DNA from: Bacteroidota bacterium
Lineage (GTDB): Bacteria > Bacteroidota > Ignavibacteria > Kapaibacteriales > UBA961
Assembly (NCBI GenBank): GCA_018266765.1
Contig: JAFDZU010000004.1
Location: forward strand, 6,209 to 61,158
Length of the DNA: 54,950 nucleotides
Reading direction: 5' to 3'
The notes below the pieces were generated by a model. That model was not told where the DNA came from. It saw nothing but the letters and a program-made list of their open reading frames with translations, and made no database searches. The position numbers and the translations under genes were made by a program. Of this stretch, positions 1 to 54,950 are shown one piece after another. Position 1 is the first letter of the stretch. Each line of letters opens with the position of its first letter.

Positions 1-2
1 TA

Positions 3-1004
3 AAAAAACAATTACGTGAAAAAGGAATCCTACTGCAATGTGAATATGCCGTTATCTTGGATAAAAATGATTCGGTTTTGATGGCAAATACACAAGATGT
101 TCGTTCGGAAACCAAAGCAAGCCATTATACAGCCGCTATGTTCCCGAATGATATTATTCCAAAAAATTACTCATTGCGAGTTTTTTTTCCTAATCAGAAG
201 TCTTATATTTTGCAGTCTCTTTGGGCATTAATGGCATCGTCAGGTGTATTCCTTTCCATTATTATTGCAACCTTTGGTTTTACAGTAATTGCACTCGTTC
301 GCCAGAAAAAGCTCTCTGATATGAAAACAGATTTTATCAATAACATGACTCATGAATTCCAAACACCGATTGCTACAATATCACTTGCAAGCGAAGCACT
401 CCGCGATGGTTCAATCATAGCAAATGAAGATCGCCGTTCTCGATTTGTGAATGTCATATTTGATGAAAATAAACGACTTGGCAAACAAGTAGAATTAATT
501 CTCCAAGCGGCTTCACTCGAAAAAGGTAGATTTTCAATTAACCCAAAGGAAATTGACATTCACCAAATAGTTATTTCGGCAGTCCAACATATTTCTATGC
601 AAGTAGAAAAAAAAGGCGGCAATATCTTCTGTCATTTGAATGCTTTTCATTCGGTTGCATTTGCTGACGAAGCACATATTAGCAATATTCTTCATAATTT
701 ACTTGATAACGCAAGTAAATATTGCCCAGATTCACCCGAAATTATCGTAACGACAAACAGCAATTCACAAGGAATATCTATTTCTATTAAAGATAACGGA
801 ATTGGAATGTCGCGTGACCAACAAAAACGGGCGTTCGAACGATTCTACAGAGTGCCAACAGGTAATCGTCATGATGTCAAAGGATTTGGGCTTGGGCTAA
901 GTTATGTAAAATCAATGATAGAAGCTCATGGCGGAACTGTGTCAGTCAATAGTGAATTAGGTAAAGGCAGTACGTTTAATCTCTTTCTTCCCTTTAGAAG
1001 TTAA
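3..1004 (+). CDS. Sensor histidine kinase, 5' end cut by window
   Basis: Membrane-bound sensor kinase that autophosphorylates on histidine and passes the phosphate to the regulator encoded just downstream. The frame is already open at base 3 without a start, so the gene begins outside the window; the TTG at 57 is internal. A hydrophobic segment (about 210-300) is followed by the HisKA phosphoacceptor box NNMTHEFQTP, with its histidine at 351-353. The HATPase domain shows the N box LLDNASKY, the G1 box DNGIGM, the F box FERFYR and the G2 box GFGLGLSYV. All motifs needed for an active kinase are present. Only the end of the periplasmic sensing region is visible, so the signal cannot be judged. 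The pairing resembles RprX/RprY of Bacteroides, but that is an inference. Confidence 0.93.
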   Translation, partial: KKQLREKGILLQCEYAVILDKNDSVLMANTQDVRSETKASHYTAAMFPNDIIPKNYSLRVFFPNQKSYILQSLWALMASSGVFLSIIIATFGFTVIALVRQKKLSDMKTDFINNMTHEFQTPIATISLASEALRDGSIIANEDRRSRFVNVIFDENKRLGKQVELILQAASLEKGRFSINPKEIDIHQIVISAVQHISMQVEKKGGNIFCHLNAFHSVAFADEAHISNILHNLLDNASKYCPDSPEIIVTTNSNSQGISISIKDNGIGMSRDQQKRAFERFYRVPTGNRHDVKGFGLGLSYVKSMIEAHGGTVSVNSELGKGSTFNLFLPFRS

Positions 1005-1104
1005 TTATATAAGTTGCTAAAGTGCAACTAATTTCGTTGTAAGCGTATAACTATTATTTACTAATTGAATTTTATAAATTTCGTATAATTTTGGTGGAAA
1101 TTCT

Positions 1105-1809
1105 ATGGAAAACAGCATCTTACTTGTAGAAGACGATCCTAATCTTGGTTCGGTACTTCAGGAATATTTACAGATTAAAGGGTATAACACTACTCTAAAA
1201 TGTGATGGAGAAGAAGGTTGGGATGAATTTCAACGCAAAGAATATGATTTATGTGTTCTCGATGTGATGATGCCTAAAAAAGATGGTTTTGAACTTGCGT
1301 CTCAAATTCGCACTCGCAATACTAGTGTTCCGATTATCTTTCTAACTGCCAAAAGTATGAAAGATGATAAGATGGAAGGATTTCGTATTGGTGCGGATGA
1401 TTATGTGACAAAACCATTCAGTGCGGATGAACTGTTATGTAGAATTCAAGCTGTATTACGTAGATGCCAAAATACGACAACATCAGATATGCTAGAGGAA
1501 GACCAATTTACCGTAGGTGATTTTTCTTTCGATTATCAGCAACGTCTTCTCCAAATCGGCAAACGTCAGCAAGCACTCACAAGCAAAGAAGCAGATTTAC
1601 TCAAAATGCTCTGCCAATATAAAAATAATGTTTTACGACGCGAAGTCGCCCTCAAACAAATTTGGGGTAATGACAGCTATTTTAACGGTAGAAGTATGGA
1701 TGTATTTATTACCAAACTCCGCAAATATATGAAGGAAGACCGTTCGGTCGAAATAGTCAATATACATGGAACGGGCTATAAATTAAGCGTGATTGCAGGA
1801 AGAAAATAG
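1105..1809 (+). CDS. OmpR/PhoB-family response regulator
   Basis: DNA-binding response regulator, probable partner of the upstream kinase, 100 bases away on the same strand. The N-terminal receiver domain has the acidic pair D10/D11, the phosphoacceptor D53 in VLDVMMP, the switch T81 and the conserved K103 in TKPF. Residues from about 130 on form a winged-helix domain of the Trans_reg_C type, with ALTSKEADLLKML and the closing INIHGTGYKL strand typical of the family. The length of 234 aa is normal. A purine-rich TGGTGGA lies about 7 bases before the ATG. The gene ends in a strong hairpin terminator, so kinase and regulator look like one transcription unit. Confidence 0.95.
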   Translation: MENSILLVEDDPNLGSVLQEYLQIKGYNTTLKCDGEEGWDEFQRKEYDLCVLDVMMPKKDGFELASQIRTRNTSVPIIFLTAKSMKDDKMEGFRIGADDYVTKPFSADELLCRIQAVLRRCQNTTTSDMLEEDQFTVGDFSFDYQQRLLQIGKRQQALTSKEADLLKMLCQYKNNVLRREVALKQIWGNDSYFNGRSMDVFITKLRKYMKEDRSVEIVNIHGTGYKLSVIAGRK

Positions 1810-1837
1810 GTATTTACTGTTAAATATTATTATGTCC

Positions 1838-1865
1838 GAAGCTAATTTTATTAAAAATTAGCTTC
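1838..1865 (+). terminator. Rho-independent terminator of the two-component operon
   Basis: Perfect 12-bp stem, GAAGCTAATTTT paired with AAAATTAGCTTC, closed by the tetraloop ATTA and followed by TTTATTTTT. It lies 28 bases after the stop codon of the response regulator. Confidence 0.88.
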
Positions 1866-2018
1866 TTTATTTTTCAACCGATTACAGACATAACTTTCAC
1901 TAACTTCTTTCAACAATAAGTTTTATATTTCTCAATTGTACTGTTAGTTTTTGTTTTTCTGACTGTTTGATCTTTATACAAAAGAATAGGAATCAGAATG
2001 GTTATGAATACATAAAGT

Positions 2019-4235
2019 TTATACTATTTTCACAGACCACTCCATCGGACTACTTCCTGTAATTGTAAGATACATTGAAGGTTGGAGTATTCCATATCCT
2101 AACGAATACAAACCATTTTCTTGTATATCAATTGTATGTTTTTTACAAGACATCGTAACCGTAACATTATTAGAGCATAAAGTTAGAGTATGTCCATCAT
2201 TTGATTTTTCTATTATTTTAACATCCGGTGCACAATGAAAAAATGCTGTAATATTTCCATCTCCACTAAATTCATCAATACCTGTTATTTCAGATTTATT
2301 AAAAAAAATGGTTCGCGTATGGCGGTATGCACCAAATCCTGAATGGTATCCTTTCCACTCCATTTCATTTTTATGAATCACCGTTGCCTTTGAGCGGTCT
2401 CCGAGCATCCAAAATAGTGCGTCTCCTCCTCCGGGCAACCAACTATTTTGCTCTTCTTTACTTTCGGGAATAATTGTATTATGTGCTGATGTTGAACGGA
2501 AGTAGTTTCTCATATCTGCTGATGGAGTATAAAGATACGTTCCTCCATCTACAAAAATATCATGACCACGAACTTGTAATTCAATTGATAATTGGTCGTT
2601 ATGAGCATGACCGCCCTTACCCCGTTGCCCAATTGCCCCGCACCTTACCGCACAATAATAATTGTCTTTACGATAAATATCCAAACCAAAATCATCAAAA
2701 GAAGTAAGACCGAACTTAATTCCATTCGTTACTTTAAGTAGAGATGAACAGTGTAAAAGTCGTGGTATTTCTTGAAGTTCTTGGTGATTATTATGATTTT
2801 CAACAAGAAAAACATACTCATCGGGCAATTCTCTATAATTTTTAAGGTTAAGAAAAATTGTTCGTGCTGTGAACGTCGTAATTTCAGTATAATTAGGAAG
2901 TAATTTAAAGAAACGTCCGCTGTCATTATCACCTATTTGAGGTGAGTTTCCATTCGGTTTAGCAACTTGTTGGGCAAATCTTAGAATAGCCGGCATCAGT
3001 TCTTTTAACTGATGATAATTTTCAAGTTTAGATTTTAATTTAGGCGTACCTTTTTTAAGCCGATTATTATAATGAGTTAGCGCGACGACTTTTTTAGGTG
3101 GTAATTTATCAAGAAGAACTGCACAATACATTACCATTTCAGCAGAAAGCCGATGATAAGGAACGGATGCCTCGAAATTGCCGCCATCAGGAAGAAACTG
3201 TAGCTTAGTTTCTGCCAATATCTCTTGCACCGCGAACGCAAGCCACATATCCGTTTCGGCAGTAGAAGGTAAGTATGCAGCTATAAATAAAAGTCCTGTA
3301 ATATCAGCCAAATAATGGTTTCCACGTAGAATTGGCGAATATTCTAAATTTGTAATGATATGCTTGCCATGTTCATATATACTACGCCGAAAAATCTTCT
3401 CGAATTCATCGTCAAAAACAGTACCGATTGAATTAAAAAAATCATAGCTAATTAACCAATTTACGGCGCGAATAGCAACATCCATACTCGTTGTCCAATT
3501 TACACCCCAACGAGGAGGATTCAAAGCAATAAAGTCTATAATCTGATTACGAAATTCGCCTTCATAAACTTCACGAGGTTGAAATTGCTGTGTACTTTTA
3601 CCCGAAAGTGCCGCCGATTGAGCAAGTGTCGGGAAATGTTGCATCCTTGCTAATTCCCAAGGAACTTTTATATCAACACCTGCTTTTGCTCCATATTGAA
3701 TGGACTTATACCACGATTGTGCTGACCATCGGAAACCGGATTTAAAGTCAAGTTGCCAATCTATCGGCGAATACTTTTTATCGAGCGTTGACCAAATTCT
3801 ACGAGATTCATTTAGATTAAGCGGGCTTATTTCTTTAGCTAACCAATCTCCATTTTCTGTAGGAATAATGGTAGATACCGGAAACGTAATACCCTCTGTT
3901 CCTTGACACTTCATTCCATATTTAACAGTATTCCACCCCGAACCCAGAAGGTCAAATTGGTGATTACAATACAACTGAGAAAGCATAGAAATATGATGCT
4001 CATTTTTTTGTAGTTCTTCAATCGGAGGAATAGTAAAATATGAATGAAGTGCAGAAGTTTCATAATTTGAATATGTAGCTGCTGAAACATCACGCCTTTT
4101 TGCTGTGGAATGACGAATCGGACGTGCAAACTGCTCGTAAATCATACGAATTGCAATGTGCGGCGGCAATGAAAAACCTTGTCTAATTTTACGGAATAAT
4201 TTCACAAACAATACGTCCTCACAATTAATTTTCAT
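2019..4235 (-). CDS. Heparinase II/III-family protein
   Basis: Probable polysaccharide lyase-like protein of 738 aa. An alpha-helical N-terminal half, about residues 100-400 (Hepar_II_III_N type), precedes a beta-rich C-terminal half. The C-terminal half has the family's hallmark GGHAHNDQLSIEL near residue 540, followed by FVDGGTYLY. In this family conserved His and Tyr residues cleave uronate-containing glycans by beta-elimination. The first residues carry no clear signal peptide, so the protein may be cytoplasmic or exported another way. Relatives without a signal peptide are often found with exopolysaccharide genes; the polysaccharide locus of this window is 25 kb away. The gene stands alone on its strand between the response regulator and an intergenic palindrome. 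The substrate cannot be predicted. Confidence 0.85.
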   Translation of the reverse strand: MKINCEDVLFVKLFRKIRQGFSLPPHIAIRMIYEQFARPIRHSTAKRRDVSAATYSNYETSALHSYFTIPPIEELQKNEHHISMLSQLYCNHQFDLLGSGWNTVKYGMKCQGTEGITFPVSTIIPTENGDWLAKEISPLNLNESRRIWSTLDKKYSPIDWQLDFKSGFRWSAQSWYKSIQYGAKAGVDIKVPWELARMQHFPTLAQSAALSGKSTQQFQPREVYEGEFRNQIIDFIALNPPRWGVNWTTSMDVAIRAVNWLISYDFFNSIGTVFDDEFEKIFRRSIYEHGKHIITNLEYSPILRGNHYLADITGLLFIAAYLPSTAETDMWLAFAVQEILAETKLQFLPDGGNFEASVPYHRLSAEMVMYCAVLLDKLPPKKVVALTHYNNRLKKGTPKLKSKLENYHQLKELMPAILRFAQQVAKPNGNSPQIGDNDSGRFFKLLPNYTEITTFTARTIFLNLKNYRELPDEYVFLVENHNNHQELQEIPRLLHCSSLLKVTNGIKFGLTSFDDFGLDIYRKDNYYCAVRCGAIGQRGKGGHAHNDQLSIELQVRGHDIFVDGGTYLYTPSADMRNYFRSTSAHNTIIPESKEEQNSWLPGGGDALFWMLGDRSKATVIHKNEMEWKGYHSGFGAYRHTRTIFFNKSEITGIDEFSGDGNITAFFHCAPDVKIIEKSNDGHTLTLCSNNVTVTMSCKKHTIDIQENGLYSLGYGILQPSMYLTITGSSPMEWSVKIV

Positions 4236-4602
4236 TCAGGTAATTTGGATGTCAATATACGTGATTTTATTGTGATTACAAATAGGTTGAAAAGACTATA
4301 GGTTTCGGTCATTTGAATTAAGAGTAGCTAAGCAAAAAGTTTCAATTAGGACTTTTGAGCAATCCTTTGTAGTTTCGCAGAAATATCATTATTGAAATCA
4401 AATAACTGGTAGTAAGTGAGTGTTTACAATTAAAGAACAAAAAGTCGTAACGAATTTTAAGTACCTTGTCATGCTGAATTCAATTTAGCATCTCCGCAAG
4501 CACATGAAAAAGCACGACCAAACAGCAACGAAGATCCTGAATCAAGTTCAGGATGACAGAAAAAATGGTGTTTAATTTGTAAGTAGTATTAAATTCATAA
4601 CT
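4236..4602. other. Intergenic region between divergent genes
   Basis: 367 bases between the start codons of the heparinase-family gene (-) and the cyclo-ligase gene (+), so both promoters should lie here. The left half is A+T-rich with no promoter that I can assign firmly. The right half holds the palindromic repeat at 4467-4558. No gene is seen. Confidence 0.7.
4467..4558. repeat. REP-like palindromic repeat element
   Basis: Two 27-base arms, 4467-4493 and 4532-4558, are inverted copies matching at 21 of 27 positions by hand alignment. Each arm is itself nearly self-complementary: the right one reads TCCTGAATCAAGTTCAGGA, a perfect 9-bp hairpin around one base. The outermost bases are TGTCAT/ATGACA. 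The two arms enclose 38 bases that differ in composition from the A+T-rich flanks. From memory, elements of the form GTCATxCTGAA...TTCAGxATGAC recur in many environmental genomes, including Bacteroidota; copy number here cannot be tested from one window. Confidence 0.75.
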
Positions 4603-5172
4603 ATGACCAAAACCCAACTCCGTAAACAAATACTATTACGTCGTGATGCTCTAACGACCGAAGAACGAACTGAGTATTCTCGGAGAATTACTCAGACTCT
4701 CACTTCTTTACCAGAATTTATTGCGGCTCGTACTATCCATAGTTATTTGTCATTTGGAAGCGAAGTTGAAACTTCGTTTATCCGTTCAATTGCTTTTGCT
4801 AGCGGAAAACAAGTTGCAGTGCCTGTTCATGAAAAGGATAACTCATCACTAAAGCATTGTTTCATTACTGAGAACCAAAAATTTACTAGCGGACAATGGA
4901 ATGTTCCTATTCCGATTGGAGATGACATTGAATTACTTTCATCATCAGAACTTGGTCTTAGCGTAATTGATATCATCATAGTTCCTCTCGTTGCATTCGA
5001 CCAAATGAAACATCGTCTTGGATATGGAAAAGGATTTTACGATCGATTCCTTAGCACTGTAAATGCACTAAAAATTGGAATTGGATTCTCTTTGCAAGAA
5101 GCAGACAGCATTCCGATAGAGCCACATGATGAGATTCTTTCAATTATTATCACAGAAAACGTAATTTTATAA
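4603..5172 (+). CDS. 5-formyltetrahydrofolate cyclo-ligase
   Basis: Cytoplasmic enzyme that converts 5-formyltetrahydrofolate to 5,10-methenyltetrahydrofolate with ATP, recovering a dead-end folate. At 189 aa it has the family length. The N-terminal basic helix (TKTQLRKQILLRRDAL) and the C-terminal ATP-binding motif RLGYGKGFYDRFL, near residue 140, are diagnostic. The start has no strong ribosome-binding site. It is followed after 54 bases by queC on the same strand, and the two may be co-transcribed; there is no obvious functional link beyond pterin/folate-type chemistry. Confidence 0.95.
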   Translation: MTKTQLRKQILLRRDALTTEERTEYSRRITQTLTSLPEFIAARTIHSYLSFGSEVETSFIRSIAFASGKQVAVPVHEKDNSSLKHCFITENQKFTSGQWNVPIPIGDDIELLSSSELGLSVIDIIIVPLVAFDQMKHRLGYGKGFYDRFLSTVNALKIGIGFSLQEADSIPIEPHDEILSIIITENVIL

Positions 5173-5226
5173 ATTCTAAATCAAATTATTTATTAACATG
5201 TTAGTAATCATACTTCAAGCTACTAT

Positions 5227-5907
5227 ATGAATCAAAAAAAAGCAATTGTCATGATGTCCGGTGGAATGGACTCCAGCGTGTGTGCGGCGATAGCTAAAGC
5301 TGAGGGTTATAATATTTCAGCTTTACATATTAACTACGGACAGCGTACACAAGAAAGAGAACTACGTGCGTTTAATGATGTAGCGGACAATTTGGGAATT
5401 AGTCAACGTATGGTTGTAGATATTGGCTATCTCGCTCGAATCGGAGGAAGTTCGCTGACAGATAATTTAATCCCTGTCTCGAAAGCAGATTTAAAAAGTA
5501 ATGAAATCCCTACAAGCTATGTTCCATTTCGTAATGCAAATATTCTTGCAATTGCTACAAGTTGGGCGGAAGTTCTGGGGGCTACTGCATTATTTATTGG
5601 TGCGGTCGAAGAAGATGGAAGCGGCTATCCTGATTGTCGATCAGAGTTTTTTGAGGCATTCGAAAGGATGATAAAATTAGGTACAAAACCTGAAACATCA
5701 ATTCGGATATTTACACCGTTAATTCATTTATCGAAGAAAGATATTGTAATTCGTGGAATTGAACTTAATGCACCACTTCACCTAACATGGAGCTGTTATG
5801 CATCCGAAGATATAGCATGCGGAGTATGTGATTCATGTGCTTTACGATTACGAGGATTTGAACAAGCAGGAATTTCAGATACGATTCAATATGCTACAAT
5901 TCAATAA
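5227..5907 (+). CDS. queC: 7-cyano-7-deazaguanine synthase QueC
   Basis: ATP-dependent enzyme that turns 7-carboxy-7-deazaguanine into preQ0, the precursor of queuosine in tRNA. The PP-loop SGGMDSS (residues 11-17) binds ATP, and the following LHINYGQRTQERE is typical of QueC. Near residues 189-204 the segment CYASEDIACGVCDSC supplies the zinc-binding cysteines of the family. The length of 226 aa is normal. No other queuosine gene (queD, queE, queF) is in the window, and nothing suggests a DNA-modification dpd cluster, so a tRNA role is the simplest reading. Confidence 0.96.
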   Translation: MNQKKAIVMMSGGMDSSVCAAIAKAEGYNISALHINYGQRTQERELRAFNDVADNLGISQRMVVDIGYLARIGGSSLTDNLIPVSKADLKSNEIPTSYVPFRNANILAIATSWAEVLGATALFIGAVEEDGSGYPDCRSEFFEAFERMIKLGTKPETSIRIFTPLIHLSKKDIVIRGIELNAPLHLTWSCYASEDIACGVCDSCALRLRGFEQAGISDTIQYATIQ

Positions 5908-5923
5908 TATAATTAAGAGAATT

Positions 5924-6322
5924 TTACCAAACCAAACCACCACGCAACCGTATAATTCCATTAAATATAAGAACTAACGCTAAAAAATAAAACAGTCCAG
6001 TATTTCTAAATCGAAGTGTGTCGGGTTTGCTTTTCCAACGAGCTGCAAGATGAACAAGTCCAAGTGCACAAAACATAGTTCCTGCATGTTCTACTTGTTT
6101 TGCATGAATTTCTTGTGTTTTATATGCAACTGAGATAAGATTAATAATTCCGAGTAAAACTTGTAAATCTATTATACTAATAAATATTAATCCAACAATT
6201 TTATCAATTTTTGAGAAATTACGTTTTGAAAGCCAGCCCTGTACATACAGTAGAATTGTGATAACCGCAAATGTCAGTACGAGCCAACGGAAATGAGAAT
6301 GAAGGGTAAAAATAAAATCCAT
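5924..6322 (-). CDS. Small four-helix membrane protein, cytochrome b-like
   Basis: Predicted inner-membrane protein of 132 aa with four hydrophobic segments. I prefer the ATG at 6320-6322, giving MDFIFTLHSHFRW, over the ATG at 6364, because the extra 14 residues are polar and unlike the family. The N-terminal LHSHFRW and the later EHAGTMFCALGLVHLA place histidines in or near membrane helices. This resembles a small family in Bacteroidota that is often annotated as cytochrome b-like, without proof of heme binding. It ends 16 bases from the convergent queC stop. pdxA lies upstream on the same strand, 59 bases away. Function unknown. Confidence 0.72.
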   Translation of the reverse strand: MDFIFTLHSHFRWLVLTFAVITILLYVQGWLSKRNFSKIDKIVGLIFISIIDLQVLLGIINLISVAYKTQEIHAKQVEHAGTMFCALGLVHLAARWKSKPDTLRFRNTGLFYFLALVLIFNGIIRLRGGLVW

Positions 6323-6381
6323 AATACATAAAGTTAAAAGGTTTGAACTACATTTCGACAGCAAAACTAAGCAATTTTTAG

Positions 6382-7374
6382 TTAAATTTTACGATTATTC
6401 ACAATGGTTTCTGCTGTCATTATTGCTTCAATTGTACTTTTTGCATCAGCAATTCCTTTGCCTGCAATAGAATAAGCGGTTCCGTGGTCAGGGGAAGTTC
6501 TGACAATTGGAAGACCTAAAGTAATATTTACGCCACCACCACGAGCGAGTAGTTTTAGAGGAATGAGGCCTTGGTCATGATACATTGCTAAAATTGCATC
6601 ATAGTTTTTATATTCACCATGAGCAAAAAATCCGTCAGCCGGAAACGCTCCTTGTACATCAATCCCCTTTTTTACACAATCTTTAATTGCGGGGTTAATA
6701 CTGTTTATTTCTTCAAAACCGATATTACCATTTTCACCTGCGTGTGGGTTTAACCCAAGAACAGCAATTTTAGGTGAAATAATTGCGAAGTCTTTTTGTA
6801 GTGACTCATAAATTTTCTCAATCCGTTCTACTATAATTGACTGAGTAATTAATGATGAAACTTTTTGTAGAGGAATATGAATAGTCGCGAGTGCAACCCT
6901 TATCGAATCGGAAGCAAGCATCATCATTGGATTCGATATATTGCATAGAGTTGCAAGCATTTCTGTTTGTCCCGGGAACTGCCATCCAACTCTACTAAGT
7001 GCAATTTTTGCAATAGGCATTGTAATAATTGCATCAAATTCTCCGGATATTGTCTTCTCAATAGCAGTCTCTAATGATGAAATGGCCAAGTTTGCGGCTG
7101 TTTTTGTGATACTTCCAAACTCAACCGGAGAATAATTTCCACTTTCGAGAATCTCTAATTTCAAAGTATTATTAATAATAATTCCAGATTTATGGGTAGC
7201 AATAGAGTAGCTTATTTTTTGAGCATACTCTGTAATTGTCTTAGTATTTCCACAAAGTGTAACGTGATTATTGGGTGATAATGATTCGTTATGAATATGG
7301 AGTAATGCTTTGAATAATACTTCAATCCCAATTCCATTACAATCACCTATAGTTATTATACTTTTCATATCCAT
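6382..7374 (-). CDS. pdxA: 4-hydroxythreonine-4-phosphate dehydrogenase PdxA
   Basis: NAD-dependent enzyme of the DXP-dependent pyridoxal 5'-phosphate pathway; it oxidises 4-phosphohydroxy-L-threonine. The 330 aa match the family length. Metal-ligand histidines occur in ATIHIPL, LGLNPHAGENG and AMYHDQGLIPLK, and the C-terminal GLPIVRTSPDHGTAYSIAGKG is diagnostic. The N-terminal motif is GDCNGIGIE where relatives usually have GDPAGIGPE, an unusual loss of two prolines. Two ATGs, 7374 and 7368, are possible starts. A strong terminator separates it from the ribosomal operon upstream, so it has its own promoter or low read-through. Confidence 0.95.
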   Translation of the reverse strand: MDMKSIITIGDCNGIGIEVLFKALLHIHNESLSPNNHVTLCGNTKTITEYAQKISYSIATHKSGIIINNTLKLEILESGNYSPVEFGSITKTAANLAISSLETAIEKTISGEFDAIITMPIAKIALSRVGWQFPGQTEMLATLCNISNPMMMLASDSIRVALATIHIPLQKVSSLITQSIIVERIEKIYESLQKDFAIISPKIAVLGLNPHAGENGNIGFEEINSINPAIKDCVKKGIDVQGAFPADGFFAHGEYKNYDAILAMYHDQGLIPLKLLARGGGVNITLGLPIVRTSPDHGTAYSIAGKGIADAKSTIEAIMTAETIVNNRKI

Positions 7375-7394
7375 AAGTAAACGAAAATAAAAGA

Positions 7395-7424
7395 AAAAGG
7401 CAACTTTGCATAAAGTTGCCTTTT
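7395..7424 (-). terminator. Rho-independent terminator of the ribosomal protein operon
   Basis: Perfect 13-bp stem, AAAAGGCAACTTT against AAAGTTGCCTTTT, with a 4-base loop. Read on the minus strand, a T-rich tail (TTTTTCTTTTATTTT) follows the stem. It lies 42 bases after the rplQ stop codon. Confidence 0.88.
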
Positions 7425-7442
7425 ATAACTATTAACTTATTT

Positions 7443-7470
7443 ATAATATCTTATATTTATAAGATATTAT
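7443..7470. repeat. A+T-rich palindrome across the rplQ stop
   Basis: An 11-bp inverted repeat, ATAATATCTTA and TAAGATATTAT, with a 6-base spacer overlaps the rplQ stop codon (7467-7469). The stem is nearly all A-T pairs and weak in RNA, so a role as a second 3' stabilising hairpin is only possible, not shown. Confidence 0.6.
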
Positions 7471-8222
7471 GCTTCAGCTTTAGGTTCTTCCGGAGATTCA
7501 TCGGTAGAAATTTCGTCTGAAATAACTTCTGATGATTCGGGAGTTGCTTCTGCTATTACTTCTTCCGCAGGAGATGTTATTTCAACTTCAGCAGTTACAT
7601 CTTCAGAATTTGAAGCAATAACTTCTACTTCAGCAGGAGTTTCTACTATTTCTTCCGGAATTTCTACAACCTCTACAGGAACTTCAACGACATCAGCAAC
7701 TGGAGCTTCTATTACTTCTTCTTCAACAGCAGTTACTACCATTGGAGCAGGAGCTGATTTAGTAACAGTCGGTTTTGTAGTTTTTTTCCGTCTTGTACGA
7801 ATAATTCCATCACGAGAAGCGGCAAAATCAACTAATTCAATAATTGCTATTTTACCTGCATCACCACGTCTTGTTCCTAATTTAACAATTCGTGTATATC
7901 CGCCGGGACGAGTAGCTACTGCCGGTGCAATCGTATCAAATAATTCTTGTACAACACCTTTGTTACGAATTGATTTATAAACTTCACGACGATTATGTAT
8001 ATCAATCACTTGCCCTGTTGGTAATTGCCCCTGCTGTTCACGCTGTAATGCATGTTTTGCACGAGTAATTAATGCCTCTGCAAACGGACGAAGTTCTTTA
8101 GCTTTTGCCTCGGTTGTAGAGATTTTTTTATGTTGAAAGAGTGAACTTGCCATATTGCACAACATTGCTTTGCGATGACTTGCCGTTCGTTTAAGTTTTC
8201 TGCCTACTCTTCTGTGTATCAT
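7467..8222 (-). CDS. rplQ: Ribosomal protein L17 with long acidic C-terminal tail
   Basis: Large-subunit protein at the peptide-exit side of the ribosome. Residues 1 to about 133 form the L17 core: the start MIHRRVGRKLKRTASHRKAM is diagnostic, and the core closes with TRRGDAGKIAIIELVD. The usual bacterial protein is about 115-130 aa; this one has 251. Residues from about 134 to 251 are a basic linker (RTRRKKTTKP) and then a low-complexity tail rich in Glu, Val, Ala, Pro and Ser. The tail is probably disordered. It is the last gene of the translation locus, downstream of rpoA as in most bacteria. Confidence 0.97.
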   Translation of the reverse strand: MIHRRVGRKLKRTASHRKAMLCNMASSLFQHKKISTTEAKAKELRPFAEALITRAKHALQREQQGQLPTGQVIDIHNRREVYKSIRNKGVVQELFDTIAPAVATRPGGYTRIVKLGTRRGDAGKIAIIELVDFAASRDGIIRTRRKKTTKPTVTKSAPAPMVVTAVEEEVIEAPVADVVEVPVEVVEIPEEIVETPAEVEVIASNSEDVTAEVEITSPAEEVIAEATPESSEVISDEISTDESPEEPKAEA

Positions 8223-8298
8223 AGCTGTTTCTCTCTGCCTAAAAACTACAAGATTTTTCTGTGAATTAAATTTATACTACTTATTGAACTAAAAAGCT

Positions 8299-9318
8299 TT
8301 ACGCTTGTTCCGGTTCAACAATTTTCGGTTCGTCTTTGATATATTTTTCTACATTCATACCAAAGACTAAATTATTATTTCGCACTACTTCTGTTAATTC
8401 CGTAAGGGATTTGCGACCGAAGTTGCGGAATTTCAATAAGTCTTGCTCACTTAACATAACAAGCTCTGCGAGTGTTTTGATATTTGCAGCTTTCAAGCAA
8501 TTATGAGCACGAACAGAAAGTTCGAGTTCATCAACAGGAGTAAGAAGGATTCTGCGAATACGCGTTTTTTCGGCTTCTTTTGCTTCTTCTTCTACAACTT
8601 CTGTTTGTTGTTGTTCACGTTTAATTTCATCAAAATTGATAAAGAGCAATACGTGTTCATGCAGAATTTCAGCGGCATCTTGAAGTGCTTCTTGAGCTGT
8701 TATCGTTCCGTCTGTTGTAACATCAATTGTAAGTTTTTCGTAGTCCGTTTTTTGACCGACACGATGTGGATCTACAGTAAAAATTACATTTTTAATCGGA
8801 GTATATATAGCATCTATCGGTATCATACCTATTGGATACTCAGAGTTGTTTTGTTCTTCAGCAGGAATATATCCTTTCCCGCGTCCAACTCTTAATTCTA
8901 CATCAAAATCTGCATCGTCAGCAAGTGTAGCAATGTGATGACTAGGATCCATTACTTGTACTTGCGGATTAGCATTTTCAATATCTTTTGCTGTCCATTT
9001 TCCCGAACCTTTAAGGCGAAAATTAATACGAGGTGGCTTTTTATCAAGCACTTTCATACGAATTTCTTTAAGATTGAGGATTATTTCTGAAACATCCTCA
9101 ATAACACCTTGAATTGTTTGGAATTCATGAAGAACTGTGCTAATTTTTAGCCCGACAATTGCCCACCCCGGAGTTGAAGACAAAATAACACGTCGTATAG
9201 CATTTCCAACCGTTACTCCATATCCTTCTTCTAAAGGTTGCAGAACAAATCTACCGTGATTTGTGGATGACGATTCTTCAATGTGTACCCTTTCAGGCAT
9301 TTGCATCGGTACGTTCAT
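8299..9318 (-). CDS. rpoA: RNA polymerase alpha subunit
   Basis: Alpha subunit of RNA polymerase, 339 aa. The N-terminal domain (about 1-230) carries the assembly motif GRFVLQPLEEGYGVTVGNAIRR. A charged linker rich in Glu (about 235-260) connects it to the C-terminal domain with LLTPVDELELSVRAHNCLK and the helix-hairpin-helix LLKFRNFGRKSLTEL, which contacts promoter UP elements and activators. It lies between rpsK and rplQ; the usual intervening rpsD is missing on its upstream side, where there are only 115 non-coding bases. Confidence 0.98.
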   Translation of the reverse strand: MNVPMQMPERVHIEESSSTNHGRFVLQPLEEGYGVTVGNAIRRVILSSTPGWAIVGLKISTVLHEFQTIQGVIEDVSEIILNLKEIRMKVLDKKPPRINFRLKGSGKWTAKDIENANPQVQVMDPSHHIATLADDADFDVELRVGRGKGYIPAEEQNNSEYPIGMIPIDAIYTPIKNVIFTVDPHRVGQKTDYEKLTIDVTTDGTITAQEALQDAAEILHEHVLLFINFDEIKREQQQTEVVEEEAKEAEKTRIRRILLTPVDELELSVRAHNCLKAANIKTLAELVMLSEQDLLKFRNFGRKSLTELTEVVRNNNLVFGMNVEKYIKDEPKIVEPEQA

Positions 9319-9433
9319 ATTTATCTTTCTAAATTAAATTAAACGTTCTAAATAGTAACATTCCTACAAAATAAACAATCTATAGGAAGTAATTGATTTA
9401 TCGTTTATTAGACAATCAATTTCAACTATAAAA

Positions 9434-9820
9434 TTATACTCTGCGTCGTTTCGGAGGACGGCAGCCATTATGAGGAAGTGGTGTTTGGTCGAGAATGTTC
9501 AGAATTTCAAGACCCGCATGAGCGAGTGCACGAATAGCTGCTTCGCGTCCAGATCCTGGTCCTTTGACAATAACCTCAACCTTACGAAGTCCCATTTCAT
9601 ACGCTTCTTTTGCCGAACGTTCAGCAGATATTTGAGAAGCATACGGTGTGTTTTTCTTCGAGCCACGGAAACCATTCCTTCCGGCAGAAGACCAACTTAA
9701 AGCATTACCGTAGGTATCAGTTATAGTTACTATAACATTATTAAATGTAGCTTTGACGTATGCTTTACCATGAACATCTGCTACGACTTTTTTCTTAACT
9801 CTTTTTTTAACAGCAGCCAT
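9434..9820 (-). CDS. rpsK: Ribosomal protein S11
   Basis: Small-subunit platform protein, 128 aa, binding the 16S rRNA 690/790 region near the mRNA exit. Diagnostic segments are [21 protein letters not shown] in the middle and the conserved C-terminal [15 protein letters not shown]. The lysine-rich start ([15 protein letters not shown]) is ordinary. It follows rpsM by 58 bases. Downstream comes rpoA rather than rpsD. Confidence 0.98.
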
Positions 9821-9878
9821 TGATTAATAATTTCTACTATGGAAAAAATTCTAACTATTTCAACTAAATTCTTATATA

Positions 9879-10256
9879 TTATTTCTTAACCGCTTTTTTC
9901 TTGCCGGCTACAGTTTTTCTACGACCTTTGCGTGTACGAGAGTTTGTTCTTGTTCTTTGACCACGAGCAGGAAGTCCACGACGGTGACGTATTCCTCGGT
10001 AGCAACCAATATCCATCAATCTTTTGATGTTCAGTTGAACTTCAGAACGAAGCTGTCCTTCAACTTTATAATCAGCAAGTACTAAACGGATTCGAGCAAT
10101 TTCCTCGTCAGTCCATGTTTGTATACGCTTACTAAAGTCAATTCCGGCTTTGGTTAATATTTCCTCAGAAGATTTTGTACCTACGCCATAAATATACGTA
10201 AGTCCAATAACTCCTCTTTTATTCTTTGGTAAGTCAATTCCAGCGATACGTGCCAC
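9879..10256 (-). CDS. rpsM: Ribosomal protein S13
   Basis: Small-subunit head protein, 125 aa, contacting the P-site tRNA and L5. The N-terminal [21 protein letters not shown] and the C-terminal [20 protein letters not shown] are diagnostic. The start codon is GTG (10254-10256), fixed by a perfect AAGGAG Shine-Dalgarno sequence 7 bases upstream. The lysine-rich tail is of normal length. rpmJ lies just upstream, 15 bases away. Confidence 0.98.
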
Positions 10257-10271
10257 GTTGTTACTCCTTAA

Positions 10272-10388
10272 TTATCCTTGACGTTGTTTGAAGCGTGGAT
10301 TTTTTTTGTTAATAATATAAACGCGCCCCTTACGACGGACAATTTTGTCGTGAGGATTTCTTTTTTTGACAGATGCTTGTACTTTCAT
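10272..10388 (-). CDS. rpmJ: Ribosomal protein L36, zinc-free type
   Basis: Smallest large-subunit protein, 38 aa, found by reading the gap between rpsM and infA. It starts [17 protein letters not shown] and ends [12 protein letters not shown], which is the L36 framework. The Cys-Cys-Cys-His zinc ribbon of classical L36 is gone: there is no cysteine at all, and the position of the zinc histidine is Phe. It is therefore the C-minus paralogue, usual in Bacteroidota. Its place after infA and before rpsM is the standard order. Confidence 0.95.
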
Positions 10389-10428
10389 AACGATTCTTAC
10401 TGTAATATAGTAAAATTTTATTTTTGAT

Positions 10429-10647
10429 TTACTTATACCGATAAACAATTCGACCTTTTGATAAGTCGTATGGCGAAAGTTCGACTGTTACTTTATCGCC
10501 TTGCAATATTTTAATAAAATTCATTCGCATTTTTCCGGAAATATGGGCTAGAACTTTATGTCCATTGTCTAATTTCACAATAAATTGTGTGTTTGGTAAT
10601 GTTTCTTCAATAGTACCATCTACACGTATTAGGTCTTGTTTTGCCAT
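10429..10647 (-). CDS. infA: Translation initiation factor IF-1
   Basis: Small OB-fold factor, 72 aa, that binds the ribosomal A site during initiation. The sequence [18 protein letters not shown], the middle [18 protein letters not shown] and the end [15 protein letters not shown] match the family along its whole length. It lies 11 bases after map and 40 bases before rpmJ, the usual map-infA-rpmJ order. Confidence 0.98.
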
Positions 10648-10658
10648 AAATTCAAAAA

Positions 10659-11444
10659 TTAGCTTAAAAGCGTTAGAATAATTGGCTGTTTGTCTTCCAC
10701 AATGACTGTATGTTCAAAATGTGCAGAAGGACGACCATCTGATGTAAGAACTGTCCAACCATCACTTGCTGTTTTCACTCTAAACACACCGGCATTTACC
10801 ATCGGTTCGATTGCTAATGCTTTCCCTTTTACAAGTCTATCATTTGGAAATCGGGAACGATGCAATAATGGTGGTACAAAATTTGGAATTACCGGATCTT
10901 CATGTAATTTTTTACCAACTCCATGCCCAACTAATTCACGAACAACCGAAAAACCATTTTTTTCTACATGCGACTGAACCGCTCGTGATATATCATATAC
11001 CTTATTGTTTGCTACAGCTTGGCTCACACCCAACATAAGTGACTCATACGTTACATCAAGCAACAGTTGCTTTTCAGCTGATACAACACCTACAGGAAAA
11101 GTTGCCGCACTATCACCGAAATAACCATTTTTTTTAACACCACAATCAATCGAAACAATTTGCCCTTCTTCTAACTCTCTACTTGAGGGCAATCCATGGA
11201 CAACCTCATCGTTTATTGATATACACAAGGAAGAAGGAAAAGATTTTCCATCTACAATATATCCTTTAAAAGCCGGCTCTCCATTTTGTGAACGAATATA
11301 ATCTTCGGCTATAGCATCAAGTTCATCTGTTGTAATTCCAACTCTAACATTTTTTCGAACTTCAAGCAATGCACCAACAACTATTCTACAAGATTCTTCA
11401 ATCAGATTAATAGCAGAAGGTATTTTAATTGCAGGAGAGTTCAT
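10659..11444 (-). CDS. map: Methionine aminopeptidase, type I
   Basis: Removes the N-terminal methionine from new proteins. The 261 aa contain the five metal ligands in their usual order: D in SIDCGV, D in [10 protein letters not shown] in [13 protein letters not shown] in AIEPMV and E in HFEHTVIV. There is no N-terminal zinc-finger extension, so it is the short Ia form. The ATG at 11444 gives the usual start. It sits 17 bases downstream of secY in the spc-type operon. Confidence 0.97.
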
Positions 11445-11461
11445 AATTGTTTTTCATACTA

Positions 11462-12811
11462 TCAGAATCCACCTACATTACCAGCATTTGCTCTGCCTCT
11501 GATTTTACCACTTTTCATAAATCCATCATAATGTCGCATTAGCAAATATGATTCAATTTGTTGAAGAGTATCAAGAGCTACCCCCACTATAATCAACAAA
11601 CTTGTTCCACCAAAAAAGGAAGCAAATCCGGGTGGTACAGCAAGTACATTTTGAATAAATGTAGGAAGAATTGCAATTAGAGCTAAAAATACTGAACCAG
11701 GTAATGTTATTCTTGTTAATATATTTTCAACGTAATCAGCTGTTGGTTTTCCTGGCCTAATTCCCGGAATAAAACCACCTTGCTTTTTCATGTTTTCAGC
11801 AACATCTTTAGGATTAAAAACAATCGCTGTATAGAAATATGTAAAGAATATAATAACTAATGAATAAATTAAAGCGTATGCATACGAACGATCACTAAAA
11901 AGATGCGCTATAGATGCCAAACCCGGGCTATCAGGAAAAAAACTGAGTACTGTACTCGGAATAAACAACATAGATTGAGCAAAGATAATAGGCATAACAC
12001 CAGCTGTATTTACTCTAAGGGGAATATATTGAGTTGTTCCACCGTACGTTTTTTTTCCAACTACTCTTTTTGCGTATTGCACAGGTATCCTTCGAGCTCC
12101 TTGTGTAACCAAAATCACAGCGGCTACTATGAATACCAACATTCCCGCCATTATAACATCTACAATCCACAATCGTGAATTTGCTTGGACAAGTGATATT
12201 TCTTGTGCAATAGCCGATGGTAGTCGAGCTATAATACCAATAAAGATTATAAGTGATATACCGTTCCCTAATCCTCTATCAGTAATAAGTTCACCTAGCC
12301 ACATTAAGAATATAGTTCCCGAAGTAAGAATTATAATAGATGAAATTATAAATCCAATTCCCTCGAAGGGTACTACTGTTGCTCCATTTGTAGGGTTTGC
12401 GATTTTTACACTAATTCCCCATGCTTGAAGTGCGGCTATAAGTACTGTTAGATATCGTGTATATTGATTAATTTTTCTACGACCATCTTCGCCTTCACGT
12501 TGCATTTTCTGTATTTGCGGCATTACGATGGCGGCAAGTTGAAATACGATAGACGCAGAAATGTATGGCATAATCCCAAGAGCAAAAATTGCCGCATTGG
12601 AAAGTGCTCCACCTACAAATAAATCATAAAGTCCTAAAAGCGAATTAGAATCTGTTTGAGAGGACGCATGCAAAGCCACAACATCGACACCTGGCAATGA
12701 AATATATGCTCCAATACGAACGACAACTAATATTCCTATAGTGAATACAATTCTTTGTCGAAGTTCTTCAATTTTGAAGATATTTTTAAAAGTTTGAACT
12801 ATATTAGCCAT
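11462..12811 (-). CDS. secY: Protein translocase subunit SecY
   Basis: Channel-forming subunit of the Sec translocon, about ten membrane helices, 449 aa. I chose the ATG at 12809-12811 (MANIVQTFKNIFKIEELRQR), because the family starts this way; the upstream ATG at 12841 would add ten residues that overlap rplO further. The plug and helix 2 region has the usual YISASIVFQLAAIVMPQ, and the cytosolic loops carry EGEDGRRKINQYTRY and KQGGFIPGIRPGKPT. It overlaps the end of rplO by 8 bases, so the two are probably translationally coupled. Confidence 0.97.
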   Translation of the reverse strand: MANIVQTFKNIFKIEELRQRIVFTIGILVVVRIGAYISLPGVDVVALHASSQTDSNSLLGLYDLFVGGALSNAAIFALGIMPYISASIVFQLAAIVMPQIQKMQREGEDGRRKINQYTRYLTVLIAALQAWGISVKIANPTNGATVVPFEGIGFIISSIIILTSGTIFLMWLGELITDRGLGNGISLIIFIGIIARLPSAIAQEISLVQANSRLWIVDVIMAGMLVFIVAAVILVTQGARRIPVQYAKRVVGKKTYGGTTQYIPLRVNTAGVMPIIFAQSMLFIPSTVLSFFPDSPGLASIAHLFSDRSYAYALIYSLVIIFFTYFYTAIVFNPKDVAENMKKQGGFIPGIRPGKPTADYVENILTRITLPGSVFLALIAILPTFIQNVLAVPPGFASFFGGTSLLIIVGVALDTLQQIESYLLMRHYDGFMKSGKIRGRANAGNVGGF

Positions 12812-13265
12812 TGGTAATTGCTGTGCCTCCCGCAGACTCAATTTTTTGCTTAGCCGACTCTGAAAAACTGTCTGCTGAAATATGAAGTTTAGCGGTTAAT
12901 TCTCCACTGCCCAATATTTTCAATGGAACAGTTCTTTTACTTATTGCACCTATTTCATAGAGTAACTCTGGTGTTACGCCATTTCCATCAAACAAATTTG
13001 CGTCTGATAACTCTTGCAATGTAGATAGATTAAGAATTTGAAATTCAACTCTAAATGGATTACTAAATCCAAATTTTGGTAAGCGTCGGCTTAGTGGCAT
13101 TTGACCACCTTCGAATCCTCGCTTGCTTTTGTAACCGGAAGTTGCTTTATGTCCTTTATGTCCACGAGTAGATGTTCCGCCATGTCCAGAACCAGCACCA
13201 CGACCTATTCGTTTTTTTTTGCCTGTCGAACCTATCGCAGGGCTGAGATTACCAATATGTTTCAT
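12804..13265 (-). CDS. rplO: Ribosomal protein L15
   Basis: Large-subunit assembly protein, 153 aa. The glycine/arginine/lysine-rich N-terminal extension (RIGRGAGSGHGGTSTRGHKG) that threads into 23S rRNA is followed by the globular part with GGQMPLSRRLPKFGF. Length and order (rpmD-rplO-secY) are standard. An AAGGA lies about 9 bases before the ATG. Confidence 0.98.
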   Translation of the reverse strand: MKHIGNLSPAIGSTGKKKRIGRGAGSGHGGTSTRGHKGHKATSGYKSKRGFEGGQMPLSRRLPKFGFSNPFRVEFQILNLSTLQELSDANLFDGNGVTPELLYEIGAISKRTVPLKILGSGELTAKLHISADSFSESAKQKIESAGGTAITNG

Positions 13266-13284
13266 TAGATTAATTCCTTAATTC

Positions 13285-13470
13285 TTAGGCAGAAATTTCT
13301 TCAACAGTTACGAGGTGTTTTACAACGTTAATCATACCAAGAGTTTGCACGTTTTTTGGTTGAATAACAACATAATTTGGTCTTCCCAATCCAAGTGCTA
13401 AAATAGTGCGCTTTTGATTTTCTTTCGTTTTAATCATACTGCGTATCTGAGTTATTTTCAGTTTTTCCAT
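13285..13470 (-). CDS. rpmD: Ribosomal protein L30
   Basis: Short large-subunit protein, 61 aa, the normal bacterial length. The core KITQIRSMIKTKENQKRT and LGLGRPNYVVIQ match the family. It lies between rpsE and rplO with gaps of 26 and 19 bases. Confidence 0.96.
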   Translation of the reverse strand: MEKLKITQIRSMIKTKENQKRTILALGLGRPNYVVIQPKNVQTLGMINVVKHLVTVEEISA

Positions 13471-13496
13471 TGCGATATTCCCACTATTTATAATAA

Positions 13497-14000
13497 TTAT
13501 CCACGTGTTACTTTTTCTACAGATATTCCTCGGCGAGCAGCAACTGATTGTGCATCTTGCAAATGGACTAATGCTTGTATTGTTGCTTTTACTGTATTGT
13601 GTGGGTTTGAAGAACCTAAACTCTTTGTTAGAACATCTTGTACTCCAGCTAATTCTAGAACCGCACGTACACCACCCGATGCGATAACACCAGTACCGGC
13701 TGAGGCAGGTTTAATAAATACGCGTGCTGCACCAAATTTACCGGTGACATCATGTGGAATGGTATTGTCTTGCAATCTTACAGTAACTACATTCTTCTTT
13801 GCAGCGTCGGTAGCTTTTGTAACAGCATCTACTACTTCACCAGCTTTACCCAAACCATAGCCAATATGACCATTACCATCGCCAACAACTACAATTGCCG
13901 AAAAGTTAAATCGACGTCCACCTTTTACAACTTTTGCTGTACGACCTACATATACAAGCTTATCTTTTAAGTCAAGGTCTGAAACTCTAATTTTTGCCAC
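13497..14000 (-). CDS. rpsE: Ribosomal protein S5
   Basis: Small-subunit protein of the decoding-fidelity region, 167 aa. The N-terminal double-stranded-RNA-binding fold has [21 protein letters not shown] and the C-terminal fold [20 protein letters not shown]. The start codon is GTG (13998-14000), set by an AGGAG with 9-base spacing. Neighbours are rplR and rpmD. Confidence 0.98.
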
Positions 14001-14023
14001 TGAGGTTTTCTCCTAATTGAATA

Positions 14024-14392
14024 TCAAAATTGCAAACCGGCTTCACGAGCGGCATCTGCTAATGCCTTTACTCGACCGTGATAAATATACCCATTGCGGT
14101 CGAAGGCAACAGACGAAATGTTTTTTGCGAGTGCACGCTGAGCAAGCAATGCGCCAACGAGTTTACTGTTATCGCTCTTTGTACTTTCATTAGTAATCGA
14201 ACCTATAATTTCTTTTTCAACAGTCGAAGCTGAAACAAGTGTTAAGTTTTGTGTGTCATCAATAATTTGAGCATATATGTGCTTCAAACTTCTATATACA
14301 CTTAAACGATAGCGTTCTGGAGTTCCGGTAATTTTTTTGCGTACCCGCAATTTTCTTCGTGTTCGACGTTCTTTCTTCAGATTTGCACTCAT
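14024..14392 (-). CDS. rplR: Ribosomal protein L18
   Basis: 5S-rRNA-binding protein, 122 aa. The basic N-terminal [18 protein letters not shown] and the C-terminal [20 protein letters not shown] are diagnostic. Length and position between rplF and rpsE are normal. Confidence 0.98.
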
Positions 14393-14432
14393 GATACTTT
14401 ATATCCTTTTGTCAACGTTGTAATTTCAAATG

Positions 14433-14972
14433 TTATTTACCGGCTGATTTACCGGCTTTTCTACGGATTTGTTCACCTTCATATCTAACGCCTTTTCCTT
14501 TGTACGGCTCAGGTGGACGAAGTCTGCGAATTTTTGATGCAATTTCACCTACTAAATGCTTGTCAATTCCTTTGACTTGAATTTGCGTTGGCGCTGGTAC
14601 AACGAAATCAATTCCATCAGGTGGTATAAATAAAATAGGATGCGAATAACCCAAGGCTAAATACAATCTATTTCCACGCATTTCTGCACGATAACCAACA
14701 CCTTCAATTATTAAATTACGCTGAAACCCATTAACAACACCTTCAATTGCATTTGCACTAAGAGCGCGTGTTAATCCGTGCAAAGCACGAATGTCTTTTT
14801 GGTCGCTTACTCTTGCAAATGAAATAATGTTATTTTCATTTGAATATGATATCTCTGAAGGGACACGAACCATTAGTTCGCCCTTTGGGCCTTTTGCTTT
14901 TAGAATTCCACCGGCAACTGTAACTTGTACATTAGCCGGAACTGCGATTTGCTTTTTACCTACACGGGACAC
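14433..14972 (-). CDS. rplF: Ribosomal protein L6
   Basis: Large-subunit protein near the factor-binding site, 179 aa, two tandem L6 folds. Motifs are SRVGKKQIAVPANVQVTV at the start and RPPEPYKGKGVRYEGEQIRR near the end. It starts with GTG (14970-14972), with GGAG 7 bases upstream. The order rpsH-rplF-rplR is standard. Confidence 0.98.
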   Translation of the reverse strand: MSRVGKKQIAVPANVQVTVAGGILKAKGPKGELMVRVPSEISYSNENNIISFARVSDQKDIRALHGLTRALSANAIEGVVNGFQRNLIIEGVGYRAEMRGNRLYLALGYSHPILFIPPDGIDFVVPAPTQIQVKGIDKHLVGEIASKIRRLRPPEPYKGKGVRYEGEQIRRKAGKSAGK

Positions 14973-14990
14973 GTTTGAGCTCCTTGAATT

Positions 14991-15386
14991 TTACCAGACT
15001 GTGCAAAGAATTTCACCGCCTACATTGTAAAGCCGTGCTTGTTTATCGGTCATCACTCCTTTTGAAGTGGAGACAATAGCCATACCTAAACCGTTTCGTA
15101 CTCTTGGTAATTTATCAGCAGGTAAATAAACACGTCGACCGGGTTTACTTACTTTTTTGACTTCTTGTATTGCTGGCAAACCATTGTGATACCGAAGTAT
15201 TACTCGTATTACACCTTGTTTATTATCTTCAATTGTTTCAAAATTGTTGATAAATCCTTGATCTTTTAGGATGGTTGCTACTGCAATTTTAAGATTAGAA
15301 GATGGAGTATCCACTGACTTGTGCTTCGCTGAAGCTGCATTTCTAATTCTTGTCAAGAAATCTGCTATTGTATCTGATACTGGCAT
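14991..15386 (-). CDS. rpsH: Ribosomal protein S8
   Basis: 16S rRNA central-domain assembly protein, 131 aa. It has TIADFLTRIRNAASAKHKSV at the N-terminus and the conserved STSKGVMTDKQARLYNVGGE at the end. In many bacteria S8 represses its own operon by binding an rRNA-like hairpin in the L5 region; I did not find a clear mimic here. Confidence 0.98.
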   Translation of the reverse strand: MPVSDTIADFLTRIRNAASAKHKSVDTPSSNLKIAVATILKDQGFINNFETIEDNKQGVIRVILRYHNGLPAIQEVKKVSKPGRRVYLPADKLPRVRNGLGMAIVSTSKGVMTDKQARLYNVGGEILCTVW

Positions 15387-15413
15387 ATTATTCTTTTATA
15401 ATTTAAATATTAG

Positions 15414-15683
15414 TTACCAACTTGCCTTGCGGATACCCGGAATTTTTCCTTCGAGTGCCAACTGGCGAAATATATTACGACCCAAACCAAATCTTTTATA
15501 AACACCACGAGCCCTTCCTGTCATACTACAACGGCTTTGAACACGTGTTGGAGAGCTATTTCTAGGAAGTTTTTGTAATCCTTCCCAATCTCCTGCATTT
15601 TTAAGTTCTTCACGCTTGGCAGCATATTTTTCTACCAATCTCTTACGTTTTTCATTTCGGGCGATTACGCTTGTTTTTGCCAT
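15414..15683 (-). CDS. rpsN: Ribosomal protein S14, long zinc-free type
   Basis: Small-subunit head protein, 89 aa. The long form is recognised from its N-terminal half ([19 protein letters not shown]). The C-terminal [18 protein letters not shown] is conserved, but the paired CxxC zinc motifs of the short 61-aa form are absent; only one cysteine is present. Position between rplE and rpsH is standard. Confidence 0.97.
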
Positions 15684-15698
15684 AAATTTATTCTATAA

Positions 15699-16322
15699 TT
15701 ATGCTTTACGGAATGGAAATCCAAATTCTTGTAATAATGCTGATGCTTCTTCATCTGATTTTGCACTGGTAACGAATGTTATATCCATACCTGTTATTCG
15801 GCTTACTTTATCAACATCAATTTCAGGGAAAATAATTTGCTCTTTAATACCAATTGTCAAGGAGCCACGACCGTCGAAAGATTTATCTGAATATCCTCTA
15901 AAGTCACGAATACGCGGTGATGTTATATTGATAAATCTATCAATAAATTCAAACATCATTGCTCTGCGAAGAGTAACATGACAGCCGATTGGCTGACCTG
16001 CGCGTAACTTGAAATTAGCTATTGCCTTTTTTGAGCGGGTTATTGCTGGGCGTTGTCCTGATATTAATTCCATTTCATTGACAGCATTCTGCAAAATCTT
16101 TTGATCTTGAGTCGCAGAACCAACTCCCATATTTATGCAAATTTTCTTCAATTTTGGAACCTGCATAACGGACTTATACCCAAATTTTTTCATCAAAGCC
16201 GGCACAACCTGCTCACGGTAAAATGCTGCTAGTCGAGGTGCAGGTACTGCACCTTTATATTCTTCAATCCGGCGACCTTCCGGTTTTAATTCGATTTTTT
16301 TTACAGTTGCTTGCTTTGCCAT
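15699..16322 (-). CDS. rplE: Ribosomal protein L5 with N-terminal extension
   Basis: 5S-rRNA-binding protein of the central protuberance that touches S13 and the P-site tRNA. The core starts near residue 28 ([20 protein letters not shown]) and includes [16 protein letters not shown] and [14 protein letters not shown]. With 207 aa it is about 25 residues longer than most L5 proteins, owing to a charged N-terminal extension ([20 protein letters not shown]). No internal ATG with a better ribosome-binding site was seen, so the extension is probably real. Confidence 0.96.
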
Positions 16323-16339
16323 GTTCTAAATCTCACAGA

Positions 16340-16660
16340 TTAAATTTCTTTACCATTTGTTCGTGCAATTCTTACCGATGATTTCTCACCAGCTTTTTCG
16401 AGTGATTTTATACTCACACGGGTAGGCTTGCCTTCGCTGTCGACAAGTTGGACATTAGAATAATGTATTGGCATTTCCTTACTTAATATTCCACCTTGCT
16501 GATTAGCAGCAGTAGGTCTAGAATGTTTTTTACGGATACTTATGCCTTCAATCAGGATTCTCATTTTTTTAGAATCTACTTCTAATACTCGACCGGTTTT
16601 ACCTTTATCGTTACCTGTTATAACAGCGACAGTATCACCTTTTTTTATTTTTAATTTCAT
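16340..16660 (-). CDS. rplX: Ribosomal protein L24
   Basis: Assembly-initiating large-subunit protein, 106 aa. The KOW motif at residues 7-35 ([20 protein letters not shown]) is clear, and [11 protein letters not shown] follows as in other bacteria. Gaps to rplN and rplE are 14 and 17 bases. Confidence 0.97.
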
Positions 16661-16674
16661 AGGATTGCCTCTTC

Positions 16675-17043
16675 TTATAGAACTTCTGGTGCCAGAGAAA
16701 TAATTTTCATAAAGTTTCTCTCACGCAATTCACGAGCTACGGGACCAAAAATACGAGTTCCGCGTGGCTCTCCTTGATTATTGAGAATTACAGCTGCATT
16801 TTCATCAAACCTGATATACGAGCCATCTTTCCGTTGAATTTCTTTTTTAGTTCGTACCACGACTGCTTTACACACATCCCCTTTTTTAACTCCACCATTA
16901 GGAAGTGCCGCTTTTACGGATACTACTATTATATCACCTACACCAGCATAGCGTCGGGCATGCCCTCCAAGGACACGAATACAGCGTACTCGCCTTGCTC
17001 CTGAATTATCAGCTACCACTAGATTTGATTCTTCTTGTATCAT
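16675..17043 (-). CDS. rplN: Ribosomal protein L14
   Basis: Large-subunit protein at the subunit interface, 122 aa. [20 protein letters not shown] at the start and [20 protein letters not shown] at the end are diagnostic. Full length, standard position between rpsQ and rplX. Confidence 0.98.
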
Positions 17044-17069
17044 TTAAGTATCTTTCTATATAAAGCGCT

Positions 17070-17369
17070 TTACTGTGCTCGTTCTATAATTTCAATTAAT
17101 GACCATCTCTTTTGGGCACTAAGAGGACGACTTTCAATCACTCTTACTACATCACCAATATTACAAGTGTTTTCTTCATCGTGAGCCATAACCTTTTTGG
17201 TTTGCTTGTAGTACTTTCTATACAATGGATGTACAACTTGTCGCTCAATTGCGACTACAATTGATTTGTTCATCTTATTACTCACGACTTTACCTTGTCT
17301 TATTTTCTTTCTTCCGGGAACATATTCCCCTGAAGTTGATACTTGTGTTTGTTCGTTTATCGTTTCCAT
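17070..17369 (-). CDS. rpsQ: Ribosomal protein S17 with N-terminal extension
   Basis: Small-subunit OB-fold protein. The core [20 protein letters not shown] and [20 protein letters not shown] is clear. The protein has 99 aa against the usual 80-90, because about 18 polar residues ([18 protein letters not shown]) precede the core. No better internal start was seen, so I keep the ATG at 17369. Confidence 0.96.
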
Positions 17370-17376
17370 GATTATA

Positions 17377-17586
17377 TTATGCTCCCACTAATGATGCTCG
17401 TTCGCCTATAATTAAATTAAGTCTTGCAATATCTTTACGAAGTGTTCTGATATATGAAGTATCTTGCAATTGACTTAATGCTTTTTGAAAGCGTAATTTT
17501 ACAAGGGTTTCTTCTGCTTCACGAAGTGTATTTACTATTTCTTCACTTGTTAATTCCCGAAGGTCGTGTGCTTTCCGAGCTTTCAT
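17377..17586 (-). CDS. rpmC: Ribosomal protein L29
   Basis: Two-helix protein near the exit tunnel, 69 aa. The motif [20 protein letters not shown] and [20 protein letters not shown] match the family. Its ATG overlaps the rplP stop codon in an ATGA arrangement, so translation is probably coupled. Confidence 0.97.
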
Positions 17587-18005
17587 TGAATATCCGCATC
17601 AATTCGTGTAACAAACTTAACTTTAATCGGTAATTTATGCGAAGCCAAACGAATTGCTTCTTGAGCTGCTTCCTTTGATACTCCGTCAATTTCAAATAAT
17701 ACTCTTCCGGGTTTTACAACTGCTACCCAAAATTCTGGACTACCTTTACCAGAACCCATTCGAGTTTCAGCCGGTTTTTTGGTTACCGGTTTATCAGGAA
17801 ATATACGAATCCAAACTTTACCATCACGCTTTAGATAACGATTAATTGCAATACGAGCTGATTCTATTTGACGATTAGTAATCCAAGCAGGTTCAAGTGC
17901 TTTCATACCAAAACTTCCAAATGTCACCAACGAACCACGATAAGCTTTGCCTTTCATTCGTCCACGTTGCGTCTTACGGTGTTTTACTCTTTTAGGAAGT
18001 AACAT
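17583..18005 (-). CDS. rplP: Ribosomal protein L16
   Basis: Large-subunit protein near the A site and 5S rRNA, 140 aa. [20 protein letters not shown] at the start and [20 protein letters not shown] in the middle are diagnostic. The arginine in RMGSGKG, hydroxylated in E. coli, is kept. It overlaps rpmC by four bases. Confidence 0.98.
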
Positions 18006-18075
18006 AATCTTTTTTCTTTCTTTTCTTGCTTAAGGATATTATCTTAGACAAACGAAATATTTCTATACAAGTAAC

Positions 18076-18720
18076 TTATTCTTTTATTTGAGGTTTACCG
18101 ATAATTTCTCCACGGCAAATCCAAGTTTTAACACCAATTGCACCATAGATGGTTTTAGCAGTTGCTGTTCCGTAATCAATATCAGCACGTATAGTATGCA
18201 ATGGTACACGTCCTTCTTTGTATTGTTCTGTACGACTCATATCTGCACCCCCAAGACGACCTGAACACATAACCCGAATTCCTTCTGCTCCCATTCTGAT
18301 TGCAGCACCAACTGATTGCTTCATAGCTTTACGAAATGAAATTCTTCCTTCGAGTTGCTGAGCTATATTTTCAGCGACTAATTGCGCATCTAATTCTGGA
18401 CGCTTAATCTCATTGATTAGAATTTTAACATCTTTTTTAGTAATTTTCTTTAGTTCTTCTTCTAGTAATGTAATATCTTTACCTGAACGTCCAATGATAA
18501 CTCCCGGACGAGATGTTTGAATAGTAACTATCACTTTTTTCGCAGTACGTTCAATAATAACCCTCGCAACGCCAGCTTTTTTAAGACGGCTTTTTACGTA
18601 TGAGCGTACTAACAAATCTTCAGTTAGCTTTTCAGCAATATTTTTTTCATCAAACCAGTTTGCTTCCCATTGCTTGATGATACCTAAGCGAAATCCAATT
18701 GGATGTGTTTTCTGACCCAA
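18076..18720 (-). CDS. rpsC: Ribosomal protein S3
   Basis: Small-subunit head protein lining the mRNA entry channel, 214 aa. The N-terminal GQKTHPIGFRLGIIKQWEAN, the KH domain with PGVIIGRSGKDI and the C-terminal GVKTWICRGEIIG are intact. The start codon is TTG (18718-18720), supported by TAGGAG 7 bases upstream and by the family's invariant MGQK start. A 70-base gap to rplP is one of the larger ones in the cluster. Confidence 0.98.
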   Translation of the reverse strand: MGQKTHPIGFRLGIIKQWEANWFDEKNIAEKLTEDLLVRSYVKSRLKKAGVARVIIERTAKKVIVTIQTSRPGVIIGRSGKDITLLEEELKKITKKDVKILINEIKRPELDAQLVAENIAQQLEGRISFRKAMKQSVGAAIRMGAEGIRVMCSGRLGGADMSRTEQYKEGRVPLHTIRADIDYGTATAKTIYGAIGVKTWICRGEIIGKPQIKE

Positions 18721-18740
18721 GTTCCTACTCCTAATATTGC

Positions 18741-19082
18741 TTATTCAGCAGATACAACAATTGTCAAATGATGAGAACGTTTAATTATTCTATAAGCTCT
18801 GCCCATTGGAGCAGGTGATATTCTTTTCATTGATGGTCCTTGATTTACAAATGCTTCTTTGACCATAATTTTATCAGAATCAACATCAAAACTCTTGTTT
18901 TCTAAATTAGCTATCGCTGATTTTAAAACTAAGACTGCATCAGTTGCAGCGTGTTTTGGACAAAATTTTAATGTTGCCAATGCTTGAGATGCAGATTTTC
19001 CGCGAATTAAGTCAATCACTAACCTCATTTTACGAGGTGATGTGCGGACGAATCTTCTTATTGCTTTTGCTTCCATGTTCAT
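18741..19082 (-). CDS. rplV: Ribosomal protein L22
   Basis: Large-subunit protein whose loop lines the exit tunnel, 113 aa. RFVRTSPRKMRLVIDLIRGK and the loop region MKRISPAPMGRAYRIIKRSH are typical. Two ATGs, 19082 and 19076, are possible starts, differing by two residues. Confidence 0.97.
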   Translation of the reverse strand: MNMEAKAIRRFVRTSPRKMRLVIDLIRGKSASQALATLKFCPKHAATDAVLVLKSAIANLENKSFDVDSDKIMVKEAFVNQGPSMKRISPAPMGRAYRIIKRSHHLTIVVSAE

Positions 19083-19096
19083 CTATACCTTATTAC

Positions 19097-19384
19097 TTAT
19101 TTTTTGCCTGTTTTTTGATCTTTACGATTACCTGCATGTCCTCGGAATGTTCTTGTAGGTGCAAACTCACCGAGTTTATGCCCTACCATATTTTCCGATA
19201 CATACACTGGTATAAATTTATTACCATTGTGGACTGCAAATGTATGACCTACAAAATCAGGCGCTATCATCGATGCGCGTGACCATGTTTTCACAACTTT
19301 TTTAACATTAGTAGCATTAAGTGCATCTATTTTTTCGATGAGCTTATAGCTTATAAAAGGTCCTTTTTTGAGCGAACGTGCCAT
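19097..19384 (-). CDS. rpsS: Ribosomal protein S19
   Basis: Small-subunit head protein, 95 aa, forming a pair with S13. [19 protein letters not shown] at the start and [19 protein letters not shown] near the end are diagnostic. Full length and in the usual place between rplB and rplV. Confidence 0.98.
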
Positions 19385-19396
19385 AATTTATTTCTT

Positions 19397-20233
19397 TTAC
19401 TTAGTTCTGCGGCGAATAATCATATTGTTAGATTTGTTCTTTTTCTTGCGAGTTTTCAATCCTTTAGCTAGCTGTCCCCATGGTGAACGAGGATGCAAGC
19501 GTCCTCCACCTGATTTAGACTTACCTTCACCGCCACCCATCGGGTGATCAATTGGATTCATTGCCATACCACGAGTTTGCGGCCTGATTCCTAACCAAAT
19601 TTTACGACCGGCTTTTCCATGAAGAATATTCATGTGGTCAGAATTTCCTACAACTCCGAGAGTTGCCATACATTCTGCACTTATCGAACGAATCTCACCG
19701 GAAGGTAATTTAACCTGAGCATAACCATCTGATACACTTACAAGTTGAGCAGACGTACCTGCACTCCGAGCCATTTGCCCTCCTTTACCTGGTTTAAGTT
19801 CTATATTATGGATAAATAATCCAACCGGAACTTTGCCAATAGGTAGTGCATTACCATCTTGTAATTCAACATTTTTACCTGAGATTACAGTTTGTCCAAC
19901 TTTAATTTTATCAGGAGCCAACATGTAACGCTTTTCACCATCTTGATATTGCACTAAAGCAATTCTACAAGAACGGTTTGGATCGTATTCAATAGATTCA
20001 ACTACACCAGGTATATTAAATTTATTGCGTTTAAAATCAATAATACGATACTTACGCTTATGTCCGCCACCACGGTGACGTGAAGTAATACGACCTGTAT
20101 TATTTCTACCACCTGATTTTTTGAGAGTCACAGTCAACGATTTTTCTGGTGTACTTTTTGTTATTTCATCAAAAGTACTTACAGAATAAAATCTTGTTCC
20201 GGGAGTTATTGGTTTAAGTGTTCTTAGTGCCAT
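19397..20233 (-). CDS. rplB: Ribosomal protein L2
   Basis: Large-subunit protein needed for peptidyl transfer and subunit joining, 278 aa. It has [20 protein letters not shown] in the N-terminal part and the conserved loop [19 protein letters not shown], with the key histidine, in the C-terminal part. Standard length and position. Confidence 0.98.
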
Positions 20234-20259
20234 TGTTATTAACTTCGATTATGAGAATA

Positions 20260-20562
20260 TTACTCGTCCGAACCTTCGCCTGTTACAACATCCAAGGTTT
20301 GTCCTTCTTTAAGCGTAATGTATGCCTTTTTTTTAAGATTAGTTCTGCCTCGCATTACACCTTTTTTTGTCATTCTTACTTTACTTTTACCTTTGACTCT
20401 TACTGTACGGATAGATATAACATCAACATCAAACATAGATTCGATTGCGTTTCTAATTTGAACTTTATTAGAGTCAGTATCCACAGCAAATATGTATTGA
20501 CGTAAGTGTCCTATATTTGCAGACTTTTCAGTAATAATTGGGTGTTGTAATACAGTTATCAT
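20260..20562 (-). CDS. rplW: Ribosomal protein L23
   Basis: Exit-tunnel protein and docking site for trigger factor and SRP, 100 aa. LQHPIITEKSANIGHLRQYIFAV would be the N-terminal signature; the segment PIITEKS is diagnostic, and VRVKGKSKVRM follows in the expected place. Neighbours rplD and rplB are 25 and 26 bases away. Confidence 0.96.
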   Translation of the reverse strand: MITVLQHPIITEKSANIGHLRQYIFAVDTDSNKVQIRNAIESMFDVDVISIRTVRVKGKSKVRMTKKGVMRGRTNLKKKAYITLKEGQTLDVVTGEGSDE

Positions 20563-20587
20563 GTTATATTTTTTTCGAAAGAGTCAA

Positions 20588-21214
20588 TTAATTATCAAAA
20601 GTTTTTACTATTCTTTCAATCGCGCTTTTGGAAACAAGCAATTTTTTATGTCTTAGAATATCATACGTAGAAATTTTATCAGCTACAGATGTAGTTAGTT
20701 TAGGTAAATTTCTAGCTGAACAAACAACATTTTTCTCATTATCTGCAACCAAAAACAATGTTTTTTGATTTTCAAGGTTCAATGCTTTTACGACAACAGC
20801 CATTTGTTTAGTTTTAATCTCGCCGAAAGACAAATCTTCTAGAACCAACAAATTATTTTCTCGAAGTCTCAAAGAGAAAGCAGACTTACGGGCTAATCTT
20901 CTTACTTTCTTCGGCAAATCTAATTTGTAAAGATGCGGCTTAGGCCCATGCACAGTTCCACCACCTACCCATACAGGCGAACGATTTGAACCTGAACGAG
21001 CAGTTCCTCGGCCTTTTTGCTTCCACGGCTTTCTACCGCCACCAGAAACTTCTGTTCTAGTCTTGGTTTTGTGTGTTCCTTGTCGCTGATTGGATAAGTA
21101 AACGCGCACAGCTAAATGCATTGCATGTTCGTGAGGCTCTATTCCAAAAACTTCATCAGGTAATTCTACCTGACCAGCGTTTTGTCCATCTTTATTTAAT
21201 ACATTTACAAGCAT
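20588..21214 (-). CDS. rplD: Ribosomal protein L4
   Basis: Large-subunit exit-tunnel protein, 208 aa. The tunnel loop GGGRKPWKQKGRGTARSGSN and the following WVGGGTVHGPKP are diagnostic. In E. coli L4 represses the S10 operon through its leader; whether that holds here is unknown, and no leader hairpin was recognised upstream of rpsJ. Confidence 0.98.
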   Translation of the reverse strand: MLVNVLNKDGQNAGQVELPDEVFGIEPHEHAMHLAVRVYLSNQRQGTHKTKTRTEVSGGGRKPWKQKGRGTARSGSNRSPVWVGGGTVHGPKPHLYKLDLPKKVRRLARKSAFSLRLRENNLLVLEDLSFGEIKTKQMAVVVKALNLENQKTLFLVADNEKNVVCSARNLPKLTTSVADKISTYDILRHKKLLVSKSAIERIVKTFDN

Positions 21215-21226
21215 TATGTTTCTCGC

Positions 21227-21847
21227 TTAGTGCTTTACGATTTCTACTAATGAATTAATTGCTCCCGGAACATTCCCTTTGACAAGTAGTATGTTAGTAT
21301 CGGGCATTATGTCTATAATTTCTAAATTTCTTGTTGATATTCTTTTACCACCCATACGACCAGCCATTCTCAAACCTTTAAAAACGCGCGATGGATACGA
21401 CGAAGAACCAATTGATCCTGGGGCACGTGGTCGGTCTGATTGTCCGTGTGTTGTCATTCCAACACCACCAAAATGGTGACGTTTAACAACACCTTGAAAT
21501 CCACGACCTTTACCGGTACCACTTACTTTTACTTTATCACCTTTTTGGAAAACTTCTACCGTAAGAACTTCACCAATATTCAATGTCTCAGCAAGATGAC
21601 GAAACTCTTTTAGGTGTCGTACAGGTTCTACACCTGATTTTTTAAAATGTCCTTCGAGTGGCTTATTAATTTTCCTTGCGGCAATTTCACCATACCCGAT
21701 TTGCACTGCAGAATATCCGTCAGTACTTTTTGTTTTTACTTGAACAACAGGACAAGGACCAGCCTCAATTACCGTTACAGGTATTTGATCGCCTTTATCA
21801 TTATAAACACTTGTCATTCCAAGCTTTTTTCCAAGCAATGCACTCAT
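21227..21847 (-). CDS. rplC: Ribosomal protein L3
   Basis: Large-subunit assembly protein, 206 aa. It starts [20 protein letters not shown] and has [22 protein letters not shown], which contains the glutamine of the conserved FQGVVKRH motif. Full length; between rpsJ and rplD. Confidence 0.98.
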
Positions 21848-21871
21848 TGTTTTAAGTTCTCCAAAGTCGTT

Positions 21872-22180
21872 TTATACTTTTACTTCTACATCTACACCGG
21901 CAGGTAATTCCAACCGCATTAAAGCATCTATCGTTCTTTGTGTAGAACTAAAAATGTCTATAAGTCGCTTATGTGTTCTTGCCTCAAACTGCTCGCGTGA
22001 CTTTTTATCCACGTGTGGCGAACGTAACACAGTGTAAACTGTCTTCTGAGTCGGTAGTGGAATCGGACCTGATACTGTTGCACCAGTTTGCTTTACTGTC
22101 CGAACAATTCTTTCTGCTGATCTGTCAATTAAATTGTGGTCGTAAGACTTTAGTTTAATTCGTATTTTTTGTGAAGCCAC
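21872..22180 (-). CDS. rpsJ: Ribosomal protein S10
   Basis: Small-subunit head protein, also the NusE antitermination factor, 102 aa. [20 protein letters not shown] and [20 protein letters not shown] are diagnostic. The start codon is GTG (22178-22180), with AAGGGTG upstream. It is the first gene of the S10 set and follows tuf by 91 bases with no terminator seen, so transcription may run through from the str genes. Confidence 0.98.
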
Positions 22181-22271
22181 GTATGCACCCTTATCAATTC
22201 AATATAGTTGTAGGTTTTAAATGAAAGGCAGTTTTTATTCTACTGCATTTCATCTATATTATTCGTATGAC

Positions 22272-23483
22272 TTATTCAATAATTTTAGTTACAATTCCCG
22301 CTCCTACTGTTCTTCCACCTTCACGAATCGCGAAACGAAGACCTTCATCCATAGCAACCGGGGTTATAAGTTCAATTTCAAGATTGTCAATATTATCACC
22401 AGGCATAACCATTTCAACACCATTTGGCAAAGAAGCAATACCTGTCACATCTGTTGTTCTAAAGTAAAACTGTGGTCGATATCCGTTAAAGAAAGGAGTA
22501 TGACGTCCTCCTTCTTCTTTACTTAAAACATAAACTTGAGCATTAAATTTATGGTGTGGTTTAATAGAACCGATTTTTGCAAGAACCATTCCGCGCTCTA
22601 ACTCTTCTTTATCTACACCACGCAAAAGCAATCCAACGTTATCACCTGCACGACCTTCGTCGAGAAGTTTCCGGAACATTTCAATTCCAGTAACTGTTGT
22701 CTTTTTTTGTAATCCAAATCCAACAATTTCAACTTCTTCATTGATTTTAACAATTCCACGCTCAATACGACCTGTACCAACTGTACCACGACCGGTAATT
22801 GAAAATACGTCTTCAATCGGCATCAAGAACGGTCTGTCTACTTCACGCATTGGAATTGGAATGTAAGAATCAACAGCATCCATTAATTCATAAATACATG
22901 CTAATCTTTCATCGTCTTTTGATGTTGAAGGGTCAGAACCAGCATCTAATGCTTTAAGTGCTGAACCTTTAATGATTGGAATTTCGTCACCTGGAAATTC
23001 ATATTTATCCAACAATTCACGAACTTCTAATTCTACAAGCTCAAGAAGCTCAGGGTCAGCAATATCTACTTTGTTCAGAAACACTACAATACGAGGAACC
23101 CCAACTTGACGTGCAAGCAAAATATGCTCACGAGTTTGCGGCATTGGACCATCCGTACCAGCTACCACTAAGATAGCTCCGTCCATTTGAGCCGCACCAG
23201 TAATCATGTTTTTCACATAGTCTGCGTGACCGGGACAGTCAACGTGTGCATAATGACGATTAGCGGTTTCATACTCAACGTGAGCAGTTGCAATCGTTAT
23301 ACCACGTGCACGCTCTTCAGGCGCATTATCAATTGAATCAAATGTACGTGCTTGCTGTGAACCACCCGCTTTAGCAAGCGCCATGGTTATTGCAGCAGTT
23401 AATGTTGTTTTACCGTGATCCACGTGACCAATTGTTCCTACGTTCACGTGCGGTTTGGAACGATCAAATTTTTCTTTTGCCAT
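22272..23483 (-). CDS. tuf: Elongation factor Tu
   Basis: GTPase that brings aminoacyl-tRNA to the ribosome, 403 aa. The P-loop GHVDHGKTT, the switch [22 protein letters not shown] and NKVD are intact, and domains 2 and 3 are complete ([38 protein letters not shown]). The ATG is preceded by AAGGTG. It is the only tuf copy in the window and lies between fusA and rpsJ. Confidence 0.99.
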
Positions 23484-23532
23484 GTTCTCACCTTAAGATG
23501 AAATTACAAATAAATAATAATAAGTTTTTTAC

Positions 23533-25611
23533 TTAGTTTAACCAACCAACATTCATAAATGAATTATTGCTACCAACGATTGCCGGCTCGTAATGCGAAA
23601 AAGTCATAGTGTAAACACCTCTTCCTTGACTCATTGAACGTAACTGCGTTACATATCCGAACATTTCCGAGAGAGGAACACCGGCTTTTACGGTTTGAAG
23701 AGCATTATCTTGCATAATACCTTCTATTTTTCCACGTCTCGAACTTAAATCTGCAATAATATCACCAATATATTCTTCCGGTGCCACTACTTCAACTTCA
23801 AACATTGGCTCTAAAACTACCGGATGTGCTTTTCTTAACCCATCTTTTATCGCCATTGAAGTAGCTATTTTGTATGCTAATTCCGACGAATTTACTTCGT
23901 CATACGAACCACCTACTAATTGTACTTTTACATCAACTATAGCATATCCTGCTATTGGCCCGACAGCGATACTTTCTCTTGCGCTTTGCTCAATTGAAGC
24001 AATAAATTGTTTTGGTATTTGAGCTAATGTACTTTGATTTTCAAATTCAAATCCTTTTCCGCGTTCGTTTGGCTCTATATTTAAAACAACATGCCCAAAC
24101 TGACCTTTATTACCTTGCTGTCTCTCAAACTTTCCTTCTTGTTTTACCGCTTCTGTAATAGTTTCTCTATATGCCACTTGTGGCTTACCAACTTTTACAA
24201 TTACATTAAATTCTCTTTTCAACCTATCAACAATAATCTCAAGATGCAATTCACCAACTCCGCTGATTATCGTTTGGCCGCTTTCACTGTCATTATAATA
24301 CTTAAATGTTGGGTCTTCTTCTGTCAATTTATTTAGTGCATCAATTAGCTTATCTTGATCAGCCATTGTCTTTGCTTCTACCGACTGATTAATCACCGGC
24401 TCAGCAAATTGAATTTTTTCAAACAATACTTGATGTTCTATTTCACACAAAGTATCGCCTGTTCTTGCAAATCTTAACCCGGGAATTGCGACTATATCGC
24501 CTGCAAACGCTTCATATATTTCTTCACGGCGATTTGCATACATTCGCAATATCTTTGAAACTCTTTCTTTTTTTCCTGTTGAAGAATTCAGTACTTGAGT
24601 TCCTACTTTTAATGTACCGGTATATATTCGAATAAATGTCAATCGTCCAACAAATTGATCTGTCAAAATTTTAAAAGCCAACGCTGAAAAATTCTCCGAC
24701 TCACTTATATTTAAGCGAATTTTACGTTGATAATCTTCAACATCAAACCCAACTACTTCTTTTTTATCAATTGGCGAAGGTAAATAATCTACTATTGCAT
24801 CTAGAAGGAATTTTACTCCTTTGTTTTTAAAAGATGACCCGCAGAAGACCGGCACTATTTTAGATTCAATCGTTCCTTTACGAAGTGCATTAAATATTGA
24901 TTCTAAAGTTGGAATTTCTCCATTGAGATAACTTTCCAGTAAAGCATCATCTAGTTCTGCCACAGACTCAACTAATTTCATTCTTAATTCATCTACCTTA
25001 CTTATGAGCTCCTGTGGTATATCTACTTCTTGATGTTTAAGCCCCAAAGAACCTTCTTCGAAAAGATATGCTTTACGAGCCAAGATATTAACAACTCCAA
25101 CAAACAAATCTTCACTTCCAATTGGTAACTGCAATACAACTGCATTTGCATTAAGTTTATCTCGCATCATCTGAACTGCTCGTTCAAAATTAGAACCAAT
25201 ACGGTCAAGTTTGTTAATATAAGCAATTCTTGGCACATTATACATATTTGCTTGATGCCAAACAGTTTCAGTTTGTGGTTGAACACCTGCCACCCCACAA
25301 AAGACAGCTATTGCACCATCTAGAACTCTAAGAGACCGTTGAACTTCTGCTGTAAAATCTACATGCCCGGGAGTATCAATTATATTAATTTGATTTTCTC
25401 TCCAAAAACATGTTGTAGCCGCTGAAGTTATCGTTATACCTCTCTCACGCTCTTGATCCATATAATCCATTACTGTTGTGCCGTCATCTACTTCACCTAT
25501 TTTATGAACAACCCCTGTTTGAAAAAGGATACGCTCGGTGGTAGTAGTTTTTCCGGCATCAATGTGCGCCATAATTCCGATATTTCGGACTTTATTTATA
25601 TTGCGCGACAT
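23533..25611 (-). CDS. fusA: Elongation factor G, str-operon copy
   Basis: Translocase and ribosome-recycling GTPase, 692 aa, all five domains present. G motifs are [27 protein letters not shown] and NKLDRIGS; domain IV carries [16 protein letters not shown] and domain [20 protein letters not shown]. It sits in the classical place between rpsG and tuf. A second EF-G gene lies just upstream of rpsL. If the two copies divide the work as mitochondrial EF-G1 and EF-G2 do, this one might serve mainly in recycling, but sequence alone cannot decide. Confidence 0.97.
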
Positions 25612-25671
25612 GATTGGATTTACTTCTATTTGAGAATATATTGTATTGACAAAGAACGAATTTTATTTTTA

Positions 25672-26139
25672 TTACCACTTAAAGTGGGCAAATGCTTTGT
25701 TTGCATCAGACATACGATGAATATCATCACGTTTCTTAACAGCGTTTCCTTCTCCGTTAGCTGCCGCTATTAGCTCTGCCGCCAAACGAAGTGCCATTGA
25801 TTTATCTCTGCGGTCAGATGCGTATTGTTTTATCCAACGCATTGCCAGAGAAATCCTACGTTCTTCACGAACTTCAGTAGGAACTTGATATGTAGCTCCA
25901 CCGATTCTTCTTGATTTCACTTCCATTGCAGGAGACACATTAGAAATCGCTCTACGAAAAACCTCAATTGGCTCTTGCTTTGTGCGGTCTGCAACTACAT
26001 CAAGTGCACGGTAAACAATACCTTGTGCTATACTTTTTTTACCGTCAAGCATCATCTTACTGATAAATCTACTTACCATAACGTCCCCAAATCTTGGGTC
26101 AGGATGATGATGTCTTTTTTCTGCTCTTTTTTTTCTCAT
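25672..26139 (-). CDS. rpsG: Ribosomal protein S7
   Basis: Small-subunit head assembly protein, 155 aa. The N-terminal RKKRAEKRHHHPDPRFGD and VSRFISKMMLDGKKSIAQGI, and the C-terminal MALRLAAELIAAANGEGNAVKKRDD with AFAHFKW, match the bacterial family. It lies between rpsL and fusA with gaps of 56 and 60 bases. Confidence 0.98.
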   Translation of the reverse strand: MRKKRAEKRHHHPDPRFGDVMVSRFISKMMLDGKKSIAQGIVYRALDVVADRTKQEPIEVFRRAISNVSPAMEVKSRRIGGATYQVPTEVREERRISLAMRWIKQYASDRRDKSMALRLAAELIAAANGEGNAVKKRDDIHRMSDANKAFAHFKW

Positions 26140-26195
26140 TACCTAATTTTAGTATAATTACAATTTAAGCGAAACGATAATATCTGAATCTTTTA

Positions 26196-26606
26196 TTATT
26201 TTTTACCTTTTGTCGGAGCCGCAGCTGCTGCACCTTTTTTAGGTCTTTTTGCACCATATTTAGATCGACCTTGTTTTCTATCTTTTACACCTTGAGTATC
26301 TGCTGTACCACGAATGATGTGATAACGAACACCTGGCAAATCTTTTACTCTACCACCACGAATCATAACAATTGAGTGCTCTTGTAAATTGTGTCCTTCA
26401 CCCGGGATATAAGCAGTAACTTCAATCCCATTTGTTAAACGAACACGAGCCACTTTACGTAGCGCTGAGTTTGGTTTTTTGGGGGTTGTTGTATAAACCC
26501 GTGTACAAACACCTCTGCGTTGCGGACAGTCGTCTAACGCAGGTGACTTACTCTTTACTATTACTTTGTTGCGTCCTTTTCGGACTAGTTGACTAATTGT
26601 TGGCAC
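26196..26606 (-). CDS. rpsL: Ribosomal protein S12
   Basis: Decoding-centre protein, 136 aa. [20 protein letters not shown] and [20 protein letters not shown] are intact, so the lysines changed in streptomycin-resistant mutants and the methylthiolated aspartate position are wild-type. The C-terminus has a short Ala/Lys-rich extension ([13 protein letters not shown]). The start codon is GTG (26604-26606) with AAAGGAT upstream. A Bacteroidetes-type promoter lies about 50 bases upstream. Confidence 0.98.
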
Positions 26607-26656
26607 GTTGTTATCCTTTGTTCACCGAAAAATAGCTTGGCGTGTTAGAGAGCTTG

Positions 26657-26688
26657 CAAAAATACGGCAACTTCCTAAATTGTGCAAA
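26657..26688 (-). promoter_or_regulatory. Promoter upstream of rpsL (Bacteroidetes type)
   Basis: On the minus strand TTTG (26685-26688) is followed after 20 bases by TATTTTTG (26657-26664), a full match to the Bacteroidetes primary-sigma pattern TTTG, 19-21 nt, TAnnTTTG. It also reads as a sigma-70-like pair, TTGCAC, 17 nt, TATTTT. The predicted start of transcription would be about 44 bases before the rpsL GTG. The same -7 octamer occurs upstream of the second fusA gene. Confidence 0.65.
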
Positions 26689-26726
26689 TTATTTTTATCT
26701 TTTTTTTAGTATTTTTTTAAATTAAA

Positions 26727-28826
26727 TTATCTGTTTCCTTCTGCACGACGAATTTGATATTCCTTAACCATCTCTTCTTGTACTTGTTTAGGCACAGGAG
26801 CGTAGCGTAAGAACTCCATTGTGAATTCTCCCTTGCCTTGCGTCACACTTCGGATATCTGTCGAGTAACCAAACATCTCACTAAGCGGTACTTCTGATTC
26901 TATGACCACATATCCTGCATCATTTGTAGTTCCGACAATTACCCCACGACGTTGATTTACCTGTCCAATCATTACACCTTGGTACTCTTCAGGTCCGCTT
27001 ACTTCGAGTTTCATTATTGGCTCTAATATAATTGGCTTGGCTTTAGAATAGAATTCACGTACTGCAGTCATGGATGCCACCTTAAAAGCAAGCTCAGAAG
27101 AATCCACAGGGTGGAACTGACCGTCGTTAAGTACTACACGTACTCCAACAACGGGCTGACCAATTAATTGACCATCGTGAAGCTGTTCTTTGAATCCTTT
27201 ATCACAACCCGGAATGTACTCTCGTGGAATAACACCACCAACAATATCATCTACAAATTCATAATTTTCTACTGCATCAGATGGTAATGGCTCAAAATAC
27301 CCGGCCACTCGTGCAAATTGACCAGAACCACCTGTTTGTTTTCTATGGGTATAATTGAACTCAGCACGAGTTGTAATAGTTTCTCGGAACGCTACTTTCG
27401 GACGACCTACCACTACCTCACAATTATATTCACGTTTAATTCGTTCAATATAAATTTCTAAGTGAAGCTCCCCCATACCTTTTATGATTGTTTCACCGCT
27501 TTCTTCATCACGATATACTCGGAATGTTGGGTCTTCTTTAGTGAAACGATTGAGTGCCTTTGAGAAATTAGCTTGACCGGCTTTTTCCTTAGGAGATACT
27601 GCAAGTTCAATCACAGGCTCAGGAACAAACATTGAAGTCATTGTAATATTTGCCGTGCCATCTGTAAATGTATCACCGCTTGCGCAATCTACACCAAATA
27701 GAGCTACAATATCACCTGCACTTGTTTCTTCAATATCATTCATTTCGTCAGAGTGCATCCGTACCAATCTAGGAACCTTAACTTTCTTTCCGGTGACATT
27801 ATTGTATATCATATCACCTTTTTTAATTTTACCTTGGTAAATTCTCATATAGGTGAGCTGACCGAAACGTCCGTCTTCAAGCTTAAACGCGAGTCCTACG
27901 AAAGGTTTTGTTAAATCATCTGAGGATAAAGTTACTTTTGCTTCATTATTGTTTTGGTCTAAACCTTCATTTTTAATATCTATCGGACTTGGTAAAAAGT
28001 CAGTTATTCCATCTAAAAGTACTTGTATTCCTTTGTTCTTTTTAGCAGAACCAACAAATACAGGGGTAATTCTAAGGGATAAGGTTTCTCTTCTGATAGC
28101 CGGTTTCAATTCTGCTTCAGTCACATATTCATCCATCAAGAATTTCTCAGCAATCACATCGTCAAAATCTGAAAGTGTTTCTACAAGTGTGTGACGAAGT
28201 TGTTTTGCTTCGTCATGTAAATTTGCGGGAATTTCGCCTTCACGCACAAATTCTCCATTATCTCCGTCGAAAAATATTGCTGTCATTCTCAACAAATCAA
28301 TAATTCCTTCATTTTTATCTTCTAATCCAATCGGCATTGTTATCATTACAGGATTATGCCCAAGTTTTTCACGAAGCTGAGCAATAACTCTTAATGGGTT
28401 TGACCCTGAACGATCAATTTTATTTATAAATGCAAGGCGTGGTACATTATAGCGACGCATTTGTCTATCTACAGTAATAGATTGACTTTGTACTCCAGCT
28501 ACTGCACATAACACAAGAACCGCTCCATCGAGAACACGTAAAGCTCGTTCAACTTCAACCGTAAAATCAACGTGACCTGGAGTGTCAATCAAATTAATTT
28601 GAAAATCTTTCCAAGCACAATAAGTAGCGGCAGACTGAATTGTAATTCCTTTTTCACGTTCTAAATCCATCGAATCCATCTTTGCACCTACTCCGGATTT
28701 TCCACGAACTTCTTCGATTTTATGAATTTTACCAGTATAATATAAAATACGCTCACTGAGAGTGGTTTTACCTGAATCAATGTGTGCCGAAATTCCGATG
28801 TTGCGGACTTTAGTTATATCTGCCAT
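26727..28826 (-). CDS. Second elongation factor G, mitochondrial EF-G1-like
   Basis: Complete EF-G paralogue of 699 aa with all domains. Its G domain reads [19 protein letters not shown], then [20 protein letters not shown] and [14 protein letters not shown]; these features, including the Ser of DSGKTT and the insertion before MDSM, resemble mitochondrial EF-G1 (GFM1) and the bacterial spdEFG1 group rather than canonical [15 protein letters not shown] and NKIDR are intact, as are domain IV and the domain V motif [19 protein letters not shown]. It lies 120 bases upstream of rpsL, with its own promoter. By analogy it may be the main translocase; that is an inference. Confidence 0.95.
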
Positions 28827-28919
28827 GGCGGTTCTAATCCTAAAAAACTAAATGAATTGATAGTATTTATGTCTCGTAATAATGTCCGATTTTACGCCGG
28901 ACTAAAAATTAACAGACTA

Positions 28920-28950
28920 CAAAAATAGTTAAAAACACTCGAACAACAAA
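28920..28950 (-). promoter_or_regulatory. Promoter upstream of the second EF-G gene (Bacteroidetes type)
   Basis: On the minus strand TTTG (28947-28950) is followed after 19 bases by TATTTTTG (28920-28927), a full match to TTTG, 19-21 nt, TAnnTTTG. The distance to the ATG leaves a leader of roughly 85 bases, which contains a small 5-bp hairpin (GTCCG/CGGAC at about 28891-28911). It is the best candidate start of the long translation locus. Confidence 0.62.
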
Positions 28951-28985
28951 ACAAACAACCATTTTAGAACAAATTCTTTCATAAT

Positions 28986-29016
28986 AAAACGGGAACTAAA
29001 ATTTAGTTCCCGTTTT
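28986..29016 (-). terminator. Terminator of the polysaccharide locus
   Basis: Perfect inverted repeat, AAAACGGGAACTAAA and TTTAGTTCCCGTTTT, around a single A. It lies 17 bases after the stop codon of the Dpm1-like gene. Each arm ends in four T on its 3' side, so it could stop transcription on both strands; the only gene that needs it is the minus-strand glycosyltransferase. Confidence 0.82.
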
Positions 29017-29032
29017 TAAAATTGGTTTTGCT

Positions 29033-29755
29033 TTATTTAAACATAAACATAAACTTTAACTTCCATACTAAAAACACTGCTTCATAGACTATACTCCTGC
29101 TCATTTTTGAAGTCCCACTTGTACGGTCAATAAATACAATGGGAATTTCTTTAATTTTTGCGCCAGATTTCCATAGGCGATAATTCATTTCTATTTGAAA
29201 AGCATAGCCATTAGAATGTATTTTTGAAAAATCAATTTGTTTAAGAACATCAGCACGAAATCCTTTAAAACCTCCGGTTGCATCCTTAATCGGCATTCCT
29301 GTGATAATTCGTGTGTAAAGGTTTGCTCCATAACTTAAAATCAATCTCCTAAGTGGCCAATTAACTACATTTACCCCATTAGAATATCGAGATCCAATCA
29401 CCACATCGCTTCTTTTAAGTTCTTCTAAAAATCTTGGTACATCTTCAGGATTATGCGAAAAATCTGCATCCATTTCAATTATAATATCATATCCCCAGTC
29501 AAGAGCCAATCGAAAACCTTCACAATACGCAGTTCCTAAGCCCAATTTTCCTGGTCGTTTCAATAATCGAACGCGCGTATCTGTTTTCATCATTGCTTCT
29601 ACAAGAGTTGAGGTACCGTCAGGGGAATTGTCATCTACAATGAGAATATTAATTTCAGGTGCAACTGCAAGCACTGCAGAAATAATTTTCTCAACATTTC
29701 CGCTTTCATTATATGTTGGTATAACTACTATAGATTTCACACTTTTCCAATCCAA
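29033..29755 (-). CDS. Dolichol/polyprenol-phosphate mannosyltransferase-like GT2
   Basis: Family-2 glycosyltransferase of 240 aa, of the Dpm1/Ppm1 type that moves a sugar from GDP-mannose (or a related donor) to polyprenyl phosphate. The motifs VVIPTYNESGNVEKII, IVDDNSPDGT, EMDADFSHNPEDVPRFL, TGGFKGFRADVL and YAFQIEMNYRLWKSGAKI follow the usual order. No C-terminal membrane helices are present, so it is the soluble or peripherally bound form. It is the last gene of the polysaccharide locus, 36 bases after the sugar-phosphate transferase. The sugar it uses cannot be read from the sequence. Confidence 0.9.
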   Translation of the reverse strand: MDWKSVKSIVVIPTYNESGNVEKIISAVLAVAPEINILIVDDNSPDGTSTLVEAMMKTDTRVRLLKRPGKLGLGTAYCEGFRLALDWGYDIIIEMDADFSHNPEDVPRFLEELKRSDVVIGSRYSNGVNVVNWPLRRLILSYGANLYTRIITGMPIKDATGGFKGFRADVLKQIDFSKIHSNGYAFQIEMNYRLWKSGAKIKEIPIVFIDRTSGTSKMSRSIVYEAVFLVWKLKFMFMFK

Positions 29756-29791
29756 TCAATTGAATATTTTTTTTATAAACAATGCTTAATT

Positions 29792-31297
29792 TTATGTTTG
29801 CCCGTGCCCTGTAACGACACAATAAACAGTCCTGACTAAAATTTCGATGTCAAGTTTTAACGAAATATTTTCCATGTAATAAAAATCATCCAGCAAACGA
29901 CTTTGCATTTCTTCTACTGACTCAAGAAACGGCTTATATTTTACTTGCCACCACCCTGTTATTCCGGGACGAACTTTGTGACGACGGTAATAATATGGTA
30001 AAATAGCCGAATATTTCTCTACAAAAAACGGCTGTTCGGGACGAGGTCCAACAAGACTCATTTCACCTAATAGAACATTGAGAAACTGTGGTACTTCGTC
30101 GAGATGTGTTTTACGGATAAATCTACCGAACTTCGTAACTCGACTATCACCGGGCAGTGTCCATTGTGCTTTGCCTTTATCACCCTCCTGCTTCATCGAA
30201 CGAAATTTATACATTTTAAAATGAACTCCGTTTTTTCCAACACGATACTGACTAAAAAATACCGGGCCCTGACTATCCAATTTAATCATGATAGACAGCA
30301 CTAACCAAACCGGAGAACCTACTACCATAATAATTAAACTTACAACTATATCTATTAATCGTTTAATTGACTCTTCCCACGGCTTCATAAGCTGTGGACT
30401 GATTTCAATCAACGGCGCACCATAAATTGGCAATGTACGTGCTTGACCACTAAATACTTCGTATAAATCCGGAACAATTTTCACCCTAATGTTATTTTCA
30501 TCACAAAGCATAGCAAGGTTAAGAAGCTCTGTATGTTCAGGGGAATTCATAGAAATAAGTACTGTTTGCGGTTGAATGTGCCGGATTATTTCGCTTAAAT
30601 GATCTTTTAAACCGAGTATAGGAATTGATTGTAATTCTTGCTGAGACTCCCATATTGTTTGTTCGGCTTTATCCATTAAGATTGCACCATGTATTGCATA
30701 TCCCCATGAAGGATTCGTAACTATTGATTGCCATAAATCTTTAAGCCGAAGCGCGCTTCCAACTAATACAACCGACAAGGCAATAATACCGCGACGACGA
30801 AGATACCGCTGAATAAGCCGAACGACAAGTCTCATACAAATAATAATGATACTAAGAGTAATCCAATACACAACTATTTTAAGTCGAATATGCGGAAAAT
30901 TATGAGTATCAATAACTATTAAAAAGAACAAAAAAGCACAACCAAAAAACGTATATCGTAGAATTGTGAAAAACTCATCAAACGGTGAGCGTACAAGCCA
31001 ATTTTTATAGAGGCCACCAAACCAAAATATTAATAACCAATAAACAGATATAACAGAAATAATTGGGATAAATATTGCCGTTTCCCAAAAATTGTTTTTT
31101 ACAGATATTTCAAATAGTCCACTCGAAAATGATAGTATAAAATACAGAAAGAAACTTCCTACAAAACCGATACAATCACCAATAAACTGAAATACTGACG
31201 GTGAAGAATACAACCTTTGCAAAAAACTATGCCTAATATTATATTGGCTTCCGTCTTTAGAATTAACAATTGGTATTTCTGCAATTCGTGAGTTCAT
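29792..31297 (-). CDS. Polyprenyl-phosphate sugar-1-phosphate transferase (WbaP/WcaJ family)
   Basis: Inner-membrane initiating transferase, 501 aa, that links the first sugar phosphate of a polysaccharide repeat unit to undecaprenyl phosphate. Four to five N-terminal membrane segments and a nucleotide-binding-like middle region (about 170-290) precede the catalytic bacterial sugar transferase domain (about 310-500). That domain has KRLIDIVVSLIIM, FFSQYRVGKNG, FRSMK, RKTHLDEVPQFLNVLLGEMS, VGPRPEQPFF and RPGITGWWQV. The start ATG overlaps the stop of the upstream glycosyltransferase (ATGA), so the two are coupled. The sugar specificity is unknown. Confidence 0.94.
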   Translation of the reverse strand: MNSRIAEIPIVNSKDGSQYNIRHSFLQRLYSSPSVFQFIGDCIGFVGSFFLYFILSFSSGLFEISVKNNFWETAIFIPIISVISVYWLLIFWFGGLYKNWLVRSPFDEFFTILRYTFFGCAFLFFLIVIDTHNFPHIRLKIVVYWITLSIIIICMRLVVRLIQRYLRRRGIIALSVVLVGSALRLKDLWQSIVTNPSWGYAIHGAILMDKAEQTIWESQQELQSIPILGLKDHLSEIIRHIQPQTVLISMNSPEHTELLNLAMLCDENNIRVKIVPDLYEVFSGQARTLPIYGAPLIEISPQLMKPWEESIKRLIDIVVSLIIMVVGSPVWLVLSIMIKLDSQGPVFFSQYRVGKNGVHFKMYKFRSMKQEGDKGKAQWTLPGDSRVTKFGRFIRKTHLDEVPQFLNVLLGEMSLVGPRPEQPFFVEKYSAILPYYYRRHKVRPGITGWWQVKYKPFLESVEEMQSRLLDDFYYMENISLKLDIEILVRTVYCVVTGHGQT

Positions 31298-32091
31298 GGC
31301 TTGAATTTCCGAACTATAGAATAATAAATATACGTAAAGAGATAAAGATATTTTCTAATTCCCAATTTTTTCCCGCCGACTCTATATTCGGAATACAAAA
31401 TTGCATTTTTTTGAAGCATAAAATATTTTGAACGAGAAATTGAAGTATCTACAAGGCGATAGAATACTAATTTTTCCTTCAAAACTGCACTTTTTGCAAT
31501 GTGAAATTGATGAATTACTAACCAACAGTGATAATCTTCAATCGCTTTATAACGAATATCTTCAATAAAATCAACTAAATCCATCAATCTTTTTTCGAGC
31601 ATCACACTCGAATTGCAAATAATATTTTTTTGGATAAGTCGCCTATGTGATATCTGCCCTTTTAAATGAGCTTTATCATAATTTTTATCTCTAAGTTTCT
31701 TTATATCTACGATAGTATCGAATTTTATAACTTCTGTTGAACTAAAAGCAATACTATTATTTTTCATGAATCCAAGTTGGAGTTCTATTTTTTGATGATG
31801 CCACAAATCATCTGCATCCAAATAAGCTATATAACTTCCGGTTGCTAAAGCACATCCTATATTTCGTGGCACAGCCGGACGACCACTGTTTGCGTCAAGT
31901 TCAATTAATTTTATGCGTTCATCTTTATCTAAAAAAGTACGAATAATCTCACATGATGAATCGCTTGAACAATCATCTACAATTATGAGTTCCCAATGGT
32001 TATATGTCTGTTTTAAAACCGAAGTGATAGTATCAGCAATATACAATTCAGCATTATAACATGGAACAATTATTGAGACTAAGTCGTTCAT
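31294..32091 (-). CDS. Family-2 glycosyltransferase
   Basis: GT-A fold glycosyltransferase of 265 aa, probably adding a sugar to the lipid-linked repeat unit at the cytoplasmic face. MNDLVSIIVPCYNAELYIAD, IIVDDCSSD and the metal-binding YLDADD are present, with the typical beta-strand pattern over residues 1-110. It starts immediately after the stop codon of the Wzi-like gene and overlaps the next gene by four bases, so it is inside a tight operon. Donor and acceptor are unknown. Confidence 0.92.
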   Translation of the reverse strand: MNDLVSIIVPCYNAELYIADTITSVLKQTYNHWELIIVDDCSSDSSCEIIRTFLDKDERIKLIELDANSGRPAVPRNIGCALATGSYIAYLDADDLWHHQKIELQLGFMKNNSIAFSSTEVIKFDTIVDIKKLRDKNYDKAHLKGQISHRRLIQKNIICNSSVMLEKRLMDLVDFIEDIRYKAIEDYHCWLVIHQFHIAKSAVLKEKLVFYRLVDTSISRSKYFMLQKNAILYSEYRVGGKKLGIRKYLYLFTYIYYSIVRKFKP

Positions 32092-33789
32092 TTAAAAATC
32101 CTCAAATCTAATTGTAAGACCTGCCGTGTGAATTGGTATAGACTGTACTTTTTCAAGGCGATAACTCGCCTGAATATTAAACCCACGAATTATCTCAATT
32201 CCACCGGCAAGCTGAATTAAAAATGAATCTTCGCGTTGTCCGGCTAAAAAAGGAGCATTGTAAGAATCTGTATTTCTTCTTACTTGGAGAACATCACTTC
32301 CGGCATTATATAATAAAGTATCTACTCCGACAGCGTTTTTTCCATAAATATTCTCACCATGACGGCGACTTGCTACTGTCAATGAAAATGGATAACGATT
32401 GCCCCACCACCACGAAAGATGTAGTGAAACTTCGTCGCTATTTGGCTTCAAAAAGCCCATCATTTGCAATCCGTCGTTTGTAGTTGCATTTTGAATATTA
32501 AAATGAGTAAATGTATAGGGATACACTTTTGCATATTCAACTGCCGCATCTACACCAAAAGGTAAAGAATACATTGCTCCAATATTAAATGCGGCCTTAT
32601 TACTCCAATAATCAGTTCCGATTTGGCTAAATACCAAATCATCTAAAAAATAACTTCCTTTAATTTGCAAATTTTTCATAGGACGATACGAAAGCCAAGC
32701 TCCAAGAGCGGAATTATCACGGTCTCTCAACGAATGTTCTACTGATTTTAAAAAACTGAATGGGTTCAAATATGCTATATCTATCCCACGATTACTATAA
32801 ATTTCGCTTTCCCAAAGTCCGAATTCACCCCACGATGGTTTAAAAGTAAGTTGATGAATTGCAATATATTTAGTTGGTAATTTCAAAAATGCTCCAACCT
32901 CAGCAAAGAGCCCGACTCTCGGAACAGGCAGTCCATTACTGTCTAATTGCACACCCAATAAACTTCCGTGAATAAATTTATATTCAACCCCTTGAAATTT
33001 AGCGGCTAAACTGATAGCATCCATCGGTGGTGCAGTATTCGAGAGTAACGTTCTTTGGAAAAATCCTGCCCCTTGCAAACGAGTTTCACGCCCTATCGAA
33101 GCCACAAACCAATCTTTTTGGAATTGAACATGAGACTCCGTGAAATCAAAATCACTCTCTAAGGTTGTGAATTTTATATTCTTTCGGATTTGTGGGTCTT
33201 CTAATGCAAGTGCTCGTTCACCGGAAAGAACAGTCCCGTTTGTTGCTTGAATATAATATCCGAAACAATTACTTAATGTTCCAAAAACTCGAAAGCCACC
33301 TTGCGCTTTCATTACATTTTTCATTGAACTATCACCACGCTTCTGAATGAGAATATCACCGCCCCCTATCAAGTATGCCTGTACTGTATGTTCATTATCA
33401 GCATAGTGATAAATCACTTTCTCATCATTTGAGAATAATCTTTCAGAAAACAATTGCGAGCTGTCGGTTTTGCTATAAATCATCACAGCATTTGTACGCT
33501 TCTCAATTTCAAATTCTCGCTCAAATCCATCTAATGTAATAATTTCCGACGACATAAGTTCTGTTTGATGCTGGCGTATTTGGCGAAGTGCATCAACAAT
33601 TTCAGAACGTTGTAGTGGCAGAGATGACATTGTAAAATGTTCGATAAACCCACGAGTTTCAGCATGTATCAAAAATGAATACACTGGATGTGCCACCTGA
33701 ACATCTTCTACTTGTGCATGCAATTTTGGAATAAAATTCAAAAAAAACATTACAAAGAAGACGGTGAAATATTTTAAGTTATTAATCAT
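32092..33789 (-). CDS. Wzi-like capsule assembly outer-membrane protein
   Basis: Predicted outer-membrane beta-barrel of 565 aa. I use the ATG at 33787-33789, giving the signal peptide INNLKYFTVFFVMFFLNFIPKLHA with cleavage before QVED; it begins one base after the stop of the upstream gene. The first part (HPVYSFLIHAETRGF, then SSLPLQRSEIVDAL) fits the N-terminal signature of the capsule assembly Wzi family, in which Wzi binds polymer and anchors it to the surface. The rest consists of alternating hydrophobic/aromatic strands, ending with aromatic FEDF as outer-membrane proteins often do. Placement next to the export gene supports a role in surface attachment. Confidence 0.78.
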   Translation of the reverse strand: MINNLKYFTVFFVMFFLNFIPKLHAQVEDVQVAHPVYSFLIHAETRGFIEHFTMSSLPLQRSEIVDALRQIRQHQTELMSSEIITLDGFEREFEIEKRTNAVMIYSKTDSSQLFSERLFSNDEKVIYHYADNEHTVQAYLIGGGDILIQKRGDSSMKNVMKAQGGFRVFGTLSNCFGYYIQATNGTVLSGERALALEDPQIRKNIKFTTLESDFDFTESHVQFQKDWFVASIGRETRLQGAGFFQRTLLSNTAPPMDAISLAAKFQGVEYKFIHGSLLGVQLDSNGLPVPRVGLFAEVGAFLKLPTKYIAIHQLTFKPSWGEFGLWESEIYSNRGIDIAYLNPFSFLKSVEHSLRDRDNSALGAWLSYRPMKNLQIKGSYFLDDLVFSQIGTDYWSNKAAFNIGAMYSLPFGVDAAVEYAKVYPYTFTHFNIQNATTNDGLQMMGFLKPNSDEVSLHLSWWWGNRYPFSLTVASRRHGENIYGKNAVGVDTLLYNAGSDVLQVRRNTDSYNAPFLAGQREDSFLIQLAGGIEIIRGFNIQASYRLEKVQSIPIHTAGLTIRFEDF

Positions 33790-33790
33790 A

Positions 33791-35530
33791 TTAAGGTTTG
33801 CGAATGAAAGCGTAATAGATAAAACTAAAAATAGATGCAAGTGTACCTATTGCAGTAACTAAAAGTGTATAATTTTGAATTTCATAACCGATTGGTTTTT
33901 GAGTTGGTGGTGGAGTATAGATTTCATCTCCTGCCTCCACGAAAACATTATCGCCCCCTGTGCTCCAAACTTTTGTTCTGCCTTTTATTATTCGAGCCAA
34001 AGATTTCTCGGCACCTGTTGCAAATCCACCAGCTCGTTCTATGTACCATTCCATAGTTTTATTGGGTGTAAATGAAACATAACCCGGTTTATTTACTTGC
34101 CCATAAACAAATACTCGTTTTGGATTTTCAGGTACAACAATAACATCACCATCTTGCAGAACTACATTGTCTGATTCAGAATTTCGAGTAAATGCAGATA
34201 CAAAATCACACGATACAAGCGGACGACGTTCTTTATTATGGAGATTAAACCTTGCTGTATCTTCAGGTACTAAGTCAGAATATTGCAATCCTTTTTTAGT
34301 TTGATTACTTTGCAGTTCATCTGATTGTGATTTTTTTTCGCGGCGCAAAATATAAGCAAGCGGCAAATATGCTTCGCTTGTAAAACCACCTGTTTTTTCA
34401 ATAACTTCACTAAGTCGAGTTGTATTTGATTCAATAATATAAGTGCCGGGTGACTTTACATTTCCGGTAACTTCTACAATTCCCTGCCTGTTTATTCCTG
34501 TAAGTGGAGTTTCCTGTTCAACCACAATAATACTTCCAGCTTGCAGCTCAATATCAGGTTCTAATAGATTGAGTTCTTTATCCGTTTTCAAAGCTTTTCG
34601 CTCACCATTTTGCACGAGAAAGACAGAATTTTCACGTGCATTTTCTGCCAAGCCACGGCTCAATTTTAGCAAAAACGATGCTTTATCACCTTTTTTATAC
34701 GTGACTATCTGTGGAGAGCGAACCGCACCTGTGATACCAATCGTCGGAGAAATTCCCGATTCAAACGGGACATAAATTTCATCACTTTCCCTAACAAGTG
34801 GGTCAGAAGCAATACTGCCCAATGCCATTGCTTTTTCGAGATCGGATGTTTCCGAAGTACCGTCGGCATGAAGCACAGTTATATTACGAGCGGCAAAAGA
34901 AGATAAACCCGAAGCTGATAATTTTGAAAGTACTTTATCAGCTTCGCTTACTGTTTGTTTAGAACGAGAAGTAATGGATGAAGAAGTACCGGATGATTGT
35001 TGATTCGCAAGTTTAATAGCTGTTGATACTTTCATCGTAGCAGGTAAAGTAAACAACCCGGGAGAAAGAACATTTCCCTTAATCGTTACGTAACATAATC
35101 GTGGTTTCCGAAGTGTTACCGATACAGTTGCATTCGAGTTTCTTTTTAGGATAATTGAAATGATTGTGTCTTTTGCTTGAGCAAGAGTTTTACCCACAAG
35201 CGAAACTTCTCCAATACGGGGTAATAAAATTGAATTCTCGGGTGTAACCGACAATAAATACTCAGCAGTAGCACCAGAAAGTATTTGCACAGCAAGTACA
35301 TCACCTGGGCCAATATGATATAACTGCGGTGAAATTACATTATCCACAGCCATCGTTTCTGTCTTCAAAACGTCAGGATTGGTTGGAGTTGCAGACGCTT
35401 GCATCATTTTTTCAATATCTGATACTCCTGCTCCTGTCGAACCTCCGGTTTGCTGGGAAAAAGCAAAGCAAACATTTATTATTCCTATAAGAATAACAAT
35501 CGCAGTAACTTCCTTGATTTTCCTCATCAT
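33791..35530 (-). CDS. Wza-like polysaccharide export protein with SLBB domains
   Basis: Periplasmic/outer-membrane export channel component, 579 aa. After a signal peptide the poly-export domain appears (YHIGPGDVLAVQIL, then ILLPRIGEVSLVGKTLAQAK, near residues 70-140), followed by several SLBB-type beta-grasp domains (KPRLCYVTIKGNVLSPGLFT; GIVEVTGNVKSPGTY; RVFVYGQVNKPGYVSF). A single hydrophobic helix lies at the extreme C-terminus. The signal region has a Cys (INVC) but no proper lipobox, so it is probably not a lipoprotein, unlike Wza. The ATG at 35528-35530 overlaps the wecB stop codon. No Wzc-type tyrosine kinase gene accompanies it. Confidence 0.88.
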   Translation of the reverse strand: MMRKIKEVTAIVILIGIINVCFAFSQQTGGSTGAGVSDIEKMMQASATPTNPDVLKTETMAVDNVISPQLYHIGPGDVLAVQILSGATAEYLLSVTPENSILLPRIGEVSLVGKTLAQAKDTIISIILKRNSNATVSVTLRKPRLCYVTIKGNVLSPGLFTLPATMKVSTAIKLANQQSSGTSSSITSRSKQTVSEADKVLSKLSASGLSSFAARNITVLHADGTSETSDLEKAMALGSIASDPLVRESDEIYVPFESGISPTIGITGAVRSPQIVTYKKGDKASFLLKLSRGLAENARENSVFLVQNGERKALKTDKELNLLEPDIELQAGSIIVVEQETPLTGINRQGIVEVTGNVKSPGTYIIESNTTRLSEVIEKTGGFTSEAYLPLAYILRREKKSQSDELQSNQTKKGLQYSDLVPEDTARFNLHNKERRPLVSCDFVSAFTRNSESDNVVLQDGDVIVVPENPKRVFVYGQVNKPGYVSFTPNKTMEWYIERAGGFATGAEKSLARIIKGRTKVWSTGGDNVFVEAGDEIYTPPPTQKPIGYEIQNYTLLVTAIGTLASIFSFIYYAFIRKP

Positions 35531-36633
35531 AGTCCTAAGCATCGTTTTACAATTATTTCAGCTATTCGCTCGGCGGCTTTTCCGTCCCATAGCGGAGGAA
35601 CTTGTCCTGTTTTTCTCGGAGAATCTAATATTGTTCTTAAAGCAATCCGTATTGCTTCAGGAGTTGGTTCTATAAGGATATTTGTTCCGATTTCACAGGT
35701 TATGGGACGCTCGGTCGTAGTACGAATCGTCAAGCATGGCACACCAAGCGCAGTAGTTTCTTCTTGAATGCCACCTGAATCAGTCATCACAAAATCACTG
35801 TTTTTCATTAATGCTAGGAATGAAATATATCCTTGAGGGTCAATGAGTTTTATATTGGAGTTTTGTTCGATAATACTGCTTAAACCATGCGTTGATATAT
35901 TCTTACGAGTACGAGGGTGAACGGGAAATACAACCGTTCTTTTGGTTGAAAGCTCCGCAAGAATTTCGAGGAGTTCGCCAAGTTGCTCAGATTCATCCAC
36001 ATTACTTGGTCGGTGAATTGTTACGAGCGCATATTCTTTTGGTGTTAATCCTATTTGCTCCAGAATATTTGAGTGTTCAGCTTGCGCAAGTGCATAATAC
36101 TGTGAATCAATCATCGTATTTCCCACAAAAAATACTCTCTCCGACGGACAGCCATAATGCAGTAAATTATCTAAACCACTCTGCTCAGTTACGAACCAAT
36201 AATCACATATTGAATCAGTTGCAATTCTATTAATTTCTTCGGGCATAGAGCGGTCTCCGCTACGAAGTCCCGATTCGATATGAGCAGTAGTAATTCCCAT
36301 CTTAACTGCTGTAAGTGTACAAGCAATCGTAGAATTTACATCACCAACCACAATGACAAAATCGGGTTTAAGTTCAAGCATTGCTTTTTCAAATTCAACC
36401 ATCACTCTGGCAGTTTGTTCGGCATGTGTCCCAGAACCAACTCCCATAAAATAAGCTGGTTGTGGCATATCAAGATCTTGAAAAAAAGCATCACTCATTG
36501 TCGAATCATAATGCTGACCTGTATGAATAATTAAATGTTCAACATCAGGATATGCAGAAAAAGCGCGGTGAATTGGTGCAACCTTCATAAAATTGGGGCG
36601 TGCGCCCACGACTGATATTATTTTTTTCATCAA
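35527..36633 (-). CDS. wecB: UDP-N-acetylglucosamine 2-epimerase (non-hydrolysing)
   Basis: Interconverts UDP-GlcNAc and UDP-ManNAc; 368 aa. SVVGARPNFMKVAPIHRAF at the N-terminus, VVVGDVNSTIA, HIESGLRSGDRSMPEEINR, FPVHPRTRKN and TDSGGIQEETTALGVPCLT are all characteristic. It lies 53 bases after a UDP-sugar dehydrogenase gene; together they could make UDP-ManNAcA for the polysaccharide, as WecB/WecC do in enterobacteria, although the dehydrogenase may instead act on UDP-GlcNAc. Confidence 0.94.
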   Translation of the reverse strand: MMKKIISVVGARPNFMKVAPIHRAFSAYPDVEHLIIHTGQHYDSTMSDAFFQDLDMPQPAYFMGVGSGTHAEQTARVMVEFEKAMLELKPDFVIVVGDVNSTIACTLTAVKMGITTAHIESGLRSGDRSMPEEINRIATDSICDYWFVTEQSGLDNLLHYGCPSERVFFVGNTMIDSQYYALAQAEHSNILEQIGLTPKEYALVTIHRPSNVDESEQLGELLEILAELSTKRTVVFPVHPRTRKNISTHGLSSIIEQNSNIKLIDPQGYISFLALMKNSDFVMTDSGGIQEETTALGVPCLTIRTTTERPITCEIGTNILIEPTPEAIRIALRTILDSPRKTGQVPPLWDGKAAERIAEIIVKRCLGL

Positions 36634-36686
36634 TACTTTGTTTTGTTAATTAATCAATTTCTCAATTCTTCTTTCGGTGGCTTAGC

Positions 36687-38045
36687 TTACTTACCATCTC
36701 CCAAAAGCACTACATTACTTTTATCGCCACTTACATTCTTGCAGGCATTTCGAGTATCAATCACGACTCGGCTATTTCTCACAATCATTTCATAATCAAA
36801 ATCAGAGTGATCGGTTGTAATTACTATAATATCATGTTCTTGGAGTAATTCAGGAGTTAGTTCCGATGCTGAATTGACGACTGTTCCCAAAATATAAGTC
36901 GAAGGAATATAGCCGTCGTAATATGCAACATTTTTAATTCCGTCTTGAAAGAGTAATTCAGCAACTTTGAGTGCCGGCGAATGACGTAAATCATCAACAT
37001 CACGTTTGAACGCCATACCCAGCAAAAGTACCTTTGCAGTATCCATCGTTATCGGCTGACGAGCAATCTCCCGTACAATCATCGAACGAACATAAAACGG
37101 CATTGATTCATTCACTTCAGCGGCGAGAGTAATAAAATTAGTTTCAAAATCAAATTCACGCCCCATCCACGATAAATAATACGGGTCAATCAAAATACAA
37201 TGTCCGCCAATTCCGGGTCCGGGATAAAACGGCATAAAACCAAACGGTTTGGTTGCCGCCGCGTCTACAACTTCCCAAATATTCACGCCGATACGGTCGC
37301 AAAGCTGGGCGAGTTCATTCACAAGTGCAATATTAACACTGCGGAAAATATTTTCGAGCAGTTTTTCCATTTCTGCTACATCGGGTGAACTTGCAGGAAT
37401 AATTTTTTCGATTATAACTTGATTAACAGCACATGCAAGCATTGTGCAATCAGCACTAACTCCACCCACTACAATCGGAGTATTGCCTGTGTGCCAGTGC
37501 TTATTTCCGGGGTCAATTCTTTCCGGTGAAAATGCAAGAAAATAATCGCGTCCGGCTTTCATACCATTACGTTCTAAAATCGGTTGAACATATTTAGTTG
37601 TTGTTCCCGGGAATGTTGTACTTTTAAGAATAATAATTTGTCCTGTGCGAAGAGATTTCGCAACTTCTTCGGTAGAATGAACTATATGAGAAATATCGGG
37701 GTCTTTATTTGGAGTAAACGGAGTCGGTACACATATAAATATAGCATCACATTCACCACACCGTGAAAAATCTGTTGTAGCCGAAAGTGAGCCATTATTC
37801 ATTACGGCACGTACATTATCATTCGAAATGTCTTGAATATAATTTTCACCTCGTTGAAGTGAAGAGATTTTACGCTCATCTATATCTATCCCGAGCGTTT
37901 TAATTCCTTTCATTGCAAATTCTACAGCAAGTGGCAGACCAACATAACCCAAGCCCACAACACCAACGGTAAATGAATGATTTTGAATTGTTTGTAGTAA
38001 TTGTTGCGTATCTATCGCTGTAGTAGTTTGGGTTGTTTGAGGCAT
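36687..38045 (-). CDS. UDP-N-acetyl-hexosamine 6-dehydrogenase
   Basis: Nucleotide-sugar dehydrogenase, 452 aa, producing a UDP-hexuronic acid by two NAD-dependent oxidations. I prefer the ATG at 38043-38045; the ORF's first ATG (38096) would add a hydrophobic segment not seen in the family. The Rossmann start VGVVGLGYVGLPLAVEFAMKG, the central EMEKLLENIFRSVNIALVNE and the catalytic cysteine in GIGGHCILIDPYYL are present. The sequence type is closest to WbpA/WbpO/TviB/WecC enzymes on UDP-GlcNAc or UDP-ManNAc; which one cannot be decided by eye. It lies between rfbB and wecB. Confidence 0.93.
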   Translation of the reverse strand: MPQTTQTTTAIDTQQLLQTIQNHSFTVGVVGLGYVGLPLAVEFAMKGIKTLGIDIDERKISSLQRGENYIQDISNDNVRAVMNNGSLSATTDFSRCGECDAIFICVPTPFTPNKDPDISHIVHSTEEVAKSLRTGQIIILKSTTFPGTTTKYVQPILERNGMKAGRDYFLAFSPERIDPGNKHWHTGNTPIVVGGVSADCTMLACAVNQVIIEKIIPASSPDVAEMEKLLENIFRSVNIALVNELAQLCDRIGVNIWEVVDAAATKPFGFMPFYPGPGIGGHCILIDPYYLSWMGREFDFETNFITLAAEVNESMPFYVRSMIVREIARQPITMDTAKVLLLGMAFKRDVDDLRHSPALKVAELLFQDGIKNVAYYDGYIPSTYILGTVVNSASELTPELLQEHDIIVITTDHSDFDYEMIVRNSRVVIDTRNACKNVSGDKSNVVLLGDGK

Positions 38046-38132
38046 AAAGAATAGTTTATGTTTTTTTAAGAAATTAATAATTATTAGTATCGCCATCGCC
38101 TATTTTCATGGAACGTATGGTTTGGAGTATTA

Positions 38133-39146
38133 TTACCTGAATTCGTACTGCTTTTGATAATATTTCATATACTCACCGGAACGAACTCTGGCACACCATT
38201 CTGCATTATCTCGGTACCATTGAACAGTTTGCTCTAATCCGTCTTCAAAGTTTACTGTTGGTTTCCATCCGAGTTCTTGTCGTATTTTCGTCGAATCAAT
38301 CGCATATCTTCTGTCATGTCCGGGGCGGTCTTTGACGTAGGTAATTAACTCTTCTCTTTTGCCTGTGAGCGCAAGAATTGCTCGAACAACCTCAATATTT
38401 TGGCGTTCCGATTCAGCACCAATATTATAGACTTCCCCATTTTTACCGTTATTATATGCAAGCCAAACAGCCGATGAATGATCTCGAACATCAATCCAAT
38501 CTCGAATATTTTTCCCATCGCCATAAACCGGTAATTGTTTTCCTTCTAAAGCATTAAGAATCATCAAAGGAATTAATTTTTCGGGGAATTGAAATGCACC
38601 GTAATTATTGGAGCATCTTGTAATAACCGCAGGGAAATTGTACGTATGAACAAATGAACGCACGAAACCGTCAGCCGCAGATTTTGCCGCAGAATACGGA
38701 GAATTTGGAGCAATCTGACTGTCTTCGGTAAATTCCCCTTGCTCTCCAAGCGAACCATACACTTCATCGGTAGAAACCTGCACGAATTTTTCCAAGCCCA
38801 ATTCTCTTGCTACGTTCATTAGCACAAGAGTTCCTGTAATATTAGTATCTACAAAGGGTTGTGCGTCTATGATTGACCTGTCAACATGAGATTCGGCGGC
38901 AAAATTTATGATGCCTTCCACGTTAAATTGCTTGCACACATGAAGTACAAGTTCTCTATTTTCGATTCTTCCATGTACAAATTTGTAACGAGGATTCTGC
39001 TCTATATCTGCGAGATTCTCTAAATTTCCTGCATAGGTCAACGCATCCAAATTCACCACAACGGCTTCAGATTCATTGAGAATATATCGTATGAAATTAC
39101 TTCCGATAAACCCTGCACCACCCGTTATAAGAATTGTTTTCGCCAT
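38133..39146 (-). CDS. rfbB: dTDP-glucose 4,6-dehydratase
   Basis: Short-chain dehydrogenase/reductase-fold enzyme, 337 aa, making dTDP-4-keto-6-deoxyglucose. Rossmann motif ITGGAGFIGSNFIRYIL, catalytic TDEVYG and YSAAKSAAD (Tyr-xxx-Lys), and NNYGAFQFPEKLIPLMILNA are diagnostic. The partners rfbA, rfbC and rfbD for dTDP-rhamnose are not in the window. It is the first gene of the polysaccharide locus. A possible promoter -7 box TAAATTTG lies at 39168-39175, but its -33 region is poor. Confidence 0.95.
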   Translation of the reverse strand: MAKTILITGGAGFIGSNFIRYILNESEAVVVNLDALTYAGNLENLADIEQNPRYKFVHGRIENRELVLHVCKQFNVEGIINFAAESHVDRSIIDAQPFVDTNITGTLVLMNVARELGLEKFVQVSTDEVYGSLGEQGEFTEDSQIAPNSPYSAAKSAADGFVRSFVHTYNFPAVITRCSNNYGAFQFPEKLIPLMILNALEGKQLPVYGDGKNIRDWIDVRDHSSAVWLAYNNGKNGEVYNIGAESERQNIEVVRAILALTGKREELITYVKDRPGHDRRYAIDSTKIRQELGWKPTVNFEDGLEQTVQWYRDNAEWCARVRSGEYMKYYQKQYEFR

Positions 39147-39216
39147 GTAATATTCCTAATAATTACCCAAATTTACGGAAAATTTACCTTTTAAATAGAT
39201 TGTTACCTATCGAATT

Positions 39217-40929
39217 TCATTTCCCAATTTCAATTTTCGCACCTTCTACAGTCCAGCGTGAGCGAACGGTTATCTCCGAGTCGTTTGTTCCAAACCGAGC
39301 GGCAGGACGAAACGGATACACCGAACCTACATCATATTTTCCTGAACCGGTATCAACAAATACTTCGAGAGTATAAATTCCAGGAACTACTTCCACAAAT
39401 TCAAAAGCACCTGTTGTAGAAAGTAGTTGTGAATATTTTGTTTTTTTATCTTTAGAAACAAGTGTAATAGTATATCGTTCTTTTCCTGTAGTGGATGAAT
39501 CTGTCAGCACACCTTTAATTCCACCGAATGTTCGTGAATCAAAGCTTTTAAATCTGAGAAGTAAGGCCGAATCTTTTGGTAATTTTCCTCCACCAACCGA
39601 ATGAATCGCACCGATATTTAATTTTAGTTCATACCAACTATCGCTTTCTAAATGCTGTTCTGGATGAATTCTCACTATATTACCGCTACGCCATTCATAA
39701 TCAGCTACAACTGTTTTATTCATAGAAAGATTAGTAAAAACAAGATTACTCTCTACATCATCCTGCACAACACTTCGGTCGAAAACTACATCAAATGAAG
39801 AAGTTAGAGCTATACCTTTGGTACTGTCGGCAAAGGGCAGATGAGTAATTTGTGGCATTGCTGTATCAGGACGCTCCGAAGTTGCAGTAAATATTTTTGA
39901 CGAAGTACTATCGGTTATCATATTTCCGCCAAGGTCACGCAGAGTTGAATCTCCTTTGCGAACCGAGAGCCGCCACACTGTAGCAGAATCAAGTGGCGCA
40001 GAAGTGAGCATTTGAACAGACTTACCATTATGAGGGTGAAGCCACACAGATTTTATGGGAATTGTTTTGGTTGAGCCGCTGTCACGAACTATAAAGTTCT
40101 CACTATTAACTGAGTTTGTATCAATATCTTTACTGAATTGTGCCTCGATTGTAAATCGTGAAGCAAATACATCAAATAATTGTGGGGCAATCACATCAGC
40201 AACTTCGCCAAGTCGAATATGTACCATAGAAATACTGTCTTTTCGGAGTATAATATCAGATTGAGGTGCGCCGAAAGCATCTATAGTTTCATCGTAAAGT
40301 TCATCTTTATAGACATCTTTGACAGCAAAAAGTCGGTAGAGTCCTTCGGGTAAAGCCCTAAATTCAAATGCACCGTTCGTCCCAACTTGTGTTCTGTATT
40401 TGGGTTTGGTATGTGATGGGTTGAGCGTATCAGGATTAATTCTTGAAATTGGATAGAGGAAAATAAACACACCGGAAGGTTCATTCGCTGTAAGTTTTCC
40501 TCGGATAATCCCGCTGTCTAAGTGCGAACCCGTAGAAAAAATAAGTGTAAATGCCTGTATAGGTTTGTTGTTGGCAAGGTCAGCATATTCTGTTCCAAGT
40601 GTTAATGAATAGGTTGTATTGGTATCGAGTGGTTCGTCAATTGTAATTTCTAATTCGCGTCCACTCCACGAATAATCCAATCGTTTATTCGGAGAAATAA
40701 AGATATTTTCGGCAACTTTTACTTTATTGACATACTCACTAAACTCTAAAGTAATCGTTTCATCGTGGAAATTAAGAGTACCGTTTTGGGGAGAATAACT
40801 GATAATTTCCGGTGGTTCTTTGTCGGGCGGGCCGCCTGACGGCGGTTGCGAATTGGCACAAGAGCCGAGCAAACAACAAATCATCACGGCAATAGCTGAG
40901 TATATGGTTCTATGGCGATTGAATTTCAT
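39217..40929 (-). CDS. Lipoprotein with Big_5 (Ig-like) domain
   Basis: Secreted lipoprotein of 570 aa, function unknown. The signal peptide ends in the lipobox LLGSC (Cys near residue 25), followed by ANSQPPSGGPPDKEPPEI, a very common start among Bacteroidota/Chlorobiota proteins with a bacterial Ig-like Big_5 domain. That domain covers about residues 40-135 (PQNGTLNFHDETITLEFSEY ... FSTG). Two further Ig-like or carboxypeptidase-regulatory-like segments follow (RTQVGTNGAFEFRALPEGLY near 190; YSQLLSTTGAFEFVEVVPG near 520). It stands between rfbB and a divergent T9SS-secreted protein, and may be a surface or periplasmic structural protein. Confidence 0.86.
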   Translation of the reverse strand: MKFNRHRTIYSAIAVMICCLLGSCANSQPPSGGPPDKEPPEIISYSPQNGTLNFHDETITLEFSEYVNKVKVAENIFISPNKRLDYSWSGRELEITIDEPLDTNTTYSLTLGTEYADLANNKPIQAFTLIFSTGSHLDSGIIRGKLTANEPSGVFIFLYPISRINPDTLNPSHTKPKYRTQVGTNGAFEFRALPEGLYRLFAVKDVYKDELYDETIDAFGAPQSDIILRKDSISMVHIRLGEVADVIAPQLFDVFASRFTIEAQFSKDIDTNSVNSENFIVRDSGSTKTIPIKSVWLHPHNGKSVQMLTSAPLDSATVWRLSVRKGDSTLRDLGGNMITDSTSSKIFTATSERPDTAMPQITHLPFADSTKGIALTSSFDVVFDRSVVQDDVESNLVFTNLSMNKTVVADYEWRSGNIVRIHPEQHLESDSWYELKLNIGAIHSVGGGKLPKDSALLLRFKSFDSRTFGGIKGVLTDSSTTGKERYTITLVSKDKKTKYSQLLSTTGAFEFVEVVPGIYTLEVFVDTGSGKYDVGSVYPFRPAARFGTNDSEITVRSRWTVEGAKIEIGK

Positions 40930-41097
40930 AATTGCAAAATTACGGATTTAATAAATGCAATCAATTCTGCATTGTTGTTTCAGATATTGAATAATAACTG
41001 TTAGTAAAAGATTTAATGGATCTGATAACATTTAAATTAAGGAAACTGCATCAATTTCCTCGAACTAAATTATTCATACTAAAATCATTCACAACTA

Positions 41098-41130
41098 TTT
41101 GGTTATAAAGTACTAATTATGGTATATTGC
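41098..41130 (+). promoter_or_regulatory. Possible promoter of the T9SS-secreted protein gene
   Basis: TTTG (41098-41101) is followed after 21 bases by TATATTGC (41123-41130), one mismatch from TAnnTTTG. It also reads as TTGGTT, 18 nt, TATATT. The predicted leader is about 45 bases. Weaker than the two promoters of the translation locus. Confidence 0.38.
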
Positions 41131-41179
41131 AAGTATAGTTTCACTTATAATTTTTTTCATTATTTCGATTGGTATTCTT

Positions 41180-42358
41180 ATGAAATCTTTTTTACTGTTT
41201 TGCTCTTTTATTATCTTGATAATTTCGGTTCAACTTCAAGCCCAAGTTGTGATTACAAAGTCAAATTTCGAATTCAAATCCGGTACATACCCGAATAATG
41301 CAACACTCCAAAAAGATTATTTTTCACAATTAACTGGTCCAAATCTTATAATAGCACCTCCGGCACTGTCTTCATTTGGTGGTGTCTCTACAGTAACATT
41401 CTTTGATTCCGAATTTCCTCAGCCGAGTAATTCACTTTTTACTAATTCATTTGAAAATTTGAATTCTAATGCTGGATTTAATATTCAAAACATTTTTGTG
41501 GTGGATGATTTGGGGTTTAAACAAACAAGCGTTATGACCGAGGAACAACACTATGATTTATCTGCACAAACAGGTAATCCAAACGATAGCTTAGTTATTC
41601 CTTCTCAATTGGCTTTCACAACCGGTGAACGCATGATTCTCAAATTTCCGGCAACTTCTGAAAGTGTATGGACTTCAAATTTCAGTTGGACTGTTACGGG
41701 AAATATTACTGTTAATTCAGTAGGACTTAAGAATACTCCAATCACCAAATTTGCAACGATAAAACAGCAGGATTCAATTATTGGCTGGGGAAAAGCGCAA
41801 ATCCCAACAGGTGGAGGGAGACTTTCTGCTTTTTATGATGTTCTCATCGAACAAAGAACTCTCGTCCAAGTAGATTCATTCTTTTTGAACGGACAACCAG
41901 TTTCCCAACTTATTGGTGGAGCACTCGGACTTAAACAAGGAAGCACAACTGTAGAACTTTTTCGTAAATTTTGGCGCACTTCATTCATTAATTTAGTTTC
42001 AATAAATTATGGGAAAGATACAACATTCACAACACCACTTTCAATACGTTTTGACGGTACGATTCCACCAATAACTTCTGTAGATGAGGATTTCACAGCG
42101 AGCAATTCAATAGCATATCCAAATCCTACTTCTAACAATGTTACTATTTCGTACAACCAAACAAGCAACACGATGACAACTATAGAGTTTTTCAATCTCA
42201 TCGGTACGAATGTAAAATCAGTTCCGGTTTATTCTTCTGCCGAAACGGTACATATTCCGATTTCTCTTTCTGAATTTGCAAACGGTTTATATCGATATTC
42301 CGTTCGTAATCAACATGGAAGAATACTTAGCCAAGGAAGTGTTACTGTTGTTAAATAA
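41180..42358 (+). CDS. Secreted protein with type IX secretion C-terminal domain
   Basis: Exported protein of 392 aa with an N-terminal signal peptide (KSFLLFCSFIILIISVQLQA, cut before QVV). The last about 80 residues are a T9SS sorting domain of type A: it begins SIAYPNPTSNNVTISY, continues IEFFNLIGTNVKSVPV and closes with ANGLYRYSVRNQHGRILSQG. Such domains target proteins through the outer membrane and are then cleaved or linked to a lipopolysaccharide-like anchor. The middle of the protein has no fold I can name and consists of beta-rich sequence with few cysteines. It is flanked by a divergent lipoprotein gene and a convergent dioxygenase gene, so it is monocistronic. Confidence 0.9.
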   Translation: MKSFLLFCSFIILIISVQLQAQVVITKSNFEFKSGTYPNNATLQKDYFSQLTGPNLIIAPPALSSFGGVSTVTFFDSEFPQPSNSLFTNSFENLNSNAGFNIQNIFVVDDLGFKQTSVMTEEQHYDLSAQTGNPNDSLVIPSQLAFTTGERMILKFPATSESVWTSNFSWTVTGNITVNSVGLKNTPITKFATIKQQDSIIGWGKAQIPTGGGRLSAFYDVLIEQRTLVQVDSFFLNGQPVSQLIGGALGLKQGSTTVELFRKFWRTSFINLVSINYGKDTTFTTPLSIRFDGTIPPITSVDEDFTASNSIAYPNPTSNNVTISYNQTSNTMTTIEFFNLIGTNVKSVPVYSSAETVHIPISLSEFANGLYRYSVRNQHGRILSQGSVTVVK

Positions 42359-42441
42359 ACAACTTATTTGTCATTAGAAAGGAGTTTACAAGCGAAATAT
42401 GATATATTTTTTGGTAGAGTAAGTCAATATTAACTATAGAA

Positions 42442-43329
42442 TTACCCAACCTGAAAACACCGCATACTAATTCCGCCAAGGTCAATTTCTTCGTAGAATT
42501 GGTGGATTTCTTCATTTGGTGTTGCAAGTCCTACGCTATACAACATCGGTACATAATGGTCAACAGTCGGAACTGAAAGTTTAGCTGAAGTTCCCATTTT
42601 TTCAAAATTGACTAATGCCTGAAAATCGCGGTCATCAAGTCGTTTTTTTGCCCAATCGTCAAATTCGATTGCCCAGTCATATGGTTTATTTGAGCCGGAT
42701 CGCATATTCTCCATGCTTAGTCGCAGATTATGTACAATATTTCCACTTCCGATTATCAGAACTCCTTTATGACGAAGAGCTTGAAGCTGTTTCGCCAAAT
42801 CAAAATGATAGTGCATCGGACGATGATAGTCTATACTGACTTGAAAAACCGGAATATCAGCCGCAGGAACAAGATGCCTGAGAATTGACCATGCGCCGTG
42901 GTCTAATCCCCATTCATTAGTTATGTGAATTTCGGAGGAAAGTTCAGCAGTTTTTGCCGCATACTCCGGTGAACCAACTGCCGGATATTGCACCGCAAAT
43001 AGTTCGTCAGGGAAACCCCCAAAATCGTGAATTGTCTCCGGTTTTGGATTAGCACAAACAAAAGTTCCTTTGGTGAGCCAATGCGCAGAAACTACTAATA
43101 TTACATTCGGCTTATACTTCTTGCGAATAGTTACACCGGTTTTTACAAGTTCTTGAGTGAATGCGTTATCTAAGAGTGCATTCATTGGGTTGCCGTGCCC
43201 GATAAACAAAACCGGCATACGTTCAGTTGGAGCAAAACTGTAGGTAATACTCCGTAATTGTTCTAATTGCATAGAAGTAGGGATAAGTGGAAGTAATCCT
43301 ATTGATTTAATAAAAGTTGAGCGTTTCAT
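42442..43329 (-). CDS. ygiD: DODA-type extradiol dioxygenase-like protein
   Basis: Member of the LigB-like 4,5-DOPA-extradiol-dioxygenase family, about 295 aa. Metal-ligand histidines lie in LFIGHGNPMN, LVVSAHWLT, IIGSGNIVHNLR and PTVDHYVPMLYSVG, all in the usual order. I prefer the ATG at 43327-43329 (MKRSTFIKSIGLLPLIPTSM), a start that looks like a short Tat/Sec-type leader or a membrane-proximal N-terminus; the upstream ATG at 43356 is possible. E. coli YgiD opens L-DOPA extradiolly, but the natural substrate of bacterial relatives is unknown. The gene is alone, with 83 bases to the convergent T9SS cargo gene. Confidence 0.88.
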   Translation of the reverse strand: MKRSTFIKSIGLLPLIPTSMQLEQLRSITYSFAPTERMPVLFIGHGNPMNALLDNAFTQELVKTGVTIRKKYKPNVILVVSAHWLTKGTFVCANPKPETIHDFGGFPDELFAVQYPAVGSPEYAAKTAELSSEIHITNEWGLDHGAWSILRHLVPAADIPVFQVSIDYHRPMHYHFDLAKQLQALRHKGVLIIGSGNIVHNLRLSMENMRSGSNKPYDWAIEFDDWAKKRLDDRDFQALVNFEKMGTSAKLSVPTVDHYVPMLYSVGLATPNEEIHQFYEEIDLGGISMRCFQVG

Positions 43330-43851
43330 TCCGTAGCAAATTATAAATATCTTCACTTAATCTCAAAAGATTAATGACCATTACGATTGGATATTTTAAA
43401 TCATTTATTCTCTGATTGTTTTATTTTTGGTGACTATAAATTAAAGAAGATTGATTTACTATTAAATATTACATGAACTTAAGTTTTATATACTTGTAGC
43501 TCATAGTCTTAATAATTGAAGCTCAAATTTAACTATTTAATTGAGCTTTATCTTGCTTTTTGGTGAGCTGTAATAGTTTCAGATTTTCGAGAAGCGGAAT
43601 AATTTGTACAAAAGTTCGTTCAAACTATAATCCACAGCTTTTTACCAAACTCTTATTTATAACTCGTTTTTTCTATTCAACGCAAATTACGGTTATATAT
43701 ATAAATGTCCAAATCATCACAAATAGACTCTTGATTTTTTGAATAACAAGAGTATTATTTCGAAGCAAAACAGATAAAGTTAAATAGTATTGGGCGAAGA
43801 GTTTCTAAATCAATAGTGTACTTACAAATTTATGGATTATTTCGCCGTTAC
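43330..43851. other. Intergenic region with a weak hairpin
   Basis: 522 A+T-rich bases between two minus-strand genes. I see no gene, tRNA or repeat family member. One inverted repeat, AAGCTCAA (43519-43526) and TTGAGCTT (43541-43548), is followed on the plus strand by a T-rich stretch, but no plus-strand gene needs a terminator there. On the minus strand the tail is not T-rich. The promoter for the dioxygenase gene should lie at the left end. Confidence 0.55.
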
Positions 43852-45609
43852 TTATTTGCAAGTATCTTCTTTTCCGATAAATTTTCTCAAAACACGTGGG
43901 TCGGTTTTGCGTAAATCAACCAATATCAAGCCATCAGTAACATTACTGAATGCAGTATCTCGGTTAAATCCGATTAATTTTCCGCCTAATTTGAGATAAT
44001 GCTTTAGTAACGTAGGAACCCCTTTATTATCTGGTTCTAATTCTGAGACTAATGAAGAAAGCTGTTCAACCGAAGTACAACTTGCCCCCAAACGCTGAAC
44101 TAATTGATATTCAAACAGATTTCGTTCAGGATTTCGTGGTTTTACATATTTGGCAAGTTCATAATCATAGACATTGTGCTCAAGGTATGAAATAATCAAT
44201 CTCCTAGATTCGGGACGATATTCTTTGCTGATACTCACTGCACCAAAGAGAATTGTATAGTGTGGATGCAACTGTAAAAACTGCCCTATTCCTTTCCACA
44301 GCAACAGTAGAGCAGCACTTCTTTGATATTCAACTCTAATAAATGACCGCCCCAACTCTAATGCGGAGGAAATACTTTTTAAGAATTTCTTTTTAATTTT
44401 AAAAAGTGAATGAATATACAACCCCTTGCGACCTAAAGTATCTACAACAACATCTGTTCTACCGATGCGGTAAGCACCAACCACTTCTTGACGAGCGGCA
44501 TTCCAAATAAAAATATGTGTGTAATAGGTATCATATTCATCTACATCGCTCGCTTTGCCCGTTCCCTCGCCTACACCACGGAACGTAATCTCACGTAACC
44601 GACCAATTTCACGAACGATAGATGGTGTTTGTACCTCATGTGTGTAGAATACAAAATAATCTCCGGAAGCTACCAATAGTTGTGTTCGCGGTAAACTCTC
44701 GATTTCGCTTGTAATAGTTTCAGTAGATTCTCCTAAATAAACAGGTGGGATTACCGAAGTATTTTTGTGCCCATTTTTATTATTTTCTTTAAGAACATAA
44801 ACACTACTCCGCAAAAAATCAGTCATGAAATCATCATTAAGACCAATAAATTTTGATGGTTGCAGAGAATTACCAATTGTTATTTGAAGTTTTGTGTTAT
44901 TTGTGCGAATAAATTCTTGAGGTAGTAATGCGGTTCGCAGAAGCGGGTGCACTAAACCCAGCATTTGAAACAGCAAACGATTATGCCCCGAAAAGTATAA
45001 GGGAACAACGGGACAATGTGAATGACGAATAATCCGTGCAATTGTACTACTCCATTCATTATCAGTAACTTTAGCATGAGCAAACGAGAAACTTGAAACT
45101 TCTCCCGCAGGAAAGACAGCTAAAATCCCACCTGACTTGAGATGAAGTAGAGTTTCTTTCAATCCCTTTAGGTTTCGTTTATGAGAGTTATCTTTTCCGA
45201 ATGGGTCAACTGAAATAAAACTTCCCGATAGCTCAGGAATTTTGGCAAGTAAGTAATTTGCCATAATCTTAACGTCGGGACGAATTGAATGAAGCAAAGC
45301 TCCTAACGCAACTCCTTCAATTCCACCAAATGGATGATTAGCTATTACTATTGTCGGTCCTGTTTTTGGTATTCGTGATACTTCGATCTCTTGTACATCT
45401 AATTCTACATTCATGCACGAAAGCACATCGTGAAAAAAATGCTTACCGGATTTCAGACTCGAAGCGCGGTGATAAATATCATGTAAAGCAGAGAGTCCAA
45501 GCAGATTTTCTGCTACTTTTAGTGGTGCGGCTATCAGTGGATTTGTACGTTGTGGGATGGAATGAAAGAGCTGAAAAGGGCGTATAGGTACATTTAGCAT
45601 TGTATTCAT
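43852..45609 (-). CDS. Bifunctional acyltransferase, OlsF-like (ornithine lipid synthesis)
   Basis: Two-domain membrane-associated protein of about 585 aa. Residues from about 60 to 290 are a lysophospholipid acyltransferase (PlsC) domain with TIVIANHPFGGIEGVALGAL, VDPFGKDNSHKRN and GILAVFPAGEVSS. The C-terminal half (about 330-570) is a GNAT-type N-acyltransferase domain of the OlsB kind, with ELGRSFIRVEYQRS and YTILFGAVSISKEYRPESRR. This order matches OlsF, which forms lyso-ornithine lipid and then acylates it. The acyltransferase motif has HPFGGIE, with Glu where HPxGGxD is common. I use the ATG at 45607-45609; an upstream ATG (45666) is less likely. Neighbours give no further clue. Confidence 0.82.
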   Translation of the reverse strand: MNTMLNVPIRPFQLFHSIPQRTNPLIAAPLKVAENLLGLSALHDIYHRASSLKSGKHFFHDVLSCMNVELDVQEIEVSRIPKTGPTIVIANHPFGGIEGVALGALLHSIRPDVKIMANYLLAKIPELSGSFISVDPFGKDNSHKRNLKGLKETLLHLKSGGILAVFPAGEVSSFSFAHAKVTDNEWSSTIARIIRHSHCPVVPLYFSGHNRLLFQMLGLVHPLLRTALLPQEFIRTNNTKLQITIGNSLQPSKFIGLNDDFMTDFLRSSVYVLKENNKNGHKNTSVIPPVYLGESTETITSEIESLPRTQLLVASGDYFVFYTHEVQTPSIVREIGRLREITFRGVGEGTGKASDVDEYDTYYTHIFIWNAARQEVVGAYRIGRTDVVVDTLGRKGLYIHSLFKIKKKFLKSISSALELGRSFIRVEYQRSAALLLLWKGIGQFLQLHPHYTILFGAVSISKEYRPESRRLIISYLEHNVYDYELAKYVKPRNPERNLFEYQLVQRLGASCTSVEQLSSLVSELEPDNKGVPTLLKHYLKLGGKLIGFNRDTAFSNVTDGLILVDLRKTDPRVLRKFIGKEDTCK

Positions 45610-45916
45610 AGGATTAATTCTTAGTAATGAGAAAGCAGTATTCTTATTTGTAGCGAAATTACACAATGAATATTACCTATATAATAGATTAGAGAACTTA
45701 ATAGTTACTTTTTCATAATATTATTAAAACATAAAATTTAAGCAGATATTCTTTAAAATAATTTATCCGTTTTGTAGTATTTCGATTATAATTATCCCTT
45801 GTCTATAACAGCGTATTTTGGTAAGTTAGAAGCGGAAAAATAAACACAAGCAACAATATTTCTCTTTCAATCTCCTTAATAAAACCGCAGTCTATATCAT
45901 AGATTCCTTTTAACTT
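45610..45916. other. Intergenic region between divergent genes
   Basis: 307 A+T-rich bases between the OlsF-like gene (-) and nadE (+). It should hold both promoters, but no motif stands out: a TATTTTGG at 45820-45827 lacks a matching -33 box. No gene or repeat is seen. Confidence 0.5.
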
Positions 45917-47845
45917 ATGAATCTTTTATCTCTCGGAATGGTTCGTGTTGGTGTGTGTTCGCCTGAACTGCGAGTTGCTGATGTTGAGTTTAATACTCAA
46001 AAAATCATCGAAGCTCTCAACCAATCCTCAAACGATGAATGTGCTGTTATGGTCTTTCCGGAACTTTGTATTACCGGATATTCTTGTGCCGATTTGTTTT
46101 ATCAGCCATCGCTTTTGCAAGGCGCGCTCCGAAGTTTAATTCTAATTGCCGAGCAAACACGAGTATTAAAATGTACGGCTGTGGTTGGACTGCCAATTGC
46201 AATTGGTGGAACTCTTTACAACACAGCGGCATTTGTTTCATTCGGGAATATTCTTGGGATTATTCCTAAAACGTTTTTGCCAAATACTAACGAGTTTTAC
46301 GAAGAACGTTGGTTTTCGAGTGCTTTTGATTGTACCGTAGATTCGATTATCATTGATAGAAAGGTAGTTCCTTTTGGAAGTAATTTACTTTTTCAAGCAG
46401 AAAATGTTCCTGATTGTATTATTGGAATTGAAATCTGCGAAGATCTTTGGAGTGTCATTCCACCAAGTTGCAATCAAGCACTTTCCGGTGCAACGGTTCT
46501 GATTAATCCTTCGGCAAGTGATGAACTTTTAAGTAAATATGACTACCGCCGTGGATTAGTTCAATCACAATCTGCACGATGTCTTGCTGCATATTTATAT
46601 GCAGGCGCTGGTGCAGGCGAATCCACTACTGATGTTGTATTTGGCGGACATTCCCTTATAGCCGAAAATGGCGTTATACTTTCCGAAACCGAACGTTTTG
46701 AATTTTCTACACAAATAGTATATGCTGATATTGATATCCTACGACTGACAAACGAACGCAGAAGAAATAATACATTTACAGCGTCAAACCGAACGAATGA
46801 TTTTCGGATAATTCCCTTTACGATAAATGATAGTTCACTGCTAAAGCGTTCTATCTCTCAAAGTCCGTTTGTTCCTCAAAATAGTGCTGACCGCACACAA
46901 CGTTGCCGTGAAATATTTGCTTTGCAATCTACTGGGCTTGCCAAACGGCTTCGACATATTGGCTGTTCATCGGTTGTAATGGGAATTTCGGGCGGGTTAG
47001 ATTCTACGCTTGCCTTGCTTGCCATAATTAAAACATTCGATAAACTTGGACTTGACCGACGTGGTATAATTGCAATTTCAATGCCCGGATTTGGAACAAC
47101 AAGCCGCACACAATCGAATGCAGAAACGCTTGCCGTTTCGCTTGGCGTAACACTTCGCATTATTTCGATTACAGATGCTGTTCGTCAGCATTTTAATGAC
47201 ATAGGACACGATGAAACGAACCAAAATATTCTCTATGAAAATGCTCAAGCGCGTGAACGCACCCAAATTCTCATGGATTCAGCTCATCAAACCAATGCTA
47301 TTGTCGTCGGCACAGGTGATCTTTCCGAACTCGCACTCGGCTGGTGTACATACAACGGCGATCATATTTCAATGTATGGAATTAACTCGGGAATTCCCAA
47401 AACATTAGTTCGTTATCTTGTTGAATATGCGGCTGATACAGATTTTAACTCCGTGGGTACAATTTTACAAGACATACTTGCTACGCCTGTCTCGCCCGAA
47501 CTGCTCCCGCCTGATACCAATGGTCGTATTACCCAAAAAACAGAAGAAACGATTGGTGAATATATTCTCCATGATTTCTTTTTATATTATACAATTCGAC
47601 TTTCGTTTCCGCCAAAAAAAATCTATGTTTTTGCATGTAAAGCATTCGACGGGGAATTCACACCAACGGAAATTAAAAAGTGGCTACGTGTGTTTTATCA
47701 GCGATTTTTCTCACAGCAATTCAAACGCTCCTGCCTTCCTGATGGAGTAAAAATTGGAAGCGTTGCTCTTTCACCACGCGGTGACTGGCGAATGCCAAGT
47801 GATGCATCAGTTGCCTTGTGGCTCAAAGAAATAGATGAATTATAA
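45917..47845 (+). CDS. nadE: Glutamine-dependent NAD+ synthetase
   Basis: Cytoplasmic enzyme that amidates nicotinic acid adenine dinucleotide to NAD+, 642 aa. The N-terminal nitrilase-type glutaminase domain (about 1-290) has its Glu in FPELCITGYSC, Lys in IPKTFLPN and Cys in GIEICEDLWS, so it can use glutamine. The C-terminal synthetase domain has the PP-loop GISGGLDST (about 356-364) and GTGDLSELALGWCTYNGDH. The long C-terminal part with FKRSCLPDGVKIGSVALSPRGDWRMPSD is typical of this form. lysC follows 17 bases downstream, probably in the same operon. Confidence 0.97.
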   Translation: MNLLSLGMVRVGVCSPELRVADVEFNTQKIIEALNQSSNDECAVMVFPELCITGYSCADLFYQPSLLQGALRSLILIAEQTRVLKCTAVVGLPIAIGGTLYNTAAFVSFGNILGIIPKTFLPNTNEFYEERWFSSAFDCTVDSIIIDRKVVPFGSNLLFQAENVPDCIIGIEICEDLWSVIPPSCNQALSGATVLINPSASDELLSKYDYRRGLVQSQSARCLAAYLYAGAGAGESTTDVVFGGHSLIAENGVILSETERFEFSTQIVYADIDILRLTNERRRNNTFTASNRTNDFRIIPFTINDSSLLKRSISQSPFVPQNSADRTQRCREIFALQSTGLAKRLRHIGCSSVVMGISGGLDSTLALLAIIKTFDKLGLDRRGIIAISMPGFGTTSRTQSNAETLAVSLGVTLRIISITDAVRQHFNDIGHDETNQNILYENAQARERTQILMDSAHQTNAIVVGTGDLSELALGWCTYNGDHISMYGINSGIPKTLVRYLVEYAADTDFNSVGTILQDILATPVSPELLPPDTNGRITQKTEETIGEYILHDFFLYYTIRLSFPPKKIYVFACKAFDGEFTPTEIKKWLRVFYQRFFSQQFKRSCLPDGVKIGSVALSPRGDWRMPSDASVALWLKEIDEL

Positions 47846-47862
47846 TTGAAAATAAATTACCT

Positions 47863-49185
47863 ATGAATGTATTAAAATTTGGCGGAACATCCGTTGCAAC
47901 GGCTTCTGCTATGGGACAAGTGAAGGATATTATCGAAAAAACCAACGGCTCAGTTGTTGTTTTATCTGCTTGCGGAGGCGTTACTAATCGTTTATTGGAG
48001 GCAGTTCGCCTTGCCGGAAATGGACAAGTAAGTGAATCAGCACACATTATTCAAGAAATAGAATTGCGGCATCTCGATTTGTGCCGTGATTTAATACTTG
48101 ATGGCGAATCACGGTGGGATGCAATCTCTAAAATTAAAACTGTTTGTGTAGAGTTGCGTGTTTTCTGCGAAGGTGTGGCCTTGCTCGGTGAATGTACTCC
48201 TCGCTCAATCGACACGGCAGGTTCGTTTGGTGAACGGCTTTCCACACTTATTTTTTGGCTGTATTGCCGTTCCGAAGGAATGAATACGATTCTCTTTGAT
48301 GCTCGTGAGATTATGCGAACCGACAGCAATTTTACTTCTGCTAAAATTAATTTCAATGAACTACAACGTCTTACTACCGAAAAACTAATACCATTACTCA
48401 CCGACAATACAACTGTTATAACCCAAGGATTTATCGGAGCGGACTCGCGAGGAATTACGACAACTCTCGGTCGTGGTGGCTCTGACCTCTCGGCGGCTTT
48501 GATTGGTGCGGCACTTTCGGCACATGAAATATTAATTTATACTGATGTTAGTGGCATTGCCTCGGCTGACCCTCGAATAATTCCATCTGCCAAACCTATT
48601 CCCGAAATGAGTTTTGCCGAAGCGCGAGAACTTTCGTTTTATGGTGCTAAGGTTTTGCATCCCGAAACTATACTGCCTGCTGTTGAGCGTGGCATTCCTG
48701 TTCGTGTGCTCAATACGTTTGCTCCCGATGAGGCAGGAACGGTTATCGTATCCGAAGCAACAAGGGAACATGGGATTTGCGCCGTAACACTTAAACGAAA
48801 TTGTGTATGTGTTACTTCTCATGGACTTACTTTCGCTGATGCCGTAGCTTTTTTGGGGAGAATTGCCAACTATACAAGTGAAGTATATTCGGCTGTTATT
48901 GGCGAAAGCAAATGTTTTGCTGTGATTGATACGCCCAAGGATACAACTGCACTTGAGAATTTAACGAATGGTGCGCCCAGTAATACTTCGATTCAAGAAG
49001 TTACTCTTCTGTGTGGTGTGGGGATTGGATTAAATGGTCATATTGCCACCAAATTCTCTGAATCTGTTAGTAATTTTTCGCCGTTTGCTATTCTATATGG
49101 TGCTTCTGACGTTGGAATTATCGCTCTACTTCCACCACAATCTGCCGACGATGCTCTGCGTGCTGTTCACCAGATTATCGAATGA
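47863..49185 (+). CDS. lysC: Aspartate kinase
   Basis: First enzyme of the aspartate pathway to Lys, Met and Thr; 440 aa. The N-terminal amino-acid kinase domain has VLKFGGTSVATA, TQGFIGADSRGITTTLGRGG and SDLSAALIGAAL; the C-terminal part (about 300-440) corresponds to two ACT domains, which usually bind lysine or threonine as feedback inhibitors. There is no fused homoserine dehydrogenase or decarboxylase. The gene is 17 bases downstream of nadE. No terminator was recognised after it. Confidence 0.96.
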   Translation: MNVLKFGGTSVATASAMGQVKDIIEKTNGSVVVLSACGGVTNRLLEAVRLAGNGQVSESAHIIQEIELRHLDLCRDLILDGESRWDAISKIKTVCVELRVFCEGVALLGECTPRSIDTAGSFGERLSTLIFWLYCRSEGMNTILFDAREIMRTDSNFTSAKINFNELQRLTTEKLIPLLTDNTTVITQGFIGADSRGITTTLGRGGSDLSAALIGAALSAHEILIYTDVSGIASADPRIIPSAKPIPEMSFAEARELSFYGAKVLHPETILPAVERGIPVRVLNTFAPDEAGTVIVSEATREHGICAVTLKRNCVCVTSHGLTFADAVAFLGRIANYTSEVYSAVIGESKCFAVIDTPKDTTALENLTNGAPSNTSIQEVTLLCGVGIGLNGHIATKFSESVSNFSPFAILYGASDVGIIALLPPQSADDALRAVHQIIE

Positions 49186-49304
49186 GTGTACTTTATTTCC
49201 AGACATCTATCCAAATCTGCCTTTCAGGTTTAATCCTCTTCAATTATTGCCAACTGTGAAGCTATAAAGAATATCCGTTGTAACTACCGACAAAACAGAA
49301 ATAC

Positions 49305-49340
49305 GTATCAAACAAAAAATTCATTGGTTTATATTTACGG
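49305..49340 (+). repeat. Diverged 36-bp direct repeat, copy 1
   Basis: Begins GTATCAAACAAAAAATTCAT and ends with ACGG; it matches copy 2 at 49660-49695 in 30 of 36 positions by hand alignment without gaps. The copies are 355 bases apart on the same strand. Confidence 0.65.
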
Positions 49341-49487
49341 TTGTTGAGATAATCCACCTGACCGAAAATTATCTGTAAAATTGGACTTAATGATATAAAA
49401 TCTTAGTTAAAAACTTAGTATTGTTGTTTTGAGACAGTAAAAATCTAATAATTTATAGCGTCGAACGAGAATTTTACTGTATCCGTT

Positions 49488-49547
49488 CGAGCGGAAGGTG
49501 CAATTCATCGAGCGGAAGGTGCAATTCATCGAGCGGAAGGTGCAATT
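49488..49547 (+). repeat. Tandem 21-bp repeat, three units
   Basis: Unit CGAGCGGAAGGTGCAATTCA plus T; units 1 and 2 (49488-49508, 49509-49529) are identical, and unit 3 (49530-49547) matches over 18 bases before running into a T-rich tract. Its G+C content is well above that of its surroundings. Absence of any divergence between copies suggests a recent expansion. Confidence 0.92.
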
Positions 49548-49659
49548 TTTTTAGATTTTCAAGTCAAGTTAGTTTTTAAAACTGACTTTCAATTTCTTAC
49601 CATATTTAAGGGTATGAAGTAGGTTGGCTGTAGCAACCAACCTGACTATCAATGCCAAT

Positions 49660-49695
49660 GTATCAAGCAAACATTTCAATGGTGTATATTAACGG
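49660..49695 (+). repeat. Diverged 36-bp direct repeat, copy 2
   Basis: Begins GTATCAAGCAAACATTTCAA; partner of the copy at 49305-49340 with six mismatches. It is followed by CAGTTGTAACAACCGACAGA, which resembles the sequence lying before copy 1. Confidence 0.65.
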
Positions 49696-49779
49696 TCAGT
49701 TGTAACAACCGACAGAACGACATAACAACTATTTTGTGTTCTACTTAGTGTAGGTAAGATACAACTATTAACACCTAAA

Positions 49780-49817
49780 AAAACTCCTCCAAGAAATTTA
49801 ATTCCTAGAGGAGTTTT
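49780..49817 (-). terminator. Terminator of the tail-collar/giant-protein operon
   Basis: Stem AAAACTCCTC (49780-49789) and GAGGAGTTTT (49808-49817) with an 18-base loop that can pair partly. Read on the minus strand, seven or eight T follow the GAGGAG arm. It lies 28 bases after the stop codon of the collar-domain gene. Confidence 0.85.
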
Positions 49818-49845
49818 GTAATAAATAAAAAGTTAATGGATATTA

Positions 49846-50850
49846 TTAGTATCGCACTTTAATAAGATAATTTACAGCCGCATTTACAGGACGGGTTTCA
49901 GTCGCATTAGCATTAGCTGAGTTCGAAGTAGATGTTGTATTATTATTAACATTAGTAATAGAATGAGAGTGGGTATCGCCTGATACTGAAACACTAGTAA
50001 CAACTGTAGGTCCACCTGAGCCGGATGTCGCTGCAGATGTACCTGTAGTTCCAACACTCAATGAAACATTTCCAGAAGCATTGTTAGTAGCACTGGCTGC
50101 ATAAACCCCAGTATGAGTGTGGTTTTGAAACGCATCGTCTTGAACATTCCCTACTGCTCTATCTGCATCGGGATCATATTGGGTACCTCCTGCAGGGTCA
50201 ATGCCTCTCAAGAAGAGTCCACGCAAATCAGGAAGATTCGCTGAACCAATTATACTTTGTAATGTAGTCTTCTCATCAGGGAACAGTACATCAGCAGATA
50301 TGGAAGCAATTGATGTCCCGTCACATAAAAACCACCCGCCTAAATTCAATGCTGCTACACTGGCAGCAGTACCATAATAGGGTATAATAGTTCCGATAGG
50401 AGGATTTGTATTTGCTGAACTTGTATAGAATTCTTTACTTTCAAATGCAGTTCCAGAGCCATCAAGGAAAACTTTGGCAGTCAAGGACTTTCTTGTTTTC
50501 GATATGCCTGTCATAATATAGGATATTTCGCCCGTTGTTGCATTATAATTGACAGCCGCCGCTGAAAGAGGCCCGTATGAATAAACAACAGTTCCTAAAT
50601 TATCAGTATAATAAACTTTAAAATCAACACTTGTCGGAGCCGGAATAATTTCGATTGCTGTATAATTAACTGCTGCCCCGGGTGTAGAATTTCCATTACA
50701 ATCTACTGATGCAACAGGAGTAATTGATTTACTGACTTCGTGTACTAACGTTGTTTTAAATTCAAAATTTTCTGCTAATACATTAAGAGTGAAAGCATTA
50801 CTAATTATTGAAAGTAAAAGTATAGAACTAAATTTTATAATCGTTTTCAT
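49846..50850 (-). CDS. Secreted protein with phage tail-collar domain
   Basis: Exported protein of 334 aa. I use the ATG at 50848-50850, which gives a signal peptide (KTIIKFSSILLLSIISNAFT, cut near VLAENF); the upstream ATG at 50919 would overlap the preceding gene. A beta-rich N-terminal region is followed by a tail-collar domain from about residue 165: GWFLCDGTSI, then NLPDLRGLFLRGIDPAG and NHTHTG. A long Ser/Thr/Gly/Asn-rich loop intervenes before the closing ETRPVNAAVNYLIKVRY. Such domains form receptor-binding trimers in phage fibres but also occur in secreted bacterial proteins, as the signal peptide indicates here. It follows the giant repeat protein by 40 bases. Confidence 0.86.
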   Translation of the reverse strand: MKTIIKFSSILLLSIISNAFTLNVLAENFEFKTTLVHEVSKSITPVASVDCNGNSTPGAAVNYTAIEIIPAPTSVDFKVYYTDNLGTVVYSYGPLSAAAVNYNATTGEISYIMTGISKTRKSLTAKVFLDGSGTAFESKEFYTSSANTNPPIGTIIPYYGTAASVAALNLGGWFLCDGTSIASISADVLFPDEKTTLQSIIGSANLPDLRGLFLRGIDPAGGTQYDPDADRAVGNVQDDAFQNHTHTGVYAASATNNASGNVSLSVGTTGTSAATSGSGGPTVVTSVSVSGDTHSHSITNVNNNTTSTSNSANANATETRPVNAAVNYLIKVRY

Positions 50851-50890
50851 AATATTTCCAAGGGTTTGTAAGACAATGAGTAAGGATAAA

Positions 50891-53800
50891 TTAGTTTTTT
50901 GCAGATTTTGACAAACCATTTTTAATCAGTTGGTCAATAGCTGTTTTATTTAATTGATTTTGAATCTTCTTCATTGCAATTTCTTTATATCCGGGTTCTG
51001 AAATCATTTTTCCGAAGAAAGGATGTAGCGCAATGTCTTCACCGGATTCAATAGTTTGTTTCTCAGCAATTTCAAGAGCTTCTTTCATCATATCATCCGT
51101 AAAAAATGCACTTGGAACATTCACCTGTTTGTCATTCTTGCCATTGCTTACAGATGTTATAGTTGTTGATCGGGCAATTGAATGCTGTTGCTGTTGTGGC
51201 ACTGCACTACCTAATACTTCATCCAAGTAATCTTTTGCAGGAGCTTTAGATTGAGTAGGTATAGTAACCGAACGTCTGTATCCCGGAACCAACATAGCAA
51301 GAGTAGAATTTATTTGCTCTAATTTCTCATCTGTTTTGGAAACTGCAAGTTGCAATAATTTAATTTGTTCGGCTTGTTTTTCAACTACCGCATTAAGAGC
51401 ATTGGCATTAAGTCCAACAGCTACTTTGATGATATTCAAATCTTCATTATTTCCTACTGACCAAGCAATTCCAACGATTTTTTTGTAATCTTCTATTGTC
51501 ATTTTACTTGGTTCTACTGCAATTCCTAAACCATTGTTACCACCACTTGGTAGGATATAATCTCCAAGTCTTGCTTTTCCGAGAATTCGCACAGGAACTT
51601 GTCCCATAAACGCAACTTTTTCATACGATTTAGCATTACCAGTTTCCGGAGTATTACCTAATACTATTGGTTTTAGCGAAACAACCATAAGTTGCTCGGC
51701 ATTCGTTGTAGTTTTGCTGATTTTACCACCATGAATACCGACGATATCAGCAGTATTGAATTTTTCTGTTGCACTTGCTTTGGGCAACCACTCTGCATAG
51801 TCAGCTGAGCCGGATTCATACGTAACACCGATATTATTAACAACCATAGTATCATAATCGCATTTGAGTTTTTGAGCGTTATTTTTTGTTTTTATAGCAT
51901 CATCCATGTCAAGTCCTGCCGAAACGATATTAGCTGCATATTTTACAGCATTAGCTATTTTTAGAACAACGTCAGCCGCACCGGTTACTGCAATCGCAGT
52001 ACATCCACCAAGCGTTCCTGCGGCACATGTAACACGGGCTGCCGCATCTCCGGTCGAATTAATTATTTCTGCAGCCCCAATTATACCATCGGCAATTGTT
52101 AGCGAAAGCGCAAAGGCAGCAGATTGAACTCCGTATTCAGCATTACCAATTGCATAATCAAGTTCACGAACAAAATGAAGATGCTCGCTGTCACTGCCGA
52201 GTTCCGCTACAGTTTGACCTTCGATACGACCCACTGTTGCACCCGAACCATTGACAAAACGGACAAAATCATTTGTTGTATTCGGTGTTGCCTTACTTAA
52301 TTTAATAGCGATACCATTATAGTTATTTGAAGTATTGGTATTAATGAACGTTGCCGTAAAGAAATCATTTGCCGCAGTTCCTGTACCTTCAAATCTAAAT
52401 CCTGAAGAATACTTAGCTGAGAATTCATTTGCGATAGCAGTAGCCGCATTTCCAAGAGCAAAACCGTTAGAAGCGGAAGTATTGCCTGTTCCTAATGCAA
52501 ACGATAGTCCACCCGATACGTTATTACTTGTACCTCCGAGTATTCCATTTTGATCACCGGAAGCTATTATATTACTCGAACCACCGAGAATACTATTCTG
52601 ATTACCGGCTGTAATTGTATTACTTGATCCACCCACAATTGCATTGTGATTTCCTGCTGTAATTGTATTGGTTTGTCCACCACCGATAACGCTATGCGTT
52701 CCTGCAGTAATCGTATTTGATTGTCCACCACCCATGAAATCGTGAGTTCCGGCAGTATGAGTATTGGATTGCCCGCCGACGATAACGCTGTGTGTGCCGG
52801 CGGTGTGGGTGTTTATTTGACCACCACCGATAAAGTTATGGGTGCCACCGTTGATGTTGTTGTTTTGGCCGCCGGTAATCGCTCCGAAATGCCCGCCGTC
52901 GGCTATGTTGTTGTCACTGCCCCCGGCAACTGTAGCATTTGTTGCGCCGGTTGCTGTGCCTATGTCATTCAGCGTTCCGCCGCCGATAAAGGAGTTTGCT
53001 CCGCCGTCAGCTATATTATTGTTAAACCCACCACCAATAGTGGCAAAGTTTGCCGCTCCGATGTCGTTAGACTGTCCGTTGAAAATGCCGGCAGAACTTC
53101 CGGTGGTAATGTTGTTGTCGCTTCCGCCGCCGATAGTGGCAAAGTTTGCCGCTCCGATGTCGTTAGACTGTCCGCTGAATATGCCGGTACCACTACCGGT
53201 AGTGATGTTGTTGTCATTCCCACCGCCTATGGTAGCCAAACTTGCCGCACCAATGTCGTTTAGATGTCCGCCGAGGATTGAAGACCCATTGCCGCCGTCG
53301 GCTATATTGTTGTCATTCCCGCCGCCGATGGTGGCGGTTGATGCGCCGGTGGTCGTGCCGATATCGTTCAACGTTCCGCCGCCGATGAAGGAGTTGTTGC
53401 CGCCGGTGGCGATGTTGTTGTTGTTCCCGCCACTGACGGTTGCATACGTTGTTGTGCCGATATCATTATTGATACCGCCACCGATGGTTGAATTCGTTGC
53501 TGTGCCCGCAATGTTGTTGGTTGTTCCACCACCAATCGTGGCACCCGTAGAACTTGCACCGATATTGTTATCATTTCCACCACCGATAAACGCATCAGTT
53601 GATGCAGCAATGTCATTGCTTCGTCCTCCAAAAATGGATGAGTAATTTCCGTTAGTTGCTACGTTGTTATCATTTCCGCCACCAACAGTTGCATACGTTG
53701 TTGTGCCGATATCATTATAAATACCACCACTAATAGTAGAATTAAATGCTCCATTTGAGATAGTGTTTGTTATTCCACCACCAATTGTTGCACCCGCAGA

Positions 53801-54949
53801 ACTTCCGCCGATACTGTTATCCCAACCGCCACCGATGAATGCATCATTTGATGGACCGATGTCGTTAGAACGACCACCAAATATAGAAGAGTACCATCCG
53901 CCTGGGGCTATGGTATTACTATATCCACCACCAATTGAGGAATAATCTCCACCAGAGTATATGTGGTTATCCGAGCCACCGCTTATTGTAGCATACGGTG
54001 CAGAGCCGATGTCATTACTGTTTCCACCACTTATTGTTGAGGAAAATGCACTTGCATTAATTGTATTGCTATGACCGCCACCAATCGTTGAAGCACGAGC
54101 TAACGTGTTGATTGTATTATTCAATCCACCACCTATGGTTGAACCGTCTGCATCATCTATGATTGTATTTTTTGAACCACCACCTATCGTTGAACTGTCG
54201 GTATTATTGATTGTGTTTTGCTCGCCACCACCGATAACACCATAGAGTGATGTTGTCGTAATTGTATTACCACGACCGCCACCGATTACACTTGCTACTG
54301 CTGAAGTTGTAATTGTATTATCGTGTCCGCCACCGATGGTTGAACCGTCCGATTCATTTAAGATTCTGTTGAATGCGCCGCCGCCGATTGTTGCGCTGTC
54401 CGTGTTCGTGACTGTATTTGTCCAACCACCACCAATTGTCCCTACTAAGGAATTCGTTTCGATTTTGTTATCTGAACCGCCACCAATCGTCGATGCGTCT
54501 GATTCATTGATAATGGTGTTATTCGTACCACCGCCGATTGTCGAACTGTCCGTATTATTTAATACATTCAGACGACCACCGCCGATGGTGCCTACGGTTG
54601 AAGTCGTTGTTACCAAATTATCTGCACCACCACCTATCGTCGAAGCATCAGACTCATTTAAGATTCTGTTGAATGCTCCGCCGCCTATCGTTGCACTGTC
54701 CGTATTCGTTACTATGTTTGTCCAACCACCACCAATTGTCCCTACTAAGGAATTCGTTTCGATTTTGTTATCCGAACCGCCACCGATCGTTGAACCGTCT
54801 GCATCTGTGATAATGGTATTATTTGTTCCGCCACCTATCGTTGAACTGTCCGTATTATTTAATACATTCCGACGACCACCGCCGCTGGTTCCCACAGTCG
54901 CTGTCGTTGTTACCAAATTATCTGCACCGCCACCTATCGTTGAACCGTC
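50891..54949 (-). CDS. Giant repeat surface protein, 5' end cut by window
   Basis: At least 1,352 aa; the frame stays open past the window edge, and the TTG at 54916 is internal. From the N-terminal side: about 49 repeats of the form [IV]xGGxxN, spaced mostly 16-20 residues (about the first 815 residues), probably a stacked beta-structure; a short YadA-head-like stretch (FALGTGNTSASNGFALGNAA); a hydrophobic Ala-rich region; a tail-fibre-like module with ESGSADYAEWLPKA and KVAFMGQVPVRILGKARLGD; a predicted coiled coil (VVEKQAEQIKLLQLAVSKTD); and a polar tail. No membrane anchor or T9SS domain is seen in the visible part. It resembles a trimeric fibre; the export route lies outside the window. 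Confidence 0.85.
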   Translation of the reverse strand, partial: DGSTIGGGADNLVTTTATVGTSGGGRRNVLNNTDSSTIGGGTNNTIITDADGSTIGGGSDNKIETNSLVGTIGGGWTNIVTNTDSATIGGGAFNRILNESDASTIGGGADNLVTTTSTVGTIGGGRLNVLNNTDSSTIGGGTNNTIINESDASTIGGGSDNKIETNSLVGTIGGGWTNTVTNTDSATIGGGAFNRILNESDGSTIGGGHDNTITTSAVASVIGGGRGNTITTTSLYGVIGGGEQNTINNTDSSTIGGGSKNTIIDDADGSTIGGGLNNTINTLARASTIGGGHSNTINASAFSSTISGGNSNDIGSAPYATISGGSDNHIYSGGDYSSIGGGYSNTIAPGGWYSSIFGGRSNDIGPSNDAFIGGGWDNSIGGSSAGATIGGGITNTISNGAFNSTISGGIYNDIGTTTYATVGGGNDNNVATNGNYSSIFGGRSNDIAASTDAFIGGGNDNNIGASSTGATIGGGTTNNIAGTATNSTIGGGINNDIGTTTYATVSGGNNNNIATGGNNSFIGGGTLNDIGTTTGASTATIGGGNDNNIADGGNGSSILGGHLNDIGAASLATIGGGNDNNITTGSGTGIFSGQSNDIGAANFATIGGGSDNNITTGSSAGIFNGQSNDIGAANFATIGGGFNNNIADGGANSFIGGGTLNDIGTATGATNATVAGGSDNNIADGGHFGAITGGQNNNINGGTHNFIGGGQINTHTAGTHSVIVGGQSNTHTAGTHDFMGGGQSNTITAGTHSVIGGGQTNTITAGNHNAIVGGSSNTITAGNQNSILGGSSNIIASGDQNGILGGTSNNVSGGLSFALGTGNTSASNGFALGNAATAIANEFSAKYSSGFRFEGTGTAANDFFTATFINTNTSNNYNGIAIKLSKATPNTTNDFVRFVNGSGATVGRIEGQTVAELGSDSEHLHFVRELDYAIGNAEYGVQSAAFALSLTIADGIIGAAEIINSTGDAAARVTCAAGTLGGCTAIAVTGAADVVLKIANAVKYAANIVSAGLDMDDAIKTKNNAQKLKCDYDTMVVNNIGVTYESGSADYAEWLPKASATEKFNTADIVGIHGGKISKTTTNAEQLMVVSLKPIVLGNTPETGNAKSYEKVAFMGQVPVRILGKARLGDYILPSGGNNGLGIAVEPSKMTIEDYKKIVGIAWSVGNNEDLNIIKVAVGLNANALNAVVEKQAEQIKLLQLAVSKTDEKLEQINSTLAMLVPGYRRSVTIPTQSKAPAKDYLDEVLGSAVPQQQQHSIARSTTITSVSNGKNDKQVNVPSAFFTDDMMKEALEIAEKQTIESGEDIALHPFFGKMISEPGYKEIAMKKIQNQLNKTAIDQLIKNGLSKSAKN
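53041..53232. repeat. 96-bp tandem coding repeat
   Basis: TGGCAAAGTTTGCCGCTCCG and the following 20 or so bases occur at 53041 and again at 53137, an exact 96-base offset (32 residues). The two units read IFNGQSNDIGAANFATIGGG and IFSGQSNDIGAANFATIGGG in protein. Confidence 0.85.
54361..54660. repeat. 300-bp tandem coding repeat, copy 1
   Basis: Matches 54661-54950 at a fixed offset of 300 bases with no gap. Most positions agree, and 54417-54472 is identical to 54717-54772 over 56 bases. The unit encodes 100 residues and thus contains about six GGG motifs. Confidence 0.92.
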
Positions 54950-54950
54950 C
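54661..54950. repeat. 300-bp tandem coding repeat, copy 2 (cut by window)
   Basis: Second copy of the 300-base unit, of which 290 bases are visible. Substitutions are scattered and keep the reading frame. More copies may follow beyond the window. Confidence 0.9.

Follow-up and report, generated by a model that had tools for sequence, protein, structure and literature searches.

A candidate MAT-like surface fibre with a phi29 gp12-type chaperone module and a collar-domain partner in a Bacteroidota genome

Related fibres and adhesins

The mosaic adhesive trimer (MAT) fibres of Bdellovibrio, described in 2024, feature a conserved domain of ~130 aa directly after the signal peptide and end in variable tips (PMC10769870). 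The fibre family examined here shares with them a signal peptide, a homologous beta-rich N-domain and a long shaft, as well as a phage-type C-terminal chaperone (present in one MAT subgroup), exchangeable ends and several copies per genome. It differs in that the N-domain scores below the family cut-off, the shaft is a beta-roll repeat, the chaperone belongs to the gp12/G2 type and not to S74, the phage-type end comes from a second gene, and the host group is Bacteroidota.

Two phage proteins provide further points of comparison. The pre-neck appendage protein gp12 of phi29 (3gqh, 3suc) has in common with the fibre the fold of one module, a DxAE motif at the start of that module, and a location at the end of a long fibre. 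Unlike gp12, the protein described here is a secreted bacterial protein with ~150 residues beyond the module, and its cleavage is only predicted. The partner protein encoded beside the fibre resembles the T4 gp12 short tail fibre and phage collar fibres (1ocy) in its collar domain, its HxH motifs and the C-terminal end, but it has a signal peptide and an N-domain of its own, and no phage tail genes lie alongside. Trimeric autotransporter adhesins such as YadA also feature repetitive beta-roll-like head repeats. The YadA head repeat is 14 residues long, whereas that of the fibre is 16/17, and the fibre has no membrane anchor.

A literature search for this fibre family and for Peptidase_G2 fibres in Bacteroidetes found no papers on either. 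Judged by the papers searched, the combination of these parts is undescribed. A first-pass annotation, made from the sequence alone, went further and suggested that fibre and partner form one surface structure not described before; this does not hold in the strong sense, since the N-domain has homologues in MAT fibres (PMC10769870) and the module fold is known. The end that it called tail-fibre-like has the fold of the intramolecular chaperone of phi29 gp12. The locus probably encodes an adhesin fibre that is secreted to the cell surface and follows the Bdellovibrio MAT plan, with a G2 chaperone and a companion collar protein. The fibre seems to be a relative, within Bacteroidota, of the fibres by which predatory Bdellovibrio recognises its prey.

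The fibre gene and its complete relatives

The window, meaning the whole stretch of 54,950 nucleotides that was analysed, ends where its contig does (G000:C51, 61158 bp). The fibre gene runs into this edge and has the following layout:

50891..54949, minus strand: fibre gene, 1352 aa visible, 5′ end missing (open frame to the contig end)
52493..54949, minus strand: putative beta-roll shaft, residues 1-819, 46 strict motifs, period 16/17 (motif count, shuffles, autocorrelation, tandem repeats, model pLDDT at model residues 21-90, LbR_Ice_bind profile in relatives)
52424..52510, minus strand: YadA-head-like passage, residues 814-842 (direct reading of the sequence)
51833..52189, minus strand: two long predicted helices, residues 921-1039, of partly low confidence (model residues 225-343)
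51410..51814, minus strand: predicted phi29 gp12-type intramolecular chaperone/autoprotease module, residues 1046-1180 (3gqh match, Foldseek, profile match)
51800..51805, minus strand: predicted cleavage site A1049-D1050 (aligns with gp12 691/692; D1050 and E1053 invariant)
51290..51406, minus strand: helix read as a coiled coil, residues 1182-1220 (model residues 486-524)
50897..51097, minus strand: conserved helical C-terminal tail, residues 1285-1351 (alignment of relatives; model residues 589-655)

The shaft contains 46 strict [IV]xGGxxN motifs between residues 5 and 803, spaced mostly by 16 or 17 aa, and autocorrelation reveals stronger periods at 50 and 100 residues. Shuffled versions of the fibre hold a mean of 0.65 such motifs and a maximum of 4 (2000 shuffles). 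The roughly 49 motifs counted by eye in the first-pass annotation were thus slightly too many by the strict pattern, although their excess over chance stands. An AlphaFold2 model of residues 697-1352 (63 aligned sequences) renders the repeats as regular short strands with pLDDT 84-90 (model residues 21-90), which is in line with a beta-roll. The other parts recognised by eye are also present: the YadA-head-like passage FALGTGNTSASNGFALGNAATA is read N-terminal to the module, the module strings SGSADYAEWL (residues 1046-1055) and FMGQVPV both occur, and the proposed coiled coil corresponds to a 39-residue helix modelled after the module.

The minus-strand frame is open past the window edge, as had been reported. 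Since the assembly stops inside a tandem repeat that recurs every ~300 bp in the fibre-gene DNA, the missing 5′ end is not a trait of the gene. A DNA search of the assembly for this end found no other contig end with the fibre repeat. A paralog on contig C20 was ruled out as the missing start, with only 39% identity and a different architecture. This second beta-roll repeat protein (L003:3-3338) has 23 motifs by a relaxed pattern and no chaperone module; its own start is cut by a contig end, and a T9SS-tailed protein comes after it.

The N-terminal part of the family is visible in relatives, which were found with the last 513 residues of the fibre as the query. The placement of the source bacterium in the Kapabacteria/Ignavibacteria group is drawn from the record titles of such relatives (Ignavibacteria, Candidatus Kapaibacterium, Chlorobiota OPB56). 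Relatives with an N-terminus are 1466-2070 aa long and feature, in order, a signal peptide (called by eye), an N-domain of ~100 residues that terminates in [ST][VA]PYA or a close variant, 36-80 strict repeats, and the same type of C-terminal end as in the window. These signal peptides agree with the original proposal of a secreted fibre. Some repeat genes among the relatives are split (L062:1-4847, L063:1814-9084, L065:3-4342). Two of the splits are runs of N and one lies at a repeat that looks mis-assembled, so assembly faults are likelier than frameshifts; frameshift or phase variation is disfavoured.

A phi29 gp12-type chaperone module

The modelled module, with pLDDT 92-97 across most of its length, matches the C-terminal fragment of phi29 gp12 (3gqh) in Foldseek (E 3.7e-4) and in VIA-align (Z 12.4, rmsd 2.6 over 114 residues, 23% identity). 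A sequence profile independently recovers gp12, weakly (E 0.0048). Peptidase_G2 (PF11962) matches several relatives, one at 28.2 against a cut-off of 25 bits and one at the cut-off, and the window fibre has no Peptidase_G2 match in the Pfam scan. The structure search also gave many p85/SMC rows; these stem from long helices only and were rejected. Model and profiles together indicate that the module running from SGSADYAEWL to FMGQVPV is an intramolecular chaperone/autoprotease fold of the phi29 gp12 type, similar to Peptidase_G2.

Mature gp12* ends at residue 691 (PMC6542822), and VIA-align pairs model residues 354..483 with gp12 692..854, so the structural match begins right after the gp12 cut. 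Residues S1046, G1047, D1050, Y1051, A1052 and E1053 are invariant in 62/62 sequences with data there, whereas the residue before the predicted cut is A or G, compared with S in gp12. The module may therefore cleave itself at A1049-D1050. It is possible, though we would not presume it, that such cleavage proceeds as in phi29, in which case the mature fibre would end at residue 1049, the module, coiled coil and tail would be discarded, and the end of the beta-roll would bind the target. A match that starts exactly one residue past the gp12 cut and the invariance of the DYAE residues would fit this course of events, but the ~150 residues with a conserved tail that follow the module would be needless on a discarded piece, and the change from S to A or G before the cut also argues against it. 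Self-removal of the chaperone would in addition remove the C-terminal tail, which could then not hold the partner; this counts against a role of the partner as the fibre tip.

Homology of the N-domain to MAT fibres

The N-domain of the family is related to those of other Bacteroidota fibres (hhalign probability 97.5%, E 5.5e-12). Among 18,950 NCBIfam models, Bdello_MAT_N (NF053851) is the only one that matches, hitting 4 of 6 N-domains with E-values of 1.4e-5 and 8.3e-3 in family members and 2.6e-13 at best; the other two have no match to any of these models. A further relative, P0007, matches at E 8.9e-9. Scores range from 15.9 to 24.9 bits in the window's family and reach 50.1 in other Bacteroidota, against a curated cut-off of 60. 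These profile matches indicate that the N-domain of the complete relatives is homologous to the MAT N-domain, while by curated score it is no formal MAT member. The scores below the cut-off, the two N-domains without a match and the lack of an N-terminus in the window copy all weigh against a MAT-like reading of the fibre.

The same genome encodes an 812-aa protein with a signal peptide, a MAT-type N-domain and S74 (contig C24; L080 / L167, near 19186-21282). Its layout is that of the S74 MAT fibres of Bdellovibrio, but it is found outside Bdellovibrio. Together with the S74 domains of the source genome, four in number, this gene makes a MAT-like fibre repertoire in the organism plausible. Neither the window fibre nor the complete relatives have an S74 match. 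Elsewhere in the genome, two S74 fibre proteins (L165:1-2355, G000:C86; L166:814-3171, G000:C60) feature YadA-head-like repeats and, judged by eye, an apparent T9SS sorting tail behind S74, which suggests that a self-assembling fibre may be T9SS cargo.

The partner gene and its inheritance with the fibre

The partner gene has the following features:

49846..50850, minus strand: partner gene, 334 aa from the likely start ATG 50850, with a signal peptide (open frame; relatives)
50404..50778, minus strand: partner N-domain, residues 25-149, a probable FN3-like beta-sandwich (most model blocks at pLDDT 76-89; weak FN3 rows with Z up to 8.0)
49849..50394, minus strand: partner C-half, a predicted collar domain followed by an HxH-containing fibre end ETRPVNAAVNYLIKV (PHROG and T4 short tail fibre matches)

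The open frame spans 49846-50919 and, from its upstream ATG at 50919, would overlap the fibre gene; the start at 50850 is likelier, since it opens a signal peptide. The C-half matches the PHROG tail collar fibre (E 2.8e-27) and the T4 short tail fibre (1ocy, E 3.8e-4; 9cuy, E 1.2e-7). The collar assignment rests on these sequence matches; the fold search was filled with rows for the N-domain and matched no structure to the collar half. Four partners of class c2 keep the N-domain and have another C-half with no collar match.

The pairing of the fibre with a collar-domain protein, first seen in the window, is conserved. When the pair was sought in related genomes, it was recovered across four genera: in each of the 14 fibre-plus-partner loci compared, all from one family, the two genes lie side by side. 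A fifteenth fibre (G002:C668) adjoins lysC and has no partner beside it. Distances among fibres and among partners are correlated (r = 0.89, p = 1e-4; 14 pairs, four genera), and in genomes with several classes each fibre class occurs with its own partner class. The fibre and partner genes are inherited as a unit. Linkage alone could produce this for adjacent genes, so co-inheritance can only suggest contact between the two proteins.

The chaperone module itself is found more widely; among one-per-species genomes, at least 210 stretches encode it. Its taxonomic spread was judged on 79 loci kept from these, which by record titles belong to Bacteroidota and Ignavibacteria/Chlorobiota/Kapabacteria, three being labelled 'bacterium' or Acetofilamentum. 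None was confirmed in IMG/VR, and tblastn found none in phage records; the PHROG profiles include a distant version. Nearly all relatives with a start on the contig have a signal peptide and a YQA/QG-type N-domain. Only in the window's family do the loci seen combine a beta-roll shaft with a collar partner. Flavobacteriaceae loci (L112, L163 and others) often have a protein of 1700-1940 aa downstream of the gp12-type chaperone fibre; in L163, the one scanned, this protein carries LRR repeats as well as a T9SS tail. This chaperone fibre and large downstream protein represent an unexplored gene pair in cultured species. In the Bacteroidales loci L098, L114, L127 and L129 a secreted protein of ~620 aa lies downstream of the fibre; the one scanned (L098) is a lipoprotein with a Fib_succ_major domain. 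Some C-module fibres outside the window's family are without any such neighbour.

These unrelated neighbours of the same C-module in Flavobacteriaceae and Bacteroidales, and the partner's own signal peptide, would be expected if two independent secreted proteins were merely encoded side by side, the collar protein being a short adhesin that makes no contact with the fibre. We consider this rather unlikely, given the adjacency of the two genes at all 14 loci that have both, across four genera, and the class-matched partners within shared genomes.

Genome context and route of secretion

Phage structural genes near the fibre, which the first-pass annotation had named as a sign of a prophage, were looked for. 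Of the eight nearest genes tested, all encode metabolic, envelope or T9SS-type proteins and none is phage-structural; a prophage identity was rejected on these non-phage neighbours. The phage-type folds of fibre and partner do recall a prophage or a decayed phage tail fibre, but such an origin is highly improbable for proteins with signal peptides (on the partner and the complete fibre relatives), conserved in four genera, and with a fibre end that has no match in phage collections. An ice-binding beta-roll protein is scarcely credible either: LbR_Ice_bind (PF21300) reaches 30.2 against a cut-off of 30 bits in one relative, but of the other three complete relatives scanned two fall below the cut-off and one has no match, the window fibre has none, and a chaperone module and paired collar protein would be superfluous in such a role.

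No YadA anchor (PF03895) was found in the fibre gene or anywhere in the genome, and no T9SS sorting domain (Por_Secre_tail) in the fibre (P0001) or its complete relatives; elsewhere in the source genome T9SS tails occur in 149 stretches above the cut-off. The earlier view that the fibre is neither a standard autotransporter nor visible T9SS cargo agrees with this. Within the window, 41180-42358 encodes a protein of 392 aa that carries a T9SS sorting tail.

Proposed function and implications

The reading as a MAT-like adhesin is supported by the module fold, the N-domain homology, the pairing, the co-inheritance, the varied C-halves and the non-phage context. On this reading, the signal peptide seen in relatives would direct export of the fibre, the MAT-type N-domain would hold it at the cell, and the beta-roll shaft, with its variable repeat number, would carry it outward. 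Close to the C-terminal end, the gp12-type chaperone would bring about trimer assembly and perhaps cut itself at A1049-D1050. The collar partner, swapped between lineages while its N-domain is kept, would most likely be a receptor-binding tip or a companion fibre. We infer the trimer state, surface display, cleavage, binding of fibre to partner, and the ligand.

More tentatively, there may be, across the phylum Bacteroidota, an undescribed class of secreted MAT-like fibres whose chaperone is of the gp12 type. In the Kapabacteria/OPB56 family, the fibre and its exchangeable, separately encoded phage-type tip might then constitute a two-component surface recognition device, functionally like the long tail fibre and tip protein of a phage. 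The fibre would have to cross the outer membrane without the help of an autotransporter anchor or a T9SS tail. MAT-type fibres have so far been characterised in a predator. With homologous N-domains on fibres of common Bacteroidota, some of them cultured (Winogradskyella, Flavivirga), phage-type fibres would be a general means of recognising cells or surfaces, an idea that the cultured relatives make testable.
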